Assembly: GCF_000010985.1 (NCBI RefSeq)
Contig: NC_013940.1
Span: forward strand, 62,001 to 126,000
Source: Deferribacter desulfuricans SSM1
Lineage (GTDB): Bacteria; Chrysiogenota; Deferribacteres; Deferribacterales; Deferribacteraceae
Reading direction: 5' to 3'
DNA: 64,000 nt
Shown piece after piece: positions 1 to 64,000 of this stretch. The notes below the pieces were generated by a model. It was not told the DNA's origin. It ran no database searches and was given only the letters and a program-made list of their open reading frames with translations. A program made the position numbers and the translations under genes. Each line of letters starts with the position of its first letter. Position 1 is the first letter of the stretch.

Positions 1-33
1 AGTAGTAACTTAACTGTAGATGTAACTGAATAA
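1..33 (+). CDS. C-terminal end of an upstream gene (possible pilin subunit)
   Basis: The window opens inside a reading frame that ends SSNLTVDVTE and stops at TAA 31-33, 38 bases before the chaperone gene. The short beta-strand-like ending and its place directly upstream of a PapD-like chaperone and an usher suggest a fimbrial subunit. Too little is visible to assign a family. Confidence 0.45.
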   Translation, partial: SSNLTVDVTE

Positions 34-71
34 ATATACACAAATATAAAAAACAAAGGAGGTATTTTAAA

Positions 72-393
72 ATGTTTAAACATGTAAAATTTAACACAAT
101 TAAAATTAGTAGAAAAAATATTTTAAGTTTTTTATTAATGTTTTTATTTTTTGTTTTCTTAGATAATAGTTTTGCTTTTGCATTTGTACGTGTTTATCCT
201 CAATTGATTACTTTTGATTTAGACAAAAAGCAGACTACTTTTGCTGTAACATTAGAAAATGCAGGAAGTACAAATGAAACATATAAACTGTATATTGGTT
301 TTTCTTATATAAATGATGAAGGTAAAGTTGTAGAAATAAAAGAAATAAGTAAAGTAGATAAATATGATCTGTCACTTAAGAAATCTCTTTTAT
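72..393 (+). pseudogene. PapD-like periplasmic pilus chaperone, 5' part (interrupted by IS)
   Basis: The protein begins with a positively charged stretch and a hydrophobic signal peptide ending near FAFA, followed by a PapD-type first beta-domain start (VYPQLITFDL). A good AAAGGAGG ribosome binding site precedes the ATG. After residue 107 the frame enters the IS element and ends in the element-derived tail SLHHPQDTFF. Removing 394-2239 joins it in frame to the part at 2240-2772, giving SLLF-MPRRLTLKPGQRQVVRF, which matches the conserved strand of fimbrial chaperones; the rebuilt protein has 284 residues. The chaperone would fold pilins in the periplasm and deliver them to the usher encoded next door. 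As sequenced it should be inactive unless the element excises. Confidence 0.8.
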
Positions 394-421
394 CCCTCCA
401 CCACCCACAAGACACATTCTT

Positions 422-847
422 TTAGGTAGGTGATGTAGTGGGTGTCTTCTGGGTTTCAATATATTGTTTGATAACCTCAAGCGGAGCTCCACCACAGGAA
501 CCTGCAAAATAGCTTGGAGACCATAAAGCGTTTTTCCAGTAATACTGCCTTAATTCAGGATGGATTTGTTTTAGCTTTCTGGAAGAAACACCTTTTAGCG
601 AATTTACCAGTTTTGAGACTGCCACCTTTGGCGGATAGTTTACAAGCAAATGGACATGGTCGCTTTCTCCATTTAATTCTATCAGTTCTGCCTCAAAATC
701 TTGACAGACTTTGGCGAAGATTTCCTTTAAGGTTTCTAAGTGTTTCTTTTGAAATACGCTCTTTCTGTATTTAGTTACAAAGACCAAATGCACATGCAGA
801 AGAAAAACACAATGCCTACCAGTTCTAATTTTACTTGACTTTTCCAT
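422..847 (-). CDS. tnpA: TnpA, HUH/Y1 single-strand transposase of IS200/IS605 type (copy 1)
   Basis: This 141-residue protein has the normal length for IS200/IS605 TnpA. The metal-binding HUH motif is H64-V-H66 in SDHVHLLV, and the nucleophile is Y129 in VIKQYIETQ. Such dimers cut and rejoin one DNA strand at hairpin-marked ends and insert 3' of a short target, here TTTAT. The gene is complete and identical in translation to the other four full copies, so it is probably active. It is transcribed away from tnpB, and its start codon lies next to the tnpB promoter. Confidence 0.96.
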   Translation of the reverse strand: MEKSSKIRTGRHCVFLLHVHLVFVTKYRKSVFQKKHLETLKEIFAKVCQDFEAELIELNGESDHVHLLVNYPPKVAVSKLVNSLKGVSSRKLKQIHPELRQYYWKNALWSPSYFAGSCGGAPLEVIKQYIETQKTPTTSPT

Positions 848-863
848 AGACCAATACTATAAT
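835..863 (+). promoter_or_regulatory. tnpB promoter, apparently giving a leaderless mRNA
   Basis: TTGACT at 835-840, a 17-base spacer and TATAAT at 858-863. The expected start of transcription falls on the A of the tnpB ATG at 870, and there is no ribosome binding site before it. The -35 overlaps the beginning of tnpA on the other strand. The same promoter is present at the same place in each full copy. Confidence 0.65.
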
Positions 864-869
864 ATAACA

Positions 870-2201
870 ATGATTACATGTCAAGCCTTTAAATTTAAAC
901 TCAAGACCAATGAAGAGTTAGAAAACAAGTTCGCCCAATTTGCCGGCTCTTGTAGGTTTGTATGGAATAAAGCTATTGCTTTAATAAAACAAAAGCTTGA
1001 TATAAAAAAGGTAGATAAAATCATCAATATCCACTTGCCACAATATTACAAAAATACTGCTACTATACCTACCTATAACGAAATGGCGGGAATGCTTAAA
1101 TTATGGAAACAATCCGAAGAATACGCTTTCTTAAAAGAAGCACATTCTCAAATTCTACAACAAACCTTAAAGGATTTATACAAAGCCATAGACAGTGCTT
1201 TTACCAAAGGCAATGGTATATCTTTTCCAGACTTCAGGAAGAAAGGTAAATCGCCAGACAGCTTTAGATATCCTCAAGGCTTTAAGATAAATAACAATAG
1301 AATATTTTTACCTAAAATAGGATGGGTTAGGTTTTATAAATCAAGAAACATAGTTGGCAAACCAAAGAATGTAACAGTTAAAAGATACGCCGATGGCTGG
1401 TATATAAGCGTAGTTACCGAAAAAGACACATCAATTAAAGAAAATCTATCCAACCCCGTGGGTATAGATGTAGGTGTAAAAAAGATAATCACACTATCCA
1501 ACGGTTGTTACTTCGAGCCTCTTGATTTAAGTAAATATGAGAAAAAACTAATCAAACTCCAAAGGCAACTCTCGAGAAAACAACACCCTACCAAAAAAGG
1601 AGATAAGACACCGTTTTCTAATAATTACAAAAAACACCAAAGAAAAATAGCAAAGATGTGGCTTAAGATAGCAAATGTGAGAAACGATTACCTACATAAA
1701 ATAACAACAGCCATAGCCAAAAAACACGGCTTTGTGGCTGTAGAGAATTTAAAGGTTAAGAACCTAACCAAATCTGCAAAAGGCACAAAAGACAGCCCCG
1801 GACGTAATGTAAAAGCTAAATCAGGCTTAAACAGAAGCATTCTTTCTCGAGCGTGGGGTAGGTTCTTTGAACTGCTTGAGTATAAACTCCAGAGAAATGG
1901 GGGGAAACTGGTTAGAGTTGACGCTAAAAACACCTCTATAACCTGTCCTCTATGTGATTACACTAATAAGGAAAACCGCAAAAACCAAGCGGTATTTGTA
2001 TGCAAAAAGTGTGGTTTTACGTCTAATGCTGATTTGGTAGGTGCGATAAATGTTTTAATGAGAGCGATGAGGAAGGAAAACCTTATAACCCTACCGCAGG
2101 GCTTGCGGGAAGTCACGCCTGTGGAGTATGCCAGAGAGTATACGCTGAAGCAGGAACCAGCGGGAAACCGTGAGGGATTACCGCTTCCATCGATAGCGTA
2201 G
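870..2201 (+). CDS. tnpB: TnpB, RNA-guided nuclease of IS605 (copy 1)
   Basis: This 443-residue TnpB is full length. It has an N-terminal helix-turn-helix-like part and a RuvC domain with its three acidic residues: D in GIDVGVKK near 199, E in VAVENLKV near 292 and D in SNADLVGAINV near 387. A zinc ribbon (CPLC near 358, CKKC near 378) lies between the last two. TnpB uses an RNA from the right end of the element to cleave DNA next to a motif equal to the insertion target, helping the element persist. All catalytic and zinc residues are present. The C-terminal coding region probably overlaps the guide RNA scaffold. Confidence 0.95.
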   Translation: MITCQAFKFKLKTNEELENKFAQFAGSCRFVWNKAIALIKQKLDIKKVDKIINIHLPQYYKNTATIPTYNEMAGMLKLWKQSEEYAFLKEAHSQILQQTLKDLYKAIDSAFTKGNGISFPDFRKKGKSPDSFRYPQGFKINNNRIFLPKIGWVRFYKSRNIVGKPKNVTVKRYADGWYISVVTEKDTSIKENLSNPVGIDVGVKKIITLSNGCYFEPLDLSKYEKKLIKLQRQLSRKQHPTKKGDKTPFSNNYKKHQRKIAKMWLKIANVRNDYLHKITTAIAKKHGFVAVENLKVKNLTKSAKGTKDSPGRNVKAKSGLNRSILSRAWGRFFELLEYKLQRNGGKLVRVDAKNTSITCPLCDYTNKENRKNQAVFVCKKCGFTSNADLVGAINVLMRAMRKENLITLPQGLREVTPVEYAREYTLKQEPAGNREGLPLPSIA

Positions 2202-2259
2202 ATGGGAATCCTCTTCCTTTAGGGAGAGGAGGAAGTCAATTATGCCAAGACGATTAACA
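2090..2259 (+). ncRNA. Candidate TnpB guide RNA (omega/right-end RNA), copy 1
   Basis: By analogy with ISDra2 and other IS605 elements, an RNA from the 3' part of tnpB through the right end serves as TnpB scaffold, and the flanking bases form the guide. The region is structured and GC-rich for this window. The guides predicted from the first 20 flanking bases are TTATGCCAAGACGATTAACA (copy 1), TTGCTCGACTTGTATTCTGG (33 kb copy), CTAGATTATTCGATAACCTT (40 kb), TGTTAGAATTATTTGGGACA (53 kb) and TATTATAATAATTACTTTCA (57 kb). The 5' boundary is a guess from the family. Confidence 0.4.
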
Positions 2260-2772
2260 TTAAAACCTGGGCAAAGACAAGTAGTACGTTTTAAGCTTTT
2301 ACCAAACAAATTGTTGCCAGCTAAACAAAGAGAATATAAGGCAAGATTATATATAGAAACTATTGAAGCTTATAATTCTGTAACTGGCAACGTTACAGAT
2401 AAGGGAGTTATTCAGACTGTTTTAAGAATTAAGAAAAAAGTAGGGTTACCAATTAGAGTATTAAAAGGAAATTTAAAATATCAGTGTAGTATCGAATATG
2501 ATCAAAACAATAAGATAATTTTGATTAAAAATACAGGATTAAAGACTTTAAGGGGAAGTTTATTAATAGTAGGGAAAAAAGGAAATCAGGAAAATTCTTT
2601 AGTATCACTATCCTATTTTGCTGCTGATAGAATAAAGAAAATATCATTAAATGAATTGCTAAAAGATAATCAGTTTTATGATGAATATGATATAGTTGTA
2701 AAAACTTCTGATAGTACAAGAGATGAACAACCTAATAGACTTATATGTAGTAAAAATATAAAAGTAAAATAA
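2240..2772 (+). pseudogene. PapD-like pilus chaperone, 3' part
   Basis: This is the continuation of the gene starting at 72. The frame runs from the element junction through MPRRLTLKPGQRQVVRF, the conserved chaperone strand whose Arg-rich segment anchors pilin C-termini. It then passes the interdomain region into the second beta-domain and stops at 2772, 17 bases before the usher. The ATG at 2242 has the element's AGGAGG about eight bases upstream, so an N-terminally truncated protein might be translated. It would lack the signal peptide and most of domain 1. Confidence 0.8.
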
Positions 2773-2789
2773 TGATTATATAATATATA

Positions 2790-5651
2790 ATGAGGTTTTT
2801 TGTTAATAAACCTCGCACTATAATTATAATTTATATAATATTATATATACTTAGTTGTATTACATTTGCATTTGCTGAAGAAAATGTAAAACAGTTACAT
2901 TACATTATTTCTGATATAAATGAGTATCAGGAATTTTATATACCATTAAAAGTTAATGGTAATACATTGCAGGATGATTTTATCGTCCTGCTTTCTCCTG
3001 ATGGACAAAAAGTTTTAATACCTTTTCAAAATCTTACTAAATTATTAAAGTTTGGTTTATACTTACATCGTGTAAACGATAATTTATACATTTTACAGGG
3101 TTATTTTTTAAATAAGGATTATTTTTTAAATTTAAAAACAACTAAAATATATAAATATAAAAATGTATTTTCTGTTTTGAAATTTCAAGGATATTTAGTA
3201 AATGACAGACAAAATAAAACTGTAAATATAACAACATATTTAGCTATTTATAATAATAAATATTATATTAGTTGTAATTATTTATCTAAATTATTTAACA
3301 ATATTATTGAAGTTAATTATGATCCAATAAATATGGAATTAATATTAAAAACAGATGTAAAATTAAATTCACAAATTTTGGAAGAAAGAAAAAAGAAGAG
3401 AGAAAAATATGAAAATTACACAAAACAGCTACAGAATCAACAAACAAAAGATATTGTTTCGGTAAAGAACCAACCTTTATTGGTTAGTGAATATAATGTT
3501 AAATTGATTCCATATGCAATGGATAATACTAAAAATTATATTGATTCAATAGAGTTAGATAATACTTTAAATTATAATAAAATAGTTTTCCAAGATTATT
3601 TAAACTACAATTCTCAAGACGGCATTAATATAAATTATTTATCTTTAAATTATAATTTAAAGAAATCTAACGTTGAAAATATACAATTTGAATATTTAAA
3701 GCCTTATTTAATAAGCGATGTACAATATTTAAATAAATTATTTGGTAATTATATAATTGATAAAATAATGCAAAATACAATAGATATGAACAATACTTCT
3801 TATAATAGTGATGTTTCTAAATCGATAGTAGTAGAAGTTAATAATTACAAGATAGATTATGATGATGTATATAGTACCATGGATATTAATAATTTTTTAC
3901 AAAAAGAAAATATTTTTAGTAAATACAAATTAAATAATGTTTTTCATTATAGTATAGATGATTTCGAATTTTATAAAAACAAAGATCTGTTGTTTAATGG
4001 TAATGTTAAGAATATAAAAAATGAATTAAATAATGTAGATTTACATTATGGAATGAATGCATTTAAGATGTCCTATTTTTCTTATATTTTAGGAGAATAT
4101 ACAGATACATATATTATAAATGTAGATAATAATTACCCTAAAAAAGAACAGTTATTATATAAATTAAGATCTGAAATAGTAGGAGAAAATAATTATAGGT
4201 TAATTGATTTTGCTTATGGTTTAGGAAATTTTGATTATATAAAATATAGCAGTTTTAACTTAAAAAACAACATCTATGATATAGATTATCAATCAATTAG
4301 CTATAATAGAAATTATTATTTTTCGAAATTATATAAGCAATTTAATTTAGATATAAATTTATTTAAGTTAGGGGATGAGCAATTTTTAAAAACAAATTTT
4401 CAATTAATTGATTTAAATGGTAATCAAAACACTTTGACTTTTACAAAATCTTTGAAAAACAATATATATGGATTAACTTTAAAAAGGTTGATGCAATTTA
4501 ATAAGTTATCAAGTCGTATTACAATTGATTGGGTAAAAAATATAAATAGTACATATTTAGATGTTAATTATAAACTAAACTATAATTTAGGTTATAAAGT
4601 TAATATAACTTGGGAAAATAGTTATAAAAAACAAAAATATACTGATTCTAATTTTTTATTAAATTCTTATAATACTAAGTTATCTTTTTATTATAATCTA
4701 ACTAAATCTATTCGTTTAAAGTATGCAATGGAATATAACTATAATGATTTGAAATATGAAGATAATTTACTAAAAACAACTGTAACAGGTCATGTTTTAG
4801 AGATTAAATCTAAACTTTCTAATAAATGGGAATTAACAGCTGAAGCGGGAGTATCTTCTGATAATAGCAAACAGTTTATGTTTTTATTAACTTATAAAGA
4901 TGACAAATACACTCATACAGTGCAGACTTCATCTATTCATTCAAGTTATAAAAATGAAACAGAGATGAATTATACAATAAATGGAGCTGTTTTTACAACA
5001 TATTCAAATGTTGATAAAAAAATATTAAATTACTTCTATAAAACTAATACTACAGGGATATTATTGATTAAGCCATTTATTGATATAAATGGTAATGATA
5101 AATATGATAAAAATGAAGATACTGTGGTACAGAATTTAAAATTTAAAATTGATAATAATGTTATCAGAGTAGATACTTTTGATGTAAAAAATGGTTATTA
5201 TGTTATTTATAATGTACCTTATGGTAAAAGACATTATTTATCAATTGATGAAAAAAGTATTGAGGACCCATATATATCTCCAGTAAATAAATTTTATAGT
5301 TTTAAATTAGATAAACAAGACTTAAATATAATTTTTATACCTTTTGTTTATTATGGAGAAATTTTTGGTTATGTGGATTCAATAATAGCACATGCTACTA
5401 ACAACTGTTTTGTAGAATTGCGTAATTCAAAAACAGGTAAAATTCATAGATCAGAAATCTTTGAAGATTTTTCTTATTATTTTCAAAAAGTTCCTTTAGG
5501 GGGATATTTATTACAGTTAGTTTGTCAAAAAGAGGGTAAAGATAAAATATATGATAGGTTAAATGTTAAGCTTTTTTATGATAAAAAGCTAAATTTTGTT
5601 AACACATCGGTAGATTTGACAAATAGGTTATTACATTATAACAAACAATAA
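2790..5651 (+). CDS. Outer-membrane usher-like protein of a chaperone-usher pilus
   Basis: This protein of 953 residues starts with a signal peptide (IIIYIILYILSCITFAFA). An N-terminal domain is followed by a charged linker near 205-220, then a long region of alternating aromatic/polar strands from about 240 to 800, typical of an outer-membrane barrel. Near 760-790 is a Ca-binding-like segment (DINGNDKYDKNED) inside a carboxypeptidase-regulatory-like fold, and a second small beta-domain ends the protein. The size, topology and position after a PapD-like chaperone support an usher that secretes and polymerises pilins. Sequence similarity to FimD is weak by eye, so the family call rests partly on context. 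No clear ribosome binding site precedes the ATG. Confidence 0.65.
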   Translation: MRFFVNKPRTIIIIYIILYILSCITFAFAEENVKQLHYIISDINEYQEFYIPLKVNGNTLQDDFIVLLSPDGQKVLIPFQNLTKLLKFGLYLHRVNDNLYILQGYFLNKDYFLNLKTTKIYKYKNVFSVLKFQGYLVNDRQNKTVNITTYLAIYNNKYYISCNYLSKLFNNIIEVNYDPINMELILKTDVKLNSQILEERKKKREKYENYTKQLQNQQTKDIVSVKNQPLLVSEYNVKLIPYAMDNTKNYIDSIELDNTLNYNKIVFQDYLNYNSQDGININYLSLNYNLKKSNVENIQFEYLKPYLISDVQYLNKLFGNYIIDKIMQNTIDMNNTSYNSDVSKSIVVEVNNYKIDYDDVYSTMDINNFLQKENIFSKYKLNNVFHYSIDDFEFYKNKDLLFNGNVKNIKNELNNVDLHYGMNAFKMSYFSYILGEYTDTYIINVDNNYPKKEQLLYKLRSEIVGENNYRLIDFAYGLGNFDYIKYSSFNLKNNIYDIDYQSISYNRNYYFSKLYKQFNLDINLFKLGDEQFLKTNFQLIDLNGNQNTLTFTKSLKNNIYGLTLKRLMQFNKLSSRITIDWVKNINSTYLDVNYKLNYNLGYKVNITWENSYKKQKYTDSNFLLNSYNTKLSFYYNLTKSIRLKYAMEYNYNDLKYEDNLLKTTVTGHVLEIKSKLSNKWELTAEAGVSSDNSKQFMFLLTYKDDKYTHTVQTSSIHSSYKNETEMNYTINGAVFTTYSNVDKKILNYFYKTNTTGILLIKPFIDINGNDKYDKNEDTVVQNLKFKIDNNVIRVDTFDVKNGYYVIYNVPYGKRHYLSIDEKSIEDPYISPVNKFYSFKLDKQDLNIIFIPFVYYGEIFGYVDSIIAHATNNCFVELRNSKTGKIHRSEIFEDFSYYFQKVPLGGYLLQLVCQKEGKDKIYDRLNVKLFYDKKLNFVNTSVDLTNRLLHYNKQ

Positions 5652-5744
5652 ATTCTATTATTTACTTAAATAATCCATAAAATTATATAAAAAATAAAAT
5701 AAAACATAAGTAATAAGATATTAAAATTAAAATTAAATTAATAA

Positions 5745-5755
5745 TTTGTTATATT
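5745..5755 (+). promoter_or_regulatory. TTTGTTATATT motif upstream of the PilT-like operon
   Basis: An extended -10-like motif (TG-T-TATATT) without a recognisable -35, 49 bases before the start codon at 5804. Similar motifs precede genes at 30214, 35088 and 59139. Confidence 0.35.
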
Positions 5756-5803
5756 ATTATTAAATAAATACAACAATAAAAAATAATAAAAGGGGGAGAA
5801 AAT

Positions 5804-6253
5804 ATGAGTGTTTTAACTGAAATTGTTAAGTTAAATATTGAAGATATAGAAAAAAATATAGAAACTAATAAAAAACAAGCTACTGATATAATAGATAAAC
5901 AAAGAGGATTATTTAATCAAATAGAAAGATTCTTATATTCAACAGGGAGTGTTAATTGTCCTAAAACTAAAAGTATTGTTGATTTTAATGAATGTCTTAA
6001 TTGTCAATATAATCAAGACTACGGTTTAATGAAAAAGACTCGAGAAAATTCAAATAATCATTTTTGGGTAAAGTGTGCTTATGAGGATGAATATATAGTT
6101 AAAGAGGAAATTGAAAATATTTTATCAGCTATTGATACTTTTAAAAATGATATTGATATGCTTGAATTTTTAAGCAGGCAATTAAATAGATATGCTTTAA
6201 AATTAAAGAAGTATCTTACAGAAAAAAATAATAGAGGTGTTAATTTATGTTAA
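5804..6253 (+). CDS. Unrecognised cysteine-containing protein, co-operonic with PilT-like ATPase
   Basis: This is a 149-residue helical protein with a strong AAAAGGGGGAG ribosome binding site. The middle part carries four cysteines (NCPKTK, ECLNCQY, VKCAYEDEY) that could bind a metal; the flanks are charged helices. The last codons overlap the start of the PilT-like gene by seven bases, so the two are translationally coupled and likely work together. It may be a partner or regulator of the ATPase. I do not recognise the family. Confidence 0.7.
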   Translation: MSVLTEIVKLNIEDIEKNIETNKKQATDIIDKQRGLFNQIERFLYSTGSVNCPKTKSIVDFNECLNCQYNQDYGLMKKTRENSNNHFWVKCAYEDEYIVKEEIENILSAIDTFKNDIDMLEFLSRQLNRYALKLKKYLTEKNNRGVNLC

Positions 6254-7278
6254 TCCAACAGCAAAAAAGCAATTTAATAAAGCAACAAATTGTTAATTTA
6301 TTAAATCAGAAACCTAGTATTACAGATTTTATATTATCAGAAAATTCATTACATATTGTCGAAAACAACAATGTTATACCTATTCAACAGAATATAGACC
6401 AAAATATTAAGGAATGTTTAATAGATTTTTTCTTGGAATTAGCAAATAATTATATTAGTTCTTATGAGCATGAAATAAAATCAGAAATAAAATTAAAAAA
6501 TTACCTTAAAAGAATTAGTTCTTTAAATTTTTCTTTTGGGTTGGACAATTATAGATTCAGAGGAAATTTATTTGTTGCAAGCAATATAATACATTGTGTA
6601 TTACGTATTATATCAAGTGATATTAAATCATTTGAAGAATTGGGTTTTAATCGTACTCAAATGATTAGTTTGTTAAATTCAAAATCGCATGGTTTAATAT
6701 TAATATCAGGTGTAACAGGTAGTGGTAAATCTACTACTGCAGCAAGTATATTAGACTATTATAACAAGACACGAAAGTATCATATAATTACCATTGAGGA
6801 TCCTGTAGAATATAAGCTTGTAGAAAAACAATCTAAAATTACGCAACGTGAAGTTGGAAGTGATACAGTTAATTTTAAACAAGCATTAAAGGATAGTTTG
6901 AGACAGAAACCACATGTATTATTTATTGGTGAGGTACGTGATTTAGAAGTAGCTGAAATACTCTTACATGCAACATTAACAGGACATTTAGTAATTACTA
7001 CAATACATGCTTCATCGGTTATACAGTCTATTAACCGTTTTATAGGTTTATTCCCTGCAAGTCAGGAAGAAGTTATTAAAAGGACTTTTGCTCATGTGTT
7101 ATTAGGTTGTATTAATCAACGTTTAGAATATGTTCCTACAAGCAATAAGATGCAGTTAAAATATGAAATGCTTATAGTAGATGATACTGCTCGTGTAATT
7201 ATTCAGCAGGATAAAAGGATGTATGGTCAACTAAAAGATGTTATGAGAAGGCAAGGGAGCCCTATATTAGAATATTAA
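6247..7278 (+). CDS. PilT/PilU-like secretion ATPase
   Basis: This 343-residue protein has the C-terminal domain of the GspE/PilT family. Walker A is GVTGSGKST near 155, the Asp box TIEDPVEY is near 180, a Walker B-like LFIGEVRD is near 225 and the His box LTGHLVITTIHA is near 240. The arrangement and the GEVRD motif are typical of PilT/PilU retraction ATPases, which disassemble type IV pili at the inner membrane. The N-terminal 130 residues are divergent. The gene follows a Cys-containing gene with an overlap and ends four bases into a convergent gene. No other type IV pilus genes are in the window. Confidence 0.88.
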   Translation: MLIQQQKSNLIKQQIVNLLNQKPSITDFILSENSLHIVENNNVIPIQQNIDQNIKECLIDFFLELANNYISSYEHEIKSEIKLKNYLKRISSLNFSFGLDNYRFRGNLFVASNIIHCVLRIISSDIKSFEELGFNRTQMISLLNSKSHGLILISGVTGSGKSTTAASILDYYNKTRKYHIITIEDPVEYKLVEKQSKITQREVGSDTVNFKQALKDSLRQKPHVLFIGEVRDLEVAEILLHATLTGHLVITTIHASSVIQSINRFIGLFPASQEEVIKRTFAHVLLGCINQRLEYVPTSNKMQLKYEMLIVDDTARVIIQQDKRMYGQLKDVMRRQGSPILEY

Positions 7279-7844
7279 TCTATTTTGTTTATAATATTAA
7301 GAATGTTATTTTTTATAATGGTTTTATGATGTTTAATTATTTTTTCTAAATAATCTATTAATTGAGTGTCATTAAAGACTTTTGATGAACTTTTTTTATT
7401 TAAATTATTGAGTCGTATTACATTATAAAGTCCATCTTTTTTTTGTTCTATACTTATAAAATAAATATCAATTTTGTTATTATTTAAATTAGCATATAAC
7501 ATTATCCATATTTTATTATGGTGATAGTTTGTTTTAATAGTGGTAATTTTATTTGTTTCTACATATTTTTTAATTAACATTAGGATATAATATAATTTAG
7601 TATCCATTAATTTTAGTTGTTTTTCATAATATTCTACTTGGTTACTAACTGCGTCATATTCACTTCTATATTTTTGCAGTTGGCTTTTTAATTCATCAAT
7701 TTTTCTATTAATATTTATTATTTTGCCTTTTAGTTCATTTTCTAATGATAAAGATTTTTCTAATTTTGTGCTTATTTCTTCATATTTTTCTTCATATTGC
7801 TTTTCTAAATTTTTTTCGACTTTTTTATAATATTTTAGCAACAT
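7275..7844 (-). CDS. Unrecognised coiled-coil protein
   Basis: In this 189-residue protein residues 10-90 form an uninterrupted charged heptad-like coiled coil (EKNLEKQYEEKYEEISTKLE), followed by a more globular beta/alpha half. A good TTAAGGAGT ribosome binding site precedes the ATG. The stop codon overlaps that of the PilT-like gene on the other strand. No family is recognised. Confidence 0.7.
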   Translation of the reverse strand: MLLKYYKKVEKNLEKQYEEKYEEISTKLEKSLSLENELKGKIININRKIDELKSQLQKYRSEYDAVSNQVEYYEKQLKLMDTKLYYILMLIKKYVETNKITTIKTNYHHNKIWIMLYANLNNNKIDIYFISIEQKKDGLYNVIRLNNLNKKSSSKVFNDTQLIDYLEKIIKHHKTIIKNNILNIINKID

Positions 7845-7892
7845 AATATAACTCCTTAATTATTTTTTAGGTTTATTATATAAAATATTTAA

Positions 7893-8073
7893 TTATAATT
7901 CTATTTGCATGTCTTTAGTGTTTTCTTTTGTTAAAAAAACTATAGATTTTACTCCAAATAAATCTTCTATATGCATATTTAAGTAATTTTCGACATCTTG
8001 AGGTGTCTTAAATAAATCCTTGTCAAAATCACTTAGTGTTATTGTTAAGTCTACATTAGCTTTTATTATTCAT
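7893..8073 (-). pseudogene. Small gene with a one-base frameshift
   Basis: On the minus strand an AAAGG ribosome binding site leads to an ATG at 8073, but the frame stops after MNNKS. If one A is dropped from the AAAA run just after AATAAT, the frame continues as MNNKANVDLTITLSDFDKDL through VENYLNMHIEDLFGVKSIVF to the stop at 7893-7895, 59 residues in all. The downstream part has normal codon use. This is either a frameshift mutation, a sequencing error in a homopolymer or a programmed shift. The product is not recognised. Confidence 0.55.
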
Positions 8074-8107
8074 ATTATTTTACCTTTAATATTATTTTAT
8101 ATGTTTA

Positions 8108-8680
8108 TTATTTAACACCTGTACTACCAAAACCACCATCTCCTCTATCTGTATCATCCAATTCATCAGTTTCAATGAAATTAACTTGTTCTATTTTACA
8201 AATAACTCCTTGTGCAATACGAGTGCCTTTTTCAATAGTGATAGGTTTATCTTCTGTATTCCATACTAAAATACAGATTTCTCCTCTATAGTCTGCATCT
8301 ACTGTTCCCGGTGTGTTAGCAACTCTAAGTGGAGTTTTAAGTGATAAACCGGAACGAGGGCGTATTTGCAGTTCATAGCCAATAGGTAAAGCTATTTGTA
8401 ACCCTGTTTTTATAAGTTTAGTTTCTTTTGGTTGGATTACAATTTCTTCTACTGTATAAAAATCAAAACCGCTAGAACCATTTGTTGCATATTGTGGAAT
8501 TTGCGCATCTGGATGTATTTTTTTTATCCTAACATTATAAACAGGACATTCAGTAACTTTTTGATAATTTATACCTACGTCATAAGTATTTACTTGTGAC
8601 TTAAGTTTACAATATACTTTATGGTTAGTTAATATTTCTGCTTGTGCACAGTTTACACAATAATAATAAGGTATTTTCAT
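8108..8680 (-). CDS. dut: dUTP diphosphatase with cysteine-rich N-terminal extension
   Basis: Trimeric dUTPase hydrolyses dUTP to dUMP and diphosphate, keeping uracil out of DNA. All five motifs are visible: GSSGFDFYT, RPRSGLSLK, GTVDADYRGEICILVWN, GTRIAQGVI and DRGDGGFGSTG. The 190 residues exceed the usual 140-150 because of about 50 extra N-terminal residues with YYCVNCAQ, VYCKLK and TECPVY cysteines, which look like a zinc-binding module. The start is supported by AAAGGAGTTATAAT before the ATG and by a promoter at 8717-8745. The gene is frequent on phages and plasmids. Confidence 0.95.
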   Translation of the reverse strand: MKIPYYYCVNCAQAEILTNHKVYCKLKSQVNTYDVGINYQKVTECPVYNVRIKKIHPDAQIPQYATNGSSGFDFYTVEEIVIQPKETKLIKTGLQIALPIGYELQIRPRSGLSLKTPLRVANTPGTVDADYRGEICILVWNTEDKPITIEKGTRIAQGVICKIEQVNFIETDELDDTDRGDGGFGSTGVK

Positions 8681-8716
8681 ATTATAACTCCTTTATATTT
8701 ATTGAATTTATAATAT

Positions 8717-8745
8717 ATTATATAATATATTATAAGTAATGTCAA
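8717..8745 (-). promoter_or_regulatory. dut promoter
   Basis: On the minus strand TTGACA (8740-8745), a 17-base spacer and TATAAT (8717-8722), 36 bases upstream of the dut start. Exact consensus. Confidence 0.75.
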
Positions 8746-8871
8746 CTATTATTTTATTTTAATATATTTATATATACTGATTAAAAATTAATCGCATGAT
8801 TTTTAGATAATAATAATTTTGCATTTTTTTGTGTTGAGATATTGTGGATTATTTATGTGGATAAAATTACA

Positions 8872-8900
8872 TTGATATATAATTAAAAATAAAGTATAAT
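8872..8900 (+). promoter_or_regulatory. Possible promoter of the DsbA-like gene
   Basis: TTGATA (8872-8877), 17 bases, TATAAT (8895-8900). It implies a leader of about 150 bases before the start at 9057. Apart from this and the dut promoter, the 8681-9056 interval shows nothing but AT-rich sequence. Confidence 0.45.
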
Positions 8901-9056
8901 ATTTGAATATAGATTGATTATATTAATTAATTAGTTTATATATAAAAAATTAAAATAGGTAAATTTACTTGTTATATATTAAATATATTAAAAAAATACG
9001 TAGTAATAAGTAATAAATTAATAAATAATAAAACGTAAATGAAAGGAGTTATATCT

Positions 9057-9929
9057 ATGAAAAAAAACATATTAAAGATTATTAATTTTGTCATGTTATT
9101 ATTATTTGTTTTAACGTCGATTAGTATGGCATCAGGCAATAGTTATAGTAATACAATAAGTCAAAAATTAAAAAAAATTATAGAGAGTAAAGACAACAAT
9201 ATAGAAGTTACAGTAGAAAAGAGTATTCCATCTAAAGAAATAGCTGGTTTTGCTTATGTATTATTAAAAATACATCCAAAGGGTAATAAAGAACTTTCAC
9301 AGGAGCTTTTTGTTCTTAGTAACGGTAAATATATTATTCCAGCTTTAATTGATATTGATAAAGATTTAAATATGTTGGATTTAGTGAAAATTGATATAAA
9401 TAAAATTCAATTTAATCCTGATAAAAACAAGTTGGAGTTAGGTAATGCGGATGCAAAAGTAAAAATTGTTATGTTTAGTGATTTCGAATGCCCATTTTGT
9501 AGACAGGCATTTCCTTTTATTAAAAATTTAGCGCAAAAATATAATAAACAGGTTGCTGTTTATCATTATAATTTTCCACTTAATTTTCATAAACATGCGA
9601 GAAATTTAGCAATAGTATATGAAGCAGGTAAGGAGTTAGGATTAAATTTAGCTGATGTACTATACTCTATGAAATTAGATAATATTAAATCTATAGATGA
9701 TATATTAAATAATTTAAAAGATAAAATTCCAGCACCTAAATATGGTAAATTAAAAGATTTAGTTAAAAAATCTAATAAATATAATAAAATAATTGAAAGT
9801 GATATGAAAGTAGGAAGTGATTTAGGTGTAAAGGGAACTCCATTTTTTATAATAAATGGTTCTATTATTAGTGGTTTTAATCCTAATTTAATAAAAATAG
9901 CAGTTGATAAGTATGTTAAAAGTAAATAA
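9057..9929 (+). CDS. Exported DsbA/DsbC-like thiol-disulfide oxidoreductase
   Basis: The protein has a signal peptide (MKKNILKIINFVMLLLFVLTSISMASG), a 100-residue N-terminal domain and a thioredoxin-fold domain. The active site CPFC is in FSDFECPFCRQAF and the cis-proline in GVKGTPFFIING; a helical insert lies between them. It should form or rearrange disulfides in envelope proteins, possibly including the pilus and Cys-containing secreted proteins encoded nearby. An upstream in-frame ATG at 9039 exists, but GAAAGGAG lies between the two ATGs and favours 9057 (290 residues). It is monocistronic. Confidence 0.87.
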   Translation: MKKNILKIINFVMLLLFVLTSISMASGNSYSNTISQKLKKIIESKDNNIEVTVEKSIPSKEIAGFAYVLLKIHPKGNKELSQELFVLSNGKYIIPALIDIDKDLNMLDLVKIDINKIQFNPDKNKLELGNADAKVKIVMFSDFECPFCRQAFPFIKNLAQKYNKQVAVYHYNFPLNFHKHARNLAIVYEAGKELGLNLADVLYSMKLDNIKSIDDILNNLKDKIPAPKYGKLKDLVKKSNKYNKIIESDMKVGSDLGVKGTPFFIINGSIISGFNPNLIKIAVDKYVKSK

Positions 9930-10100
9930 AATTATAAGTAATTTTATAAAACCAAAAATATTACTAAATAATATATTATATAACATTAATAAGCTACTAT
10001 ATGTTATTTTATATAGATCTTATTTTTATATTAAATATAAAAGTTGAGTATAAAAATATATAATGAAAACATAATATGATAAAATAAAGGAGAAAACTAT

Positions 10101-11600
10101 ATGCAAGCAAAATTATATGTATTGGATACTAACATATTGCTTTATGATCCAGACTCTTTAAACGGTTTTGAAGAGCATGTAGTTTGTATACCTTCTGTAG
10201 TATTAGAAGAATTAGATAAATTTAAGAAAGACAATAATATTAGAGGTTTAAATGCAAGAAAAGTAATTCGTAAACTAGATACATGGATAAATAAAGAACA
10301 TTATAATATTATTATTAAAAATACTAATTTTGATATACATATTATTTCGACAAGAAATGATCTAAATTCCATAGTTTTTATAATTAATTTTATTACTAAA
10401 ACTAAAGAGGGTGCAAAAACTTTATTGTTAGATGAAAATAAAAACGATGATAAAATTATAATAGATGTACAAAATATAGAAAAGTATAAAGAAAAAATAT
10501 TTAATGTATTATCGGACAAATATAATTTTGATTTAAAAATTAAAAATATGATTTTTGTATCTAAAGATTTACATTTACGTATTAAAGCTAAGTTATTTGA
10601 TATACTAACAGAAGATTATAGAAAACATAAACTTGTGAAATTACCTAGTTTTAATGGTTTGTATTTAACAGTACCTTCAGAAATTATTAATCAAATATAT
10701 AGTAAAGGAGAGTATTTTTTTGAAGAAACACATGGAAAATATATTTTTGAAAATAATTATACTGGTTATTCATTAAAAAAATTTTTAGAAGAAACAGGAT
10801 TTAGTTCTAATTATGAAAATATAGATGCTGATACAACTATTAATTATAATGATTATTTTTTAATTAGAAGCAACGAAAATGAAAAACATTCAGTATTAGT
10901 TCGTTTTGTAGGAGATAAATTATTAAAAGTAGAAAATATAAATGAAGTTTTTGGAATATATCCTAAGAATCATAAACAGAAATTTTTCATTGATGCATTA
11001 TTAAATGATACTATTGATGTTGTATTTGGAATTGGTGTTGCAGGTTCTGGTAAGACTTTATTAAGTATTGCAGCAGGATTATATTTAACTCTTGAACAAA
11101 AAAAATACAATAAAATAATAGTTACACGTCCTGTTATTCCTTTTGGTCGTGATATAGGTTTTTTACCAGGATCAGCTGAAGAAAAAGTACATCCTTATAT
11201 GTTACCTATTTTTGATAATATTGATTTTATTTTTAAAGATGAAGAAAAAGTAAACGTAACCTCTAAAGATTATCTAATGCAGTCTGATTTAATATCAATT
11301 ATGCCATTACCTTTTATTCGTGGTAGAAGCTTCAATAACAGCTTTATAATAGTGGATGAAGCTCAAAATTTAACTCCTTTGGAAGTGAAAACTATTTTAA
11401 CAAGAGTAGGGGAAAATTCAAAGATAGTTCTTACAGGTGATATTTTTCAAATAGATGTTCCTTATATTGATGAACGTGATAATGGTTTAATAGTAGCAGC
11501 AGAATCTTTTAGGGAAAATAATATTAAAAACAGTGCAGTTATATTTTTTGATCACTGTGAAAGAAGTATTGTAGCAGATATAGCAAGTCAAATATTATGA
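10101..11600 (+). CDS. PIN domain-PhoH ATPase fusion (PhoH2-like)
   Basis: In this 499-residue protein residues 1-150 form a PIN-type RNase domain (LDTNILLYDP, VVLEELDKFK, RGLNARKVIR), although some later acidic residues are hard to place. The C-terminal half is a PhoH ATPase with Walker A GVAGSGKT near 312, VTRPVIPFGRDIGFLPGS and Walker B FIIVDEAQNLTP. PhoH2 proteins couple ATP-driven RNA unwinding to RNA cleavage. They occur on chromosomes and on many phages. The ribosome binding site is AAAGGAG. The chemoreceptor gene follows after 58 bases. Confidence 0.92.
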   Translation: MQAKLYVLDTNILLYDPDSLNGFEEHVVCIPSVVLEELDKFKKDNNIRGLNARKVIRKLDTWINKEHYNIIIKNTNFDIHIISTRNDLNSIVFIINFITKTKEGAKTLLLDENKNDDKIIIDVQNIEKYKEKIFNVLSDKYNFDLKIKNMIFVSKDLHLRIKAKLFDILTEDYRKHKLVKLPSFNGLYLTVPSEIINQIYSKGEYFFEETHGKYIFENNYTGYSLKKFLEETGFSSNYENIDADTTINYNDYFLIRSNENEKHSVLVRFVGDKLLKVENINEVFGIYPKNHKQKFFIDALLNDTIDVVFGIGVAGSGKTLLSIAAGLYLTLEQKKYNKIIVTRPVIPFGRDIGFLPGSAEEKVHPYMLPIFDNIDFIFKDEEKVNVTSKDYLMQSDLISIMPLPFIRGRSFNNSFIIVDEAQNLTPLEVKTILTRVGENSKIVLTGDIFQIDVPYIDERDNGLIVAAESFRENNIKNSAVIFFDHCERSIVADIASQIL

Positions 11601-11658
11601 TAGCAAAAGTAATGCAGCAATATAGTAGAAAAGATAAAGGTTATTTTGGGGGTTTACT

Positions 11659-13251
11659 ATGAAAATTAATTTAAAAATTAAAATTAGTTTAGGTATATTA
11701 TTTGTAGGTATATTAGGTGGTATTATTGGATTGTTTAATATATATGGAATATCAAATAATATTAGTTTATCTTTATTAATTAAGTTGGATTTATTTTTAA
11801 TGTTTTTAGGAACTGTTTCTGCAGTTGCTATTATTATCTATTTAAACAGTTATATTTTTAAAAATTTAAATGTTTTAAAAAGAAATATAGCAAATATAAG
11901 TCAAGGTATACTTGAATTTGAAAATATGAATAATAAATCTAAAGATGAATTATCTGAAACAGTAAGTAACATGTATAAATCTTGTATTAAAATTTCTGAT
12001 ATATTAAAAGAATTTTTTAAAACTTCCTTAGAACTTAAGTCAGCATCTGAAGATTTAGCAAATGCAAGTGATGAAGCTCATAAAAATCTTACTGAATTAA
12101 ACGATGAAGTTCAATCAATTTCTACAGCTGCAGAAGAATTAAACTCTACAAGTAAAAACATTTATGACAATAGTGTAGAAATAGTTGAAAGTATTACTAA
12201 CTCTGAAAGTAAATTAAATGATTCTATTAATATTATAAGTGAAAATAAAGAGCAGGTAGAAAAGGTAGCAGAAACATCATCATTAGTTGTAGAAAAAGTA
12301 ACAGAATTTAGAAAGTTATCAGAAGAAATTAGCAGGATAGTATCAACTATTAATGAGATCGCTGATCAGACTAACTTGTTAGCTTTAAACGCAGCTATAG
12401 AAGCTGCTAGAGCTGGTGAACACGGGAGAGGATTCGCAGTTGTTGCTGATGAAGTTAGAAAACTTGCGAATAAAACAACTGATTCTACTAAATTAATAGA
12501 AGAAGCTATTAAATCTATTCAGCAGGAAGCAGATGATATTTCAAATGTAGTAATGAAAGAACAAGAAGAAGTCAAAAATAGTGTAACAAAAGTAAATGAA
12601 AGTATTGAATCTATTAACTTAGTTAAAGAAAGTTTTAATGATGTTAAGCTTAGAGTTGAAAGTATTACAAATGCGATTAATGAAGAATCTCTTGCAATAG
12701 AGGATATTACAAGAAATATAACAAATGTATCTTACAAACTAAATGAAATTAAAAATATTGTTGATAAAACCCAACAATCAAGTGGTGAACTTTTAGAGAT
12801 ATCAGTACAATTAATGGAAAATATTAGTTTCTTTAAAATAGATTATAAAGGTAAATTTATTGAGTGGTCAGATAAACTTTCTGTAGGGATTGATAAGTTT
12901 GATGAACAGCACAAGAATTTGGTAAGATTAGTAAATGAAATATATGATGCTGTAAATGCTGATAAATCAGCAGTGGTCTTAGAAAAGATTTTAAATGAGC
13001 TTGTTGAATACACTGTATATCATTTTAACTCTGAAGAGGAAGCATTCAAACGATTTGAATATCCAGAATATGAGAAACATAGAGAAATACATGAAGATTT
13101 AAAGGAACAGGTAGGTGAATTCTTAGAGAGATATAAAAAGGGTGATACTGCAATAGGATTTAATTTACTGAATTTCCTTAAAAAGTGGTTAGTTAATCAT
13201 ATTATGGGAGAAGATAAAAAGTATGGTGCTTTTTTGAAAGGAAAAATATAA
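11659..13251 (+). CDS. Methyl-accepting chemotaxis protein with C-terminal bacteriohemerythrin domain
   Basis: This 530-residue protein has two membrane segments (about 8-28 and 38-60) with almost no periplasmic loop, then a cytoplasmic coiled coil. The signalling tip is [20 protein letters not shown] near 235-255, followed by [15 protein letters not shown]. Residues 400-530 form a hemerythrin domain with the di-iron ligand pattern: [26 protein letters not shown] and [11 protein letters not shown]. Such fusions bend swimming or twitching behaviour toward or away from oxygen. The receptor therefore senses inside the cell. No che genes are nearby, so it must use the host's kinase. Confidence 0.95.
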
Positions 13252-13257
13252 ATAATT

Positions 13258-13596
13258 TTATGTTATTATTGAGTGGTTGTTAATTAAACTTGAATTAGTT
13301 GATAGATTATAGGTCTTATTAGTTATATAACGATAGAAACTTAATATATATTTTATATATTTATATTTACCTTGTGAATTTTGAAGACAACTCAGGAAAT
13401 TTTCATATTTCATATATTTTGAAAAGTAAGTATTCCATAATTCAAATTCTGTAATTTTTTGAATATTTAAATAAGAATATATCATTTTAGTAACTTCTTG
13501 TGATAATATTATTAGCCTGTCATCATCTTTAGGTGGTAATGTTTCTATTTTTGTTAATTCTAATATTGTTATTAATTCTTTGTCTGTGTTAAGCAT
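13258..13596 (-). CDS. Unrecognised small protein downstream of the RHH regulator
   Basis: This is a 112-residue, mainly helical protein with a Tyr/Lys-rich middle (QGKYKYIKYILSFYRYITNK). It is transcribed in the same direction as the ribbon-helix-helix gene upstream, 56 bases away. The ribosome binding site is weak. The start codon lies in the left arm of an ATATAAGC/GCTTATAT inverted repeat. A regulator plus a small partner next to an integrase could be a toxin-antitoxin-like pair, but no toxin family is recognised. Confidence 0.55.
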   Translation of the reverse strand: MLNTDKELITILELTKIETLPPKDDDRLIILSQEVTKMIYSYLNIQKITEFELWNTYFSKYMKYENFLSCLQNSQGKYKYIKYILSFYRYITNKTYNLSTNSSLINNHSIIT

Positions 13597-13630
13597 ATAA
13601 GCGACCTATAACTAACCTTAATGCTTATAT
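13595..13630. repeat. 8-bp inverted repeat at the start of the 112-residue gene
   Basis: ATATAAGC (13595-13602) and GCTTATAT (13623-13630) are perfect inverted copies separated by 20 bases. They overlap the start codon of the minus-strand gene at 13596. It may be an operator or an mRNA hairpin that controls translation. Confidence 0.5.
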
Positions 13631-13652
13631 CAATTATTAATAGTGGTTATTA

Positions 13653-13883
13653 TTATAATTCTTTTAATTGATTTTGTATCTCTTCACTATTGAAATAATG
13701 ATTTACAGCTTTATTTATAATATAGCTAATGGTATTTTTGTCAAATTTATTGTCTACATTATCATCAAGAATGGAAGCTATGATTTTTATTTGTTTAAGT
13801 GATTTTTTAGTTAAGTCAATACGTTTGTTAACAAATTCAGTTGTATTATTTTTGTTTGTTATGTTATTTTTTAATTCGCTCAT
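13653..13883 (-). CDS. Small ribbon-helix-helix-like DNA-binding protein
   Basis: In this 76-residue protein a short disordered N-terminus is followed by a strand (TEFVNKRIDL) and two helices (KSLKQIKIIASILDD and KNTISYIINKAVNHYF). This is the pattern of RHH repressors and ParG/Arc-like proteins. A clear AAAGGAGT ribosome binding site precedes the ATG. It is divergent from the integrase gene, and repeated TATCATACATAC motifs lie between them, so it probably represses the integrase or its own operon. Confidence 0.6.
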   Translation of the reverse strand: MSELKNNITNKNNTTEFVNKRIDLTKKSLKQIKIIASILDDNVDNKFDKNTISYIINKAVNHYFNSEEIQNQLKEL

Positions 13884-13983
13884 AAAATACTCCTTTCTTT
13901 TAATTTGTTTTAAATTAATACTTATAATAACTGAAATATAATTTATGTCAATAATTAAACTATATCAAAATATATAACAATAA

Positions 13984-14077
13984 TATCATACATACCAAAA
14001 GGGTAAATTGAGGGGTATTTTAAGATAAGTTTTAGATTAAAATGTATTATATTATCATACATACTAATAAGTATGAT
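13984..14077. promoter_or_regulatory. Candidate operator region between the RHH gene and integrase
   Basis: TATCATACATAC occurs twice as a direct repeat (13984-13995 and 14053-14064). The second copy is part of a palindrome, CATACT-AATA-AGTATG (14060-14075), with outer arms ATCATAC/GTATGAT reaching to 14077, the first base of the integrase -35. A protein bound here would block the integrase promoter. The rest of 13884-14161 shows no gene. Confidence 0.6.
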
Positions 14078-14106
14078 TGACAAAAGTAAAATTTATAGTG
14101 TATAAT
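14077..14106 (+). promoter_or_regulatory. Integrase promoter
   Basis: TTGACA (14077-14082), 18-base spacer, TATAAT (14101-14106). The -35 touches the palindromic operator. Confidence 0.7.
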
Positions 14107-14161
14107 TTGGAAGAGCAGGGAGAAACCCTTTAAAAGTGCTAAAAAGTATAGGTGGTATATT

Positions 14162-15127
14162 ATGGAATTAGAGCCATTAATAAAGGATAACTTAGTTAAT
14201 GACTTAATTAGATGGAAAAAGCTATTTATAGAAGATTTACGAGTGAGAAATTACTCAAATAATACTATTGAATTGTATTCAAAGGAAATTGATTATTTTA
14301 TTGAGTATAGTAGGGGTTATGTTGATGAAATGGATATTAATGATATTAATAGACCATATATACAAGGTAGTTTGGCTTATAGAGAAGAAATATCAATTAA
14401 AGACAGTATAAGTTCTAATACTAAACAAATATACATAAAAGCATTAAAGCAGTTCTTTATTTTTATAACTGAAAATAATAGAGAGTATAAAGACTATACT
14501 ACTATATTTAGAAAAATTAAAATAGTAACACAAACAAAAGAGAAGGAATACTTAACCGAACAGGAGATTAGTAAGTTATTAAACTATTTAGAGGTATTAA
14601 AGAGCAGAAGGGAGAGTATTGTTACATTTCGTAATGTATTTTTAATAAAGTTATTATTATATTCAGGATTACGTATATCAGAGGCTTTACAGCTTAAATT
14701 TACAGATTTTGAAGAAATTGCAATTAATAATACATATTACTATCAAATTAAAGTAAAAGGTAAAGGACAAACGGAATCTTACGCATATGTACCAAAAGAG
14801 CTCATAGAAGATGAGTATTTATATTTAAGTGAATCTTACAGTAATAAACATAATAATATTTTTATTACTCGTAATGGATCCATTTTAAAACGACAAGATG
14901 CTTATAAAATAATTACTAATATTTACAAAAAAGCAGGTATAAACAAAACTGGTATACATCTATTAAGACATACATTTGCTATGAAGTTAGTAAATGCTGG
15001 AGTAGATTTGTTACACATAAAAGAGTTGCTAAGACATAAAAATGTAAATAGTACTCTTGTATATGCAAAAAGTACACAACAGATGGTAGATGAAAGTTTT
15101 AAAAAGAGTATATTGAATAAAGATTAA
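14162..15127 (+). CDS. Tyrosine recombinase/integrase (XerC/D-like)
   Basis: This 321-residue protein has an N-terminal SAM-like DNA-binding domain (RNYSNNTIELYSKEIDYFIEY) and a C-terminal catalytic domain. Arg is in YSGLRISEALQLKF, Lys in KVKGKGQ, HLLRHTFA gives the H-x-x-R, LLRHKN supplies the next His, and LVYAKS the nucleophile Tyr. All catalytic residues are present. It may resolve multimers of this replicon or integrate the element. The ribosome binding site before the ATG is GGTGG. Transcription is likely repressed by the divergent RHH protein. Confidence 0.93.
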   Translation: MELEPLIKDNLVNDLIRWKKLFIEDLRVRNYSNNTIELYSKEIDYFIEYSRGYVDEMDINDINRPYIQGSLAYREEISIKDSISSNTKQIYIKALKQFFIFITENNREYKDYTTIFRKIKIVTQTKEKEYLTEQEISKLLNYLEVLKSRRESIVTFRNVFLIKLLLYSGLRISEALQLKFTDFEEIAINNTYYYQIKVKGKGQTESYAYVPKELIEDEYLYLSESYSNKHNNIFITRNGSILKRQDAYKIITNIYKKAGINKTGIHLLRHTFAMKLVNAGVDLLHIKELLRHKNVNSTLVYAKSTQQMVDESFKKSILNKD

Positions 15128-15148
15128 TATATAAAGGGGGGTTTAATT

Positions 15149-15820
15149 ATGAAAAATATTAATAGTGATATAACACAACAAGATATTATTGATAATTTTC
15201 AAAATTTATATGCTAATTTTTTACAAAAAATAGATAATTTAATTCAAGATAATTTGGATAATATAACATCTAATACAATAAATCATCTGTATTATTTACA
15301 GTTTAATTTATTAAAAAATTTTAAAGGAAACTCTAGTGGTTTTACCGGATTGTCAGAATTTTTAATTGTAAGATTTATTATTCATTATATAACTAAAAAA
15401 TATAATCAAAATTTTAAATTGCTACCAATTACAAAAGACATTAAGTATTGGCAAAGTCAAAATTTCAAAATAAATGTACAACAGACAATTAAATTACCTA
15501 AACCAGTTAAAGTTGGTAATAAAAAACAAAATAAAATACAACCTGATATAATAATAAAAAAAGAGAATAAAATTATAAGTTATATTGAAATTAAAATTTA
15601 TTTAAAGGATTTTAAAATACTAGAGGATTTAATTAAAAAATATGAAGTATTATTAGAAAATAACAAAAATAATTATAAATTATTATTTATATTATTTAAT
15701 GGAAATGATAATATTATGGAAAAACTAGATAAATATAAATTACAAAATACATGGTTTAATTATATTGTACTAAATAAATCTAACAAGAAATTCATTGATG
15801 CAGTTAATAAAATAGTTTGA
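15149..15820 (+). CDS. Putative PD-(D/E)xK-fold protein
   Basis: In this 223-residue protein the N-terminal half is helical. Residues 130-155 read NKIQPDIIIKKENK then ISYIEIKIYLKD, which fits the PD...(D/E)xK core of restriction-endonuclease-fold nucleases. A strong AAAGGGGGG ribosome binding site lies 21 bases after the integrase stop, so the two are probably co-transcribed. It could be a nuclease of the recombination or defence module. The substrate is unknown, and the fold call rests on a short motif. Confidence 0.55.
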   Translation: MKNINSDITQQDIIDNFQNLYANFLQKIDNLIQDNLDNITSNTINHLYYLQFNLLKNFKGNSSGFTGLSEFLIVRFIIHYITKKYNQNFKLLPITKDIKYWQSQNFKINVQQTIKLPKPVKVGNKKQNKIQPDIIIKKENKIISYIEIKIYLKDFKILEDLIKKYEVLLENNKNNYKLLFILFNGNDNIMEKLDKYKLQNTWFNYIVLNKSNKKFIDAVNKIV

Positions 15821-15877
15821 AAATTTAAAATTTTCTATATTCTGGAATTTAGAATGTTATAATAAACCAAAAATATT

Positions 15878-16375
15878 AAATTAATTCCTAATAGGTACAA
15901 TACAAACAGAACACCTAAAATAATTACCACAACTATAACTTCTGTGTTTCAACTCCTAATAGGTACAATATAAACAAAAATCACCATTACATCATTTATT
16001 GCTTTTGTAATGTTTCAACTCCTGATAGGTACAATATAAACACTGATTATTTTGAGATATGGTGGGATGCAGATAAATTGTTTCAACTCCTGATAGGTAC
16101 AATATAAACAAAGTTTAATAAAAAGGAAAGATGTGTCGGATATAAGTTTCAACTCCTGATAGGTACAATATAAACTGAAATGATGTATTTGATGAAAGTG
16201 ATACAACGTGGTTTCAACTCCTGATAGGTACAATATAAACGTGCTTAGTAATACTAATACACAAATATTTTTGAAAACGTTTCAACTCCTGATAGGTACA
16301 ATATAAACAGCTCAACAAAAATAGCATAACTACTAGCTGTAAGCGGTTTCAACTCCTGATAGGTACAATATAAAC
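15878..16375 (-). CRISPR. CRISPR array 1 (8 repeats, 7 spacers), type I-B repeat
   Basis: 30-base repeats starting GTTTCAACTCC and ending GTACAATATAAAC on the plus strand occur at 15946, 16012, 16080, 16146, 16211, 16279 and 16346. A degenerate one lies at 15878-15907. Spacers are 35-38 bases. Degeneration at the left end and the leader at the right show that transcription is on the minus strand, so crRNAs carry the 5' handle GTTGAAAC. The leader-distal spacer (15908-15945) is identical to the leader-distal spacer of array 2. Spacers at 16042 and 16176 read as open frames (for example FEIWWDADK), as expected for coding protospacers. Confidence 0.97.
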
Positions 16376-16607
16376 CCTTATCTCTAAAAATATTCAATTT
16401 TCAAACAACTTGTTGTTGTCTCTATATTATTATTATATCAAAAAGTACAAAAAATTTCAAAATTTTTACATAATTTTCAGTCGATTTCTAATCATGCAAA
16501 AATCCCTGGAGATCGACAATTACTTTATATTATTAATAAAATGTCTGTTTTTAGTTATTTTTTTACTTACTCTTATACTTGTTTTTTCATTAAAACATTG
16601 AGATCGA
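16376..16607 (-). promoter_or_regulatory. Leader of CRISPR array 1
   Basis: About 145 bases from 16376 are almost identical to the leader of array 2. On the minus strand TTGAAA (16455-16460), 17 bases and TATAAT (16432-16437) form a promoter about 57 bases before the first repeat. Upstream is an inverted pair GTCGAT (16480-16485) / ATCGAC (16512-16517), and a third GATCGAC at 16602-16608 overlaps the cas3 stop codon. Confidence 0.85.
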
Positions 16608-19013
16608 CTAAAGTGCAATATATAAATTACTATCAGTTTTGAATCCTGTTTCATAGTCATAATAATCATCTAAATTATCTATAGGTACATAGTAAAAATT
16701 ATTTTCAATTGGTGGAATATTCATATTGTCTTTTATAGGTACTGATATAATGTATTCGAAAAAATCTTTTTTTATATTGTTAAATAATCTTTTTCTTTCC
16801 AAATAATCTTTTATATTACTTATTTTAATATATTCTTTCCAAATTGTTACAGCTGTATCATCTAATTGAATAAAAACATCAATTCTGGGGTAATTATTGT
16901 TTATAAGTTTAAAATCTTCTACAGAAGTAATTTTATTATTATCTTTTTCATAAGTAAATTTTAATTCGCTTAATATTTTTAATAATTCCAGTGAGTCACT
17001 ATTAGATTTAATTTCATTAACTTTTTGAAAATACTTATTTGTTAATTGAATAAATTCTGGCTCTGTAAAAAACTCTTTATCTAATATTTGTTCTGTTGCT
17101 GTCAATAAAAGTGTATCGTAAATATAAGAGCCATATAATCTACCTTGATGATTTTCATTATAAAGCTTTAGAATATTAAATATACCTGTTGTTTTCTCAC
17201 CATTTCTATTACATCTTCCAGCTGACTGTATTAAACTATCCAGAGGTGCAAAGTCTCTGTAAACTACATCAAAATCAATATCAACTCCAGCTTCCACAAG
17301 TTGTGTGGATACTACTATTCTTTTATCATTGTTTTTTATTTGCTGGATCCTTTTTAATCTTTCTTTTGGTGTAATATGTGTAGATAAAAATAATATATCA
17401 TTTTTATATTCTTTTTTTAATAACTCATATAATCTTTTAGCAGAATTAACAGTATTCATTATAAATAAGTAAGTTTTATTTTTTTCAATATTTAAACTAT
17501 AATAAAATTCATCTACAGTTTTTAAATCTTTATTTATGTTAACTACATACCTATCTAATTTATCAAAATAATTATTACTTGCTAATTCGATATATTGTTT
17601 TTTATCAAAAATCATTGGTTGAGTAGCAGTAGTTAATATTACATAAAAATTAAATTTTTCAGCCATTTTGTTTAATACTTCTTTTAATAATAACCAATAT
17701 TTTTGAGGAATAGATTGGATTTCATCTAAAATTACTATAGAATTAGTTAGCTTGTGAAATTTTCGAAGCATTTTATTTTTATTCCCAATAAGAGAATAAA
17801 AAAACTGTAAAAATGTTGTTGTAATTATTTGTCCATTCCAACCTTCAATCAATAATTTAGATGTATCATATTCGAATTCGTCGTTTTGATATGTATATGT
17901 CATATCAGTTAGATAATGATGTTTTATTAAAATAGAATTATCAACTTTAATATTATTAGTCTCTAAAACAGATTTAATAACATTATAGTTTTGCTCAATT
18001 ACAGATAAAAAGGGTAAACAATATATAATCTTTGGAATAACATTTTTTTCTTCTTTTATCTTATTAGACAGTTTAAGAGCTAATTTAAATGAAAGTAATG
18101 TTTTACCTAAACCAGTGGGTAGTGTTAATGTGTAAATTTTGTTGTTTATATCTATATCTTTAGTTGTAATTTCCTGAAAAGCTTGTTGTCTTAATTTTAC
18201 AATATCGGTTTTTTTAAATTTTAAAGTGTTAATAAAATTATCAATTATTTCTGATGATAAATTATCTCTTTTAAATAATATATTTTTATCTGCTTTTATT
18301 CCTGCATCTGATTTATCAGCATCAATTAATATTGAATATAATAAACTAACAATAATATAATAGTCAATATTAATAGGTTTTGAATTAATTCTACTTTTTA
18401 ATAAAATATTAGTTTTGTTTAATCCATTTACTGTAGTTCTAATATTTTTTATAAACTTGTTAATTTGTCTAATTAATAAAATTATATTATTAAAATTAAT
18501 TTCATTTAAATTGAATTTAATTAAATCTTTATTGTTTATTTTAGTATTTTCTATAAATTGATAAAACTGATCTTGATTTATTTTTAATAAGTTTAGTTGT
18601 GTTGTTAATAGTTCAATCTGATTTTCATCTAATAAAGTTATTTGATAAACATCTACCAAATTAGAATGATGTAATCTAGGTATAACAAACGATAAAAATA
18701 ATAAAAAATCATTATTTTGATTTATTGATTTTAGATATCTATCAGTTAAATATAAACTGATGCAAGCACCAAATAACGAATGTGTAGTTTCAGGTTTATT
18801 TTTTAGTTCACTATTTCCTTTAATATATTCTTGAAAAGCTGTAGTGGCTTTACCTACATCATGTGCAAATGAAATTATTGTAAGAATATTTTTTAAAATA
18901 TTATCATTTAGTTTTGTATTATCATAAAAATTATTAACTAACTTAATAACATTACTAATATGGTCTTCCAGTTGTTTATCAGGATGAGACAATAATCCAG
19001 ACTTGGTAGCCAC
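16608..19013 (-). CDS. cas3: Cas3 helicase-nuclease of the type I-B system
   Basis: This 801-residue protein is recruited by Cascade to unwind and degrade target DNA. The N-terminal HD nuclease domain shows H10, H18 and SFAHDVGKATTAFQ. The SF2 helicase part has Walker A LPTGLGKTLLS near 298, DEIQ near 427, LTTATQP, AGVDIDFDVVYRD and QSAGRCNRNG near 597. All key residues are present. The start is GTG at 19013, supported by GAGG upstream. It is the last gene of the operon; its stop lies within a GATCGAC motif of the array 1 leader region. Confidence 0.96.
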   Translation of the reverse strand: MATKSGLLSHPDKQLEDHISNVIKLVNNFYDNTKLNDNILKNILTIISFAHDVGKATTAFQEYIKGNSELKNKPETTHSLFGACISLYLTDRYLKSINQNNDFLLFLSFVIPRLHHSNLVDVYQITLLDENQIELLTTQLNLLKINQDQFYQFIENTKINNKDLIKFNLNEINFNNIILLIRQINKFIKNIRTTVNGLNKTNILLKSRINSKPINIDYYIIVSLLYSILIDADKSDAGIKADKNILFKRDNLSSEIIDNFINTLKFKKTDIVKLRQQAFQEITTKDIDINNKIYTLTLPTGLGKTLLSFKLALKLSNKIKEEKNVIPKIIYCLPFLSVIEQNYNVIKSVLETNNIKVDNSILIKHHYLTDMTYTYQNDEFEYDTSKLLIEGWNGQIITTTFLQFFYSLIGNKNKMLRKFHKLTNSIVILDEIQSIPQKYWLLLKEVLNKMAEKFNFYVILTTATQPMIFDKKQYIELASNNYFDKLDRYVVNINKDLKTVDEFYYSLNIEKNKTYLFIMNTVNSAKRLYELLKKEYKNDILFLSTHITPKERLKRIQQIKNNDKRIVVSTQLVEAGVDIDFDVVYRDFAPLDSLIQSAGRCNRNGEKTTGIFNILKLYNENHQGRLYGSYIYDTLLLTATEQILDKEFFTEPEFIQLTNKYFQKVNEIKSNSDSLELLKILSELKFTYEKDNNKITSVEDFKLINNNYPRIDVFIQLDDTAVTIWKEYIKISNIKDYLERKRLFNNIKKDFFEYIISVPIKDNMNIPPIENNFYYVPIDNLDDYYDYETGFKTDSNLYIAL

Positions 19014-19034
19014 TTAATAACCTCACTATATTAT

Positions 19035-19730
19035 TTATATAAAAGAAATTATATCACCATTGTCAAGTTTATAACACTCTTTAAATTCTCCTTCTAAAGC
19101 AGCACCATTTAATTCCATTAATATTTCTTTATATAACTTAACTTGTCTGTCTGTAGACATATCCACAGGTAATGTTTCTTTAAAGTATTTTTTACCTGAT
19201 ACTGCTTTTATATTTTCTATATTTTCTAGAGGTATTATAGTTTTTATTGTATCTGTATGATTTATATGTTCAGCTTTAAATACACCAATATATTTATAAT
19301 TTGCTATCAAATTAGCAGTTCCTAGTGATACAGTATAATATAACAATTTATTTTGTATTTTATTAATTAAATTAGTAAATATTTCATTATTATTTATATG
19401 TATAAATAACCTAAAAGATGGATTTTTAAGATATTCTACTTGTATAGGAGTTCTATCTTTTAAGTACCATAAATCATTTATTTCTTTTGCTAATACGTAA
19501 TTAGTACTCATTCTTACTTTTGTAATAGGTTTTAAAATTTGAATACCTAATTTAGTAGTACTATAGTTAAAAATTTCTAAATGTTTGTATCCTTTTGTTC
19601 CTAATATAGCACCTAACATACCGTAAACAGCAGTCGGTGTAGGACAAGAGAAGGTAAGGGGAGAGGAAGTTGTATAAAACTTCCTATAATGTGCATAATC
19701 TCCCCATATATCAAATACTAGTACTTTCAT
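19035..19730 (-). CDS. cas5: Cas5 (type I-B, Cas5h-like)
   Basis: This 231-residue RAMP protein caps the crRNA 5' handle in Cascade. The N-terminus KVLVFDIWGDYAHYRKFYTT followed by FSCPTPTAVYGMLGAILG is the classical Cas5 signature of the Hmari-type I-B family. The ribosome binding site AAGG lies in the 12 bases after the cas7 stop; cas3 follows after 21 bases. It is complete. Confidence 0.95.
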   Translation of the reverse strand: MKVLVFDIWGDYAHYRKFYTTSSPLTFSCPTPTAVYGMLGAILGTKGYKHLEIFNYSTTKLGIQILKPITKVRMSTNYVLAKEINDLWYLKDRTPIQVEYLKNPSFRLFIHINNNEIFTNLINKIQNKLLYYTVSLGTANLIANYKYIGVFKAEHINHTDTIKTIIPLENIENIKAVSGKKYFKETLPVDMSTDRQVKLYKEILMELNGAALEGEFKECYKLDNGDIISFI

Positions 19731-19742
19731 AACCTTATTCCT

Positions 19743-20651
19743 TTAAAATTCAATTTTTTCAAATTTAACTTCATCTGATGCTAAAGGCTTATTTAGTTTT
19801 AGCTTTCTATCAACTTTAAATGTAACTTTTTCTATTTTATCTGCATATTCTTCTAATACATCAATAAGTTCATCTACGTTTAAAACAAAATCTTCTGTAC
19901 TTCTAATCTCTTCATCTTCTAATTCTGATTCAATTTTTACATATTTATGTAGTTCACCAATATGAGTGCATACTCCTTCTTTAAATATTACTTCTATTAG
20001 TAGTCTTGGTAATTGTTCAGTTTTCGATCGTGTAATTAAGTTTTTAGTACCTTCCCACATGGCTTTTTTAAAGTATTCAACATCTTCATCTGTGAGTTTA
20101 GTATCTACAGCTGCTTGTTCATTTAATATAGCGTGAAATGCGATTAAAGAATATGGAAGAACCCAGTCTTCTCTAAAAGTTTTTTGTTCTTTATTTTCAC
20201 CAGATGCAAAAGCACCAGTACCTTTAATATGCATTAGTTTTACCTTATGTAATGACTGTCCTATATTAAATTGAATAGGACCAGTAAATGTTATAGATTT
20301 TCCAGAGTTACTCTTTTTTTCAAGTGGTATAGTTGCTCCAAATAATCTAATATCAATGCACTCTGCTAAAATTTTTTCTGGGTTTTTTCCAAAATTTGCT
20401 GCCCTGTCTTTAGCTTCTTGTAGTTTACCATTTTTATTAAAAATTTCTCTAATAAAAATTTCTTTGTTTTCATAATTTAGTAAATAATCTCTAATAGTTC
20501 TTTTAAGTCTTACATCAGTTACAATGTTAATTTGGGTTTCTTCGTCTATTCTTGGCCTGTTTTCGTCATTAGGATCACCATTAGGGTTAGCATATTTTAC
20601 GTCATACAAGAATAAATATTCTCTGCGGTTTTTTACAATATTTTCTGACAT
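19743..20651 (-). CDS. cas7: Cas7 (Csh2 family), Cascade backbone
   Basis: This 302-residue protein forms the backbone along the crRNA. The N-terminus has REYLFLYDVKYANPNGDPND then RPRIDEETQINIVTDVRLKR, the Csh2/Cas7 signature with RRM-like core. FTGPIQFNIGQSLHKV and a GTGAFASGENK loop follow. The ribosome binding site AAGGAGG is excellent, as expected for the most abundant subunit. It lies 31 bases after cas8b. Confidence 0.96.
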   Translation of the reverse strand: MSENIVKNRREYLFLYDVKYANPNGDPNDENRPRIDEETQINIVTDVRLKRTIRDYLLNYENKEIFIREIFNKNGKLQEAKDRAANFGKNPEKILAECIDIRLFGATIPLEKKSNSGKSITFTGPIQFNIGQSLHKVKLMHIKGTGAFASGENKEQKTFREDWVLPYSLIAFHAILNEQAAVDTKLTDEDVEYFKKAMWEGTKNLITRSKTEQLPRLLIEVIFKEGVCTHIGELHKYVKIESELEDEEIRSTEDFVLNVDELIDVLEEYADKIEKVTFKVDRKLKLNKPLASDEVKFEKIEF

Positions 20652-20682
20652 ATTATCTTACCTCCTTGTTATTATTTTTATT

Positions 20683-22569
20683 TTATTCATTTTTATTAGT
20701 ATTTTCTTCAGTATTATTTTCATTATTGTTATTTTGAATTTGTTTTTGTTCTTCTGCTATTTGTTTTGCTATTTCGATTACATCATTATAGTAGCTTGTT
20801 CCAGCAAAAAGATAATAATTTATTTCATCTACAGTCATATGGAATTTATTTTCTTTTAATAAATAATTAGAAATTTCTTTTGCTAATATTCTTACAAAAG
20901 GATAATAAGCATCGTATTCTCTATACTTAACTAATGTATTTGTAAATAAAGATTGAATGTCTTTTTCAGTTAGCTTACCACCTTTTAATTGTTTTATAAA
21001 TGGAGAATTAGTTCTTTTACCTTTTTGTATTTCTATTAATTTTTCTACAAGAGCTCCTAACAAGAATATACCTCTTCTTGCTGGAGTGTTTAGTTTTTTA
21101 CCTATTTTTTCAAATATTTCATTAAATTTAGAATTTTCTTGCATTGGTTTTACCTCCTTGTTTAATATTTCTAATTCTTCTAAAAATCTTACATTCATAA
21201 TGGCACTTAATATTGTTTTTTTGAGTTTGTTTTTATTACGTGAATTATCTTTGAAAAGTTTTTCTCTAATACCATCCATTTGAAGACGTATAAATAGATT
21301 AAAATCAAGGTGTCCACCTTTAAATATTTTATTAGTTATATCAAAAAATAACTTATTATCATTTTTTACAAATTCATATATATAACTCAAATTATAATCT
21401 ATATTAAATAATTTATCTATTTTCTCTTTGGCATTAAAAATAGTTTTAAGTCTAGATGGATATACATCTTCTACTAATAATACAATTCTTTCAGCTGAAT
21501 TATCTTTCTTTAAAAAGAGAAAATAAAAGCTAATAGCATCTTTATATGTACTTATAATATCTAAGATTTCACTTTTGTTATTTGTTATATACTTTCTATT
21601 TTCGTTTGATATATTTTGTTGTTTTTTATCTACTGCTAACAAATTATTAATTTCATCTAATATAGTATTATCCTTATTCAGTATAATTTTAGGTATTAAT
21701 ATATAATTACTACCATAAAAACTATATTTAAAATTATTTTCAACTGTTTTTCTTCCTATAATTGCTTTGATAAAGCATTCTAAACAGATAGGGAAGTTTT
21801 TCCATGCTTTATCTTTGTCAAACCCACCTGCGACATAAACAACTTTATCTGTAGTATAAAATCTAAAAATTTCAGAGGTGGAAAATACTTGTTTATGAGT
21901 TCTACATATACTACATGTAGAAAATGTTTTTTGAAAATTATTTGTAACTTTAAGTATATAATCTTCTACTAAAATTCTTTTAAAGTTTGGTTTATCAATT
22001 TCAAACAAATATTTTCCATTAATTTTTATAGTAAAAATAGCTTTTTCTCGACTGGATTTTTTTGGGTTTATTATTTGTGTTAGTTTAATTAAATCATTTA
22101 ATATTGTGTTTTTATGTTTTTCTACTTCATTGAACATTTGAGCAATTTCGTTAATATGTAAGTGATTTTTAAACCACTGTTCAAGTTTATTCAATTTTGT
22201 ATTTGCATTTTTATCTAGAAAAGCTGGGCTATAGTTAGTACCTCTAGAAGAACCTCTTTTATATAAATATAAGTAACTATTTTCTTTTTGAAAATCTTTT
22301 TCAATTATATTAGGTGATATTAATTCATAATTATTATCAAACTCTAAACACCATTCTCTTATAATATAAGAGTCATTACTCAAGTCATCTGTTAAAGTAT
22401 CAGTAAATATATTTATTTTTTCGTCAGATAATGATTTTATATCAGATAATGATTTTATATCACATAATTCTGCTATACTTATTTTACTAGATAATATTTT
22501 AGAATCATATAATCCTGTAATGTAATCATTATAGACTAATTCACCTAAATCTTTTAAAGCTGTAATCAT
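20683..22569 (-). CDS. cas8b: Cas8b (Csh1 family), large Cascade subunit
   Basis: This 628-residue protein would recognise the PAM and initiate R-loop formation. It has the zinc-binding pair typical of Csh1, CSICRTHKQVFSTSE near 219 and FPICLECF near 261, inside a long helical protein. Near the N-terminus an 18-base tandem duplication gives DIKSLSDIKSLSDEK. The extreme C-terminus is a low-complexity Asn/Glu tail. The start is supported by GAGGTG. It sits between cas6 and cas7 as in other I-B operons. Confidence 0.92.
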   Translation of the reverse strand: MITALKDLGELVYNDYITGLYDSKILSSKISIAELCDIKSLSDIKSLSDEKINIFTDTLTDDLSNDSYIIREWCLEFDNNYELISPNIIEKDFQKENSYLYLYKRGSSRGTNYSPAFLDKNANTKLNKLEQWFKNHLHINEIAQMFNEVEKHKNTILNDLIKLTQIINPKKSSREKAIFTIKINGKYLFEIDKPNFKRILVEDYILKVTNNFQKTFSTCSICRTHKQVFSTSEIFRFYTTDKVVYVAGGFDKDKAWKNFPICLECFIKAIIGRKTVENNFKYSFYGSNYILIPKIILNKDNTILDEINNLLAVDKKQQNISNENRKYITNNKSEILDIISTYKDAISFYFLFLKKDNSAERIVLLVEDVYPSRLKTIFNAKEKIDKLFNIDYNLSYIYEFVKNDNKLFFDITNKIFKGGHLDFNLFIRLQMDGIREKLFKDNSRNKNKLKKTILSAIMNVRFLEELEILNKEVKPMQENSKFNEIFEKIGKKLNTPARRGIFLLGALVEKLIEIQKGKRTNSPFIKQLKGGKLTEKDIQSLFTNTLVKYREYDAYYPFVRILAKEISNYLLKENKFHMTVDEINYYLFAGTSYYNDVIEIAKQIAEEQKQIQNNNNENNTEENTNKNE

Positions 22570-22608
22570 TTAACACCTCGTTATTTTAATAATTTAATAT
22601 CAAATATA

Positions 22609-23379
22609 TTAATTATTCTTAATAATACTAAACATACCAAAACCTTGGGAGTTTTTTGCTCCCAAACCAACATCATAAATTGTTTTTAAAATTTCTGGTT
22701 CTGTTTCTATCTCAAATATACCATCATATGCTTCTATAATAAAATCTTTATTTATTTTTGGTTTTTTAATATATTTAGTTATTATTTTTTTATATTTAAT
22801 ATTTTTCATATTAAAATCAAAATCATTTATAATAGTATTTGTTAATAATGCATATTTCTTTTTGATATTATTTTTTACTAATACATTAAAATCAATATCG
22901 TTTGGATTATAATAGTGATATTTTTTATTTTCTAATGTTCTATATACAGTAATAGGGGAAAGAGTGTTAATTAAACATTTATTAGTAATTTCAGGTTGTG
23001 GTAATACTTCTATACTTTCTATATAAACAGTATTATCGCCTAATTTTAAATTATCTGATAATAAAAAATTATTATTCCAATTATTAATAAAATTATTAAT
23101 TCCTGATGCTATATATAATGTTACAGGTGTTTTAAATTTAATATATTTATCTGTTTTTTTATTATCTTGTATAGTAATTATTTGAAAATAAGAACTATAT
23201 AAATTAGAAAATGTAAATAGTTTAAATTGACGCTTATAATAAAAGAAACCTATATTATGAAGAAAGTCTGAAAGAGGTTTCGGAAGATTATTATATAAAA
23301 ATCCTTGTATAATATGTTTATGATTTATAGGTAATAATATAAAATTTTTATTTGAATTAATTTCTATTTTCATTCTCAT
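22609..23379 (-). CDS. cas6: Cas6 crRNA-processing endonuclease
   Basis: Cas6 cuts repeat RNA to release crRNAs. The N-terminal strand and LLPINHKHIIQGFLYNNLPK, with a likely catalytic His, and the C-terminal Gly-rich GLGAKNSQGFGMF identify the family. I place the start at ATG 23379 (MRMKIEIN; 256 residues), not at the earlier in-frame ATG 23415. The promoter -10 ends eight bases before 23379, and 23415 lies in the -35. The mRNA would therefore be leaderless. It is the first gene of the operon and close to array 2. Confidence 0.92.
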   Translation of the reverse strand: MRMKIEINSNKNFILLPINHKHIIQGFLYNNLPKPLSDFLHNIGFFYYKRQFKLFTFSNLYSSYFQIITIQDNKKTDKYIKFKTPVTLYIASGINNFINNWNNNFLLSDNLKLGDNTVYIESIEVLPQPEITNKCLINTLSPITVYRTLENKKYHYYNPNDIDFNVLVKNNIKKKYALLTNTIINDFDFNMKNIKYKKIITKYIKKPKINKDFIIEAYDGIFEIETEPEILKTIYDVGLGAKNSQGFGMFSIIKNN

Positions 23380-23386
23380 ATTAATT

Positions 23387-23415
23387 ATTATACTATAAAA
23401 AAATATTAATGTCAA
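23387..23415 (-). promoter_or_regulatory. cas operon promoter (leaderless)
   Basis: Minus strand: TTGACA (23410-23415), 17 bases, TATAAT (23387-23392). The expected transcript begins at or next to the A of the cas6 ATG at 23379. The interval 23416-23557 up to array 2 shows no other feature. Confidence 0.75.
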
Positions 23416-23557
23416 ATAATTTTTATATTATTATATTAAATTTGACAATATAAGTAATGTTTTTGGTTTTAATATATTAAATATATTAATTTTATTTATT
23501 ATTACATGACTATTAATTATATTGATTTGTTTTTTAAATAATAATTAGTTTTTTTTA

Positions 23558-24387
23558 ACCTTATCTCCTAATAGATACAATACAAACAGAACACCTAAAA
23601 TAATTACCACAACTATAACTTCTGTGTTTCAACTCCTGATAGGTACAATATAAACAAATATGGTAAACTAAAAGTTGATGATTACGTATATAGTTTCAAC
23701 TCCTGATAGGTACAATATAAACGATATTCTTTGCAGTATACACCTTTATATTTAAACCGTTTCAACTCCTGATAGGTACAATATAAACTTGATAAATCAG
23801 TTGGACCAGAAATTAATTTCATTAGGTTTCAACTCCTGATAGGTACAATATAAACCTCATCCAATTCCTAAGTGTGAATTTGCTAACCTTGTTTCAACTC
23901 CTGATAGGTACAATATAAACTAGAAACAAATTTTTTGGAGCATGCTGCAAGAGGTGTGTTTCAACTCCTGATAGGTACAATATAAACTTGCACAAGCATA
24001 TCCTTGCGCATGTACCAAGCCTCTTTGTTTCAACTCCTGATAGGTACAATATAAACTGCTTTTGCTGTTGTTTTTGTTGCTGTTGTTTTAGTTTCAACTC
24101 CTGATAGGTACAATATAAACTAACTATTGATGATATATTCTGTTTTGTTGTGCCTGTGTTTCAACTCCTGATAGGTACAATATAAACTTATATTTTTGTA
24201 TAAATTATATGTATATGCATATTGTTTCAACTCCTGATAGGTACAATATAAACGCTTCAGCAATTCCATACTTATCACTTATTTTTATTGGTTTCAACTC
24301 CTGATAGGTACAATATAAACTGTATTTTTCAAAGTTTTTATCTTTTGTAACAAATTCGTTTCAACTCCTGATAGGTACAATATAAAC
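23558..24387 (-). CRISPR. CRISPR array 2 (13 repeats, 12 spacers), type I-B repeat
   Basis: Same 30-base repeat as array 1, at 23626, 23693, 23759, 23826, 23891, 23958, 24027, 24091, 24158, 24224, 24291 and 24358, with a degenerate repeat at 23558-23587. Spacers are 34-39 bases. The leader-distal spacer 23588-23625 is identical to 15908-15945 of array 1; the remaining spacers differ. The spacer at 24057 is CTG/TTG-rich and low in complexity. The array is transcribed leftwards from the leader at 24388. Confidence 0.97.
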
Positions 24388-24640
24388 CCTTATCTCTAAA
24401 AATATTCAATTTTCAAACAACTTGTTGTTGTCTCTATATTATTATTATATCAAAAAGTATAAAAAATTTCAAAATTTTTACATAATTTTCGTCGATCTCT
24501 AATCATGCAAAAATTCCTGGGGATCGACAATTATTTGGTATTTATAACAAAATAATCTATTTTATATATTTTTTAGAGTATTTTGTCTATCATTTAATAG
24601 TAAAAAAATAGAGGTCGACGAAAATAAAAAAAAGTAATTA
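24388..24640 (-). promoter_or_regulatory. Leader of CRISPR array 2
   Basis: Near-identical to the array 1 leader over about 145 bases. Promoter on the minus strand: TTGAAA (24467-24472), 17 bases, TATAAT (24444-24449). Inverted pair GTCGATC (24491-24497) / GATCGAC (24522-24528), with a third site GGTCGAC at 24613-24619. Confidence 0.85.
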
Positions 24641-24704
24641 TGAATTATTGTTTTTTAATTATTTTTTATTATTATATTTATTATATATGGGGGTGAGTAC
24701 TGGG

Positions 24705-24786
24705 AATCAGGAGAACCCTTATTATCTCTATATACCTTTTTTGTCCATGATTACTTATTTAATACATAATTTGGGTTCTCCTGATT
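24705..24786. repeat. Perfect 14-bp inverted repeat upstream of the nucleotidyltransferase gene
   Basis: AATCAGGAGAACCC (24705-24718) and GGGTTCTCCTGATT (24773-24786) are perfect inverted copies separated by 54 bases. They are unusually GC-rich for this intergenic region. There is no T-tract after them, so this is not a simple terminator. It could be an operator pair, an RNA structure or the ends of a tiny element. Confidence 0.75.
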
Positions 24787-24885
24787 TATAATCTAATTTA
24801 TAATTTATTTATTATTTATTTTGATAAATTATGTTATAATATAATCATGAAAAGAAATGCAAAATCAAAATCAAGAGGTAAAAAT

Positions 24886-25746
24886 ATGGAATACAAAAAA
24901 TTTAGTAATAATATAACGTCTACTAATATTACTGATGATAATTTTGATTGGGAACATTTATTAAATGTTGCCTGTAAATTTCATAAAATATTTCCAGATG
25001 GGATATTAATTGGTGGTTCTGTTGCGTCAATTTATGCAATGCATAGAGTATCATTTGATATTGATTTTGTATTTAATGATTTAAAGGAAAAATTTGAAAA
25101 GTTTATTGATATTTTAGAAAAAGGGGAAATAGAAGTTGATAATGTAAAAGAAGAATGGGAGTGGGAATTGGCTCGAATGGCAAAAGGAAAAGTAATTTTA
25201 GGTAATTTTGATGGTGTAGAAACAGGTTTAAGACAGTTAATGAGAACAAAACCGTTAGAAACAACTTTATATGAAGTAAAACCAGGTAAATTCATAAAAA
25301 TACCTACCATAGAAGAAACTTTAAGAACTAAAGCTTGGATGATTTTGTCAAGAAATGCTACAAGAGATTATTTAGATTTTTGTGCTTTAGCAAAACAATT
25401 GTATAGTGAAGATCCAGCAAGATTAATTAAAGCTATGGAATCTTTTGATGATTATTATATAGATATGTATGATAAATTAAAAAAGCGTAAACCTGAGAAT
25501 AAAAAATCACCATTATTACAATTACTAAAACAATTAGCGGAACCAAAACCATTTGATTTAAATAAAATAGATTTAAAAAAATATAAAGGAATTGTTAAAC
25601 CATGGACTGAATGGAAGAACATAAAAAAAATATCCCAGGATGCAGCTGTTGTATTAACAGAAGCTTTAACAGGTATTGAACCTACTTTTAAAAAAGAAAT
25701 TGAGACTAAAGTAAAAAGAGATAATGATAATTTAATGGAGTTATAG
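24886..25746 (+). CDS. AbiEii-like nucleotidyltransferase
   Basis: The protein has 286 residues from ATG 24886, supported by AAGAGG eight bases upstream. An alternative ATG at 24847 lies seven bases after a TATAAT and could start a leaderless form with 13 more residues. The nucleotidyltransferase core GILIGGSVASIYAMHR followed by SFDIDFVF contains the GG/GS and DxD elements, and NATRDYLDFCALAKQ fits the AbiEii/MenT C-terminal motif. Such proteins act as toxins that modify tRNA or nucleotides in phage defence. The next gene starts one base after its stop codon, and the CRISPR locus adjoins it. Confidence 0.75.
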   Translation: MEYKKFSNNITSTNITDDNFDWEHLLNVACKFHKIFPDGILIGGSVASIYAMHRVSFDIDFVFNDLKEKFEKFIDILEKGEIEVDNVKEEWEWELARMAKGKVILGNFDGVETGLRQLMRTKPLETTLYEVKPGKFIKIPTIEETLRTKAWMILSRNATRDYLDFCALAKQLYSEDPARLIKAMESFDDYYIDMYDKLKKRKPENKKSPLLQLLKQLAEPKPFDLNKIDLKKYKGIVKPWTEWKNIKKISQDAAVVLTEALTGIEPTFKKEIETKVKRDNDNLMEL

Positions 25747-25747
25747 T

Positions 25748-26086
25748 ATGAGTAATAAAAATTATGAAAATACAAAATTTACTTATAGAAACATAGATAA
25801 AATAGACGATATGCCAGAAACTATAGAAGAAGTAGTATCTATATTTGAAAGAGGAAATGATAATCAGATAATAAAATTATTAGCTTTGTGTCAGAAAGAA
25901 CCTTTTTCAGAAATAGCTAATTTAGTTTTAGATGTATGTGATTATATGGAAGACAATCCAGAACATGCAGTATATGGTTTACCTACTTTATTTAAAAAAA
26001 CTATTTTATATTATAGAAATGAATCGAAGTTAGAATCTGATTTAGATAAACCATTTGATAATAGTTTAGATGATCTTAATATATAA
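25748..26086 (+). CDS. Unrecognised partner of the nucleotidyltransferase
   Basis: This 112-residue acidic, helical protein starts one base after the nucleotidyltransferase stop, with GGAG within the end of that gene as ribosome binding site. Tight coupling suggests an antitoxin or effector partner. It does not look like AbiEi (no winged helix seen) or another known antitoxin. Confidence 0.6.
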   Translation: MSNKNYENTKFTYRNIDKIDDMPETIEEVVSIFERGNDNQIIKLLALCQKEPFSEIANLVLDVCDYMEDNPEHAVYGLPTLFKKTILYYRNESKLESDLDKPFDNSLDDLNI

Positions 26087-26134
26087 AATAATTAACAATA
26101 TTTTTAAAATATTAAATTATTTGTAAAAATTAAG

Positions 26135-26163
26135 TTGACATTTTATTAAAATTACAGTATAAT
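26135..26163 (+). promoter_or_regulatory. Promoter of the envelope-protein operon
   Basis: TTGACA (26135-26140), 17 bases, TATAAT (26158-26163), 32 bases before the lipoprotein start. Exact consensus. Confidence 0.75.
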
Positions 26164-26195
26164 ATTTATATATTAAATTAAAAGGAGATGTTAAT

Positions 26196-26540
26196 ATGAG
26201 AAAACTGTTTTTAGTATTAACAAGTTTTATAATATTAGCCATGGTAATTGGTTGTAGTGGATCTTCGATTACAATGGATGATTTAAAAATGTTATATCCG
26301 TTTTTTAGAGATACGAAACTACAGTGTAGTTTAGATGGTAATGAAGTAAAATGCTTTGATAAGAGAGATAAAAGTAATGTCGTTTTTTATTTGAATGAAA
26401 AAAATATTATAACAAAAGTAGTATTAAAACTTAAAAAGGGAGCTGATGTAACAATTACAGAAAAAGGTAAAATTTTAAAACTTATAGATGAAGCTAATAG
26501 TGATTATTACAGACGCAAAAATACAAGAAGATTATTTTAG
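26196..26540 (+). CDS. Small lipoprotein
   Basis: This 114-residue protein has a signal peptide with the lipobox VIGC-SGSS, so Cys20 or so should be lipidated. A small mixed domain follows with two further cysteines and a beta-rich stretch (NVVFYLNEKNIITKVVLKLK). AAAGGAG ribosome binding site. First gene of a three-gene operon. The BamE-like look of the short beta domain is only an impression; the function is unknown. Confidence 0.7.
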   Translation: MRKLFLVLTSFIILAMVIGCSGSSITMDDLKMLYPFFRDTKLQCSLDGNEVKCFDKRDKSNVVFYLNEKNIITKVVLKLKKGADVTITEKGKILKLIDEANSDYYRRKNTRRLF

Positions 26541-26577
26541 AACAATATAAAAAATAAAAAAAGAGCAGAGGTGATTT

Positions 26578-26898
26578 ATGAGTCATGTACCAGAAAAAAA
26601 TAATGTAAAAATGGATTATCCTTTGTTATTTAGTGCTGCGGAATTTTTAATTGGTCTTACTGGAGCTTTTGGTGCTATCTTTGTTATTATGTCTTTAATT
26701 CCTGCAATAAGATATGGTTTAAATTTTTATGCTTTATTATCAGCTATATTATCACTTTTAGGTATTATTTTAGGTATGGGTATTGGTTTTGCATTTATGA
26801 GAATGGTAGCAGCATCTATAGATACCAGGAATTATTTATATGATATTTATTTAGAATTGAAAAACTTGGATAAAAAGACAGAAACAAAACAAGAATAA
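26578..26898 (+). CDS. Small membrane protein with two transmembrane helices
   Basis: The 106-residue protein has hydrophobic segments at about 18-45 and 50-78, with a charged cytoplasmic tail. Start supported by AGAGGTG. A DUF4282-like arrangement is possible (FMRMVAASIDTRNYLYDI), as seen in small regulators of envelope systems. It lies between a lipoprotein and a secreted protein in one operon. Confidence 0.6.
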   Translation: MSHVPEKNNVKMDYPLLFSAAEFLIGLTGAFGAIFVIMSLIPAIRYGLNFYALLSAILSLLGIILGMGIGFAFMRMVAASIDTRNYLYDIYLELKNLDKKTETKQE

Positions 26899-26956
26899 TA
26901 TAACAAAAATAATATTAATATTAATTAAAAAAAATAAATATAGAAAGGAGATATTT

Positions 26957-27433
26957 ATGAAAAAATTATTGGTTATTTTTGGGCTAACTACTTTCTTACT
27001 TGTAAATAACTTATTCAGTGTTAGTTATGCTACAGAAAATAAAACTAAAACTTCAGAAAAGCCTTACTATATTATATTTGATAAAAATTTTATAGAACAT
27101 TCTCTTAAAGGATTAACTGGATGTAAAATACTAAAAGTGGGAAAAGGTGATGTATCTAGTTACGGCATTACAGATTTTGAATATATGTCATCTACTGTTG
27201 ATAGGAAAAAAGGTTTACCTGTTAAGCTATATAAATTTATAACAAACAGTCTTGAAATTGAAAAGAAATATGTACAAAAAAGAGGTTATAATGCATTAAT
27301 CGTTCAAGATGTTGAATACGTTTATGGATTTGATACTAATGATTCTATGTCTATTATTAATGGTAAAGTAGGCTCAAGATCTCTTGCAGTAGCTGTAGTT
27401 TATGTAGATGCTTTGATTAAGTGTAGAAATTAA
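26957..27433 (+). CDS. Secreted protein of unknown function
   Basis: In this 158-residue protein a signal peptide ending SVSYA-TE is followed by a compact domain with two cysteines (LTGCKILKVG and IKCRN at the C-terminus) that could pair, perhaps through the DsbA-like protein. The repeated turns around GYNALIVQDVEYVYG resemble small heavy-metal-binding/YbjQ-like folds, but I cannot assign one. AAAGGAG ribosome binding site. A strong terminator follows. Confidence 0.65.
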   Translation: MKKLLVIFGLTTFLLVNNLFSVSYATENKTKTSEKPYYIIFDKNFIEHSLKGLTGCKILKVGKGDVSSYGITDFEYMSSTVDRKKGLPVKLYKFITNSLEIEKKYVQKRGYNALIVQDVEYVYGFDTNDSMSIINGKVGSRSLAVAVVYVDALIKCRN

Positions 27434-27480
27434 TATCAAGATTTAATATATAAAATATAAAAAATATTTTTACTATACAA

Positions 27481-27510
27481 AAAAGGGTAGAATTATCTAC
27501 CCTTTTTTTT
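27481..27510 (+). terminator. Rho-independent terminator
   Basis: Perfect 11-bp stem AAAAGGGTAGA / TCTACCCTTTT with loop ATTA, followed by more T residues. It ends the 26196-27433 operon. Confidence 0.9.
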
Positions 27511-27578
27511 ATTTATTCAAATAATTATCAAATAGCTTATTTAGAAATTAAATTAAGTATAATGAATTTGCTTTTGAA

Positions 27579-28155
27579 ATGAGTAACTTTTATATTGAAG
27601 TATATGAAGATAATGAACTTATAAAAATTATAGATTTTCATTTACCCAGTAATCCTTACTCATATTCATATTCTAAAAAGAAAATATTAAATAAAATAAA
27701 AAATACAAAAGCTAATTATAACTTTTATCTTGATGTTTGTAGTATAGCTGAAATATTTTTTACACCACCTAATTTATTGAAAAATAGTGAATATATACTA
27801 GCAACTGAATCTTTTACAGAAGGTTCTTTTACTACTGTATTAGATGATGATAAATTTGACTCTAAAAAACTATTAATTGTAATGGTTACTTTAGAAAGAT
27901 GGTCTATAGATGGTTTTATATGGAAAGTATTTTATGGAGAAGATGCTAAAGTTTTTGGTAAAAAGTTAGAAGAATTAATGTGTAAATATGATACGGATTT
28001 AGAAACAGAGAAAACAAATTTACAACTTTTCGAAGAAGATTATATTAAAACAGGTAAATACCAGGAATTACTTAAACAATATAATATAAAAGAAATAAAT
28101 CTTAATAAGATAAATATTAATAAAAAACCTAATAAAGAAAAAACACAAAATTTAT
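27579..28155 (+). CDS. Unrecognised protein with a mini-IS insertion at its very end
   Basis: The native protein would have 194 residues, ending EKTQNLLK when 28156-28277 is removed. As sequenced it ends with the IS-derived tail SLHHPQDTFF at 28187, so it is only altered at the C-terminus and is probably functional. It is a mixed alpha/beta protein with several aromatic strands and a Lys-rich tail. No convincing ribosome binding site precedes the ATG, so the start is uncertain. Family unknown. Confidence 0.55.
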
Positions 28156-28277
28156 CCCTCCACCACCCACAAGACACATTCTTTTAGGTAGGTGATGTAG
28201 TGGGTGTCTTCTGGGTTTCAATATATTGTTTGATAACCTCAAGCGGAGCTCCACCACTAGGGAGAGGAGGAAGTCAA
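28156..28277 (+). mobile_element. 122-bp internally deleted IS605 derivative
   Basis: It contains the first 102 and the last 20 bases of the 1,846-bp element, again directly after TTTAT. The left subterminal hairpin is intact, but one arm of the right-end hairpin is lost with the deletion. It has no coding capacity; it is probably a decayed insertion and not a mobile MITE. Confidence 0.92.
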
Positions 28278-28334
28278 TAAAATAATAAATATATAAATAA
28301 AATTAATTTAATTATTTAATCTTAAAAATAAAAA

Positions 28335-28353
28335 ACCCCTCATCAAGAGGGGT
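28335..28353 (-). terminator. Terminator downstream of the 350-residue gene
   Basis: ACCCCTC / GAGGGGT hairpin with a five-base loop; on the minus strand it is followed by TTTTTATTTTT. It lies six bases after the stop of the gene ending at 28359. Confidence 0.85.
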
Positions 28354-28358
28354 ATATT

Positions 28359-29411
28359 TTACATACTTAAGTCTCTATCAGGTTTTGGTGCAAAGAATGA
28401 TGTAGGGTCATTAAATTTAAGATCATCTTTTTGATCCATGGAGAATCTTTGTCTAACTGTTTTGTAAAAATTCAAAGCAGTTAATGTAACAGTATCTAAT
28501 TTATTTAGATTCTTTGGATTATTTAAATCAAAATCTGGGTCTTTCTGAGCGAGTCTGGATACTTTATCAAGCTCTTTTTCTAAATCAATTCCTACAGATT
28601 TAAAGGCATCAATATAAAGATTATAAAGTTGAGAATTTTGTTCTATAAATTTATTATTCTCCTGTCTATATTCCATAATATCTTTGTTAAATAAATCCAT
28701 TAATAAGTATTGTTTAATTTCATCATCTACATTTAAATTTAGTATTTCATTAACTAATTTTTCTTCGTTTTGGCTGCCATCTAAAATTTGTAAGTTATTT
28801 TTAATAAATGCTGATCCTAAAATCATGATTGGTGTCATTCCGTCAAAGAAATTTATAAGGTTACCTATAAGATTTGATAATGATTCTTCAGTATGAAGAA
28901 GATTGTTAAAAACTACGTTTTTAATCATGTTCCCTTTATCGATATTTAAATAATTTTCAAATGTATCAATTCCTAAATCAGTTATCGCTTCTTCTAAATA
29001 ATATTTAAAATCATGTTGGTTTTCTTTGTAAATATCTTGGACTTGTTCATAGGATTTCATATAATTTTTAATAAAAGCGTCTTTTTCTTTAGGTGTCAAA
29101 TGATTTAATAGATCTTCAAGTCTATATTCAATAAAATAATTATTAAGAGCTAATAATTTAATAAATTTTAATTTATCATCTTTAGTGTTTAAATCTAATT
29201 TTGCTAAATCCCTTAAACTTTGCTGGAAATAATTTAATATTTTTTCTGCTATAGCTTTATTAAAGTTTAAATGATTTTTATTATTAAACAAAAGATTTTT
29301 CATTTGTTTTAAATCAATTGGTTCTAAGTTTACCATATCTGTATCAGTTAAATTATCAATTTCTTTTATGTATTGAGTAGATACATTTAATGGTTTTAAT
29401 ACTTTGGCCAT
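28359..29411 (-). CDS. Unrecognised helical protein
   Basis: This 350-residue, almost fully helical, Asn/Leu-rich protein without membrane segments or cysteines ends in FFAPKPDRDLSM. A TGGAGG ribosome binding site precedes the ATG. It is the second gene of a two-gene minus-strand operon with the 198-residue gene. Proteins of this sort are typical of phage or plasmid structural or packaging modules, but nothing specific is recognised. Confidence 0.75.
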   Translation of the reverse strand: MAKVLKPLNVSTQYIKEIDNLTDTDMVNLEPIDLKQMKNLLFNNKNHLNFNKAIAEKILNYFQQSLRDLAKLDLNTKDDKLKFIKLLALNNYFIEYRLEDLLNHLTPKEKDAFIKNYMKSYEQVQDIYKENQHDFKYYLEEAITDLGIDTFENYLNIDKGNMIKNVVFNNLLHTEESLSNLIGNLINFFDGMTPIMILGSAFIKNNLQILDGSQNEEKLVNEILNLNVDDEIKQYLLMDLFNKDIMEYRQENNKFIEQNSQLYNLYIDAFKSVGIDLEKELDKVSRLAQKDPDFDLNNPKNLNKLDTVTLTALNFYKTVRQRFSMDQKDDLKFNDPTSFFAPKPDRDLSM

Positions 29412-29448
29412 AAAAAACCTCCATGTATTTTTATATTTTTAGTTATTT

Positions 29449-30045
29449 TCATAATGATAAATCCTGATTATAAGATGTATCAATTTGTTTTAAATTAATA
29501 TTATTAGTTTCTGGTGTAATTTCGAATACATAGTTATCAATTACCTGTTTAATTTCATCCATTACTTGTATGAGTTTCTCACTTGTTAAATCGGATGATC
29601 TGTACAATATGGAATAGTTCAATGTTTTTTTGTCCAAAGTAGTTTCAATCGCAATAACCAACTTGGATGTGAATTTATCATTGATTTCATCATATACGTA
29701 ATAGAATGTATTTAACAATCTTTTATTTATATCATATTTAGGTACACTATTTTCCTCATACATTAATTTAAATGTATCTATTAAAGTTTTATATTTGTTA
29801 GGATTATTATCAATTGGAGTTATATATTCTAATGTTACAAGGTATTCCCCTGGAATTTTTTTATTTATTTTTTGTAACTGTCTAAGTTTGTTTAATGCTT
29901 TTTGTTGAAGTTTTTGTAATTGACTTATATAAATGTTATTGTCTTTTGTTTGTTCAGTTTCATTTTGAAAATATAATAATTCATCATTTGTTGTGATATA
30001 TAAATTTTTAATATTTTTCTTTTTTTCTTTGTCTATTACTTTCAT
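29449..30045 (-). CDS. Unrecognised protein, first gene of a divergent operon
   Basis: In this 198-residue protein an N-terminal coiled coil (NNIYISQLQKLQQKALNKLR) is followed by an alpha/beta domain. AAAGGAGTT ribosome binding site. Its C-terminal NQDLSL resembles the last residues of the next protein (RDLSM), a possible shared tail signal. It diverges from the 635-residue gene; TTATGTTATAT upstream on the minus strand (about 30096-30106) resembles the motif seen before other unknown genes. Confidence 0.7.
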   Translation of the reverse strand: MKVIDKEKKKNIKNLYITTNDELLYFQNETEQTKDNNIYISQLQKLQQKALNKLRQLQKINKKIPGEYLVTLEYITPIDNNPNKYKTLIDTFKLMYEENSVPKYDINKRLLNTFYYVYDEINDKFTSKLVIAIETTLDKKTLNYSILYRSSDLTSEKLIQVMDEIKQVIDNYVFEITPETNNINLKQIDTSYNQDLSL

Positions 30046-30169
30046 ATAATAACTCCTTTCTTTATTATTATAATATTATTGTTTTTCTATTAAATATATA
30101 ACATAAAAAATAAATTTAAAATTTGTTAAAAAATCTGTAATATTTTTTTATTTAGAATTGTGTAAAAAA

Positions 30170-30180
30170 TTTGTTATACT
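30170..30180 (+). promoter_or_regulatory. TTTGTTATACT motif upstream of the 635-residue gene
   Basis: An extended -10-like motif preceded by an A-tract, 33 bases before the start codon at 30214. No TTGACA at the proper distance. Confidence 0.4.
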
Positions 30181-30213
30181 ATATATTAGTAGAATAGTCT
30201 GGAGGAAAGTTTT

Positions 30214-32121
30214 ATGTTTGAAAATTTTAAAGATAATTATAATATTAAACAGAATAAAAAATTTCAAAAAAATTATAACAATACATATAATAATGAACTA
30301 AATAAAATATATTCAAATTTTATAACTTCATTAATAAAAACATTTGACCAGAATGCAAAAGAATCTCAAACAGTTTTCAGAAATTTCGATATTAAAGTTC
30401 CTATGGCTAACATAAAAGGTAAGAGATTTATACAAACTGCTGCAGATAAAAATAACAATTTTAAAATGGTTTTTATTGATTATGTCTGGAATGATTTTGT
30501 TAAAAGAGCTGATATTGATAGTATAAGTAAAGCTATAATATCTTCAGTGAAAAATATAATTAGTAGTGATAAATATAATAATGTATTTGCTCTCTGGAAA
30601 CAGGTTAATAATCTTTTATCAGATCCTTTAAAATATATGGTACAAAATAAAAACGAAGAAATAAAGGTAAGAAATATATTAGTAAGTAGGATTATAAAAA
30701 CAATTAATGATTTTATAAACAATAATACTGACCGTTTATTTAATAAATTCAGTGAAATACACAGTAAAGAACAGAATATGATACAAAAAAATGCAACCAG
30801 TATAAAAGCTAATATAAGAAAACATCTCACTTCAATGTTTAAAAATAGTATGATGGGAATGTCTACTGAAAGTTTTATAGGTATAAAAACAGCTGTAAAT
30901 TATATTTATACTACCAGTATATTAAATACTAAAGAAAATATTAGTCAAAATGATATTTTAACAAAATATCCTTTATTATTTAAAATATATAAAAATCTTG
31001 ATAAACTAAAAAATAATCCAGATTCTTATAAGATGCTATTTAATGTTATTTATGAAAACCAACCAGATGTTTTAAATGTTATAAATAATCAAATAAATAA
31101 TATAGAAAAACAATTCGAATCTTTTAATAATCCTTATTATATGTATTACAAAAAATATATATCATTTCTTAAAGCTTATTTTACATATCAACATAATGTT
31201 TTAAAAATATGCAAAAATTATGTTAATAATAAAATAGACAGAGAAACTTTAAATAAATTATTAAATAAAATTAAAGTAAATTTTGAAACTGAAAAATTTA
31301 CTTTGCAGGATTTTTATACAAAAGTACTTAAAATGAATACTATAAATCCAACTATAGTAAATAGTCTTGCTCACATATTAGAAACATTTTTTGTACATCA
31401 ACCAGTAATACCTGAGTTTTTAGCTTATGAATATAAACATTTAATAGATTTTTTTGAACCAGTTTTACCTTCAGAATCAAAACTTTTTATGAAGCAAGAT
31501 CCTTTATCTAATTTTCTAGATAAAGTATTAGGTGAAGATAAACCTACAAAACAAGATTCTGATAATGAAATTAAAGAGCGAGGAAAAATAATAGATGCTC
31601 TATTGGATTTAGTAAAAGATAACAATATTCCTATTAATGATAAAGAAATTGAAGAAGAGATGAAAAAGTATGGTTTAGATACATCAGATCCTGAAAAAAT
31701 AATAGAATTCAAAAAAGAATTATTAAGTAAAAATATTATACCTACACTGGAACAAACTAATTATCAAATTTTTAGTATGATTCAAGATATAAAATCTTTA
31801 ATTAGTAGTACTATATATGCTAATTATGTTACTCTTACAGATTTAAACAAATTTAAGAACTTAAATGATTTTTATGAGATAGATATTGAAAGAAGATTTT
31901 TAAATCTTAATTACAAATATCCTTTAGTTGATATAAATGAAATAATAGAAAAAGAAACTACTAATGAAAAAAAGACAAGTACATTATATTTAGATAAATT
32001 TATTACTTTAAGTTGTTATTTAAATTATATTTCTAAACTGATATTAAAAGAACTAAATAAACAAAAACCTGAAGTTTCTAAAGATTTAGGTTATAATGCA
32101 GAAATGAATTTAAATTATTAA
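30214..32121 (+). CDS. Unrecognised large helical protein
   Basis: This 635-residue, helical protein is Asn/Lys/Ile-rich with no signal peptide, membrane segments or recognisable catalytic motifs. Residues 450-500 form a charged region (QDSDNEIKERGKIIDALLDL). A TGGAGG ribosome binding site precedes the ATG. The size and composition resemble those of the other large proteins in this half of the window, with which it may form a particle or machine. Confidence 0.75.
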   Translation: MFENFKDNYNIKQNKKFQKNYNNTYNNELNKIYSNFITSLIKTFDQNAKESQTVFRNFDIKVPMANIKGKRFIQTAADKNNNFKMVFIDYVWNDFVKRADIDSISKAIISSVKNIISSDKYNNVFALWKQVNNLLSDPLKYMVQNKNEEIKVRNILVSRIIKTINDFINNNTDRLFNKFSEIHSKEQNMIQKNATSIKANIRKHLTSMFKNSMMGMSTESFIGIKTAVNYIYTTSILNTKENISQNDILTKYPLLFKIYKNLDKLKNNPDSYKMLFNVIYENQPDVLNVINNQINNIEKQFESFNNPYYMYYKKYISFLKAYFTYQHNVLKICKNYVNNKIDRETLNKLLNKIKVNFETEKFTLQDFYTKVLKMNTINPTIVNSLAHILETFFVHQPVIPEFLAYEYKHLIDFFEPVLPSESKLFMKQDPLSNFLDKVLGEDKPTKQDSDNEIKERGKIIDALLDLVKDNNIPINDKEIEEEMKKYGLDTSDPEKIIEFKKELLSKNIIPTLEQTNYQIFSMIQDIKSLISSTIYANYVTLTDLNKFKNLNDFYEIDIERRFLNLNYKYPLVDINEIIEKETTNEKKTSTLYLDKFITLSCYLNYISKLILKELNKQKPEVSKDLGYNAEMNLNY

Positions 32122-32173
32122 TTATATTTTTATAAAATTTACAGTTTTTGATTTTTTTTGTTATATACAACAT

Positions 32174-32284
32174 ATGAATGTTTATAAAAGTTATAGGATT
32201 GGTAAGATTATTACTAAAATGATTTTATTAAGAAATAATTTATTAAGAAGTAAATTAAGAAGTGAATTAAAAAGTAAGGAGTAA
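32174..32284 (+). CDS. Possible 36-residue basic peptide
   Basis: ATG 32174 is eight bases after the TTTGTTATATA motif at 32157-32167, so a leaderless message is conceivable. The product is very basic (RSKLRSELKSKE end) with an internal repeat of TTAAGAAGT. Its end overlaps the ribosome binding site of the next gene. There is no other support. Confidence 0.22.
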   Translation: MNVYKSYRIGKIITKMILLRNNLLRSKLRSELKSKE

Positions 32285-32289
32285 TTTAT

Positions 32290-33061
32290 ATGAGTCAAAA
32301 ATATAAATACTCAGATATAACATTAAAGCTGATGGTTTTAATTTATTATTTGTTTAGTTTGTTGTATGTTTTTATTAATATTGATTTAAAGTATATATTA
32401 GATACAAAAGTTATAGGTTTTGTCTTAATCAATTTATTTTTATTTAATCAAATAGTTATTAAAAAATCCTTTAATAAAACGTATCGTGATGTAGTTTATG
32501 GTTTTTTAAATACTTTAATACTAACTATTTTTGCAATGATGTTTTTTGCGATGTGTCTAAAGTTTTTTATACATATAGTTTATTTAAAGTATGTTTTATT
32601 CAATTTTTTATTATTACAAATGATATTAATTGTAAGTTATTATTTAATTATAAATAAGTCTTATATAAAAGGTTATTTAACTTTTATTTTTCTTTTTTCT
32701 ATATTTATTATATACACGTTGAATCAAATCTATAACTATGATAATGTTATATATCTTAGTTTATTTTTAAGTACAATAATACTTATAGTAAGTATTAATT
32801 TAATTGGATACAAATATTTAAGATTTTATTTAATACATAAAAACCGTTTAATGTATCAAATATTATTTTATTATAATCAACTAATGAATGGTAAGCAAGC
32901 TACTCAAACTACTAATGAATTGTGGAAAGATATTTTTATATTTTCTTATAAAAAACATATCGAAAACAAATATTATATTTATTTAGATAACTTAGTTAAG
33001 AATAATATATATTTTTATATAGATCTGTTATCTCATTCTATTACTTTTATAAAATATTTAT
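32290..33061 (+). pseudogene. Polytopic membrane protein, interrupted near its C-terminus
   Basis: About six hydrophobic helices fill residues 10-180, followed by a cytoplasmic tail. TAAGGAG ribosome binding site. The IS at 33062-34907 cuts the frame; removing it rejoins the frame in phase (KYLFARLVFWYKFS) with a stop at 34942, giving 268 residues. As sequenced the last 11 native residues are replaced by the IS tail, so function may persist. Family unknown. Confidence 0.65.
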
Positions 33062-33089
33062 CCCTCCACCACCCACAAGACACATTCTT

Positions 33090-33515
33090 TTAGGTAGGTG
33101 ATGTAGTGGGTGTCTTCTGGGTTTCAATATATTGTTTGATAACCTCAAGCGGAGCTCCACCACAGGAACCTGCAAAATAGCTTGGAGACCATAAAGCGTT
33201 TTTCCAGTAATACTGCCTTAATTCAGGATGGATTTGTTTTAGCTTTCTGGAAGAAACACCTTTTAGCGAATTTACCAGTTTTGAGACTGCCACCTTTGGC
33301 GGATAGTTTACAAGCAAATGGACATGGTCGCTTTCTCCATTTAATTCTATCAGTTCTGCCTCAAAATCTTGACAGACTTTGGCGAAGATTTCCTTTAAGG
33401 TTTCTAAGTGTTTCTTTTGAAATACGCTCTTTCTGTATTTAGTTACAAAGACCAAATGCACATGCAGAAGAAAAACACAATGCCTACCAGTTCTAATTTT
33501 ACTTGACTTTTCCAT
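33090..33515 (-). CDS. tnpA: TnpA transposase (33 kb copy)
   Basis: Translation identical to the copy at 422-847, with the HUH (H64, H66) and Y129 intact. Confidence 0.96.
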   Translation of the reverse strand: MEKSSKIRTGRHCVFLLHVHLVFVTKYRKSVFQKKHLETLKEIFAKVCQDFEAELIELNGESDHVHLLVNYPPKVAVSKLVNSLKGVSSRKLKQIHPELRQYYWKNALWSPSYFAGSCGGAPLEVIKQYIETQKTPTTSPT

Positions 33516-33537
33516 AGACCAATACTATAATATAACA

Positions 33538-34869
33538 ATGATTACATGTCAAGCCTTTAAATTTAAACTCAAGACCAATGAAGAGTTAGAAAACAAGTTC
33601 GCCCAATTTGCCGGCTCTTGTAGGTTTGTATGGAATAAAGCTATTGCTTTAATAAAACAAAAGCTTGATATAAAAAAGGTAGATAAAATCATCAATATCC
33701 ACTTGCCACAATATTACAAAAATACTGCTACTATACCTACCTATAACGAAATGGCGGGAATGCTTAAATTATGGAAACAATCCGAAGAATACGCTTTCTT
33801 AAAAGAAGCACATTCTCAAATTCTACAACAAACCTTAAAGGATTTATACAAAGCCATAGACAGTGCTTTTACCAAAGGCAATGGTATATCTTTTCCAGAC
33901 TTCAGGAAGAAAGGTAAATCGCCAGACAGCTTTAGATATCCTCAAGGCTTTAAGATAAATAACAATAGAATATTTTTACCTAAAATAGGATGGGTTAGGT
34001 TTTATAAATCAAGAAACATAGTTGGCAAACCAAAGAATGTAACAGTTAAAAGATACGCCGATGGCTGGTATATAAGCGTAGTTACCGAAAAAGACACATC
34101 AATTAAAGAAAATCTATCCAACCCCGTGGGTATAGATGTAGGTGTAAAAAAGATAATCACACTATCCAACGGTTGTTACTTCGAGCCTCTTGATTTAAGT
34201 AAATATGAGAAAAAACTAATCAAACTCCAAAGGCAACTCTCGAGAAAACAACACCCTACCAAAAAAGGAGATAAGACACCGTTTTCTAATAATTACAAAA
34301 AACACCAAAGAAAAATAGCAAAGATGTGGCTTAAGATAGCAAATGTGAGAAACGATTACCTACATAAAATAACAACAGCCATAGCCAAAAAACACGGCTT
34401 TGTGGCTGTAGAGAATTTAAAGGTTAAGAACCTAACCAAATCTGCAAAAGGCACAAAAGACAGCCCCGGACGTAATGTAAAAGCTAAATCAGGCTTAAAC
34501 AGAAGCATTCTTTCTCGAGCGTGGGGTAGGTTCTTTGAACTGCTTGAGTATAAACTCCAGAGAAATGGGGGGAAACTGGTTAGAGTTGACGCTAAAAACA
34601 CCTCTATAACCTGTCCTCTATGTGATTACACTAATAAGGAAAACCGCAAAAACCAAGCGGTATTTGTATGCAAAAAGTGTGGTTTTACGTCTAATGCTGA
34701 TTTGGTAGGTGCGATAAATGTTTTAATGAGAGCGATGAGGAAGGAAAACCTTATAACCCTACCGCAGGGCTTGCGGGAAGTCACGCCTGTGGAGTATGCC
34801 AGAGAGTATACGCTGAAGCAGGAACCAGCGGGAAACCGTGAGGGATTACCGCTTCCATCGATAGCGTAG
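33538..34869 (+). CDS. tnpB: TnpB RNA-guided nuclease (33 kb copy)
   Basis: Translation identical to the copy at 870-2201, with all RuvC and zinc-ribbon residues. The same TTGACT-N17-TATAAT promoter ends seven bases before the ATG. Confidence 0.95.
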   Translation: MITCQAFKFKLKTNEELENKFAQFAGSCRFVWNKAIALIKQKLDIKKVDKIINIHLPQYYKNTATIPTYNEMAGMLKLWKQSEEYAFLKEAHSQILQQTLKDLYKAIDSAFTKGNGISFPDFRKKGKSPDSFRYPQGFKINNNRIFLPKIGWVRFYKSRNIVGKPKNVTVKRYADGWYISVVTEKDTSIKENLSNPVGIDVGVKKIITLSNGCYFEPLDLSKYEKKLIKLQRQLSRKQHPTKKGDKTPFSNNYKKHQRKIAKMWLKIANVRNDYLHKITTAIAKKHGFVAVENLKVKNLTKSAKGTKDSPGRNVKAKSGLNRSILSRAWGRFFELLEYKLQRNGGKLVRVDAKNTSITCPLCDYTNKENRKNQAVFVCKKCGFTSNADLVGAINVLMRAMRKENLITLPQGLREVTPVEYAREYTLKQEPAGNREGLPLPSIA

Positions 34870-34907
34870 ATGGGAATCCTCTTCCTTTAGGGAGAGGAGG
34901 AAGTCAA

Positions 34908-34942
34908 TTGCTCGACTTGTATTCTGGTATAAGTTTAGTTAG
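34908..34942 (+). pseudogene. C-terminal remnant of the interrupted membrane protein
   Basis: Eleven codons (FARLVFWYKFS with the split codon) and a TAG stop, in phase with the part ending at 33061. Confidence 0.6.
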
Positions 34943-34992
34943 TAACACTAGTAATACTGATAAAAGATTTTAAATCATTTAAATAAATCAAT

Positions 34993-35010
34993 TTTGTTAT
35001 ATTAATAATG
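34993..35010 (+). promoter_or_regulatory. TTTGTTATATTAATAAT motif upstream of the giant helicase gene
   Basis: The 18-base string TTTTGTTATATTAATAAT around 34992-35009 is repeated exactly upstream of the AAA+ gene (59073-59090). It looks like an extended -10 promoter without a -35, or a site for another factor. It lies about 80 bases before the start codon. Confidence 0.5.
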
Positions 35011-35087
35011 TAAATACAGTACATGTAATTAATTTATAAAATTAACATGTAAAAATATATATATAAAATAAGTAAAGAGGTAATAGC

Positions 35088-38000
35088 ATGAGTATAAAAC
35101 TCATAAATCCTAAAAAAACCAATTTATTTTTAAAATATATTAATCAGAAGAATAAATTTATATCTGAATATCATTATGGTAACATAGCGGATATACTTAA
35201 AAGAAATGTTCAATTATTTGGGTATCGTAGAGCATATGAGAATGAAGTATACGGGATTTTAGGAAATGTTGTAGAATTTTTAAAAAAGTATAACTTTCAT
35301 TTTATTACAAAATATGAGGTAGATAGCAAACAGATAAATATATCTAATATTAAATCAAAATTTTATAAATTAAATGATAATAATTATTATATATATTATG
35401 ATATTAAAGACAAAAGTTTTTTTAATTTAAATCACAATTTTAAATGGTTATTTTTACAAAATAATATAATATTTAAAGACACTGTTTATTATAAAATAAT
35501 TCAAGAATATTATCAGCAAAAAAGAAATTTATATAGAGAATATCAGAAAACTTATAACATATATAAAAGTATGTATTATAATACTAAAAGTTTAGATGAA
35601 ATTTATGATTATTTTCCTATGTCTTATTTAATTCATGTAAATATAGATAAGGATAAATCTTCGGTTTATTATTTAAACAATTTTAAATCTAAATTTATAA
35701 TTCCTTCGATGAGTTTATTGGATAATAGTTCCACATATGACATTTCAACTTTTTTTATTCACAATGAAATAATAAAAAAATTAATAGAGCAAAGGAAAAA
35801 TAAGATCTGGGAAGATGTTGATTTTATAATGTTACCTTTTGAAGACTATGCTAGAAGATATATAGATTCAAATGCTATTACTTATATAAGAGATATAGTT
35901 TTTAAAAAAGGAGAAAACAATCAGAACAACCAAAACGACCAAACAGAAAAAAGTAAAGAATTAAGAAGCAGTGAATCAAACGACATAAAATCAACTCAAT
36001 TAACTATTGAAAACATATCACATAATAAGTTGTCTGATAAATTATTGCAGAAATTTATTTTAAGGAATTATTCTTTAGACATTTTTACTGACAAATTAAA
36101 TTTTTACAAAGATAGTTTTTTATCTGATGTAAATAAGAAAATAAATACTGTTGTTTTACATGATCCAGCAAATAATGATATTAATGTGTTGCAGGATGCT
36201 GGTTATAATATAATTGAAACTAACAATAAAAAACTTCCTATTTTAATTAATATAGATAGCGTTGCACAAGATCGTTTATTTGTAATGCATAATATAATAA
36301 AAACTTCGTTAAATTTTATATTTAAAGATTATATAGTGTATCCAAAATCAAAAGATGATTTCTTTTATAATGAAGATATTAAAGCTGCCTTTAACAAGCT
36401 TAGCGAAAAATTTCCTGAATTTAATGGTAAAATTGATAAATTATTTTTTACATATTATTATATTAAGACAACACAACAGAAATTGTTAGAAGACATAGAG
36501 TGCTATGTTGATAAAGACTTATTATATAATGAACAATATAATTTATATTTAGAAAACGTTCCTAAGAATATTTTATTTTTAGATGAAGATATTCAATTAG
36601 ATGAAGTAAATTTATTGATTAGTGATGTTCATTTATATAATAGTCTAAAAAAAGATTTAAGAAATGAAACTAAAGAAATTATTTTAAGAAAATTAATATC
36701 TATACAGGACCTTTTTTTAAATTATCATGAAGAAATATTAAAATATTTTGAAAAAAAGTGGCCTCGTACAGATTTTGATAATGATAGTAAGTATAGCTTA
36801 TTAGGTTCATTATCTTATTGGAATAAAAATGAGTTACAGTCATTATTAGATACTGTTAAAGCAAATTACTTGGATAGATTTGATTTTGATAAATTAAAAA
36901 ATGCCTATATAGGTTATAATATAGTAACTTCTTATTTATTTAAGTATGGGTATATAATAAGTCAAAATAATAAATATTTAGAGGAGCAAATAAAAAGATA
37001 TATAACTGATTTATTAGATGTAAGTTTTGATTTATATAAATATATATTAAGCGAAAAAATAAAAAAATCTAAGTTTAACTCAAAATTAGACGAAAAAATA
37101 GGTGATTTAAAAGAGACTATTATAAATAAAATAGTTAATAACATAGTTATTTCGTTAGATAATTATAGCGTAATTAGTTTACATAATCATTATCATTTAT
37201 TCTCTATGTTATTAAATAAGGATTTTGAATCTTTTGTGGATACCATAGTAGAACTTCCAGAATTTAAGAATAAGATTGAAAATTTTGTTAACAAGACTTT
37301 AGATATTATAAATAAAAGTGATAATTATTTAAAATCAAGGCATAAAAATTATTTTGAAGAGATAGAACAAATTTTAAAAGGTGAATCTAATGAGAATTTA
37401 GAATCAAAGATAATAAATTTATTCTATAATTATAAAGAAAAATCTGTGTTAAAAGAAGTGCATGACCAAAGAAACGATTTATTTGATAGTAATTTAGATT
37501 TAGCTTATAAATATTATAATACAGAAAAAGGAAAACTTGATTATTTAAATAGTTTAATTAAAATAACCAAAACCTATTCATATAGTTTAGATAACCCAAG
37601 TAAAATAACAAAATTAAATAAATACAAAGACTTTTTTAAGAATTTATCTATGTCTTTAAAAGATTCATATTTGTTTGATATAGTTAAAGTTGAAAAAGAG
37701 AAAAAAGATATTGAGAGTCTGAGAAAAACTTTACAAAATGAATTTATACCAGAATTTTTTGATATAATTAGTAATTTACATATATTTAAGAGTTTAAATA
37801 AATATGTAAGTTTTGGTGATTTAAAAGATCTCTTATTTAGATTAGCAAAAAATGATAGGGATGCGGTTTATTTGTTATATGAGTATTTAACTACATCTAA
37901 AGAATTAACTATTTTTATGTCATTGTTATTAAGTAAAAAAGGACAGTATAATAGTTATTTAACTCCGGAAGAAATTATTTTGTTGTTAAACCCATCAGTA

Positions 38001-40398
38001 AAAAATTATTTAGAAGAATTAAAACAATTAAAAGATGAAAAAATGAATCTTATTTATGATAAATTAATATTAAATAAAGATTCAAATACAAATAACATAT
38101 TAATATATTTACCTTCTGTAGAGAAATATACTTTTACAAAGGATTTATCATTTGGAAATGATATTGATATTGAAGAAGCTTTTAGAAATAATGATATTGA
38201 AATCTCAAAAACTTATATTGGTAACAATATAAGTTTATCATCTGAAATTGGTGAATCTATTACTAGTTTAGATATAGAGAAACTACAGCGAGTTAATTTT
38301 AAAGCGGGCCAAAAAAATGTATTTTTTATTTATGATGATACTGTAACTGAAATTGATACTTATAAGGATAAATACATATTAGAAAAAACAAACAAAGAAT
38401 TTATTCTTTCAACTTATATACATTTTAAAAATGATAATGTTATTTATGAAATAAAGTTCAAAGGCAATAAAGTTAAAAAATTAATTTTAGAAAGTATAAA
38501 TTATGACGAGTTTTTGCCTGTTTCATATAAAGAAAATAATATAAAACTTTATAGTAATATTTATAATTTTGTAAAAAAATATATTGAAATTCAAGCTACA
38601 AAGCATGGTTTTCAACCTTATCAATTTCAGATTGAGGATATTACAGATACTATAATGTACTATTTTTATAATAGAGAAACTAAGTCCAGTATTTATAATA
38701 TGCATTTTAATGCTCAAGATATGGGTTTGGGTAAAACATTTATATCAACACATAGTATTTTGTTAAGTTATTTTAAATATATTTATAATAAGCAACCGCA
38801 ATTATTTAATAAACTTAAAAACCATTTATTAGATGACAATGAAATTACAAATCTTGTACGTACTTATTTAAGTGATAAAAAATTAAATTCTACATCAATA
38901 CTTGTTTATGGTGATAACAAGATTGCTAATACATGGAAAAACTATGCTAAAAATCAAGGATACAAATTTATAGAAGTAAATGAACAAAATTTAGATGATG
39001 TACTATATAATCTGGATAGAAATGAAAAAACATTATATTTGATGTTGCAGGAAAAAAACAAAGAAATAAAAAGACCTGGTAATACTGTAAAGAAAAGAGC
39101 TACAATTAAGGTTAAGAATGTAACACTTAATAATATATCAGGTATTAAGTTTAATTTTAATTCAGTGAATAACAATACTGATAATGTATATAAGATGCTA
39201 TTGAGTTTATCTAATTATATTTTACCAAATGCAAAAACAATGAAATTATTTTTTAAATATAATAAGGAAATCTTTCAAGCTTTACAAAGTAGCTATGATA
39301 AAGATGTATTTTTATATCAAAATTTATGTGTAGCAATAGGTAATAATATAAAAAAATATTTAGGAATAGATGTATTTAATACTTTAAAACTTAACGAAAT
39401 ATTATCAAAAGAAAATTCGGATACTGTTAAAACAGAAGAGATTTACAGCAAGATATTTATAGGGTTGTTTTATTTATATAACTTATATCTGTTTCAGCAT
39501 TTATTATTATCTGAAAATCATGTTAATCAAATAAATATAAAAATGAATAATTTAAACATATTAAATACTTTTGCAGATGATAATATTAAATTTTATAATG
39601 TGGGTTTTATTTTAAATTCTTATATTGATATAGTAAGAAATTCAAGTTTAAAAGAGCATAGTTTATTTTCATATATAATAAATAATTCAAAACAAAATGA
39701 CGTAAATGCTCTGTCATTGATTAATACTTTACAAAATCAAAACTTAGTGTCGAACCAAAATAATATTGAAAGTTTAGTTACACATATAGAAAAATTTAAT
39801 AATTTGAAAGATATTGTTATTAAGAAGAAAACACCTGTCATTTATAAGAGTTTAAATTACACTTACATTAATCATTCAAAATTATCAAAAGAAAAACTTG
39901 TTGATAAGATTAATGAAAAATTATTAAAAAATAATTATACAATATTTAAAACTAAAACAAATGATGAATTAGAAACTGATAATTCTATATTAAATGCGGA
40001 TTCTACATATACTATAGCAGACGAAAAAAATAGTATAAATTATATAATTAAGAAGATATTAACTACACCTACTTATTTTAAAAATCTTATGAATTTGTTA
40101 ACTACTTCAAATAATAGATTATATGATACTATAATAAGTAATAAAAGTTATGCAAGAACTAAAACATTAAGTAATTTACCTACATTTGCATCATCTATTG
40201 TTAATAATTTAATTTATATACCTACATTAACATTAATATTAGATAGATTTAATAATACTTATGATTCTAACGAAAATAAAATTAACTTAAATTTTGATAA
40301 AATTGATTATGATAAACAAGAAGTTGCAAGAATAATGGATCAAATATATTATTTAGTACATTTGACTACATTTAATACTGTATCAAATTCTACTTTAT
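35088..40398 (+). pseudogene. Giant SF2/SNF2-like helicase, 5' part (interrupted by IS)
   Basis: Removing 40399-42244 gives one frame of 2,479 residues ending at 44373. This part holds a roughly 1,170-residue N-terminal region without known motifs and, near 1200-1220, FQIEDITDTIMYY and AQDMGLGKTFISTHS, the Q-like element and motif I of SNF2-type helicases. About 560 further residues of an insert follow up to the IS. AAAGAGG ribosome binding site. SNF2-like proteins translocate on double-stranded DNA; plasmid and phage relatives act in replication, transcription or defence. The truncated protein keeps Walker A but lacks motif II and the second RecA lobe, so it should be inactive. Confidence 0.8.
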
Positions 40399-40426
40399 CC
40401 CTCCACCACCCACAAGACACATTCTT

Positions 40427-40852
40427 TTAGGTAGGTGATGTAGTGGGTGTCTTCTGGGTTTCAATATATTGTTTGATAACCTCAAGCGGAGCTCCACCAC
40501 AGGAACCTGCAAAATAGCTTGGAGACCATAAAGCGTTTTTCCAGTAATACTGCCTTAATTCAGGATGGATTTGTTTTAGCTTTCTGGAAGAAACACCTTT
40601 TAGCGAATTTACCAGTTTTGAGACTGCCACCTTTGGCGGATAGTTTACAAGCAAATGGACATGGTCGCTTTCTCCATTTAATTCTATCAGTTCTGCCTCA
40701 AAATCTTGACAGACTTTGGCGAAGATTTCCTTTAAGGTTTCTAAGTGTTTCTTTTGAAATACGCTCTTTCTGTATTTAGTTACAAAGACCAAATGCACAT
40801 GCAGAAGAAAAACACAATGCCTACCAGTTCTAATTTTACTTGACTTTTCCAT
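40427..40852 (-). CDS. tnpA: TnpA transposase (40 kb copy)
   Basis: Identical in translation to the other copies; complete catalytic residues. Confidence 0.96.
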   Translation of the reverse strand: MEKSSKIRTGRHCVFLLHVHLVFVTKYRKSVFQKKHLETLKEIFAKVCQDFEAELIELNGESDHVHLLVNYPPKVAVSKLVNSLKGVSSRKLKQIHPELRQYYWKNALWSPSYFAGSCGGAPLEVIKQYIETQKTPTTSPT

Positions 40853-40874
40853 AGACCAATACTATAATATAACA

Positions 40875-42206
40875 ATGATTACATGTCAAGCCTTTAAATT
40901 TAAACTCAAGACCAATGAAGAGTTAGAAAACAAGTTCGCCCAATTTGCCGGCTCTTGTAGGTTTGTATGGAATAAAGCTATTGCTTTAATAAAACAAAAG
41001 CTTGATATAAAAAAGGTAGATAAAATCATCAATATCCACTTGCCACAATATTACAAAAATACTGCTACTATACCTACCTATAACGAAATGGCGGGAATGC
41101 TTAAATTATGGAAACAATCCGAAGAATACGCTTTCTTAAAAGAAGCACATTCTCAAATTCTACAACAAACCTTAAAGGATTTATACAAAGCCATAGACAG
41201 TGCTTTTACCAAAGGCAATGGTATATCTTTTCCAGACTTCAGGAAGAAAGGTAAATCGCCAGACAGCTTTAGATATCCTCAAGGCTTTAAGATAAATAAC
41301 AATAGAATATTTTTACCTAAAATAGGATGGGTTAGGTTTTATAAATCAAGAAACATAGTTGGCAAACCAAAGAATGTAACAGTTAAAAGATACGCCGATG
41401 GCTGGTATATAAGCGTAGTTACCGAAAAAGACACATCAATTAAAGAAAATCTATCCAACCCCGTGGGTATAGATGTAGGTGTAAAAAAGATAATCACACT
41501 ATCCAACGGTTGTTACTTCGAGCCTCTTGATTTAAGTAAATATGAGAAAAAACTAATCAAACTCCAAAGGCAACTCTCGAGAAAACAACACCCTACCAAA
41601 AAAGGAGATAAGACACCGTTTTCTAATAATTACAAAAAACACCAAAGAAAAATAGCAAAGATGTGGCTTAAGATAGCAAATGTGAGAAACGATTACCTAC
41701 ATAAAATAACAACAGCCATAGCCAAAAAACACGGCTTTGTGGCTGTAGAGAATTTAAAGGTTAAGAACCTAACCAAATCTGCAAAAGGCACAAAAGACAG
41801 CCCCGGACGTAATGTAAAAGCTAAATCAGGCTTAAACAGAAGCATTCTTTCTCGAGCGTGGGGTAGGTTCTTTGAACTGCTTGAGTATAAACTCCAGAGA
41901 AATGGGGGGAAACTGGTTAGAGTTGACGCTAAAAACACCTCTATAACCTGTCCTCTATGTGATTACACTAATAAGGAAAACCGCAAAAACCAAGCGGTAT
42001 TTGTATGCAAAAAGTGTGGTTTTACGTCTAATGCTGATTTGGTAGGTGCGATAAATGTTTTAATGAGAGCGATGAGGAAGGAAAACCTTATAACCCTACC
42101 GCAGGGCTTGCGGGAAGTCACGCCTGTGGAGTATGCCAGAGAGTATACGCTGAAGCAGGAACCAGCGGGAAACCGTGAGGGATTACCGCTTCCATCGATA
42201 GCGTAG
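40875..42206 (+). CDS. tnpB: TnpB RNA-guided nuclease (40 kb copy)
   Basis: Identical in translation to the other copies; complete RuvC and zinc-ribbon residues. Its predicted guide comes from the helicase gene. Confidence 0.95.
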   Translation: MITCQAFKFKLKTNEELENKFAQFAGSCRFVWNKAIALIKQKLDIKKVDKIINIHLPQYYKNTATIPTYNEMAGMLKLWKQSEEYAFLKEAHSQILQQTLKDLYKAIDSAFTKGNGISFPDFRKKGKSPDSFRYPQGFKINNNRIFLPKIGWVRFYKSRNIVGKPKNVTVKRYADGWYISVVTEKDTSIKENLSNPVGIDVGVKKIITLSNGCYFEPLDLSKYEKKLIKLQRQLSRKQHPTKKGDKTPFSNNYKKHQRKIAKMWLKIANVRNDYLHKITTAIAKKHGFVAVENLKVKNLTKSAKGTKDSPGRNVKAKSGLNRSILSRAWGRFFELLEYKLQRNGGKLVRVDAKNTSITCPLCDYTNKENRKNQAVFVCKKCGFTSNADLVGAINVLMRAMRKENLITLPQGLREVTPVEYAREYTLKQEPAGNREGLPLPSIA

Positions 42207-42244
42207 ATGGGAATCCTCTTCCTTTAGGGAGAGGAGGAAGTCAA

Positions 42245-44373
42245 CTAGATTATTCGATAACCTTAGTTATTATAATTTAATTTATAAACATGACTATTAT
42301 AAACTAATAAAGTTATTACATAGTAATTTAAACAATACTCTTTTAAAAGACATATCTAATGAAAATTATGTTCAGGATTTAATAAATAAAATAAATAATG
42401 ATACTATAGAAACATTATACAATACAATTTTTGAATCAGTTTTAATAAAAGATGATTTATCCATTAAGCGATTCTGCAAAAAAATAAATACTTTATTAGC
42501 TAATCCTTATTATTCTCAATCAAGATTAAAGAATGTAAATAATGTTTATGATAAGTATGTAGAAAACAAAGAAGAGGATATTCAAGAAGAAATTTTTATT
42601 ACTAACAGAGAAAACTTTCTAAATTGTGATATAAAAATAAATGAGAATGTTCAGATATGTCCTGATTGTGGTTTCGAGATTAAAAATCCAGATACTGAAA
42701 AATGTCCAAACTGTAATACAATATTAGAATATTTTATACATTATACTAGTTGTGATTGTCCTTCATGTAACGAGCCAGTACCTATGTCAGTATTGAATAA
42801 GGAAATTCCTTATTGTTCTAACTGTGGCGAACCTTTGTTTGTATTAGGTGATAATATATATCACAGAATTAATGAATCTGGATTATATGAAGTAATTAAA
42901 CTTGACAACGAGGTGAAAACATTAAGTACTTACAGTTTAAATAATTCATATTATAAAATTAAAAAGAATTTTCTTAAAAAATTAAAAGAAGTAGCTTATA
43001 ACAATTTTAAAAGTGACAGAGAAAAACTGGTCCTTATTATAGATGAATTTCATGAGTATATAAACAACTTACAGTCAGCAAAAAGCGAATTATTATCATC
43101 AATTGTATCATTTGCTAAAAAGTATATGACAGTTATAGGAGCTACTGGTACCATTAACGATGGTAGATTAAGTACGTTTTACAGTATGTTATATTTAACT
43201 GATCCATATGTTAGCAATACAACTACATTAACAGATTTTGAATCTAAATATGGTAAATCTGTTAATGCATATGAAATTAAATCATCTAAATTATTAGATT
43301 ATGTTAAAGACATTAATAGTAGATTAGCTAATAACACAATTAGTTTATCTGAAAAACAAACTGCATTATTGGAAAGTTTAAAGAATACAGATAAGAAAGC
43401 TATTGAAAGAATAATTAATTCAGATAAAGGTTATGGTGATAATATTGTTGAATTGATAAAACAAAAGCTTCCACCTGTACATTTAAGAAGACATGAAGAT
43501 GTATCAGAAATTAATTTAACTGAAAAATATTATATACCTAAGCCTCAAGAATATTCTATAGATTATACTTCTCAGGATATGAAAGAGGCATTAAATAAGT
43601 TTTTATCTATAGCATTAAACAGTAATGTTGAAATAAACAAATTAATAAACTCATTTTTTGAGTTGTTAAGTGTAGTTTCATACAAAAGTATGGTGGAATG
43701 GAAGTATGAACATTATGTAAAACCTACAATACAAGAAGCTTTATCAAATAAAGAAAAAATTATAGTAACTTCTGGATATCAAAAAACACAAGAATATTTA
43801 ATAGAGAAAATACAGCAAGATTTTGGTAATATAGCTGAAATTGGTGTTTATACAGCAAGCACTAAAAAACAAGCTGAAAAAACAGGTTTATTAGATGCAG
43901 TAGTAAATGGTGATACCAATAAAGTAAAACAACCTGATATCTTTATAGCTTCAGCAAATATGATAACAACAAGTTTAAATGCTCGTGCTTATTCAAAAAT
44001 GATTATTACTGAACCGTTTACTTATGATATTAAAGTAATGTCGCAATTAAAAGCAAGAATTAGACGTTTGGATAGTCATTGTAAAAATCCTATTGTATAT
44101 ATTTGTGCTGCTGATATAGAAACAAATGTATTAAAGATTTTAAATGCAAAGAATAGTGAAATGGAAGGCAGTATTATTAGTTTATTGAAACATAAAGAAA
44201 CTGATCCATTTGCAGTTGTTAAACAGGTAATTGAAGCTAAAGAAAGTATTTATGATACACTTAATACTTTAACAGGACAAAATTCTCCAACACAAACACA
44301 ACAAAGCAGTAATAATAATACAAATAATAATGCTAGTGATGATTATTCTTTAACAGATACTATGAAACTGTGA
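42245..44373 (+). pseudogene. Giant SF2/SNF2-like helicase, 3' part
   Basis: The frame enters from the IS junction (SRLFDNLSYY) and continues unbroken to 44373. Near residues 1908-1960 of the rebuilt protein are zinc-ribbon pairs (ICPDCGFEI, KCPNCNT, CDCPSCNEP, YCSNCGEPL). Motif II is LIIDEFHEY near 2036, motif III VIGATGT, motif IV IIVTSGYQKTQEYLIEKI, and motifs V/VI IASANMITTSLNAR and QLKARIRRLDSHC near 2370. The C-terminus is a low-complexity Asn/Gln tail. Motifs I and II are separated by about 820 residues, far more than usual, with the zinc ribbons just before motif II. An internal ATG at 42784 has no strong ribosome binding site. Confidence 0.8.
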
Positions 44374-44464
44374 AATGAAACTATAAAAAAAATAGCTTAG
44401 AATTAAATTAGATTATAGATAAAGATAAAGTGTATTTAAAAGTAAAATATTATGAAAAATAAAT

Positions 44465-44599
44465 TTACTGGTTTACTAGTTTGTTTTTGTTTCTAATTTT
44501 GACTCTTACTTTTGCTTCTTGTTTATCCTTTTTGTATAAAATATATTGTGTTATAGTAATTAATATTAATAAAACAGTTAAAAGTAATTCATGTTTCAT
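44465..44599 (-). CDS. Small membrane protein (44 residues)
   Basis: MKHELLLTVLLILITITQYI is a single hydrophobic helix, followed by a very basic tail (KKDKQEAKVRVKIRNKNK). An excellent AAGGAGG ribosome binding site lies nine bases before the ATG. It sits alone between the helicase and the 428-residue gene. The rest of 44374-44741 shows nothing. Confidence 0.6.
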   Translation of the reverse strand: MKHELLLTVLLILITITQYILYKKDKQEAKVRVKIRNKNKLVNQ

Positions 44600-44741
44600 T
44601 AATAAAAACCTCCTTATTAATCTTGTTTATTTTTATTAATACATATTATTAATATATAAATTTACTAATATATAATTTAATATTAAGATATTTTTTTATC
44701 AAGAAAGAATTTAGTTAATTTGTATCTTTAAATTAGAGAAA

Positions 44742-46013
44742 TCACATATCTAAATCATCAAATAACAAGTTTGGTTTATTATCTATTTCCATGTTTTCGT
44801 CTTTTTCAATATTTTCATTAATATTTTCTTCATTAATTATTTCTGATTGTTCTTCTTCATTTTCATAAAGGGTAGGGAAGTCTATATCATCTTGAACTAG
44901 GATACTATTCTCTTTTAATTCTAATGATATATAATCTATAAGATTTTCATTATCATTTGAAATATCTGATTTTGGTTGATTATAATCAGATCCTAATTTT
45001 TCTTTAAATAGAATATTACTTAATTTATCATAATATCCCTGGCGTTTTTGTTTTAATATTTCAATATAAATAGTTTTAAAATAATTATGTAGTAACGCAT
45101 AATCTTTATTTTTAATTATATAAAATAAAGTATCAAAATCTTGATTAAAACAGGTTTTAGTTTGTTCTGTATTTATATCATGAGTAAGTGTATTTACAGG
45201 TATTAATTTATTAACAATACGTTTAAATTCTGAGTTATTATATATATTTTTTACTACTTGAAATTCAATAGGGTATAATGTTAAGTAATCTAAATTTGTT
45301 AGTCCATTATCTACTAATACATCATAATACTTATGAGATTTAATAAATTGGGTTATATCATTAAAAAAATAATTTAAAATGTCATATTGTAATTCAATAA
45401 TTACATTAGGATTTATAGAATAAACAATACTTCTATAATCAAATTTTTTATTTTTATTTTTTTGTGTTTGTTCTATTGAATCTAGTATATGTTGATTGAA
45501 AGTATCTATATTTATACCTTCTAATGTAATTATGTAAGGTAATTTTTGGTAAAATGTTAGTTTGTCTTGCATATTAACATAAGGATATAAATTTAAACTT
45601 TGTATATCTTTGTCTTTTTCATCCATAAGAATGAGATTTAATGAAGAATTATGCATTAACTTAGGGTTACTTAAGCTTAATAAATTAACATACCTGTTTT
45701 GATACAAAACAGGTACACTTAATGATTGCTTATAAGTAAATTTTTCAGTTTTAGCTTTATAATCTAAATCTTTTAAATAATCTAAAAAAATATTTTGTAC
45801 AGCTTTATTAATTTTTTTATTTTCTGCTGAAGTTAAGTTTTTTTTATCAAATACCCATTTAAGTAAATTAAAACTAGGTAATTTAATATTATTAAAATAA
45901 ATAAAACCATATTGTGATTGATTATATTTAAATTCTGAAATATGGCAGTTGAATTGCACAATATTTGTTTGATTAATATCATTCTGATCATTCTGATTAG
46001 TCGTTTTATTCAT
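44742..46013 (-). CDS. Unrecognised protein of 423 residues
   Basis: I start it at ATG 46013 (MNKTTNQ), because AAGGTG lies seven bases before it; an in-frame ATG exists at 46028. The protein is helical with a Tyr/Leu-rich core, and its last 60 residues are strongly acidic (NEEEQSEIINEENINENIEK) and probably disordered. It is 47 bases downstream of the 497-residue gene and forms an operon with it; both end in acidic tails. No family recognised. Confidence 0.7.
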   Translation of the reverse strand: MNKTTNQNDQNDINQTNIVQFNCHISEFKYNQSQYGFIYFNNIKLPSFNLLKWVFDKKNLTSAENKKINKAVQNIFLDYLKDLDYKAKTEKFTYKQSLSVPVLYQNRYVNLLSLSNPKLMHNSSLNLILMDEKDKDIQSLNLYPYVNMQDKLTFYQKLPYIITLEGINIDTFNQHILDSIEQTQKNKNKKFDYRSIVYSINPNVIIELQYDILNYFFNDITQFIKSHKYYDVLVDNGLTNLDYLTLYPIEFQVVKNIYNNSEFKRIVNKLIPVNTLTHDINTEQTKTCFNQDFDTLFYIIKNKDYALLHNYFKTIYIEILKQKRQGYYDKLSNILFKEKLGSDYNQPKSDISNDNENLIDYISLELKENSILVQDDIDFPTLYENEEEQSEIINEENINENIEKDENMEIDNKPNLLFDDLDM

Positions 46014-46060
46014 ATATACACCTTCCATACATTTTATTTATCAATATTATTTATCATAAT

Positions 46061-47554
46061 CTAAATTATAGAATTAATATCTAAACCATTTTTATTATCA
46101 TCTACATCTATAATATCTAAAGTAGTTAATTCTTTATTTTTATTAGTTTGTTGTTGATTTTCATTTTCTGATACTAAAATATTAGTAATAGTTTCTTCTA
46201 TAATTGGATCTAATAGTTCATCTTCTTTAGTGTTTGTTTGATCTATATATATAGATGATTCTATTTCTTGTAATTCAGTTTCTTCATCTACACCATTACT
46301 TAAATCTATTAGTTCAATTTCTACAGGTTCGGTTTTAATTAAATTAGTATCTTGAGTATTCTCCATTGGCTGTTCAATAACAGTATTGGTTGTATTATCA
46401 ACTGTTGTTGTATCAGTTACTGTATCTACTGTATCAGTTGTTGTATCAGCAGTATGTTCAACATCTTTCTCATATATTTGTTTATATTCTTTTATAAAAC
46501 TATCAATAATATCGATATTATACTGGTTTTTTGTAAGTAAGGTATATAAGAGCTGGTTAGATATATCAGCTGATTTATAAGGTTCACAAGTTGTTATTGA
46601 AAATGTAATAAGTTCAGCAATATTTAATAAATAACTAATAATATTACCTGAAATATTAAACTTTTTAGAAAATTTATGTATAGTAGGATTGATTTGATCA
46701 TGAAGCTTTTGAATTATAAAGTTGAATATAGTGCTACGAGCATCTTCTAATGAAATATTTATTGTATCTCTTTTATTTTTATTAATTTCCTTTTCAATAG
46801 TATGTAGGAGTGAATATAAAGGACTTAAATTAATAAGAGTTCCTTTATCTACAATTTGTTTATTTTGCTTAATTGAATACGATATTTCAAGATCATTACT
46901 TATTTTGTTTTTATTACTTTTAGATTTAAAATTATTTATATATAAATAAATATTTAAACTGTTATTTTTATCTATAGGTTCATTAATTACATCTATTAAG
47001 CTAAACATTTTACCAACTAGGAAATTGTATAATAAAGTTGATTTAGTTTTATTTATTAAATATTCAGGATCGTTTAGTCTAAAAAGTGCATATTGATATA
47101 ATAATTGGGGTATATCTTTTAATTTAAAGCAGTATTTATTTAATTGTTGATAGAGTAATTTTAATAATAATTTATAATCTCTAATTATAGTATAAGTAGT
47201 ATTAGTTTTTTTATCATGAATTTTTAATACTATTTTAGTTATGTTTTTTCTATACGGTGTAGATTTATCTATAATATAAGATACATTTGCTAGTTTTAGA
47301 CTAAAATTAGAATCTTCAATTATAGTTAATTCTTGGCCTTTGTTAACATTTTCAATTGTATCTCCCAGCAATAGATTTTTAAGTGTATAGGTTAATTTTA
47401 TTAATTGATTTGTGGTTAGTTTATATGAATTTAAGTATTGATCTGCATCATTATAAACAGCTAATTTAGTTGGATATGTATTTAAACTATTTTTTTCTCT
47501 ATTATAAGAAATAGTACCACTAAAGATTTTCATTTTAGTTATTACTTCGCCCAT
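46061..47554 (-). CDS. Unrecognised protein of 497 residues with Thr/Asp-rich linker
   Basis: Residues 1-360 form a beta/alpha region; residues 365-395 are a Thr/Asp/Val repeat (TADTTTDTVDTVTDTTTVD), and the remainder is acidic. GGAGG seven bases before the ATG. On the minus strand a CTGTTATAT motif (around 47611-47619) lies about 57 bases upstream, like those before other unknown genes. Not recognised. Confidence 0.7.
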   Translation of the reverse strand: MGEVITKMKIFSGTISYNREKNSLNTYPTKLAVYNDADQYLNSYKLTTNQLIKLTYTLKNLLLGDTIENVNKGQELTIIEDSNFSLKLANVSYIIDKSTPYRKNITKIVLKIHDKKTNTTYTIIRDYKLLLKLLYQQLNKYCFKLKDIPQLLYQYALFRLNDPEYLINKTKSTLLYNFLVGKMFSLIDVINEPIDKNNSLNIYLYINNFKSKSNKNKISNDLEISYSIKQNKQIVDKGTLINLSPLYSLLHTIEKEINKNKRDTINISLEDARSTIFNFIIQKLHDQINPTIHKFSKKFNISGNIISYLLNIAELITFSITTCEPYKSADISNQLLYTLLTKNQYNIDIIDSFIKEYKQIYEKDVEHTADTTTDTVDTVTDTTTVDNTTNTVIEQPMENTQDTNLIKTEPVEIELIDLSNGVDEETELQEIESSIYIDQTNTKEDELLDPIIEETITNILVSENENQQQTNKNKELTTLDIIDVDDNKNGLDINSII

Positions 47555-47687
47555 GGATATACCTCCAAATATAATAATACATCCAAATATAATAGCTTTT
47601 CTGTAATATATATAACAGATTTTATTTAATTATTTGGGTTAAAATATTTGATATAATATTTAAGTAAATATTTAATTAATAAAATAT

Positions 47688-47716
47688 TTGACAAATTAGT
47701 TATTTTATAATATAAT
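47688..47716 (+). promoter_or_regulatory. Promoter of the RuvC-like gene
   Basis: TTGACA (47688-47693), 17 bases, TATAAT (47711-47716), 82 bases before the start codon. Exact consensus. Confidence 0.7.
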
Positions 47717-47798
47717 AAATTAATAAAGTTAAATTAATAAAATAAAAAACAAGATAAAAAATAATATATTAAAAAAATAAAATATAAGGATTTAGCTT

Positions 47799-48332
47799 AT
47801 GCATTATATTATATGTATTGATCCGGATACAAAAGAAAGTGCTTATTCAAGAATTTTAATTGATAATAAGCAAAAAATTAACATTGAAGTTGGCGTTTAT
47901 GATTCCCAAAAAAAAGAATTTTGGTTAAAACTAGTAGAAAATTCTTATACTAATTTACCTCCTATTATTGTAGTGGAAAACCAATATATTAATATTAGAA
48001 AAGGCAATCATAAAGATATTATTGGTTTATTAAAAACAGCATTTAGGTTTGAATTTTGGTTTACAGATATTTTAAATTTAAAGATTCACACTGTGTTTCC
48101 ATCTTCATGGCAAAATTTTATATTGAATGAATATGGTTATAATTTAAGAACATATAAGAAGAATAAAATAAATAAACAAAAGCTTTTTGAAGAAACAGCC
48201 TTAAAATTCTATCGATCAATAAATAATAATAACGAATTAGTTAATTTTAATAAAAATAACTTAAATGATATTATAGCGGCATTATGTATTACTTATTATG
48301 TAATTAAACAGCCTTTTTTATTTTATAATTAA
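47799..48332 (+). CDS. RuvC-like Holliday junction resolvase/nuclease
   Basis: The 177-residue length fits RuvC-type resolvases. The acidic residues of the RNase H fold are visible: D8 in IICIDPDTKES, E60 in PIIVVENQYI and D near 156 in NLNDIIAALCITYYVIK. RuvC enzymes cut four-way DNA junctions during recombination and phage or plasmid replication. AAGGA ribosome binding site. It is monocistronic with its own consensus promoter. Confidence 0.72.
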   Translation: MHYIICIDPDTKESAYSRILIDNKQKINIEVGVYDSQKKEFWLKLVENSYTNLPPIIVVENQYINIRKGNHKDIIGLLKTAFRFEFWFTDILNLKIHTVFPSSWQNFILNEYGYNLRTYKKNKINKQKLFEETALKFYRSINNNNELVNFNKNNLNDIIAALCITYYVIKQPFLFYN

Positions 48333-48339
48333 TAAAAAA

Positions 48340-48951
48340 TTATAAAGTTATATCATAGTAAGAAACATTTTGTGTATTTTCAGTAATAGGTTTACAATTT
48401 ATATTTAAATGGTTAATTATATCATTTACGCTTAATCTGTTTAACCTGTTTTGTATATCAGTATATAAATACTCTGTTAAGATAAAATCTATAATTTTAG
48501 ACTTAATTGTACCAGGTAAGTTTTGAATTATTTCTTTTAATTTTTCTTTTTCAGGTACATTAGAAAAATATTGAGAATAATTATTAAAAATAAATTGAGT
48601 AAATTCAGGGAAATTGTTGAACAGAGAGAACCAATACTTGGATAGTTCTTTTTCTAATACTATATTAGATGTTTTATATTTATCTTTAAAACTAATAACT
48701 GTAAACAGATGTTTTGTATATGGATATACTACTTGTGTACCATTATTATATGGAACCCTAATAGGATCTATTGAATAGGTTTCAGGATTAATTACAAGTC
48801 TAGTTTTGAAACCTTCTATACCTAATCCTACAGCATTTACAATTTCATCTAAGCTATATGATTCTAGCAATTGTTGTAGTTTGTTTGTATCAACTTCAAT
48901 AATTTTATAATTATTATTAAAATTGGAGTAAACTTTATAACGTTTTATCAT
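48340..48951 (-). CDS. Unrecognised protein of 203 residues
   Basis: I place the start at ATG 48951 (MIKRYKVYSN), two bases after TAGGAGGAG; a longer frame to 48984 includes this ribosome binding site and is unlikely. Alpha/beta N-terminal half, helical C-terminal half. It converges with the RuvC-like gene, seven bases apart. No family recognised. Confidence 0.65.
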   Translation of the reverse strand: MIKRYKVYSNFNNNYKIIEVDTNKLQQLLESYSLDEIVNAVGLGIEGFKTRLVINPETYSIDPIRVPYNNGTQVVYPYTKHLFTVISFKDKYKTSNIVLEKELSKYWFSLFNNFPEFTQFIFNNYSQYFSNVPEKEKLKEIIQNLPGTIKSKIIDFILTEYLYTDIQNRLNRLSVNDIINHLNINCKPITENTQNVSYYDITL

Positions 48952-49174
48952 TACTCCTCCTAATACGTAATTTTTATAATACATATCAATAATATATATA
49001 ATATATTTAATTTTAAATGTCTATATTTTTTTAAAGATATTATAAATAATTTTATAATTTTTGTTAAGTTATTTTATTGTATTTTACAGATAACAAAAGA
49101 TATTTCAATATAACGAATATTATCTATGATAACAGGTATCAAGAATAGTATTAAAAATTAAGGTAGAATAAAGG

Positions 49175-49245
49175 AACAGTAAAACATCTTCGTTTATTCA
49201 AGTTCATTATGTTATTACATCAAAAAACGAAGATGCTTTACTGTT
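49175..49245. repeat. Long 21-bp inverted repeat (hairpin) between two minus-strand genes
   Basis: Arms 49175-49195 and 49225-49245 pair over 21 bases with a single mismatch (a possible G-U in RNA) around a 29-base loop; the stem includes ACATCTTCGTTT. It follows the stop of the secreted protein gene on the minus strand by 14 bases, but no U-tract follows. It may be a terminator-like or processing structure. Otherwise 48952-49259 shows nothing. Confidence 0.8.
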
Positions 49246-49259
49246 ATTAAATAAGTTTT

Positions 49260-50015
49260 TTACTTATTAGGATATTTACCGTAAAATTTATTAATTTGAT
49301 TAATTGTACACTTATTATTTAAATCTAAAATATATAAAGCATAATCTAACTTATTTTTAGAAGAAGGAAGAGTATCTGTTCTTGCTGTATTAAATACATT
49401 CTTATATTGTTCAAAAATTGATTCAAAATCATTTGCTTTCATTTTTAACACTTGTTCAAATTTACTAGCTATATATTTTTTTGCCTGTTGATCATTAAGG
49501 TTTTTTATTTTTGTTTCATAACCATAGTTCAAGATCAATGCAGAATATGTACAAACAAGAACAGCATTTCCTAATAAGCCGTCAACCTGTTTTTTAAATA
49601 TCGTTTTGGCAACAGTAGGAATACAGGAAAAATTGTTAGTTGTTAAAGAATTTTCTGCTAATTCAAATTTGTTTAGCATCTTCTTTATGAAAGTATTTTG
49701 TCCATAATTGTAAGCTGTTATAAAGAATTTTTCTAAAGCTAATCCAATATTTCCAAGATTATTTTTTTGCAGATGGTTCATAATTATATTGTGCCCATAC
49801 ATATATGGTTTTGATTCTTCAGCATCCATATAACCAAAAATATAATCTTTTGTATGTAACTGACATATATTAATAGTTGCTAACATTTCATTTTTTGTTA
49901 ATGGTACATTCGAAAGATTTTCAGCATGTAAATTTAAGATAAAAACAAAAAAAACAAAAAAAATGACTAAAAAAAATTTAACTAACTTAGTAATACCTTT
50001 AAAAAGATTTTTCAT
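49260..50015 (-). CDS. Secreted protein of unknown function
   Basis: This 251-residue protein has a signal peptide (FFLVIFFVFFVFILNLHA-EN) and then a helical mature domain with three cysteines (TINICQLHT, NFSCIPTV, LVCTYSAL). AGGTGA ribosome binding site and a consensus promoter at 50053-50081. Not recognised. Confidence 0.7.
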   Translation of the reverse strand: MKNLFKGITKLVKFFLVIFFVFFVFILNLHAENLSNVPLTKNEMLATINICQLHTKDYIFGYMDAEESKPYMYGHNIIMNHLQKNNLGNIGLALEKFFITAYNYGQNTFIKKMLNKFELAENSLTTNNFSCIPTVAKTIFKKQVDGLLGNAVLVCTYSALILNYGYETKIKNLNDQQAKKYIASKFEQVLKMKANDFESIFEQYKNVFNTARTDTLPSSKNKLDYALYILDLNNKCTINQINKFYGKYPNK

Positions 50016-50052
50016 AAATCACCTCATTAGTATTTTTAACCGAACCCAATAT

Positions 50053-50081
50053 ATTATATGATAAATTTAACTAAATGTCAA
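50053..50081 (-). promoter_or_regulatory. Promoter of the secreted protein gene
   Basis: Minus strand: TTGACA (50076-50081), 17 bases, TATAAT (50053-50058). Exact consensus. Confidence 0.7.
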
Positions 50082-50139
50082 TTTAATATAGCGATTTATA
50101 TTAAGTTTACTTGGATGTTTGATAGTTTTTTGTTTTTTT

Positions 50140-50619
50140 TTAAATATTTTTTGTAACTATACATTTAGTAATACAAAGAGATGTTATATTGTTTCCATAT
50201 TTTTCTTGAAATATTTTAAATAAATAATTTCTTACTTCTTTTAAATGATAATGTAACAAATGATGTTTTAGATAATCATTTGTTATAACAAGATCCATAA
50301 GAAATAATTTCAATTTATTTTTTTGATTTTGTAGTTGGTTTACTAGTTCATAATTTTGTATATATAGAGCTAAAGAGATAATGGCTTGTAATTCTTGATC
50401 GTTTATTTTTACATTTTTTATATTCACTATAAAAGAATTTGTTATATTATTATTATTGTTTATTGTTGTTGTTTTATTTTTCATATATTTGGCAGAATTA
50501 GTAAATATATTACAGGAAAATTTTTTTATACTTAAATAACTGAATATAAGAAAAAATATTAATAGAAATATAAATATTATAAATATAATTATTTTTTTAT
50601 TTATATTAAACTTGTGCAT
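50140..50619 (-). CDS. Membrane-anchored small protein
   Basis: In this 159-residue protein one N-terminal transmembrane helix (IIIFIIFIFLLIFFLIFSYL) is followed by a linker and a domain with helices. The pattern ends ITSLCITKCIVT, which loosely recalls FliL-type flagellar membrane proteins, but the match is too weak to name. No clear ribosome binding site. Confidence 0.5.
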   Translation of the reverse strand: MHKFNINKKIIIFIIFIFLLIFFLIFSYLSIKKFSCNIFTNSAKYMKNKTTTINNNNNITNSFIVNIKNVKINDQELQAIISLALYIQNYELVNQLQNQKNKLKLFLMDLVITNDYLKHHLLHYHLKEVRNYLFKIFQEKYGNNITSLCITKCIVTKNI

Positions 50620-50771
50620 ATTTAATTATATAACCAATTTATTTAAATAATTAAAAAATATTTGTTAAATTTTTATTTTATTTAAAGTTGTAAAATTTAT
50701 TTGATATATTATAAGTGTTGAAATTTAAAATTTGAAAATTCATCAATAATGATTAAATAGTGATTGCTTTG

Positions 50772-50800
50772 TTGACATTAGTAGTAAATTATAATATAAT
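50772..50800 (+). promoter_or_regulatory. Promoter of the 50.8-52.5 kb genes
   Basis: TTGACA (50772-50777), 17 bases, TATAAT (50795-50800), 36 bases before ATG 50837. Exact consensus. Confidence 0.75.
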
Positions 50801-50836
50801 ATATAAAAATTAAAATATTGCAAAATGAGGTTTAAT

Positions 50837-51592
50837 ATGGATTTTTCAACGAACATAAAAATTATCAAAGATTATGATATAATTTTTTTATTACATATGC
50901 CTAAAGATTATTTAAACATACTCTATAATTTGACTACAAAACCTTTTATAGAAGAATCTTTATTTAAAATTACAAACGATAATAATAAATTATTTAAATT
51001 AATTTCATATAATATGTTTAGTAAGTTAGCTAATAGAACAGTTATAGGATTACTAGAACCTATAGTTAAATATAAAGTACTATTGTATGGTTTGTTAGTA
51101 GAATTATTTTCTCTAAAATTAGATTACAAAGAATCAACATTAAATATGGAAAAAATATTAATTTATAAAACATTAAATTATTTTTTATATAGATTAAAAC
51201 AAGAAAAACAGGAAAAAATACAATATCAATTATTAAATTTTTTAGATGTAAGATTTAACGATAGAAACGTTAATCTAAATCAAATAGTTCAAAATAATTC
51301 CGATATTTTAGATTCTTTTATTGTGTTAGTAACTAATACAATCATGAAAAAGTTTTTTTGTAAGGGTATGTTTATTAAACCTTTTTTTAGGTATTCATAT
51401 AAACAATATATACAATTAAATAATTTATCAGATATTTTTATGTATTATTATGATGATCTTTTTAATAAGTATATAACATACCGTTATGAACATGCTATAT
51501 TGTTTGGTTCGATATGGTTTATAATTTACTTAAGAAGATTATCTAATTATTATACTAAATCAAATATTAGTAGTGATGTAAATTATATATAG
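50837..51592 (+). CDS. Unrecognised helical protein
   Basis: 251 residues from ATG 50837, chosen because ATGAGG six bases upstream serves as ribosome binding site; an in-frame ATG at 50825 is part of that site. Helical, Tyr/Phe-rich, without clear membrane segments. First gene of a likely operon with the metallophosphoesterase. Not recognised. Confidence 0.65.
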   Translation: MDFSTNIKIIKDYDIIFLLHMPKDYLNILYNLTTKPFIEESLFKITNDNNKLFKLISYNMFSKLANRTVIGLLEPIVKYKVLLYGLLVELFSLKLDYKESTLNMEKILIYKTLNYFLYRLKQEKQEKIQYQLLNFLDVRFNDRNVNLNQIVQNNSDILDSFIVLVTNTIMKKFFCKGMFIKPFFRYSYKQYIQLNNLSDIFMYYYDDLFNKYITYRYEHAILFGSIWFIIYLRRLSNYYTKSNISSDVNYI

Positions 51593-51616
51593 ATAATATA
51601 TTAGTGAGGGTAGGGT

Positions 51617-52318
51617 ATGATAGCAATTATAGGTGATACTCATGGAAAACTTGAATACAATAAAGTCTTAGATGTTTATGAAACAAAAAAACCTGAAATA
51701 ATTATAGTATTAGGTGATTTTGGATTACCATTTTATAATGATAAAGAAGAAAATAAAATATTGGATGAATTAGAAAAACTACCTATAGAAATATGTTACA
51801 TAGATGGTAATCATGAAAATTTTGACATAGTTAATAATTTACCTGAAACCCATAAATATGAAAATAAAGTTGGACAACTAAGAAAAAATATCTTTCATCT
51901 TAAAAGAGGTAATATTTATAAAATAAAAGATTATAAAATTTTTGCTTTTGGTGGTGGTTCTTCTATTGACAAAAGTATTAGAACACCTGGTATAGATTGG
52001 TGGTTTGAAGAATTACCAACCATGAATGAAGTTAGGTATGCTACTAAAAACTTGAAAAAAACAAAATTTAATGTAGACATTATATTAACTCATACAGCTC
52101 CATACAAAATTTTTTTGGAACTATGTAATAAATTGAATCCAGCTCCTTATAAATATTACGATGTAGATGGAGTTGAATTTATGAAAAGTTTGCAAGTAAT
52201 TTATGATTTAACGCATTTTAAATATTGGTTTTGTGGGCATTATCATGTTGATACAGAAGTACAAAAATGTAAATTTGTATATAATAAACCCGTATTTTTA
52301 AGTTATAATCAATTATAA
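51617..52318 (+). CDS. Calcineurin-like metallophosphoesterase
   Basis: This 233-residue protein shows the complete set of metal ligands: IGDTHG at 6-10, VLGDFG near 33, DGNHE near 65, LTHTAPY near 157 and CGHYHV near 213. Such enzymes hydrolyse phosphoesters; the compact size and sequence order fit phage-type protein phosphatases and small phosphodiesterases. The substrate is unknown. GAGGGTAGGG upstream. Possibly part of the nucleotide metabolism group with the dNMP kinase downstream. Confidence 0.87.
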   Translation: MIAIIGDTHGKLEYNKVLDVYETKKPEIIIVLGDFGLPFYNDKEENKILDELEKLPIEICYIDGNHENFDIVNNLPETHKYENKVGQLRKNIFHLKRGNIYKIKDYKIFAFGGGSSIDKSIRTPGIDWWFEELPTMNEVRYATKNLKKTKFNVDIILTHTAPYKIFLELCNKLNPAPYKYYDVDGVEFMKSLQVIYDLTHFKYWFCGHYHVDTEVQKCKFVYNKPVFLSYNQL

Positions 52319-52360
52319 ATATAATATATAAAATATATACAATATAAGGATATATATAAT

Positions 52361-52528
52361 ATGGATACAATGAGCATAAAAGTTTTATTTGTAATGTTTA
52401 TTTTTCTTTATTTAATTATATTACTTTCAGTTATAATATTAAAAGAAATAAACATAAACAATAATGACTATATCAAATCATTAGAAAACATTAAAGAAAA
52501 AGAAGAGGTGGGTTATGAAAACTTTTAA
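52361..52528 (+). CDS. Small membrane protein (55 residues)
   Basis: MDTMSIKVLFVMFIFLYLII with a single membrane helix and a charged C-terminus; AAGGA ribosome binding site. The last 14 bases overlap the start of the dNMP kinase gene, whose ribosome binding site (AGAGGTGGG) lies in its end, so the two are coupled. Confidence 0.6.
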   Translation: MDTMSIKVLFVMFIFLYLIILLSVIILKEININNNDYIKSLENIKEKEEVGYENF

Positions 52529-52752
52529 TTTAAAAATTGCAGCTTTAGGTCAACAATGTGCAGGTAAAACTACAGCTATTTCCTATATACAACATTATTT
52601 ATTAATGAAATTTTATAAAATATTTACTACCGATGATGTTTTGATAATTAAATTTGCTGATACGCTTTATGATTTACAACATTATTTTTCTGGTTCTAAT
52701 TTAGCTAAAATTGAGAAGGCTATAAAAACTAAAAAACTTTCAGACGATTTAT
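52515..52752 (+). pseudogene. Deoxynucleoside monophosphate kinase-like, 5' part (interrupted by IS)
   Basis: The first 79 residues carry the Walker A motif GQQCAGKTT at 12-20. Removing 52753-54598 joins the frame in phase with the part ending at 55161, giving 266 residues. dNMP kinases of the phage T4 gp1 type phosphorylate dNMPs for DNA synthesis. In the interrupted state only a P-loop fragment with tail SLHHPQDTFF is made. Confidence 0.75.
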
Positions 52753-52780
52753 CCCTCCACCACCCACAAGACACATTCTT

Positions 52781-53206
52781 TTAGGTAGGTGATGTAGTGG
52801 GTGTCTTCTGGGTTTCAATATATTGTTTGATAACCTCAAGCGGAGCTCCACCACAGGAACCTGCAAAATAGCTTGGAGACCATAAAGCGTTTTTCCAGTA
52901 ATACTGCCTTAATTCAGGATGGATTTGTTTTAGCTTTCTGGAAGAAACACCTTTTAGCGAATTTACCAGTTTTGAGACTGCCACCTTTGGCGGATAGTTT
53001 ACAAGCAAATGGACATGGTCGCTTTCTCCATTTAATTCTATCAGTTCTGCCTCAAAATCTTGACAGACTTTGGCGAAGATTTCCTTTAAGGTTTCTAAGT
53101 GTTTCTTTTGAAATACGCTCTTTCTGTATTTAGTTACAAAGACCAAATGCACATGCAGAAGAAAAACACAATGCCTACCAGTTCTAATTTTACTTGACTT
53201 TTCCAT
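52781..53206 (-). CDS. tnpA: TnpA transposase (53 kb copy)
   Basis: Identical in translation to the other copies; HUH motif and Tyr intact. Confidence 0.96.
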   Translation of the reverse strand: MEKSSKIRTGRHCVFLLHVHLVFVTKYRKSVFQKKHLETLKEIFAKVCQDFEAELIELNGESDHVHLLVNYPPKVAVSKLVNSLKGVSSRKLKQIHPELRQYYWKNALWSPSYFAGSCGGAPLEVIKQYIETQKTPTTSPT

Positions 53207-53228
53207 AGACCAATACTATAATATAACA

Positions 53229-54560
53229 ATGATTACATGTCAAGCCTTTAAATTTAAACTCAAGACCAATGAAGAGTTAGAAAACAAGTTCGCCCAATTT
53301 GCCGGCTCTTGTAGGTTTGTATGGAATAAAGCTATTGCTTTAATAAAACAAAAGCTTGATATAAAAAAGGTAGATAAAATCATCAATATCCACTTGCCAC
53401 AATATTACAAAAATACTGCTACTATACCTACCTATAACGAAATGGCGGGAATGCTTAAATTATGGAAACAATCCGAAGAATACGCTTTCTTAAAAGAAGC
53501 ACATTCTCAAATTCTACAACAAACCTTAAAGGATTTATACAAAGCCATAGACAGTGCTTTTACCAAAGGCAATGGTATATCTTTTCCAGACTTCAGGAAG
53601 AAAGGTAAATCGCCAGACAGCTTTAGATATCCTCAAGGCTTTAAGATAAATAACAATAGAATATTTTTACCTAAAATAGGATGGGTTAGGTTTTATAAAT
53701 CAAGAAACATAGTTGGCAAACCAAAGAATGTAACAGTTAAAAGATACGCCGATGGCTGGTATATAAGCGTAGTTACCGAAAAAGACACATCAATTAAAGA
53801 AAATCTATCCAACCCCGTGGGTATAGATGTAGGTGTAAAAAAGATAATCACACTATCCAACGGTTGTTACTTCGAGCCTCTTGATTTAAGTAAATATGAG
53901 AAAAAACTAATCAAACTCCAAAGGCAACTCTCGAGAAAACAACACCCTACCAAAAAAGGAGATAAGACACCGTTTTCTAATAATTACAAAAAACACCAAA
54001 GAAAAATAGCAAAGATGTGGCTTAAGATAGCAAATGTGAGAAACGATTACCTACATAAAATAACAACAGCCATAGCCAAAAAACACGGCTTTGTGGCTGT
54101 AGAGAATTTAAAGGTTAAGAACCTAACCAAATCTGCAAAAGGCACAAAAGACAGCCCCGGACGTAATGTAAAAGCTAAATCAGGCTTAAACAGAAGCATT
54201 CTTTCTCGAGCGTGGGGTAGGTTCTTTGAACTGCTTGAGTATAAACTCCAGAGAAATGGGGGGAAACTGGTTAGAGTTGACGCTAAAAACACCTCTATAA
54301 CCTGTCCTCTATGTGATTACACTAATAAGGAAAACCGCAAAAACCAAGCGGTATTTGTATGCAAAAAGTGTGGTTTTACGTCTAATGCTGATTTGGTAGG
54401 TGCGATAAATGTTTTAATGAGAGCGATGAGGAAGGAAAACCTTATAACCCTACCGCAGGGCTTGCGGGAAGTCACGCCTGTGGAGTATGCCAGAGAGTAT
54501 ACGCTGAAGCAGGAACCAGCGGGAAACCGTGAGGGATTACCGCTTCCATCGATAGCGTAG
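53229..54560 (+). CDS. tnpB: TnpB RNA-guided nuclease (53 kb copy)
   Basis: Identical in translation to the other copies; catalytic and zinc residues intact. Its predicted guide is taken from the kinase gene. Confidence 0.95.
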   Translation: MITCQAFKFKLKTNEELENKFAQFAGSCRFVWNKAIALIKQKLDIKKVDKIINIHLPQYYKNTATIPTYNEMAGMLKLWKQSEEYAFLKEAHSQILQQTLKDLYKAIDSAFTKGNGISFPDFRKKGKSPDSFRYPQGFKINNNRIFLPKIGWVRFYKSRNIVGKPKNVTVKRYADGWYISVVTEKDTSIKENLSNPVGIDVGVKKIITLSNGCYFEPLDLSKYEKKLIKLQRQLSRKQHPTKKGDKTPFSNNYKKHQRKIAKMWLKIANVRNDYLHKITTAIAKKHGFVAVENLKVKNLTKSAKGTKDSPGRNVKAKSGLNRSILSRAWGRFFELLEYKLQRNGGKLVRVDAKNTSITCPLCDYTNKENRKNQAVFVCKKCGFTSNADLVGAINVLMRAMRKENLITLPQGLREVTPVEYAREYTLKQEPAGNREGLPLPSIA

Positions 54561-54598
54561 ATGGGAATCCTCTTCCTTTAGGGAGAGGAGGAAGTCAA

Positions 54599-55161
54599 TG
54601 TTAGAATTATTTGGGACATTATTACCTGGGGGATTAGATTTATCTACCAGAGATATGTTACATGTTTTAGAACAATTATATAATAATAGAGATAAGCAAT
54701 TACCTGAAGATAAAAAAGATAGATTATTTCTTCAATTTGCTGGTGAATTCTTAAAAGAAATTTTTGGTCAATATTATTTTGTTGATATCTTTAGTTTAAA
54801 AGTAAAAAACTTTGAGAAAGCACAAACTCGCCTTGGTCGTCCATCTGTAATTTTATGTGATGATATTAGACGTATATATGAATATAAACAAGCATTAAGG
54901 TTGGGTTTTGATATTTACGGTATAGAAGCTGATGAAGAGATAAGACGTAAGAGAGCTGAAAGTAATGGTATTGTTTTCAATCCTAATCATCCGTCCGAAA
55001 TGGATATTCAGGGTATTATGGAAAATTTGCCTAATGAGAAAATATTATTGAATAACACAAATGATATGGATTTATTTATTGGGGAAATACATACTAAAGT
55101 AATAGATTTGTTAACATTAAATAAGAATTTAGAAATGCAGCATAATGTATTTACAATATAA
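54599..55161 (+). pseudogene. Deoxynucleoside monophosphate kinase-like, 3' part
   Basis: Continues the kinase with DRLFLQFAGEFLKEIFGQYY, the R/LQ..G segment seen in phage-type dNMP kinases, then PSVILCDDIRRIYEYKQAL (a Walker B-like strand) and EADEEIRRKRAESNG, a lid-type Arg segment. An ATG arises at 54598-54600 across the IS end with AGGAGG just upstream, so a C-terminal fragment might be translated, without the P-loop. Confidence 0.75.
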
Positions 55162-55305
55162 TAAATATAGTACTGTTAATTATGAGAAAAAATAATTATT
55201 TACGTAATAATTATTTTAAATATTATAATTATCAATAATTTATTAAAAAATTACTTTAAAATTACTGTATATTAGATGAAAACGATAAAAAGGAGGTTAT
55301 AAATA

Positions 55306-55581
55306 TTGTTTGATATTATTAAAGATAAATTAATACTTATTTATAAAAATAATGATATAACTATAGATGGGATATGTTTATACACTATCACAGTAGCTTC
55401 TGAAATTTTCGTAAAAGGAAACGATAAAGAAGAAAAAATTGCTGGGTTAAAGCATTGCAAAGAGATTGCAGAAGCAGTATTACAATTTGAAAAAAATAAC
55501 GATAATTTAACTAAACATAAAGAAGTATTAACTGCAACAATAAGAAAGATTGATAGCTTAATTAAAAGAACAAGATCATAA
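55306..55581 (+). CDS. Unrecognised small helical protein with TTG start
   Basis: 91 residues. The TTG at 55306 is chosen because AAGGAGG lies at the right distance (nine bases) and the frame is open from there. It is a helical protein with a conserved-looking GLKHCKEIAEAVLQFEKNN segment. It precedes the sigma factor gene by 32 bases and may be co-transcribed and regulate it (anti-sigma or cofactor), but this is inference. Confidence 0.6.
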   Translation: MFDIIKDKLILIYKNNDITIDGICLYTITVASEIFVKGNDKEEKIAGLKHCKEIAEAVLQFEKNNDNLTKHKEVLTATIRKIDSLIKRTRS

Positions 55582-55613
55582 ATTTTTTAATACTAAATTG
55601 GAGATACAACATA

Positions 55614-56381
55614 ATGCATCAACAATATAATTTTATTAATTTTAGTAAAAAAAATAAATACTTATATAATAATAAGTTTTACAATAAAGAAGATTTAACA
55701 AAAGAATTTTTACCTAAAATAGATATCTGGGTCAAAAAAGCTTATTCTAAATTACCAGATCATATTGATATAGATGAAGTATATTCTGCAGCTTGTTATG
55801 GATTTGTTGAGGCTTTAAATAGATATGATCCATCGCAAAATATTGATTTTAAATATTTTGTCGAAAAAAGAGTTAAAGGTGCTATTTTAGATGTCTTACG
55901 TAGATTAGATCTTTTATCTAGAACGAAAAGAACCAAATTAAAAGATTTAGAAAATAAAATACAAACATTATCGAAAGAACTTGGAAGACAACCAACTCCT
56001 GAAGAAATTGCTGAAAAATATGGTATTGATACAGAAGAAATTTATAATTTATTAGAACTTTCAGATAAAACTCATATTATAAGCTTGAATACTTTGCTTG
56101 ATAAAGATGATAATGAAGGTCATTCATTAATTGATTTTATTAAATCAGATTTATTAACTCCTGAAGAACAGGTAAGTAAACAAGAACTTATAGATATATT
56201 ACAAAAAGAAATTGAAAATTTAAAAGAAAAAGAGCGATTAGTAATTACTTTATATTACTATGAAGAACTCACTATGAAGGAAATTGGAGAAATATTAGGT
56301 GTAACTGAAGCTCGTGTATGTCAAATACATAATAAAGTTGTTGAACAGTTAAAAGAAAAAATTTTAAAAATGATAAAATAA
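55614..56381 (+). CDS. FliA/WhiG-family sigma factor
   Basis: This 255-residue sigma-70-family protein has region 2 in residues 45-115 (IDEVYSAACYGFVEALNRYD, RVKGAILDVLRRLDLLSR), region 3 (LGRQPTPEEIAEKYGI) and region 4 with a helix-turn-helix (LTMKEIGEILGVTEARVCQI). The RVKGAILDxLR segment is the hallmark of the sigma-28 group. It would redirect host RNA polymerase, either to chemotaxis/motility genes or to genes of this replicon. A GGAG ribosome binding site lies before the ATG. No flagellar genes are in the window. Complete. Confidence 0.93.
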   Translation: MHQQYNFINFSKKNKYLYNNKFYNKEDLTKEFLPKIDIWVKKAYSKLPDHIDIDEVYSAACYGFVEALNRYDPSQNIDFKYFVEKRVKGAILDVLRRLDLLSRTKRTKLKDLENKIQTLSKELGRQPTPEEIAEKYGIDTEEIYNLLELSDKTHIISLNTLLDKDDNEGHSLIDFIKSDLLTPEEQVSKQELIDILQKEIENLKEKERLVITLYYYEELTMKEIGEILGVTEARVCQIHNKVVEQLKEKILKMIK

Positions 56382-56437
56382 ATATTTATAAACATATTTT
56401 ATGACATATTAGTGGTATTTAATGCTAGTAAAGTTAG

Positions 56438-56466
56438 TTGACAAAGTTATGTTATTTTAATATAAT
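56438..56466 (+). promoter_or_regulatory. Consensus promoter of an IS-broken gene
   Basis: TTGACA (56438-56443), 17 bases, TATAAT (56461-56466), followed by AAGAAGGAG and ATG 56511. Confidence 0.75.
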
Positions 56467-56510
56467 ATATAGTATATAAATCATAGAAAATAACAAGAAG
56501 GAGTGTGTTT

Positions 56511-56529
56511 ATGAGAAGAAAATCTTTAT
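56511..56529 (+). pseudogene. 5' end of a gene cut by the IS after six codons
   Basis: Strong promoter and ribosome binding site lead into MRRKSL, then the IS. Unlike the other cases, removal of the element does not give a continuous frame here (it stops at once, MRRKSLLL). A one-base loss would connect to the open frame at 58376-58498. Confidence 0.55.
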
Positions 56530-56557
56530 CCCTCCACCACCCACAAGACACATTCTT

Positions 56558-56983
56558 TTAGGTAGGTGATGTAGTGGGTGTCTTCTGGGTTTCAATATAT
56601 TGTTTGATAACCTCAAGCGGAGCTCCACCACAGGAACCTGCAAAATAGCTTGGAGACCATAAAGCGTTTTTCCAGTAATACTGCCTTAATTCAGGATGGA
56701 TTTGTTTTAGCTTTCTGGAAGAAACACCTTTTAGCGAATTTACCAGTTTTGAGACTGCCACCTTTGGCGGATAGTTTACAAGCAAATGGACATGGTCGCT
56801 TTCTCCATTTAATTCTATCAGTTCTGCCTCAAAATCTTGACAGACTTTGGCGAAGATTTCCTTTAAGGTTTCTAAGTGTTTCTTTTGAAATACGCTCTTT
56901 CTGTATTTAGTTACAAAGACCAAATGCACATGCAGAAGAAAAACACAATGCCTACCAGTTCTAATTTTACTTGACTTTTCCAT
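56558..56983 (-). CDS. tnpA: TnpA transposase (57 kb copy)
   Basis: Identical in translation to the other copies; catalytic residues intact. Confidence 0.96.
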   Translation of the reverse strand: MEKSSKIRTGRHCVFLLHVHLVFVTKYRKSVFQKKHLETLKEIFAKVCQDFEAELIELNGESDHVHLLVNYPPKVAVSKLVNSLKGVSSRKLKQIHPELRQYYWKNALWSPSYFAGSCGGAPLEVIKQYIETQKTPTTSPT

Positions 56984-57005
56984 AGACCAATACTATAATA
57001 TAACA

Positions 57006-58337
57006 ATGATTACATGTCAAGCCTTTAAATTTAAACTCAAGACCAATGAAGAGTTAGAAAACAAGTTCGCCCAATTTGCCGGCTCTTGTAGGTTTGTATG
57101 GAATAAAGCTATTGCTTTAATAAAACAAAAGCTTGATATAAAAAAGGTAGATAAAATCATCAATATCCACTTGCCACAATATTACAAAAATACTGCTACT
57201 ATACCTACCTATAACGAAATGGCGGGAATGCTTAAATTATGGAAACAATCCGAAGAATACGCTTTCTTAAAAGAAGCACATTCTCAAATTCTACAACAAA
57301 CCTTAAAGGATTTATACAAAGCCATAGACAGTGCTTTTACCAAAGGCAATGGTATATCTTTTCCAGACTTCAGGAAGAAAGGTAAATCGCCAGACAGCTT
57401 TAGATATCCTCAAGGCTTTAAGATAAATAACAATAGAATATTTTTACCTAAAATAGGATGGGTTAGGTTTTATAAATCAAGAAACATAGTTGGCAAACCA
57501 AAGAATGTAACAGTTAAAAGATACGCCGATGGCTGGTATATAAGCGTAGTTACCGAAAAAGACACATCAATTAAAGAAAATCTATCCAACCCCGTGGGTA
57601 TAGATGTAGGTGTAAAAAAGATAATCACACTATCCAACGGTTGTTACTTCGAGCCTCTTGATTTAAGTAAATATGAGAAAAAACTAATCAAACTCCAAAG
57701 GCAACTCTCGAGAAAACAACACCCTACCAAAAAAGGAGATAAGACACCGTTTTCTAATAATTACAAAAAACACCAAAGAAAAATAGCAAAGATGTGGCTT
57801 AAGATAGCAAATGTGAGAAACGATTACCTACATAAAATAACAACAGCCATAGCCAAAAAACACGGCTTTGTGGCTGTAGAGAATTTAAAGGTTAAGAACC
57901 TAACCAAATCTGCAAAAGGCACAAAAGACAGCCCCGGACGTAATGTAAAAGCTAAATCAGGCTTAAACAGAAGCATTCTTTCTCGAGCGTGGGGTAGGTT
58001 CTTTGAACTGCTTGAGTATAAACTCCAGAGAAATGGGGGGAAACTGGTTAGAGTTGACGCTAAAAACACCTCTATAACCTGTCCTCTATGTGATTACACT
58101 AATAAGGAAAACCGCAAAAACCAAGCGGTATTTGTATGCAAAAAGTGTGGTTTTACGTCTAATGCTGATTTGGTAGGTGCGATAAATGTTTTAATGAGAG
58201 CGATGAGGAAGGAAAACCTTATAACCCTACCGCAGGGCTTGCGGGAAGTCACGCCTGTGGAGTATGCCAGAGAGTATACGCTGAAGCAGGAACCAGCGGG
58301 AAACCGTGAGGGATTACCGCTTCCATCGATAGCGTAG
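57006..58337 (+). CDS. tnpB: TnpB RNA-guided nuclease (57 kb copy)
   Basis: Identical in translation to the other copies; catalytic and zinc residues intact. Confidence 0.95.
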   Translation: MITCQAFKFKLKTNEELENKFAQFAGSCRFVWNKAIALIKQKLDIKKVDKIINIHLPQYYKNTATIPTYNEMAGMLKLWKQSEEYAFLKEAHSQILQQTLKDLYKAIDSAFTKGNGISFPDFRKKGKSPDSFRYPQGFKINNNRIFLPKIGWVRFYKSRNIVGKPKNVTVKRYADGWYISVVTEKDTSIKENLSNPVGIDVGVKKIITLSNGCYFEPLDLSKYEKKLIKLQRQLSRKQHPTKKGDKTPFSNNYKKHQRKIAKMWLKIANVRNDYLHKITTAIAKKHGFVAVENLKVKNLTKSAKGTKDSPGRNVKAKSGLNRSILSRAWGRFFELLEYKLQRNGGKLVRVDAKNTSITCPLCDYTNKENRKNQAVFVCKKCGFTSNADLVGAINVLMRAMRKENLITLPQGLREVTPVEYAREYTLKQEPAGNREGLPLPSIA

Positions 58338-58375
58338 ATGGGAATCCTCTTCCTTTAGGGAGAGGAGGAAGTCAA

Positions 58376-58498
58376 TATTATAATAATTACTTTCAATTAT
58401 TAAGAAATCATTTAGATGAAAAATATACTAATAAAAATGCTAATATAACATACTTATATAGAGGTTTAAGATGCAAAAATTGTTATCTTCGAAGTTAA
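58376..58498 (+). pseudogene. 3' remnant of the gene broken by IS copy 5
   Basis: An open frame (YYNNYFQLLRNHLDEKYTNK, ending CYLRS) runs from the IS junction to a stop at 58496-58498. It overlaps the SNase gene by 28 bases and contains its ribosome binding site. It has no start of its own. It may be the rest of the gene beginning at 56511, now out of frame by one base. Confidence 0.45.
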
Positions 58499-59010
58499 AA
58501 TTAATATATTTTGTTTTATTTTTACTAATATCGTTTAATTTATATGCTGGTGAATTAGCTCGTATAATCAAAATTTCCGATGGTGATACTTTCATTGTAT
58601 TAAATCAAAATAACCAAAAAATTAAATTAAGGCTTATGTGGATAGATACACCTGAAAAATATTCATCTAAAAAACTAAATAAAGATGTTATTAAATGTAA
58701 TACTACTAAAAAAGAAATGATTAAATTAGGTAAACTAGCTACAAGTTATGCTAAAAAATACTTTGCTGATAGTAAAAATGTTGAAGTAGATTATTATGGT
58801 AAGGGTTATTATAATAGAAGATTAGCTGTTGTGTATAAAAAAGGTTATGATCAACCTTATAATTTTGAAATCATTAGAAATGGGTATGCTTGTATTTATA
58901 AAAAAGCTAAATATCCTAAAGTATTAGATAAATATTTAAAAGAAGCTAAAAAATATAGGCGTGGGTTATGGGCTATTAATCCAGAATTAATGAGTTGTTT
59001 GTGTAAATAA
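58471..59010 (+). CDS. Secreted thermonuclease (SNase family)
   Basis: In this 179-residue protein a signal peptide (LIYFVLFLLISFNLYAG) is followed by a full SNase domain: Ca ligands in ISDGDTF at 36-41, LRLMWIDTPE with the catalytic Arg and Glu, and YYNRRLAVV with the second Arg. It degrades extracellular or periplasmic DNA and RNA. A pair of C-terminal cysteines (MSCLCK) follows GLWAINPE. AGAGG ribosome binding site. Confidence 0.92.
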   Translation: MQKLLSSKLKLIYFVLFLLISFNLYAGELARIIKISDGDTFIVLNQNNQKIKLRLMWIDTPEKYSSKKLNKDVIKCNTTKKEMIKLGKLATSYAKKYFADSKNVEVDYYGKGYYNRRLAVVYKKGYDQPYNFEIIRNGYACIYKKAKYPKVLDKYLKEAKKYRRGLWAINPELMSCLCK

Positions 59011-59072
59011 CTACACAATTATTTTAAATAAAAATAAATAAATATGGTTTTTCATAAAATAAAAAAATTCTT

Positions 59073-59090
59073 TTTTGTTATATTAATAAT
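59073..59090 (+). promoter_or_regulatory. TTTTGTTATATTAATAAT motif upstream of the AAA+ gene
   Basis: Identical over 18 bases to the string upstream of the giant helicase gene at 34992-35009. It is preceded by an A/T-tract (AAAAAAATTCTTTTTTG), lies 49 bases before the start codon, and has no -35 box. Possible promoter of a second class. Confidence 0.5.
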
Positions 59091-59138
59091 AGAGTAATTT
59101 AATATTAATATGTAAATCATTAAAAGAAGAGGTAGTAA

Positions 59139-61682
59139 ATGAAATTATCAGATTTTATGAATAATCAGAATACTTCTTATTATCATGTTAATAGAATAAG
59201 TAGACAAATGAGTTTTTTATTATCTTATGTTTTTTATAAAGCTTATAAGTCATATACAGGTACAGATGTAAAATTAAATCATAGATTAGCAAAATATGGT
59301 GAATATTTTGAAGGATTGTTAAGGGACCAGGGTGATGAGTCTAATTTTGCTATAGAAGATATAGAAAATATTATTTTTAAACGTTTTGATATTAATAGTA
59401 AAATAATTAAAAATCCTATTACTAATCAAAAAGTGAGTTTAAAAGAGTTACTATTTGCAGGAGATAATACATCTGAACGTCTTGAAGATATAAAAAACAA
59501 TGATATTAATATTTATTATATTCCTTTTAGTGTAACAAATAAATTAGGTTATCGTTCAAGACTTCCTTTACCATACAATTTTTTTACTAAAGCGTATTTT
59601 ATTTTTTCATTAAACAAATATTTTAATTTAGACGAGTTATTAATAACTTTATTTAATGTAGATGATGAAAAAACTGGACAAGAATTAATAAAAATTCACA
59701 CAAGTATAGATGTTATTAAAAGTGTAATGGATAAAGTAGGTTTGGATTATTATAACCCTGAAAGTATAAATAATAGAGCTAATTGGGAAAACTTTGCTTT
59801 ACAATTGAAACAATTAAACAATGAAACTTTACAAACTATTGAGGATGGTATTAACTTACTTACTGAAAGGCTGGTATCTTTTTTTGAAAATACTGAATCT
59901 TTAGAGCATAAAAAGGCATTATTTGCTTATTTAAAAGAAGGAGTATTCCCAGCTGTTTATAATTTATTAGATATAAATCAAAATATATCTACTGAAGTAG
60001 ATTCTATAGTGCTTCAAGAATTAAAATTCAATTTACTACAGAGAAAAAAAGAGAGGGAAGTTCCATTTACACAAACAAATTTTTATAAATATTATTCCAT
60101 ATATAATGTGAACACTCCATTTACTATTTTGTTAAGTGCTGAAGCTGGTGTTGGGAAAACTACGATGGTAAATGAGATGTCTCGTAAGACAAGTATTCCA
60201 AAAAGCCAAATTGATGCAGCAAGTGGTAATTTCCTTGAAACAGCATCTTACGAAGATAAAGGTACTGGATATGTACATTTTATTAAAACCTATGTGCCTC
60301 AATTGTATCCTGATACAAAAGGAACATTAGTATTTTTAGATGAAATAGATAAAGCTATAAAGGACAAACCTGAAATTGTTGCTCCGTTATTTGCTTATCT
60401 AACCAGTGAAAGAACTATTAATGAAATACCTGTAGTAATATTAGCAGGGCAGTATTTTGAAGGTGAAGATGAATCTTATTGTACAGTTGAAGACTTTGTG
60501 AAAAATACTGATCTAACTTTAAGAGATGAAAAATTTAAAAAGGTTAAAGTATTAGGTTCTGCAGAGGATATAAGATTTTCCAGCAGTAGTGCTAAAGATA
60601 GAATTGGTAATACATTAAATACATTATTATCAAGGATGTTTATTATAATTCCTGATATGACAAGAGATGATAAATACATTAGTAATAAAAGACCTAAATT
60701 AGCTGTAATGCATACAAGACAGTATAACTTATTACAGGTATTTGTAGATACATTAGTTAATTATTATTTAGATTATTATAATGTAGATAGAACAAATAAG
60801 CAGAATTTAGAAAATATATATACAAAAGTATTTGACCAGGTAAGAGCTTTTTGTAAGTCAATGTTTCAACATTATATAAATTTCGATAGAAGCATTATAG
60901 ATTTTCCTGAAGATTATAAAACTATATCAGATATAATTGAAGAAAGACTTGATTTTATGAAAGAGTATTTACTGACTTCAAAATTTGAAAAGTTAGATGT
61001 AACTGAAAAGAAAGCAGTTAAAAAAGCTATAAATAAAGATGAAGATATTTTATATTACTTAAAATATAGATTTTTAGACACACCTGATGCTTTTAGACAA
61101 TTAAGTTCTTTAGAAACACTAGAGTTATTTAATATTATAGATAATTATATTGAAAAATTATCAGCTTTTAGTTTTCAAAAAGATTCCAAAGCTTGGGCTG
61201 AATATTATTTTTCAAGTATAATAACTATGGCTTATTTATTAAGTTATTTGAATTTTAGCAAGCAAAAACATGATATTCAGCAGGTACAAAACATTCAAGA
61301 AAATATTAAGAATAGTTTAAGTGCATTACAATTTCAAAATGCTTATTTAGAGCCTGTACAAAGGAAGATTGTGCAAATGTCAACATTCTTACTGCGCAAT
61401 TTTACTTCGAAGAGCTATTCTCAAGTATCATTTATAGATGAAAGAAAAATTAAAAAAGCTGTAAGTACAGTTATAAAAAGTTTAAAAGAGCAAAACCTTG
61501 ATAGTGAAATATTAGATAAATTTGAAAATAGAATAAATGAACTTGTAGAATTAGTCAAAGAGAAAGAGCAAGAGTATAAAGAATCTTTAGAAAATGTAGA
61601 GAAAGAACCTGATTCTGATGCTACCAGTAGTTATACTGAACAGAATAGTAATACAGTAGTTTCAGATGAACCTAATATATAA
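59139..61682 (+). CDS. MoxR-like AAA+ ATPase
   Basis: The 847-residue protein has an N-terminal region of about 310 residues without known motifs, then an AAA+ module: Walker A AEAGVGKTTMVNEM near 335, LVFLDEIDKAI (Walker B) near 398 and a later SRMFIIIPD segment near 500. The helical C-terminal part ends in an acidic tail. MoxR-type ATPases remodel partner proteins (often VWA proteins, none seen here). RBS AAGAGG. It leads an operon with the genes up to 63107. The large N-terminal part resembles the helical style of the other unknown proteins. Confidence 0.82.
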   Translation: MKLSDFMNNQNTSYYHVNRISRQMSFLLSYVFYKAYKSYTGTDVKLNHRLAKYGEYFEGLLRDQGDESNFAIEDIENIIFKRFDINSKIIKNPITNQKVSLKELLFAGDNTSERLEDIKNNDINIYYIPFSVTNKLGYRSRLPLPYNFFTKAYFIFSLNKYFNLDELLITLFNVDDEKTGQELIKIHTSIDVIKSVMDKVGLDYYNPESINNRANWENFALQLKQLNNETLQTIEDGINLLTERLVSFFENTESLEHKKALFAYLKEGVFPAVYNLLDINQNISTEVDSIVLQELKFNLLQRKKEREVPFTQTNFYKYYSIYNVNTPFTILLSAEAGVGKTTMVNEMSRKTSIPKSQIDAASGNFLETASYEDKGTGYVHFIKTYVPQLYPDTKGTLVFLDEIDKAIKDKPEIVAPLFAYLTSERTINEIPVVILAGQYFEGEDESYCTVEDFVKNTDLTLRDEKFKKVKVLGSAEDIRFSSSSAKDRIGNTLNTLLSRMFIIIPDMTRDDKYISNKRPKLAVMHTRQYNLLQVFVDTLVNYYLDYYNVDRTNKQNLENIYTKVFDQVRAFCKSMFQHYINFDRSIIDFPEDYKTISDIIEERLDFMKEYLLTSKFEKLDVTEKKAVKKAINKDEDILYYLKYRFLDTPDAFRQLSSLETLELFNIIDNYIEKLSAFSFQKDSKAWAEYYFSSIITMAYLLSYLNFSKQKHDIQQVQNIQENIKNSLSALQFQNAYLEPVQRKIVQMSTFLLRNFTSKSYSQVSFIDERKIKKAVSTVIKSLKEQNLDSEILDKFENRINELVELVKEKEQEYKESLENVEKEPDSDATSSYTEQNSNTVVSDEPNI

Positions 61683-61709
61683 TTTTGAAAATAATATGTG
61701 AGGTGGTCT

Positions 61710-62006
61710 ATGAGTATAAAATGTGAAAATTGCAATAATAATTTGGAGTTTTACGTAACCTCATCTTTTGATGTTGTAAGTAGTGATATTTTAGTGACTG
61801 CATTGAAAGAAAACGACTTTAGTGATTTATATATAAAATCAAATAACGAACCTGATACATTACATGTTTTATGTAATTGTAGTAATCCTATATTACCTGA
61901 ACTTATTGAAGAAGAATTATTATATTATTTTGATATTAAATATGAAAAGAATAACACAGATATAGAAGCTAATTATAACAATGTACACAACGATTTAAAG
62001 TTATAA
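61710..62006 (+). CDS. Unrecognised small protein with cysteine pairs
   Basis: 98 residues from ATG 61710, with GAGGTGG just upstream; an earlier GTG at 61698 would include that site. CENCNN at the start and LCNCSNP near residue 70 could form a zinc knuckle. Co-operonic with the AAA+ ATPase (27 bases away). Family unknown. Confidence 0.65.
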   Translation: MSIKCENCNNNLEFYVTSSFDVVSSDILVTALKENDFSDLYIKSNNEPDTLHVLCNCSNPILPELIEEELLYYFDIKYEKNNTDIEANYNNVHNDLKL

Positions 62007-62030
62007 ATTTGTATAAAAGGAGGTATATTC

Positions 62031-63107
62031 ATGGCAAATTTATGTGACCATGTAGAAAAAATAGCACATTTCCTTAGAGAAGAGCATTACTGGGAAAGTG
62101 AGGAAATAGAGAAATTTGCTAAAGAAATGAAATTAGAAGATAAAAACCCATTTGTACTTGAATTAGATGAAGAATCTAGAAAAAATTTAAAAGAAAACTA
62201 TGGTATTGAATTAACTAAAGTAGGATTATCAGAGTTAATTGGGTTGGCATTCAAAAAGCTCATTAGAGAGGACAAGGATACTGTTTTCTTTAACACTTTT
62301 GCTTTGGGTAACCTTATAGCTTTATTGGAAGATAAATATCCTCACAAATTTGAAGAAGTATTTACATCATATGCAGAAACAGTTGACGGCGAATCATATC
62401 CTTATTTGTCAGTTGCTCAAATGGCTGTTGAGGAACCAATGATATTTTCATGGTTTCCTGATTCAGAAAAACAAATGCATGCTTACGAAATGTTAATGGA
62501 TTATCAATATGAAAGTACACTTCATGATACTTATGGTAAGTATTTAGCTATTCATTTTGGTGTACCTGAAAATGCAACAGGATTAGACCAAAAAGAATTC
62601 ACTAAAGTAAAAAAAGCATTTAAAGATCAAGCAACTAGGACAACTTTTAACTTTTTTGTAGCTTTAATGGAAGAAGCAATGAATTTAGATATGGATAGGG
62701 TAGTAGAAATAAAAGAAGGTATAGGTAAGTTGGAAAGTATTCCACAAGAAGAGTTAGTGGAGAAATATTCAAAAATAATAGACATGTATTTCCAAAATTT
62801 TGAGCAGTTATTTATGAATTATTATTCTCAAGCAGCAGCTGAAATTAGTACACATTTTAAAAATTCTCGTGAAGTTCAAGCTGAATTATTGAAAGTATTA
62901 AGTAAAGTAATGAAAGAAGGAATGAATAAAGTATTCAAATTCTATGAAGAACAGTTACCTACATTTATGTTAAATGAAAAAGAGAAATTTAAAATGGGAT
63001 TAATTCAATCAACTATTCCTGTAGCTGAAGAAAAAATTACTAAATATTTTAATCAGTTAGAACAAACTATTAATCAAAAATTAGAAGAATTAGGTATGAA
63101 TATGTAA
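62031..63107 (+). CDS. Unrecognised acidic helical protein
   Basis: A 358-residue, fully helical, acidic, methionine-rich protein without membrane segments; codon use and composition are less extreme than in the neighbours (more Gly, Glu, Ala), suggesting high expression. AAAGGAGG ribosome binding site of excellent quality. Third gene of the AAA+ operon. It could be a structural or abundant partner protein. Not recognised. Confidence 0.75.
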   Translation: MANLCDHVEKIAHFLREEHYWESEEIEKFAKEMKLEDKNPFVLELDEESRKNLKENYGIELTKVGLSELIGLAFKKLIREDKDTVFFNTFALGNLIALLEDKYPHKFEEVFTSYAETVDGESYPYLSVAQMAVEEPMIFSWFPDSEKQMHAYEMLMDYQYESTLHDTYGKYLAIHFGVPENATGLDQKEFTKVKKAFKDQATRTTFNFFVALMEEAMNLDMDRVVEIKEGIGKLESIPQEELVEKYSKIIDMYFQNFEQLFMNYYSQAAAEISTHFKNSREVQAELLKVLSKVMKEGMNKVFKFYEEQLPTFMLNEKEKFKMGLIQSTIPVAEEKITKYFNQLEQTINQKLEELGMNM

Positions 63108-63149
63108 ATAAATATGTATATTGTATAAAGATAAGTTTGAGGTGTTAAT

Positions 63150-63794
63150 ATGTATACAAGTGAAATAATAAAACCTGATGCAATATATAAAGGATTTTTT
63201 AATTCAATGGTTTTTTCAAAAAATTCAATACAAAGTTATTTTAATAAGTTAGGCTACTTGCATACTACAAGTAGCCTTTTTTATTATTATAGTGTATTAG
63301 CTAATTTAAATAATTATTCTATATTAGAAGACTTAATTAAAAAAAATAAGCAAAAATTAAAGATTAATTACAAAGATATTATTTATGATTTTTTTAGATC
63401 TAATAATTTTGATACTAGTTTATTAAATTCTTCATATGCTAAAAAATATTTTGACTTAATAGAAGCTATTTTACATCTACCAATGTCTGTTCTTACTAAA
63501 TTATTTTTTGATACAGGTAAAATTTTAGGTTTATATGGTTTAAATATTGTAAATAATGTTCCTTTTGATTTATATAAAATTAACTACAGTTTAAAAGAAG
63601 AAGAAATATTAACTTTATTAAATTCAATTAGTTCTAAATATTTTGAATTATTTGATATTATTGTAAGCAATACTATAATATCCACACAGCAGTTATATAA
63701 ATCTTATGAAACTTTATTACGTTATCTTATTCCTTGTTTTATTTATTTATATAAGAGTTATGAAAATGAGTTGTTAAGAGAAAATTTTGAATAA
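63150..63794 (+). CDS. Unrecognised protein with an internal terminator-like hairpin
   Basis: 214 residues, helical and aromatic. GAGGTG before the ATG. A perfect 9-bp stem followed by TTTTTT lies at codons 35-44 (see the terminator entry). The protein could be made only when transcription passes this hairpin, or translation itself might suppress it. Not recognised. Confidence 0.6.
   Translation: MYTSEIIKPDAIYKGFFNSMVFSKNSIQSYFNKLGYLHTTSSLFYYYSVLANLNNYSILEDLIKKNKQKLKINYKDIIYDFFRSNNFDTSLLNSSYAKKYFDLIEAILHLPMSVLTKLFFDTGKILGLYGLNIVNNVPFDLYKINYSLKEEEILTLLNSISSKYFELFDIIVSNTIISTQQLYKSYETLLRYLIPCFIYLYKSYENELLRENFE
63252..63282 (+). terminator. Rho-independent terminator inside an open reading frame
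   Basis: GGCTACTTG (63252-63260), loop CATACTA, CAAGTAGCC (63268-63276), then TTTTTT. The stem is perfect and GC-rich by local standards. It lies 145 bases after the stop at 63107 and within codons 35-44 of the gene starting at 63150. Confidence 0.8.
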
Positions 63795-63843
63795 AAATTA
63801 TTAAATTTTATAAATTATAAATTTTATGGTTTGAGGTAAATTA

Positions 63844-63981
63844 ATGTTTAATACAGCAAATATTAAGTATCATACAGATTATACAAGGAATGCTATAAAC
63901 AAAAGATTATTGAATATTTTAAGTGAAAATATTCCTTCTTATGTAGCAGAATTTTATTCAAAATTATTTTCAGATGTTTAT
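63844..63981 (+). pseudogene. 5' part of a gene cut by an IS at the window end
   Basis: ATG 63844 with TGAGG upstream; MFNTANIKYHTDYTRNAINK and then a helical stretch to KLFSDVY at the IS junction. Only 46 native codons are visible. The IS is in another codon phase here than in the other genes. Not recognised. Confidence 0.6.
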
Positions 63982-64000
63982 CCCTCCACCACCCACAAGA
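63982..64000 (+). mobile_element. Left end of a further IS605-family copy (cut by window end)
   Basis: The first 19 bases of the element (CCCTCCACCACCCACAAGA) directly after TTTAT, same orientation as the other copies. Confidence 0.9.

Follow-up and report, generated by a model that had tools for sequence, protein, structure and literature searches.

A type I-B effector operon between two plasmid arrays

The window analysed here, a stretch of 64,000 nucleotides, is C2:62001-126000 on the plasmid of Deferribacter desulfuricans SSM1, a cultured vent bacterium whose genome consists of two contigs, a chromosome of 2,234,389 bp (C1) and a plasmid of 308,544 bp (C2); Table 1 of PMC6896113 gives these sizes and assigns each replicon a single Cas cluster, both termed complete. 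An effector operon in the order cas6-cas8b-cas7-cas5-cas3 lies on the minus strand of the window, with every open reading frame intact, intergenic gaps of 12-39 bp and all Cas families scoring above curated cut-offs in profile searches, in agreement with the complete operon proposed in the sequence-only reading of this DNA. The first gene, cas6 (22609..23379; 256 aa from an ATG; TIGR01877, 137 bits, cut-off 59; Cas6b, 8e-69), opens at a TTG (23415) in the list of open reading frames. It is followed by cas8b (TM1802/Csh1; 20683..22569; 628 aa; TIGR02556, 314 bits, cut-off 157; TIGR02591, 204 bits, cut-off 104), cas7b/csh2 (19743..20651; 302 aa; TIGR02590, 305 bits, cut-off 172), cas5b (19035..19730; 231 aa; TIGR02592 above its cut-off) and cas3 (16608..19013; 801 aa; PADLOC Cas3b, 1e-203), the last of which encodes both a helicase (TIGR01587, 146 bits, cut-off 102) and an HD nuclease domain (TIGR01596, 73 bits, cut-off 43). 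The Pfam Cas3_HD match of the same protein falls below its own cut-off.

The combination of Cas8b with Cas7b, Cas5b and Cas6, all above curated cut-offs, is the signature of type I-B, and the adjoining arrays, with repeats of about 30 bp, spacers of 34-39 bp and a crRNA-sense repeat end of NTTGAAAC, have the form expected for this subtype. The cas1, cas2 and cas4 genes that complete I-B systems carry in their locus are missing here, and the plasmid locus is thus an adaptation-less I-B system whose subtype rests on its effector. A type IV plasmid system, which would lack Cas3 and have a Csf1-type large subunit, was ruled out by the presence of Cas3 and Cas8b, and a I-B CRISPR-associated transposon, which would lack Cas3 and carry Tn7-like transposase genes, by the presence of Cas3 and the lack of any Tn7-like protein among the neighbours tested. 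One neighbour gene tested encodes a tyrosine recombinase.

Two arrays on the minus strand bracket the operon. Array 1 (15878..16375) comprises seven spacers and seven repeats (the first full repeat at 15946-15975, the last at 16346-16375) plus a degenerate terminal repeat (15878-15907), and array 2 (23558..24387) comprises twelve spacers and twelve repeats plus a degenerate terminal repeat (23558-23587) that lies only 179 bp from cas6. The leader sits to the right of each array with its promoter directed into the array; crRNA is read from the minus strand, and the repeat ends in GTTGAAAC. The full repeats are identical in 18 of 19 cases, and the exception, which differs by one base, adjoins the oldest spacer of array 1. 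As the sequence-only reading had noticed, this oldest, leader-distal spacer behind the degenerate repeat is common to both arrays (15908-15945 and 23588-23625, 38/38 identical), whereas all other spacers are disjoint, leaving 18 unique spacers among 19. A shared oldest spacer with otherwise disjoint spacers fits the duplication of one array followed by independent spacer uptake, as had been suggested.

The spacer searches proposed at the outset yielded no target. None of the 18 unique plasmid spacers matched the organism's own genome (chromosome and plasmid), phages (best E 0.8) or the plasmids of PLSDB, and exact 18-21-mers from six of them gave no target in IMG/VR; a single 18-mer match there was dismissed as chance, as it extends to only 24/35. 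Conversely, a search with most of the chromosomal spacers (all but a few, mainly repetitive or hairpin ones) gave no match in the genome outside the arrays and none on the plasmid. Cross-targeting between chromosome and plasmid is therefore not found among the spacers searched, and the competition between replicons that had been raised as one prospect is unsupported.

Adaptation genes and the chromosomal I-B locus

Whole-genome searches found cas1, cas2 and cas4 nowhere on the 308-kb plasmid, so that the absence seen in the window extends beyond it and the possibility that cas1 or cas2 lay just outside did not materialise. Each gene has one match genome-wide, on the chromosome: cas1 at C1:524721-525566, cas4 at C1:525591-526064 and cas2 at C1:524370-524582, counts that are drawn from a two-contig genome of 99.9% completeness and from one sequenced strain. 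All three belong to a complete type I-B locus at C1:514.7-527.6 kb, in the order array (~526.1-527.6 kb), cas4, cas1, cas2, cas6, cas8b, cas7, a nucleotidyltransferase-like gene, cas5, a Phd/YafQ-like pair, cas3 and a second array (514.7-516.7 kb). The anticipated host adaptation genes were thus recovered, next to arrays whose repeat is related to the plasmid repeat rather than identical, matching it at 23-24 of 30 positions and differing at 6-7.

The plasmid and chromosomal loci resemble each other in gene order, in their array-operon-array layout and in the leader module described below. They differ in that the plasmid locus has neither the cas4-cas1-cas2 block nor the nucleotidyltransferase-like gene nor the YafQ/Phd-like pair, and in array length, with roughly 29 and 21 spacers on the chromosome versus 7 and 12 on the plasmid. 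The chromosomal cas4-cas1-cas2 block sits precisely in the interval that separates the upstream array from cas6, and this synteny implies an ancestor with the block in that position; we infer that an ancestral complete locus lost its adaptation block to give the plasmid locus. Protein identity between the two loci is 51-53% for Cas6, 44-45% for Cas8b, 71% for Cas7, 55% for Cas5 and 57-59% for Cas3. Elsewhere, Cas7 retrieved no relatives in IMG/VR and only matches below 60% among plasmids, and Cas8b retrieved no close plasmid relatives.

A conserved leader module

The less expected result of this work is not the locus itself but a conserved leader module. The leader of array 1 (16376..16608, minus strand) contains a -10 element at 16432-16437, a -35 element at about 16455-16460, a palindrome at 16480-16517 and a distal half-site at 16602-16608, and that of array 2 (24388..24619, minus strand) has the corresponding elements at 24444-24449, about 24467-24472, 24491-24528 and 24613-24619. 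Identity between the two is 100% from -1 to -50, 98% from -51 to -100, 90% from -101 to -150 and 58% beyond, which makes the roughly 145 bases of common leader originally estimated a fair figure. These two leaders and the two chromosomal ones can be aligned and have a common architecture: all four contain a sigma-70-like promoter with TATAAT at -62 or -63, a 38-bp element with a GTCGAY/RTCGAC palindrome (GTCGATCTCCAGG...GATTAGAGRTCGAC) whose start lies between -140 and -142, and a distal GTCGA half-site at -231 to -233, which one of the chromosomal leaders has in degenerate form. A search for the palindrome pattern in 51 genomes of the phylum gave four matches, all of them in D. desulfuricans and each at -140 to -142 of an array. 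Effector identity has meanwhile fallen to 44-71%; that the palindrome, half-site, promoter and spacing were kept over this divergence suggests selection on the leaders.

Beyond the phylum, all six copies of the palindrome in a Leptospiraceae MAG precede repeat 1 of an array by about 141 bp, and the pattern is found in 26 of 136 Aquificota genomes, in which a reversed control pattern had no match. Among 29 Aquificota loci fetched, a repeat follows 141-146 bp downstream in 25 (one of them, L059, being a weak match at a contig end) and 121 bp downstream in two, with the remaining two at a contig edge. Of 28 testable leaders, 18 have the distal GTCGA site, 90-91 bp upstream of the palindrome. Pairwise identity between leaders averages 82% in the palindrome and 49-59% in the rest of the leader. 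Moreover, Cas1b is commoner in Aquificota genomes with the motif than in those without it (21/26 vs 42/110; Fisher p = 1e-4, indicative only, as the genomes are related). Variants of the module also accompany a phage mini-array and, on plasmid pAT6, a type I-D array that has a Cas1b module.

Proposed host adaptation in trans and its alternatives

Taken together, the plasmid carries an effector and arrays without adaptation genes, in a cell with a single set of cas1, cas2 and cas4 on the chromosome, a leader module common to both replicons and repeats that match at 23-24 of 30 positions. An intact effector, newer spacers that the two arrays do not share and an integrase encoded only on the chromosome make chromosomal Cas4-Cas1-Cas2 the most likely source of the plasmid spacers. 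We believe, with a probability of roughly 0.75, that the plasmid locus is a I-B interference module and that this host machinery writes to the leaders of its two arrays, and the adaptation in trans that the sequence-only reading had postulated gains support from the same-cell chromosomal genes and leader architecture. In such a scheme, a complete ancestral locus would have lost its cas4-cas1-cas2 block, one plasmid array would have duplicated, and the conserved leader and repeat core (CCTATNAGG, TTGAAAC) would let the host integrase add new spacers to both arrays. Cas6 would then process the crRNA, which would supply the plasmid's own Cas5-7-8b surveillance complex and Cas3 nuclease against mobile elements not yet sequenced.

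One rival reading makes the plasmid locus a recent copy of the chromosomal one. Plasmid Cas7, Cas5 and Cas3 are indeed slightly nearer to the chromosomal proteins than to outside relatives; however, protein identity of only 44-71% argues against recency, and a tree of Cas7+Cas5+Cas3 places the plasmid outside the clade that unites the D. desulfuricans chromosome with a Hydrogenothermaceae MAG and a Leptospiraceae MAG, with plasmid-chromosome sisterhood rejected by the AU test (p = 0.028) and not by the SH test. We consider a recent copy very improbable and, on a tree that sampled few taxa, take the plasmid effector to be an old sister lineage. The main rival to host adaptation in trans is that the plasmid arrays are a relic, with spacers gained by the plasmid's own former cas1-2-4 or in an earlier host and now frozen, and with a leader likeness that reflects inheritance only. 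The ancestor implied by synteny would be compatible with this, as would the shortness of the plasmid arrays and the fact that no spacer target was found by which to date them (own genome, phages, PLSDB, and six spacers in IMG/VR). Two further considerations weigh against host adaptation in trans: the repeats of plasmid and chromosome disagree at 6-7 of 30 positions, and a single sequenced strain does not tell whether the spacers were acquired before or after the loss of cas1-2-4 or the arrival in this host. A frozen memory nevertheless accords poorly with plasmid repeats that are not decaying save at the oldest end and with a leader whose palindrome, half-site, promoter and spacing outlasted the drift of the effectors, and we regard it as unlikely.

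A different question is what the palindrome does. It may serve the transcription of the array as an operator or activator site, in which case the shared leader would speak of common crRNA regulation and say little on adaptation. Counted from the start of the palindrome, the promoter begins at 54 bp in most Aquificota leaders and at 55-56 bp in D. desulfuricans, a spacing at least as constant as the distance from palindrome to array, and this fixed distance, which itself counts against adaptation in trans, keeps the transcriptional role a serious contender, if somewhat short of an even chance. Against it, the promoter in the Leptospiraceae leaders is about 21 bp nearer to the palindrome while the array distance is still about 141 bp, which favours, in this one lineage, the array over the promoter as the reference point of the module, and the distal half-site is retained 90-91 bp upstream in most testable Aquificota leaders. 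The fixed position relative to repeat 1 and the co-occurrence with Cas1b point to a role in adaptation, and the two roles are not exclusive. More tentatively, and with doubt outweighing confidence, we propose that the palindrome, the distal half-site and repeat 1 form a cross-phylum module, that a sequence-specific factor, either Cas1-2-4 itself or a host protein, would read it and direct integration, and that this module could act as a portable address tag plugging arrays of mobile replicons into host adaptation. The variants on pAT6 and beside the phage mini-array suggest that such a tag would go with the adaptation module and not with the subtype of the effector. We found no description of the module in the literature searched, which left some key leader-motif papers outside.

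Outsourcing of adaptation by plasmid and provirus effectors is already published, and the concept is not new. Adaptation modules accompany 36% of plasmid systems versus 88% of chromosomal ones, and the use of chromosomal machinery in trans is an accepted idea (PMC9071438); the D. desulfuricans plasmid locus is similar to most of these plasmid effectors in lacking an adaptation module, but Deferribacter is absent from the text of that paper, and here the donor locus and matching leaders are present in the same cell. In Haloferax lucentense, a provirus type I-B effector without cas1, cas2 or cas4 coexists with a complete I-B system on a megaplasmid, the presumed supplier in what was termed 'adaptive outsourcing' (PMC12596717). 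That system is archaeal, resides on a provirus rather than a plasmid and has the replicon roles reversed, and its description makes no mention of leaders, which are the main evidence in D. desulfuricans. Similarly, the study 'Cooperation between Different CRISPR-Cas Types Enables Adaptation in an RNA-Targeting System' concerns trans adaptation between co-resident types, in which a second locus of the cell serves one that has no acquisition genes (PMC8092290); its partners are different CRISPR types, whereas those proposed here are of the same subtype on two replicons.

D. desulfuricans offers a clear example, from a bacterium in culture, of an immune effector on a plasmid with its probable memory-writing machinery on another replicon, the donor locus and matching leaders being found in one cell. 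The leader module would provide a sequence rule to predict the orphan or mobile arrays to which a given host Cas1-2-4 could add spacers, and its 38-bp site makes trans adaptation directly testable by mutation.

A conserved leader module

A CRISPR leader module is conserved and common to Deferribacter, Aquificota and one Leptospiraceae MAG. It comprises a 38-bp palindrome (GTCGAY...RTCGAC) lying about 141 bp upstream of repeat 1, a distal half-site (GTCGA) a further 90-91 bp upstream, and a promoter between the palindrome and the array. The leader palindromes of the plasmid locus are found at 16480-16517 and 24491-24528 of the window, and were compared with leader-module loci from the Leptospiraceae MAG and Aquificota (L043, L045-L049 and L056-L084).

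Palindromes beside other arrays

The Aureibacter tunicatorum plasmid pAT6 (NZ_AP025311.1) carries a type I-D system with a Cas1b-Cas4-Cas2 module, and its array is adjoined by the same palindrome and a distal half-site (region L053:1-500). These lie 79-116 bp and 197 bp from the array, respectively, at an end which may not be the leader end. In addition, a contig classed as viral, IMG/VR 3300044960_000180, contains a mini-array of six I-B-like repeats (L050:3074-3435) adjoined by a palindrome, GTCGATCCCCAG...CTGGGGATCGAC (L050:3561-3598), which has an inverted centre and lies 126-163 bp away from the mini-array.

Gene content of the I-B loci

An AbiEii-like nucleotidyltransferase gene borders one end of the plasmid locus and a tyrosine recombinase gene the other (window 24847-25746 and 14162-15127). 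The cas8b of the Leptospiraceae MAG is divided between two ORFs and separated from cas6 by a type III-like gene set (L028:7695-9415). In one D. desulfuricans chromosomal array, two successive spacers are identical (G000:C1:526493-526528 and 526559-526594). Unlike the plasmid operon, which lacks both, the chromosomal I-B operon encloses a Phd/YafQ-like toxin-antitoxin pair and an MntA-like nucleotidyltransferase (L002:14251-14772, 15517-15873), and a Hydrogenothermaceae MAG has a toxin-antitoxin pair and an MntA-like gene at the same positions (L027:1148-2730).
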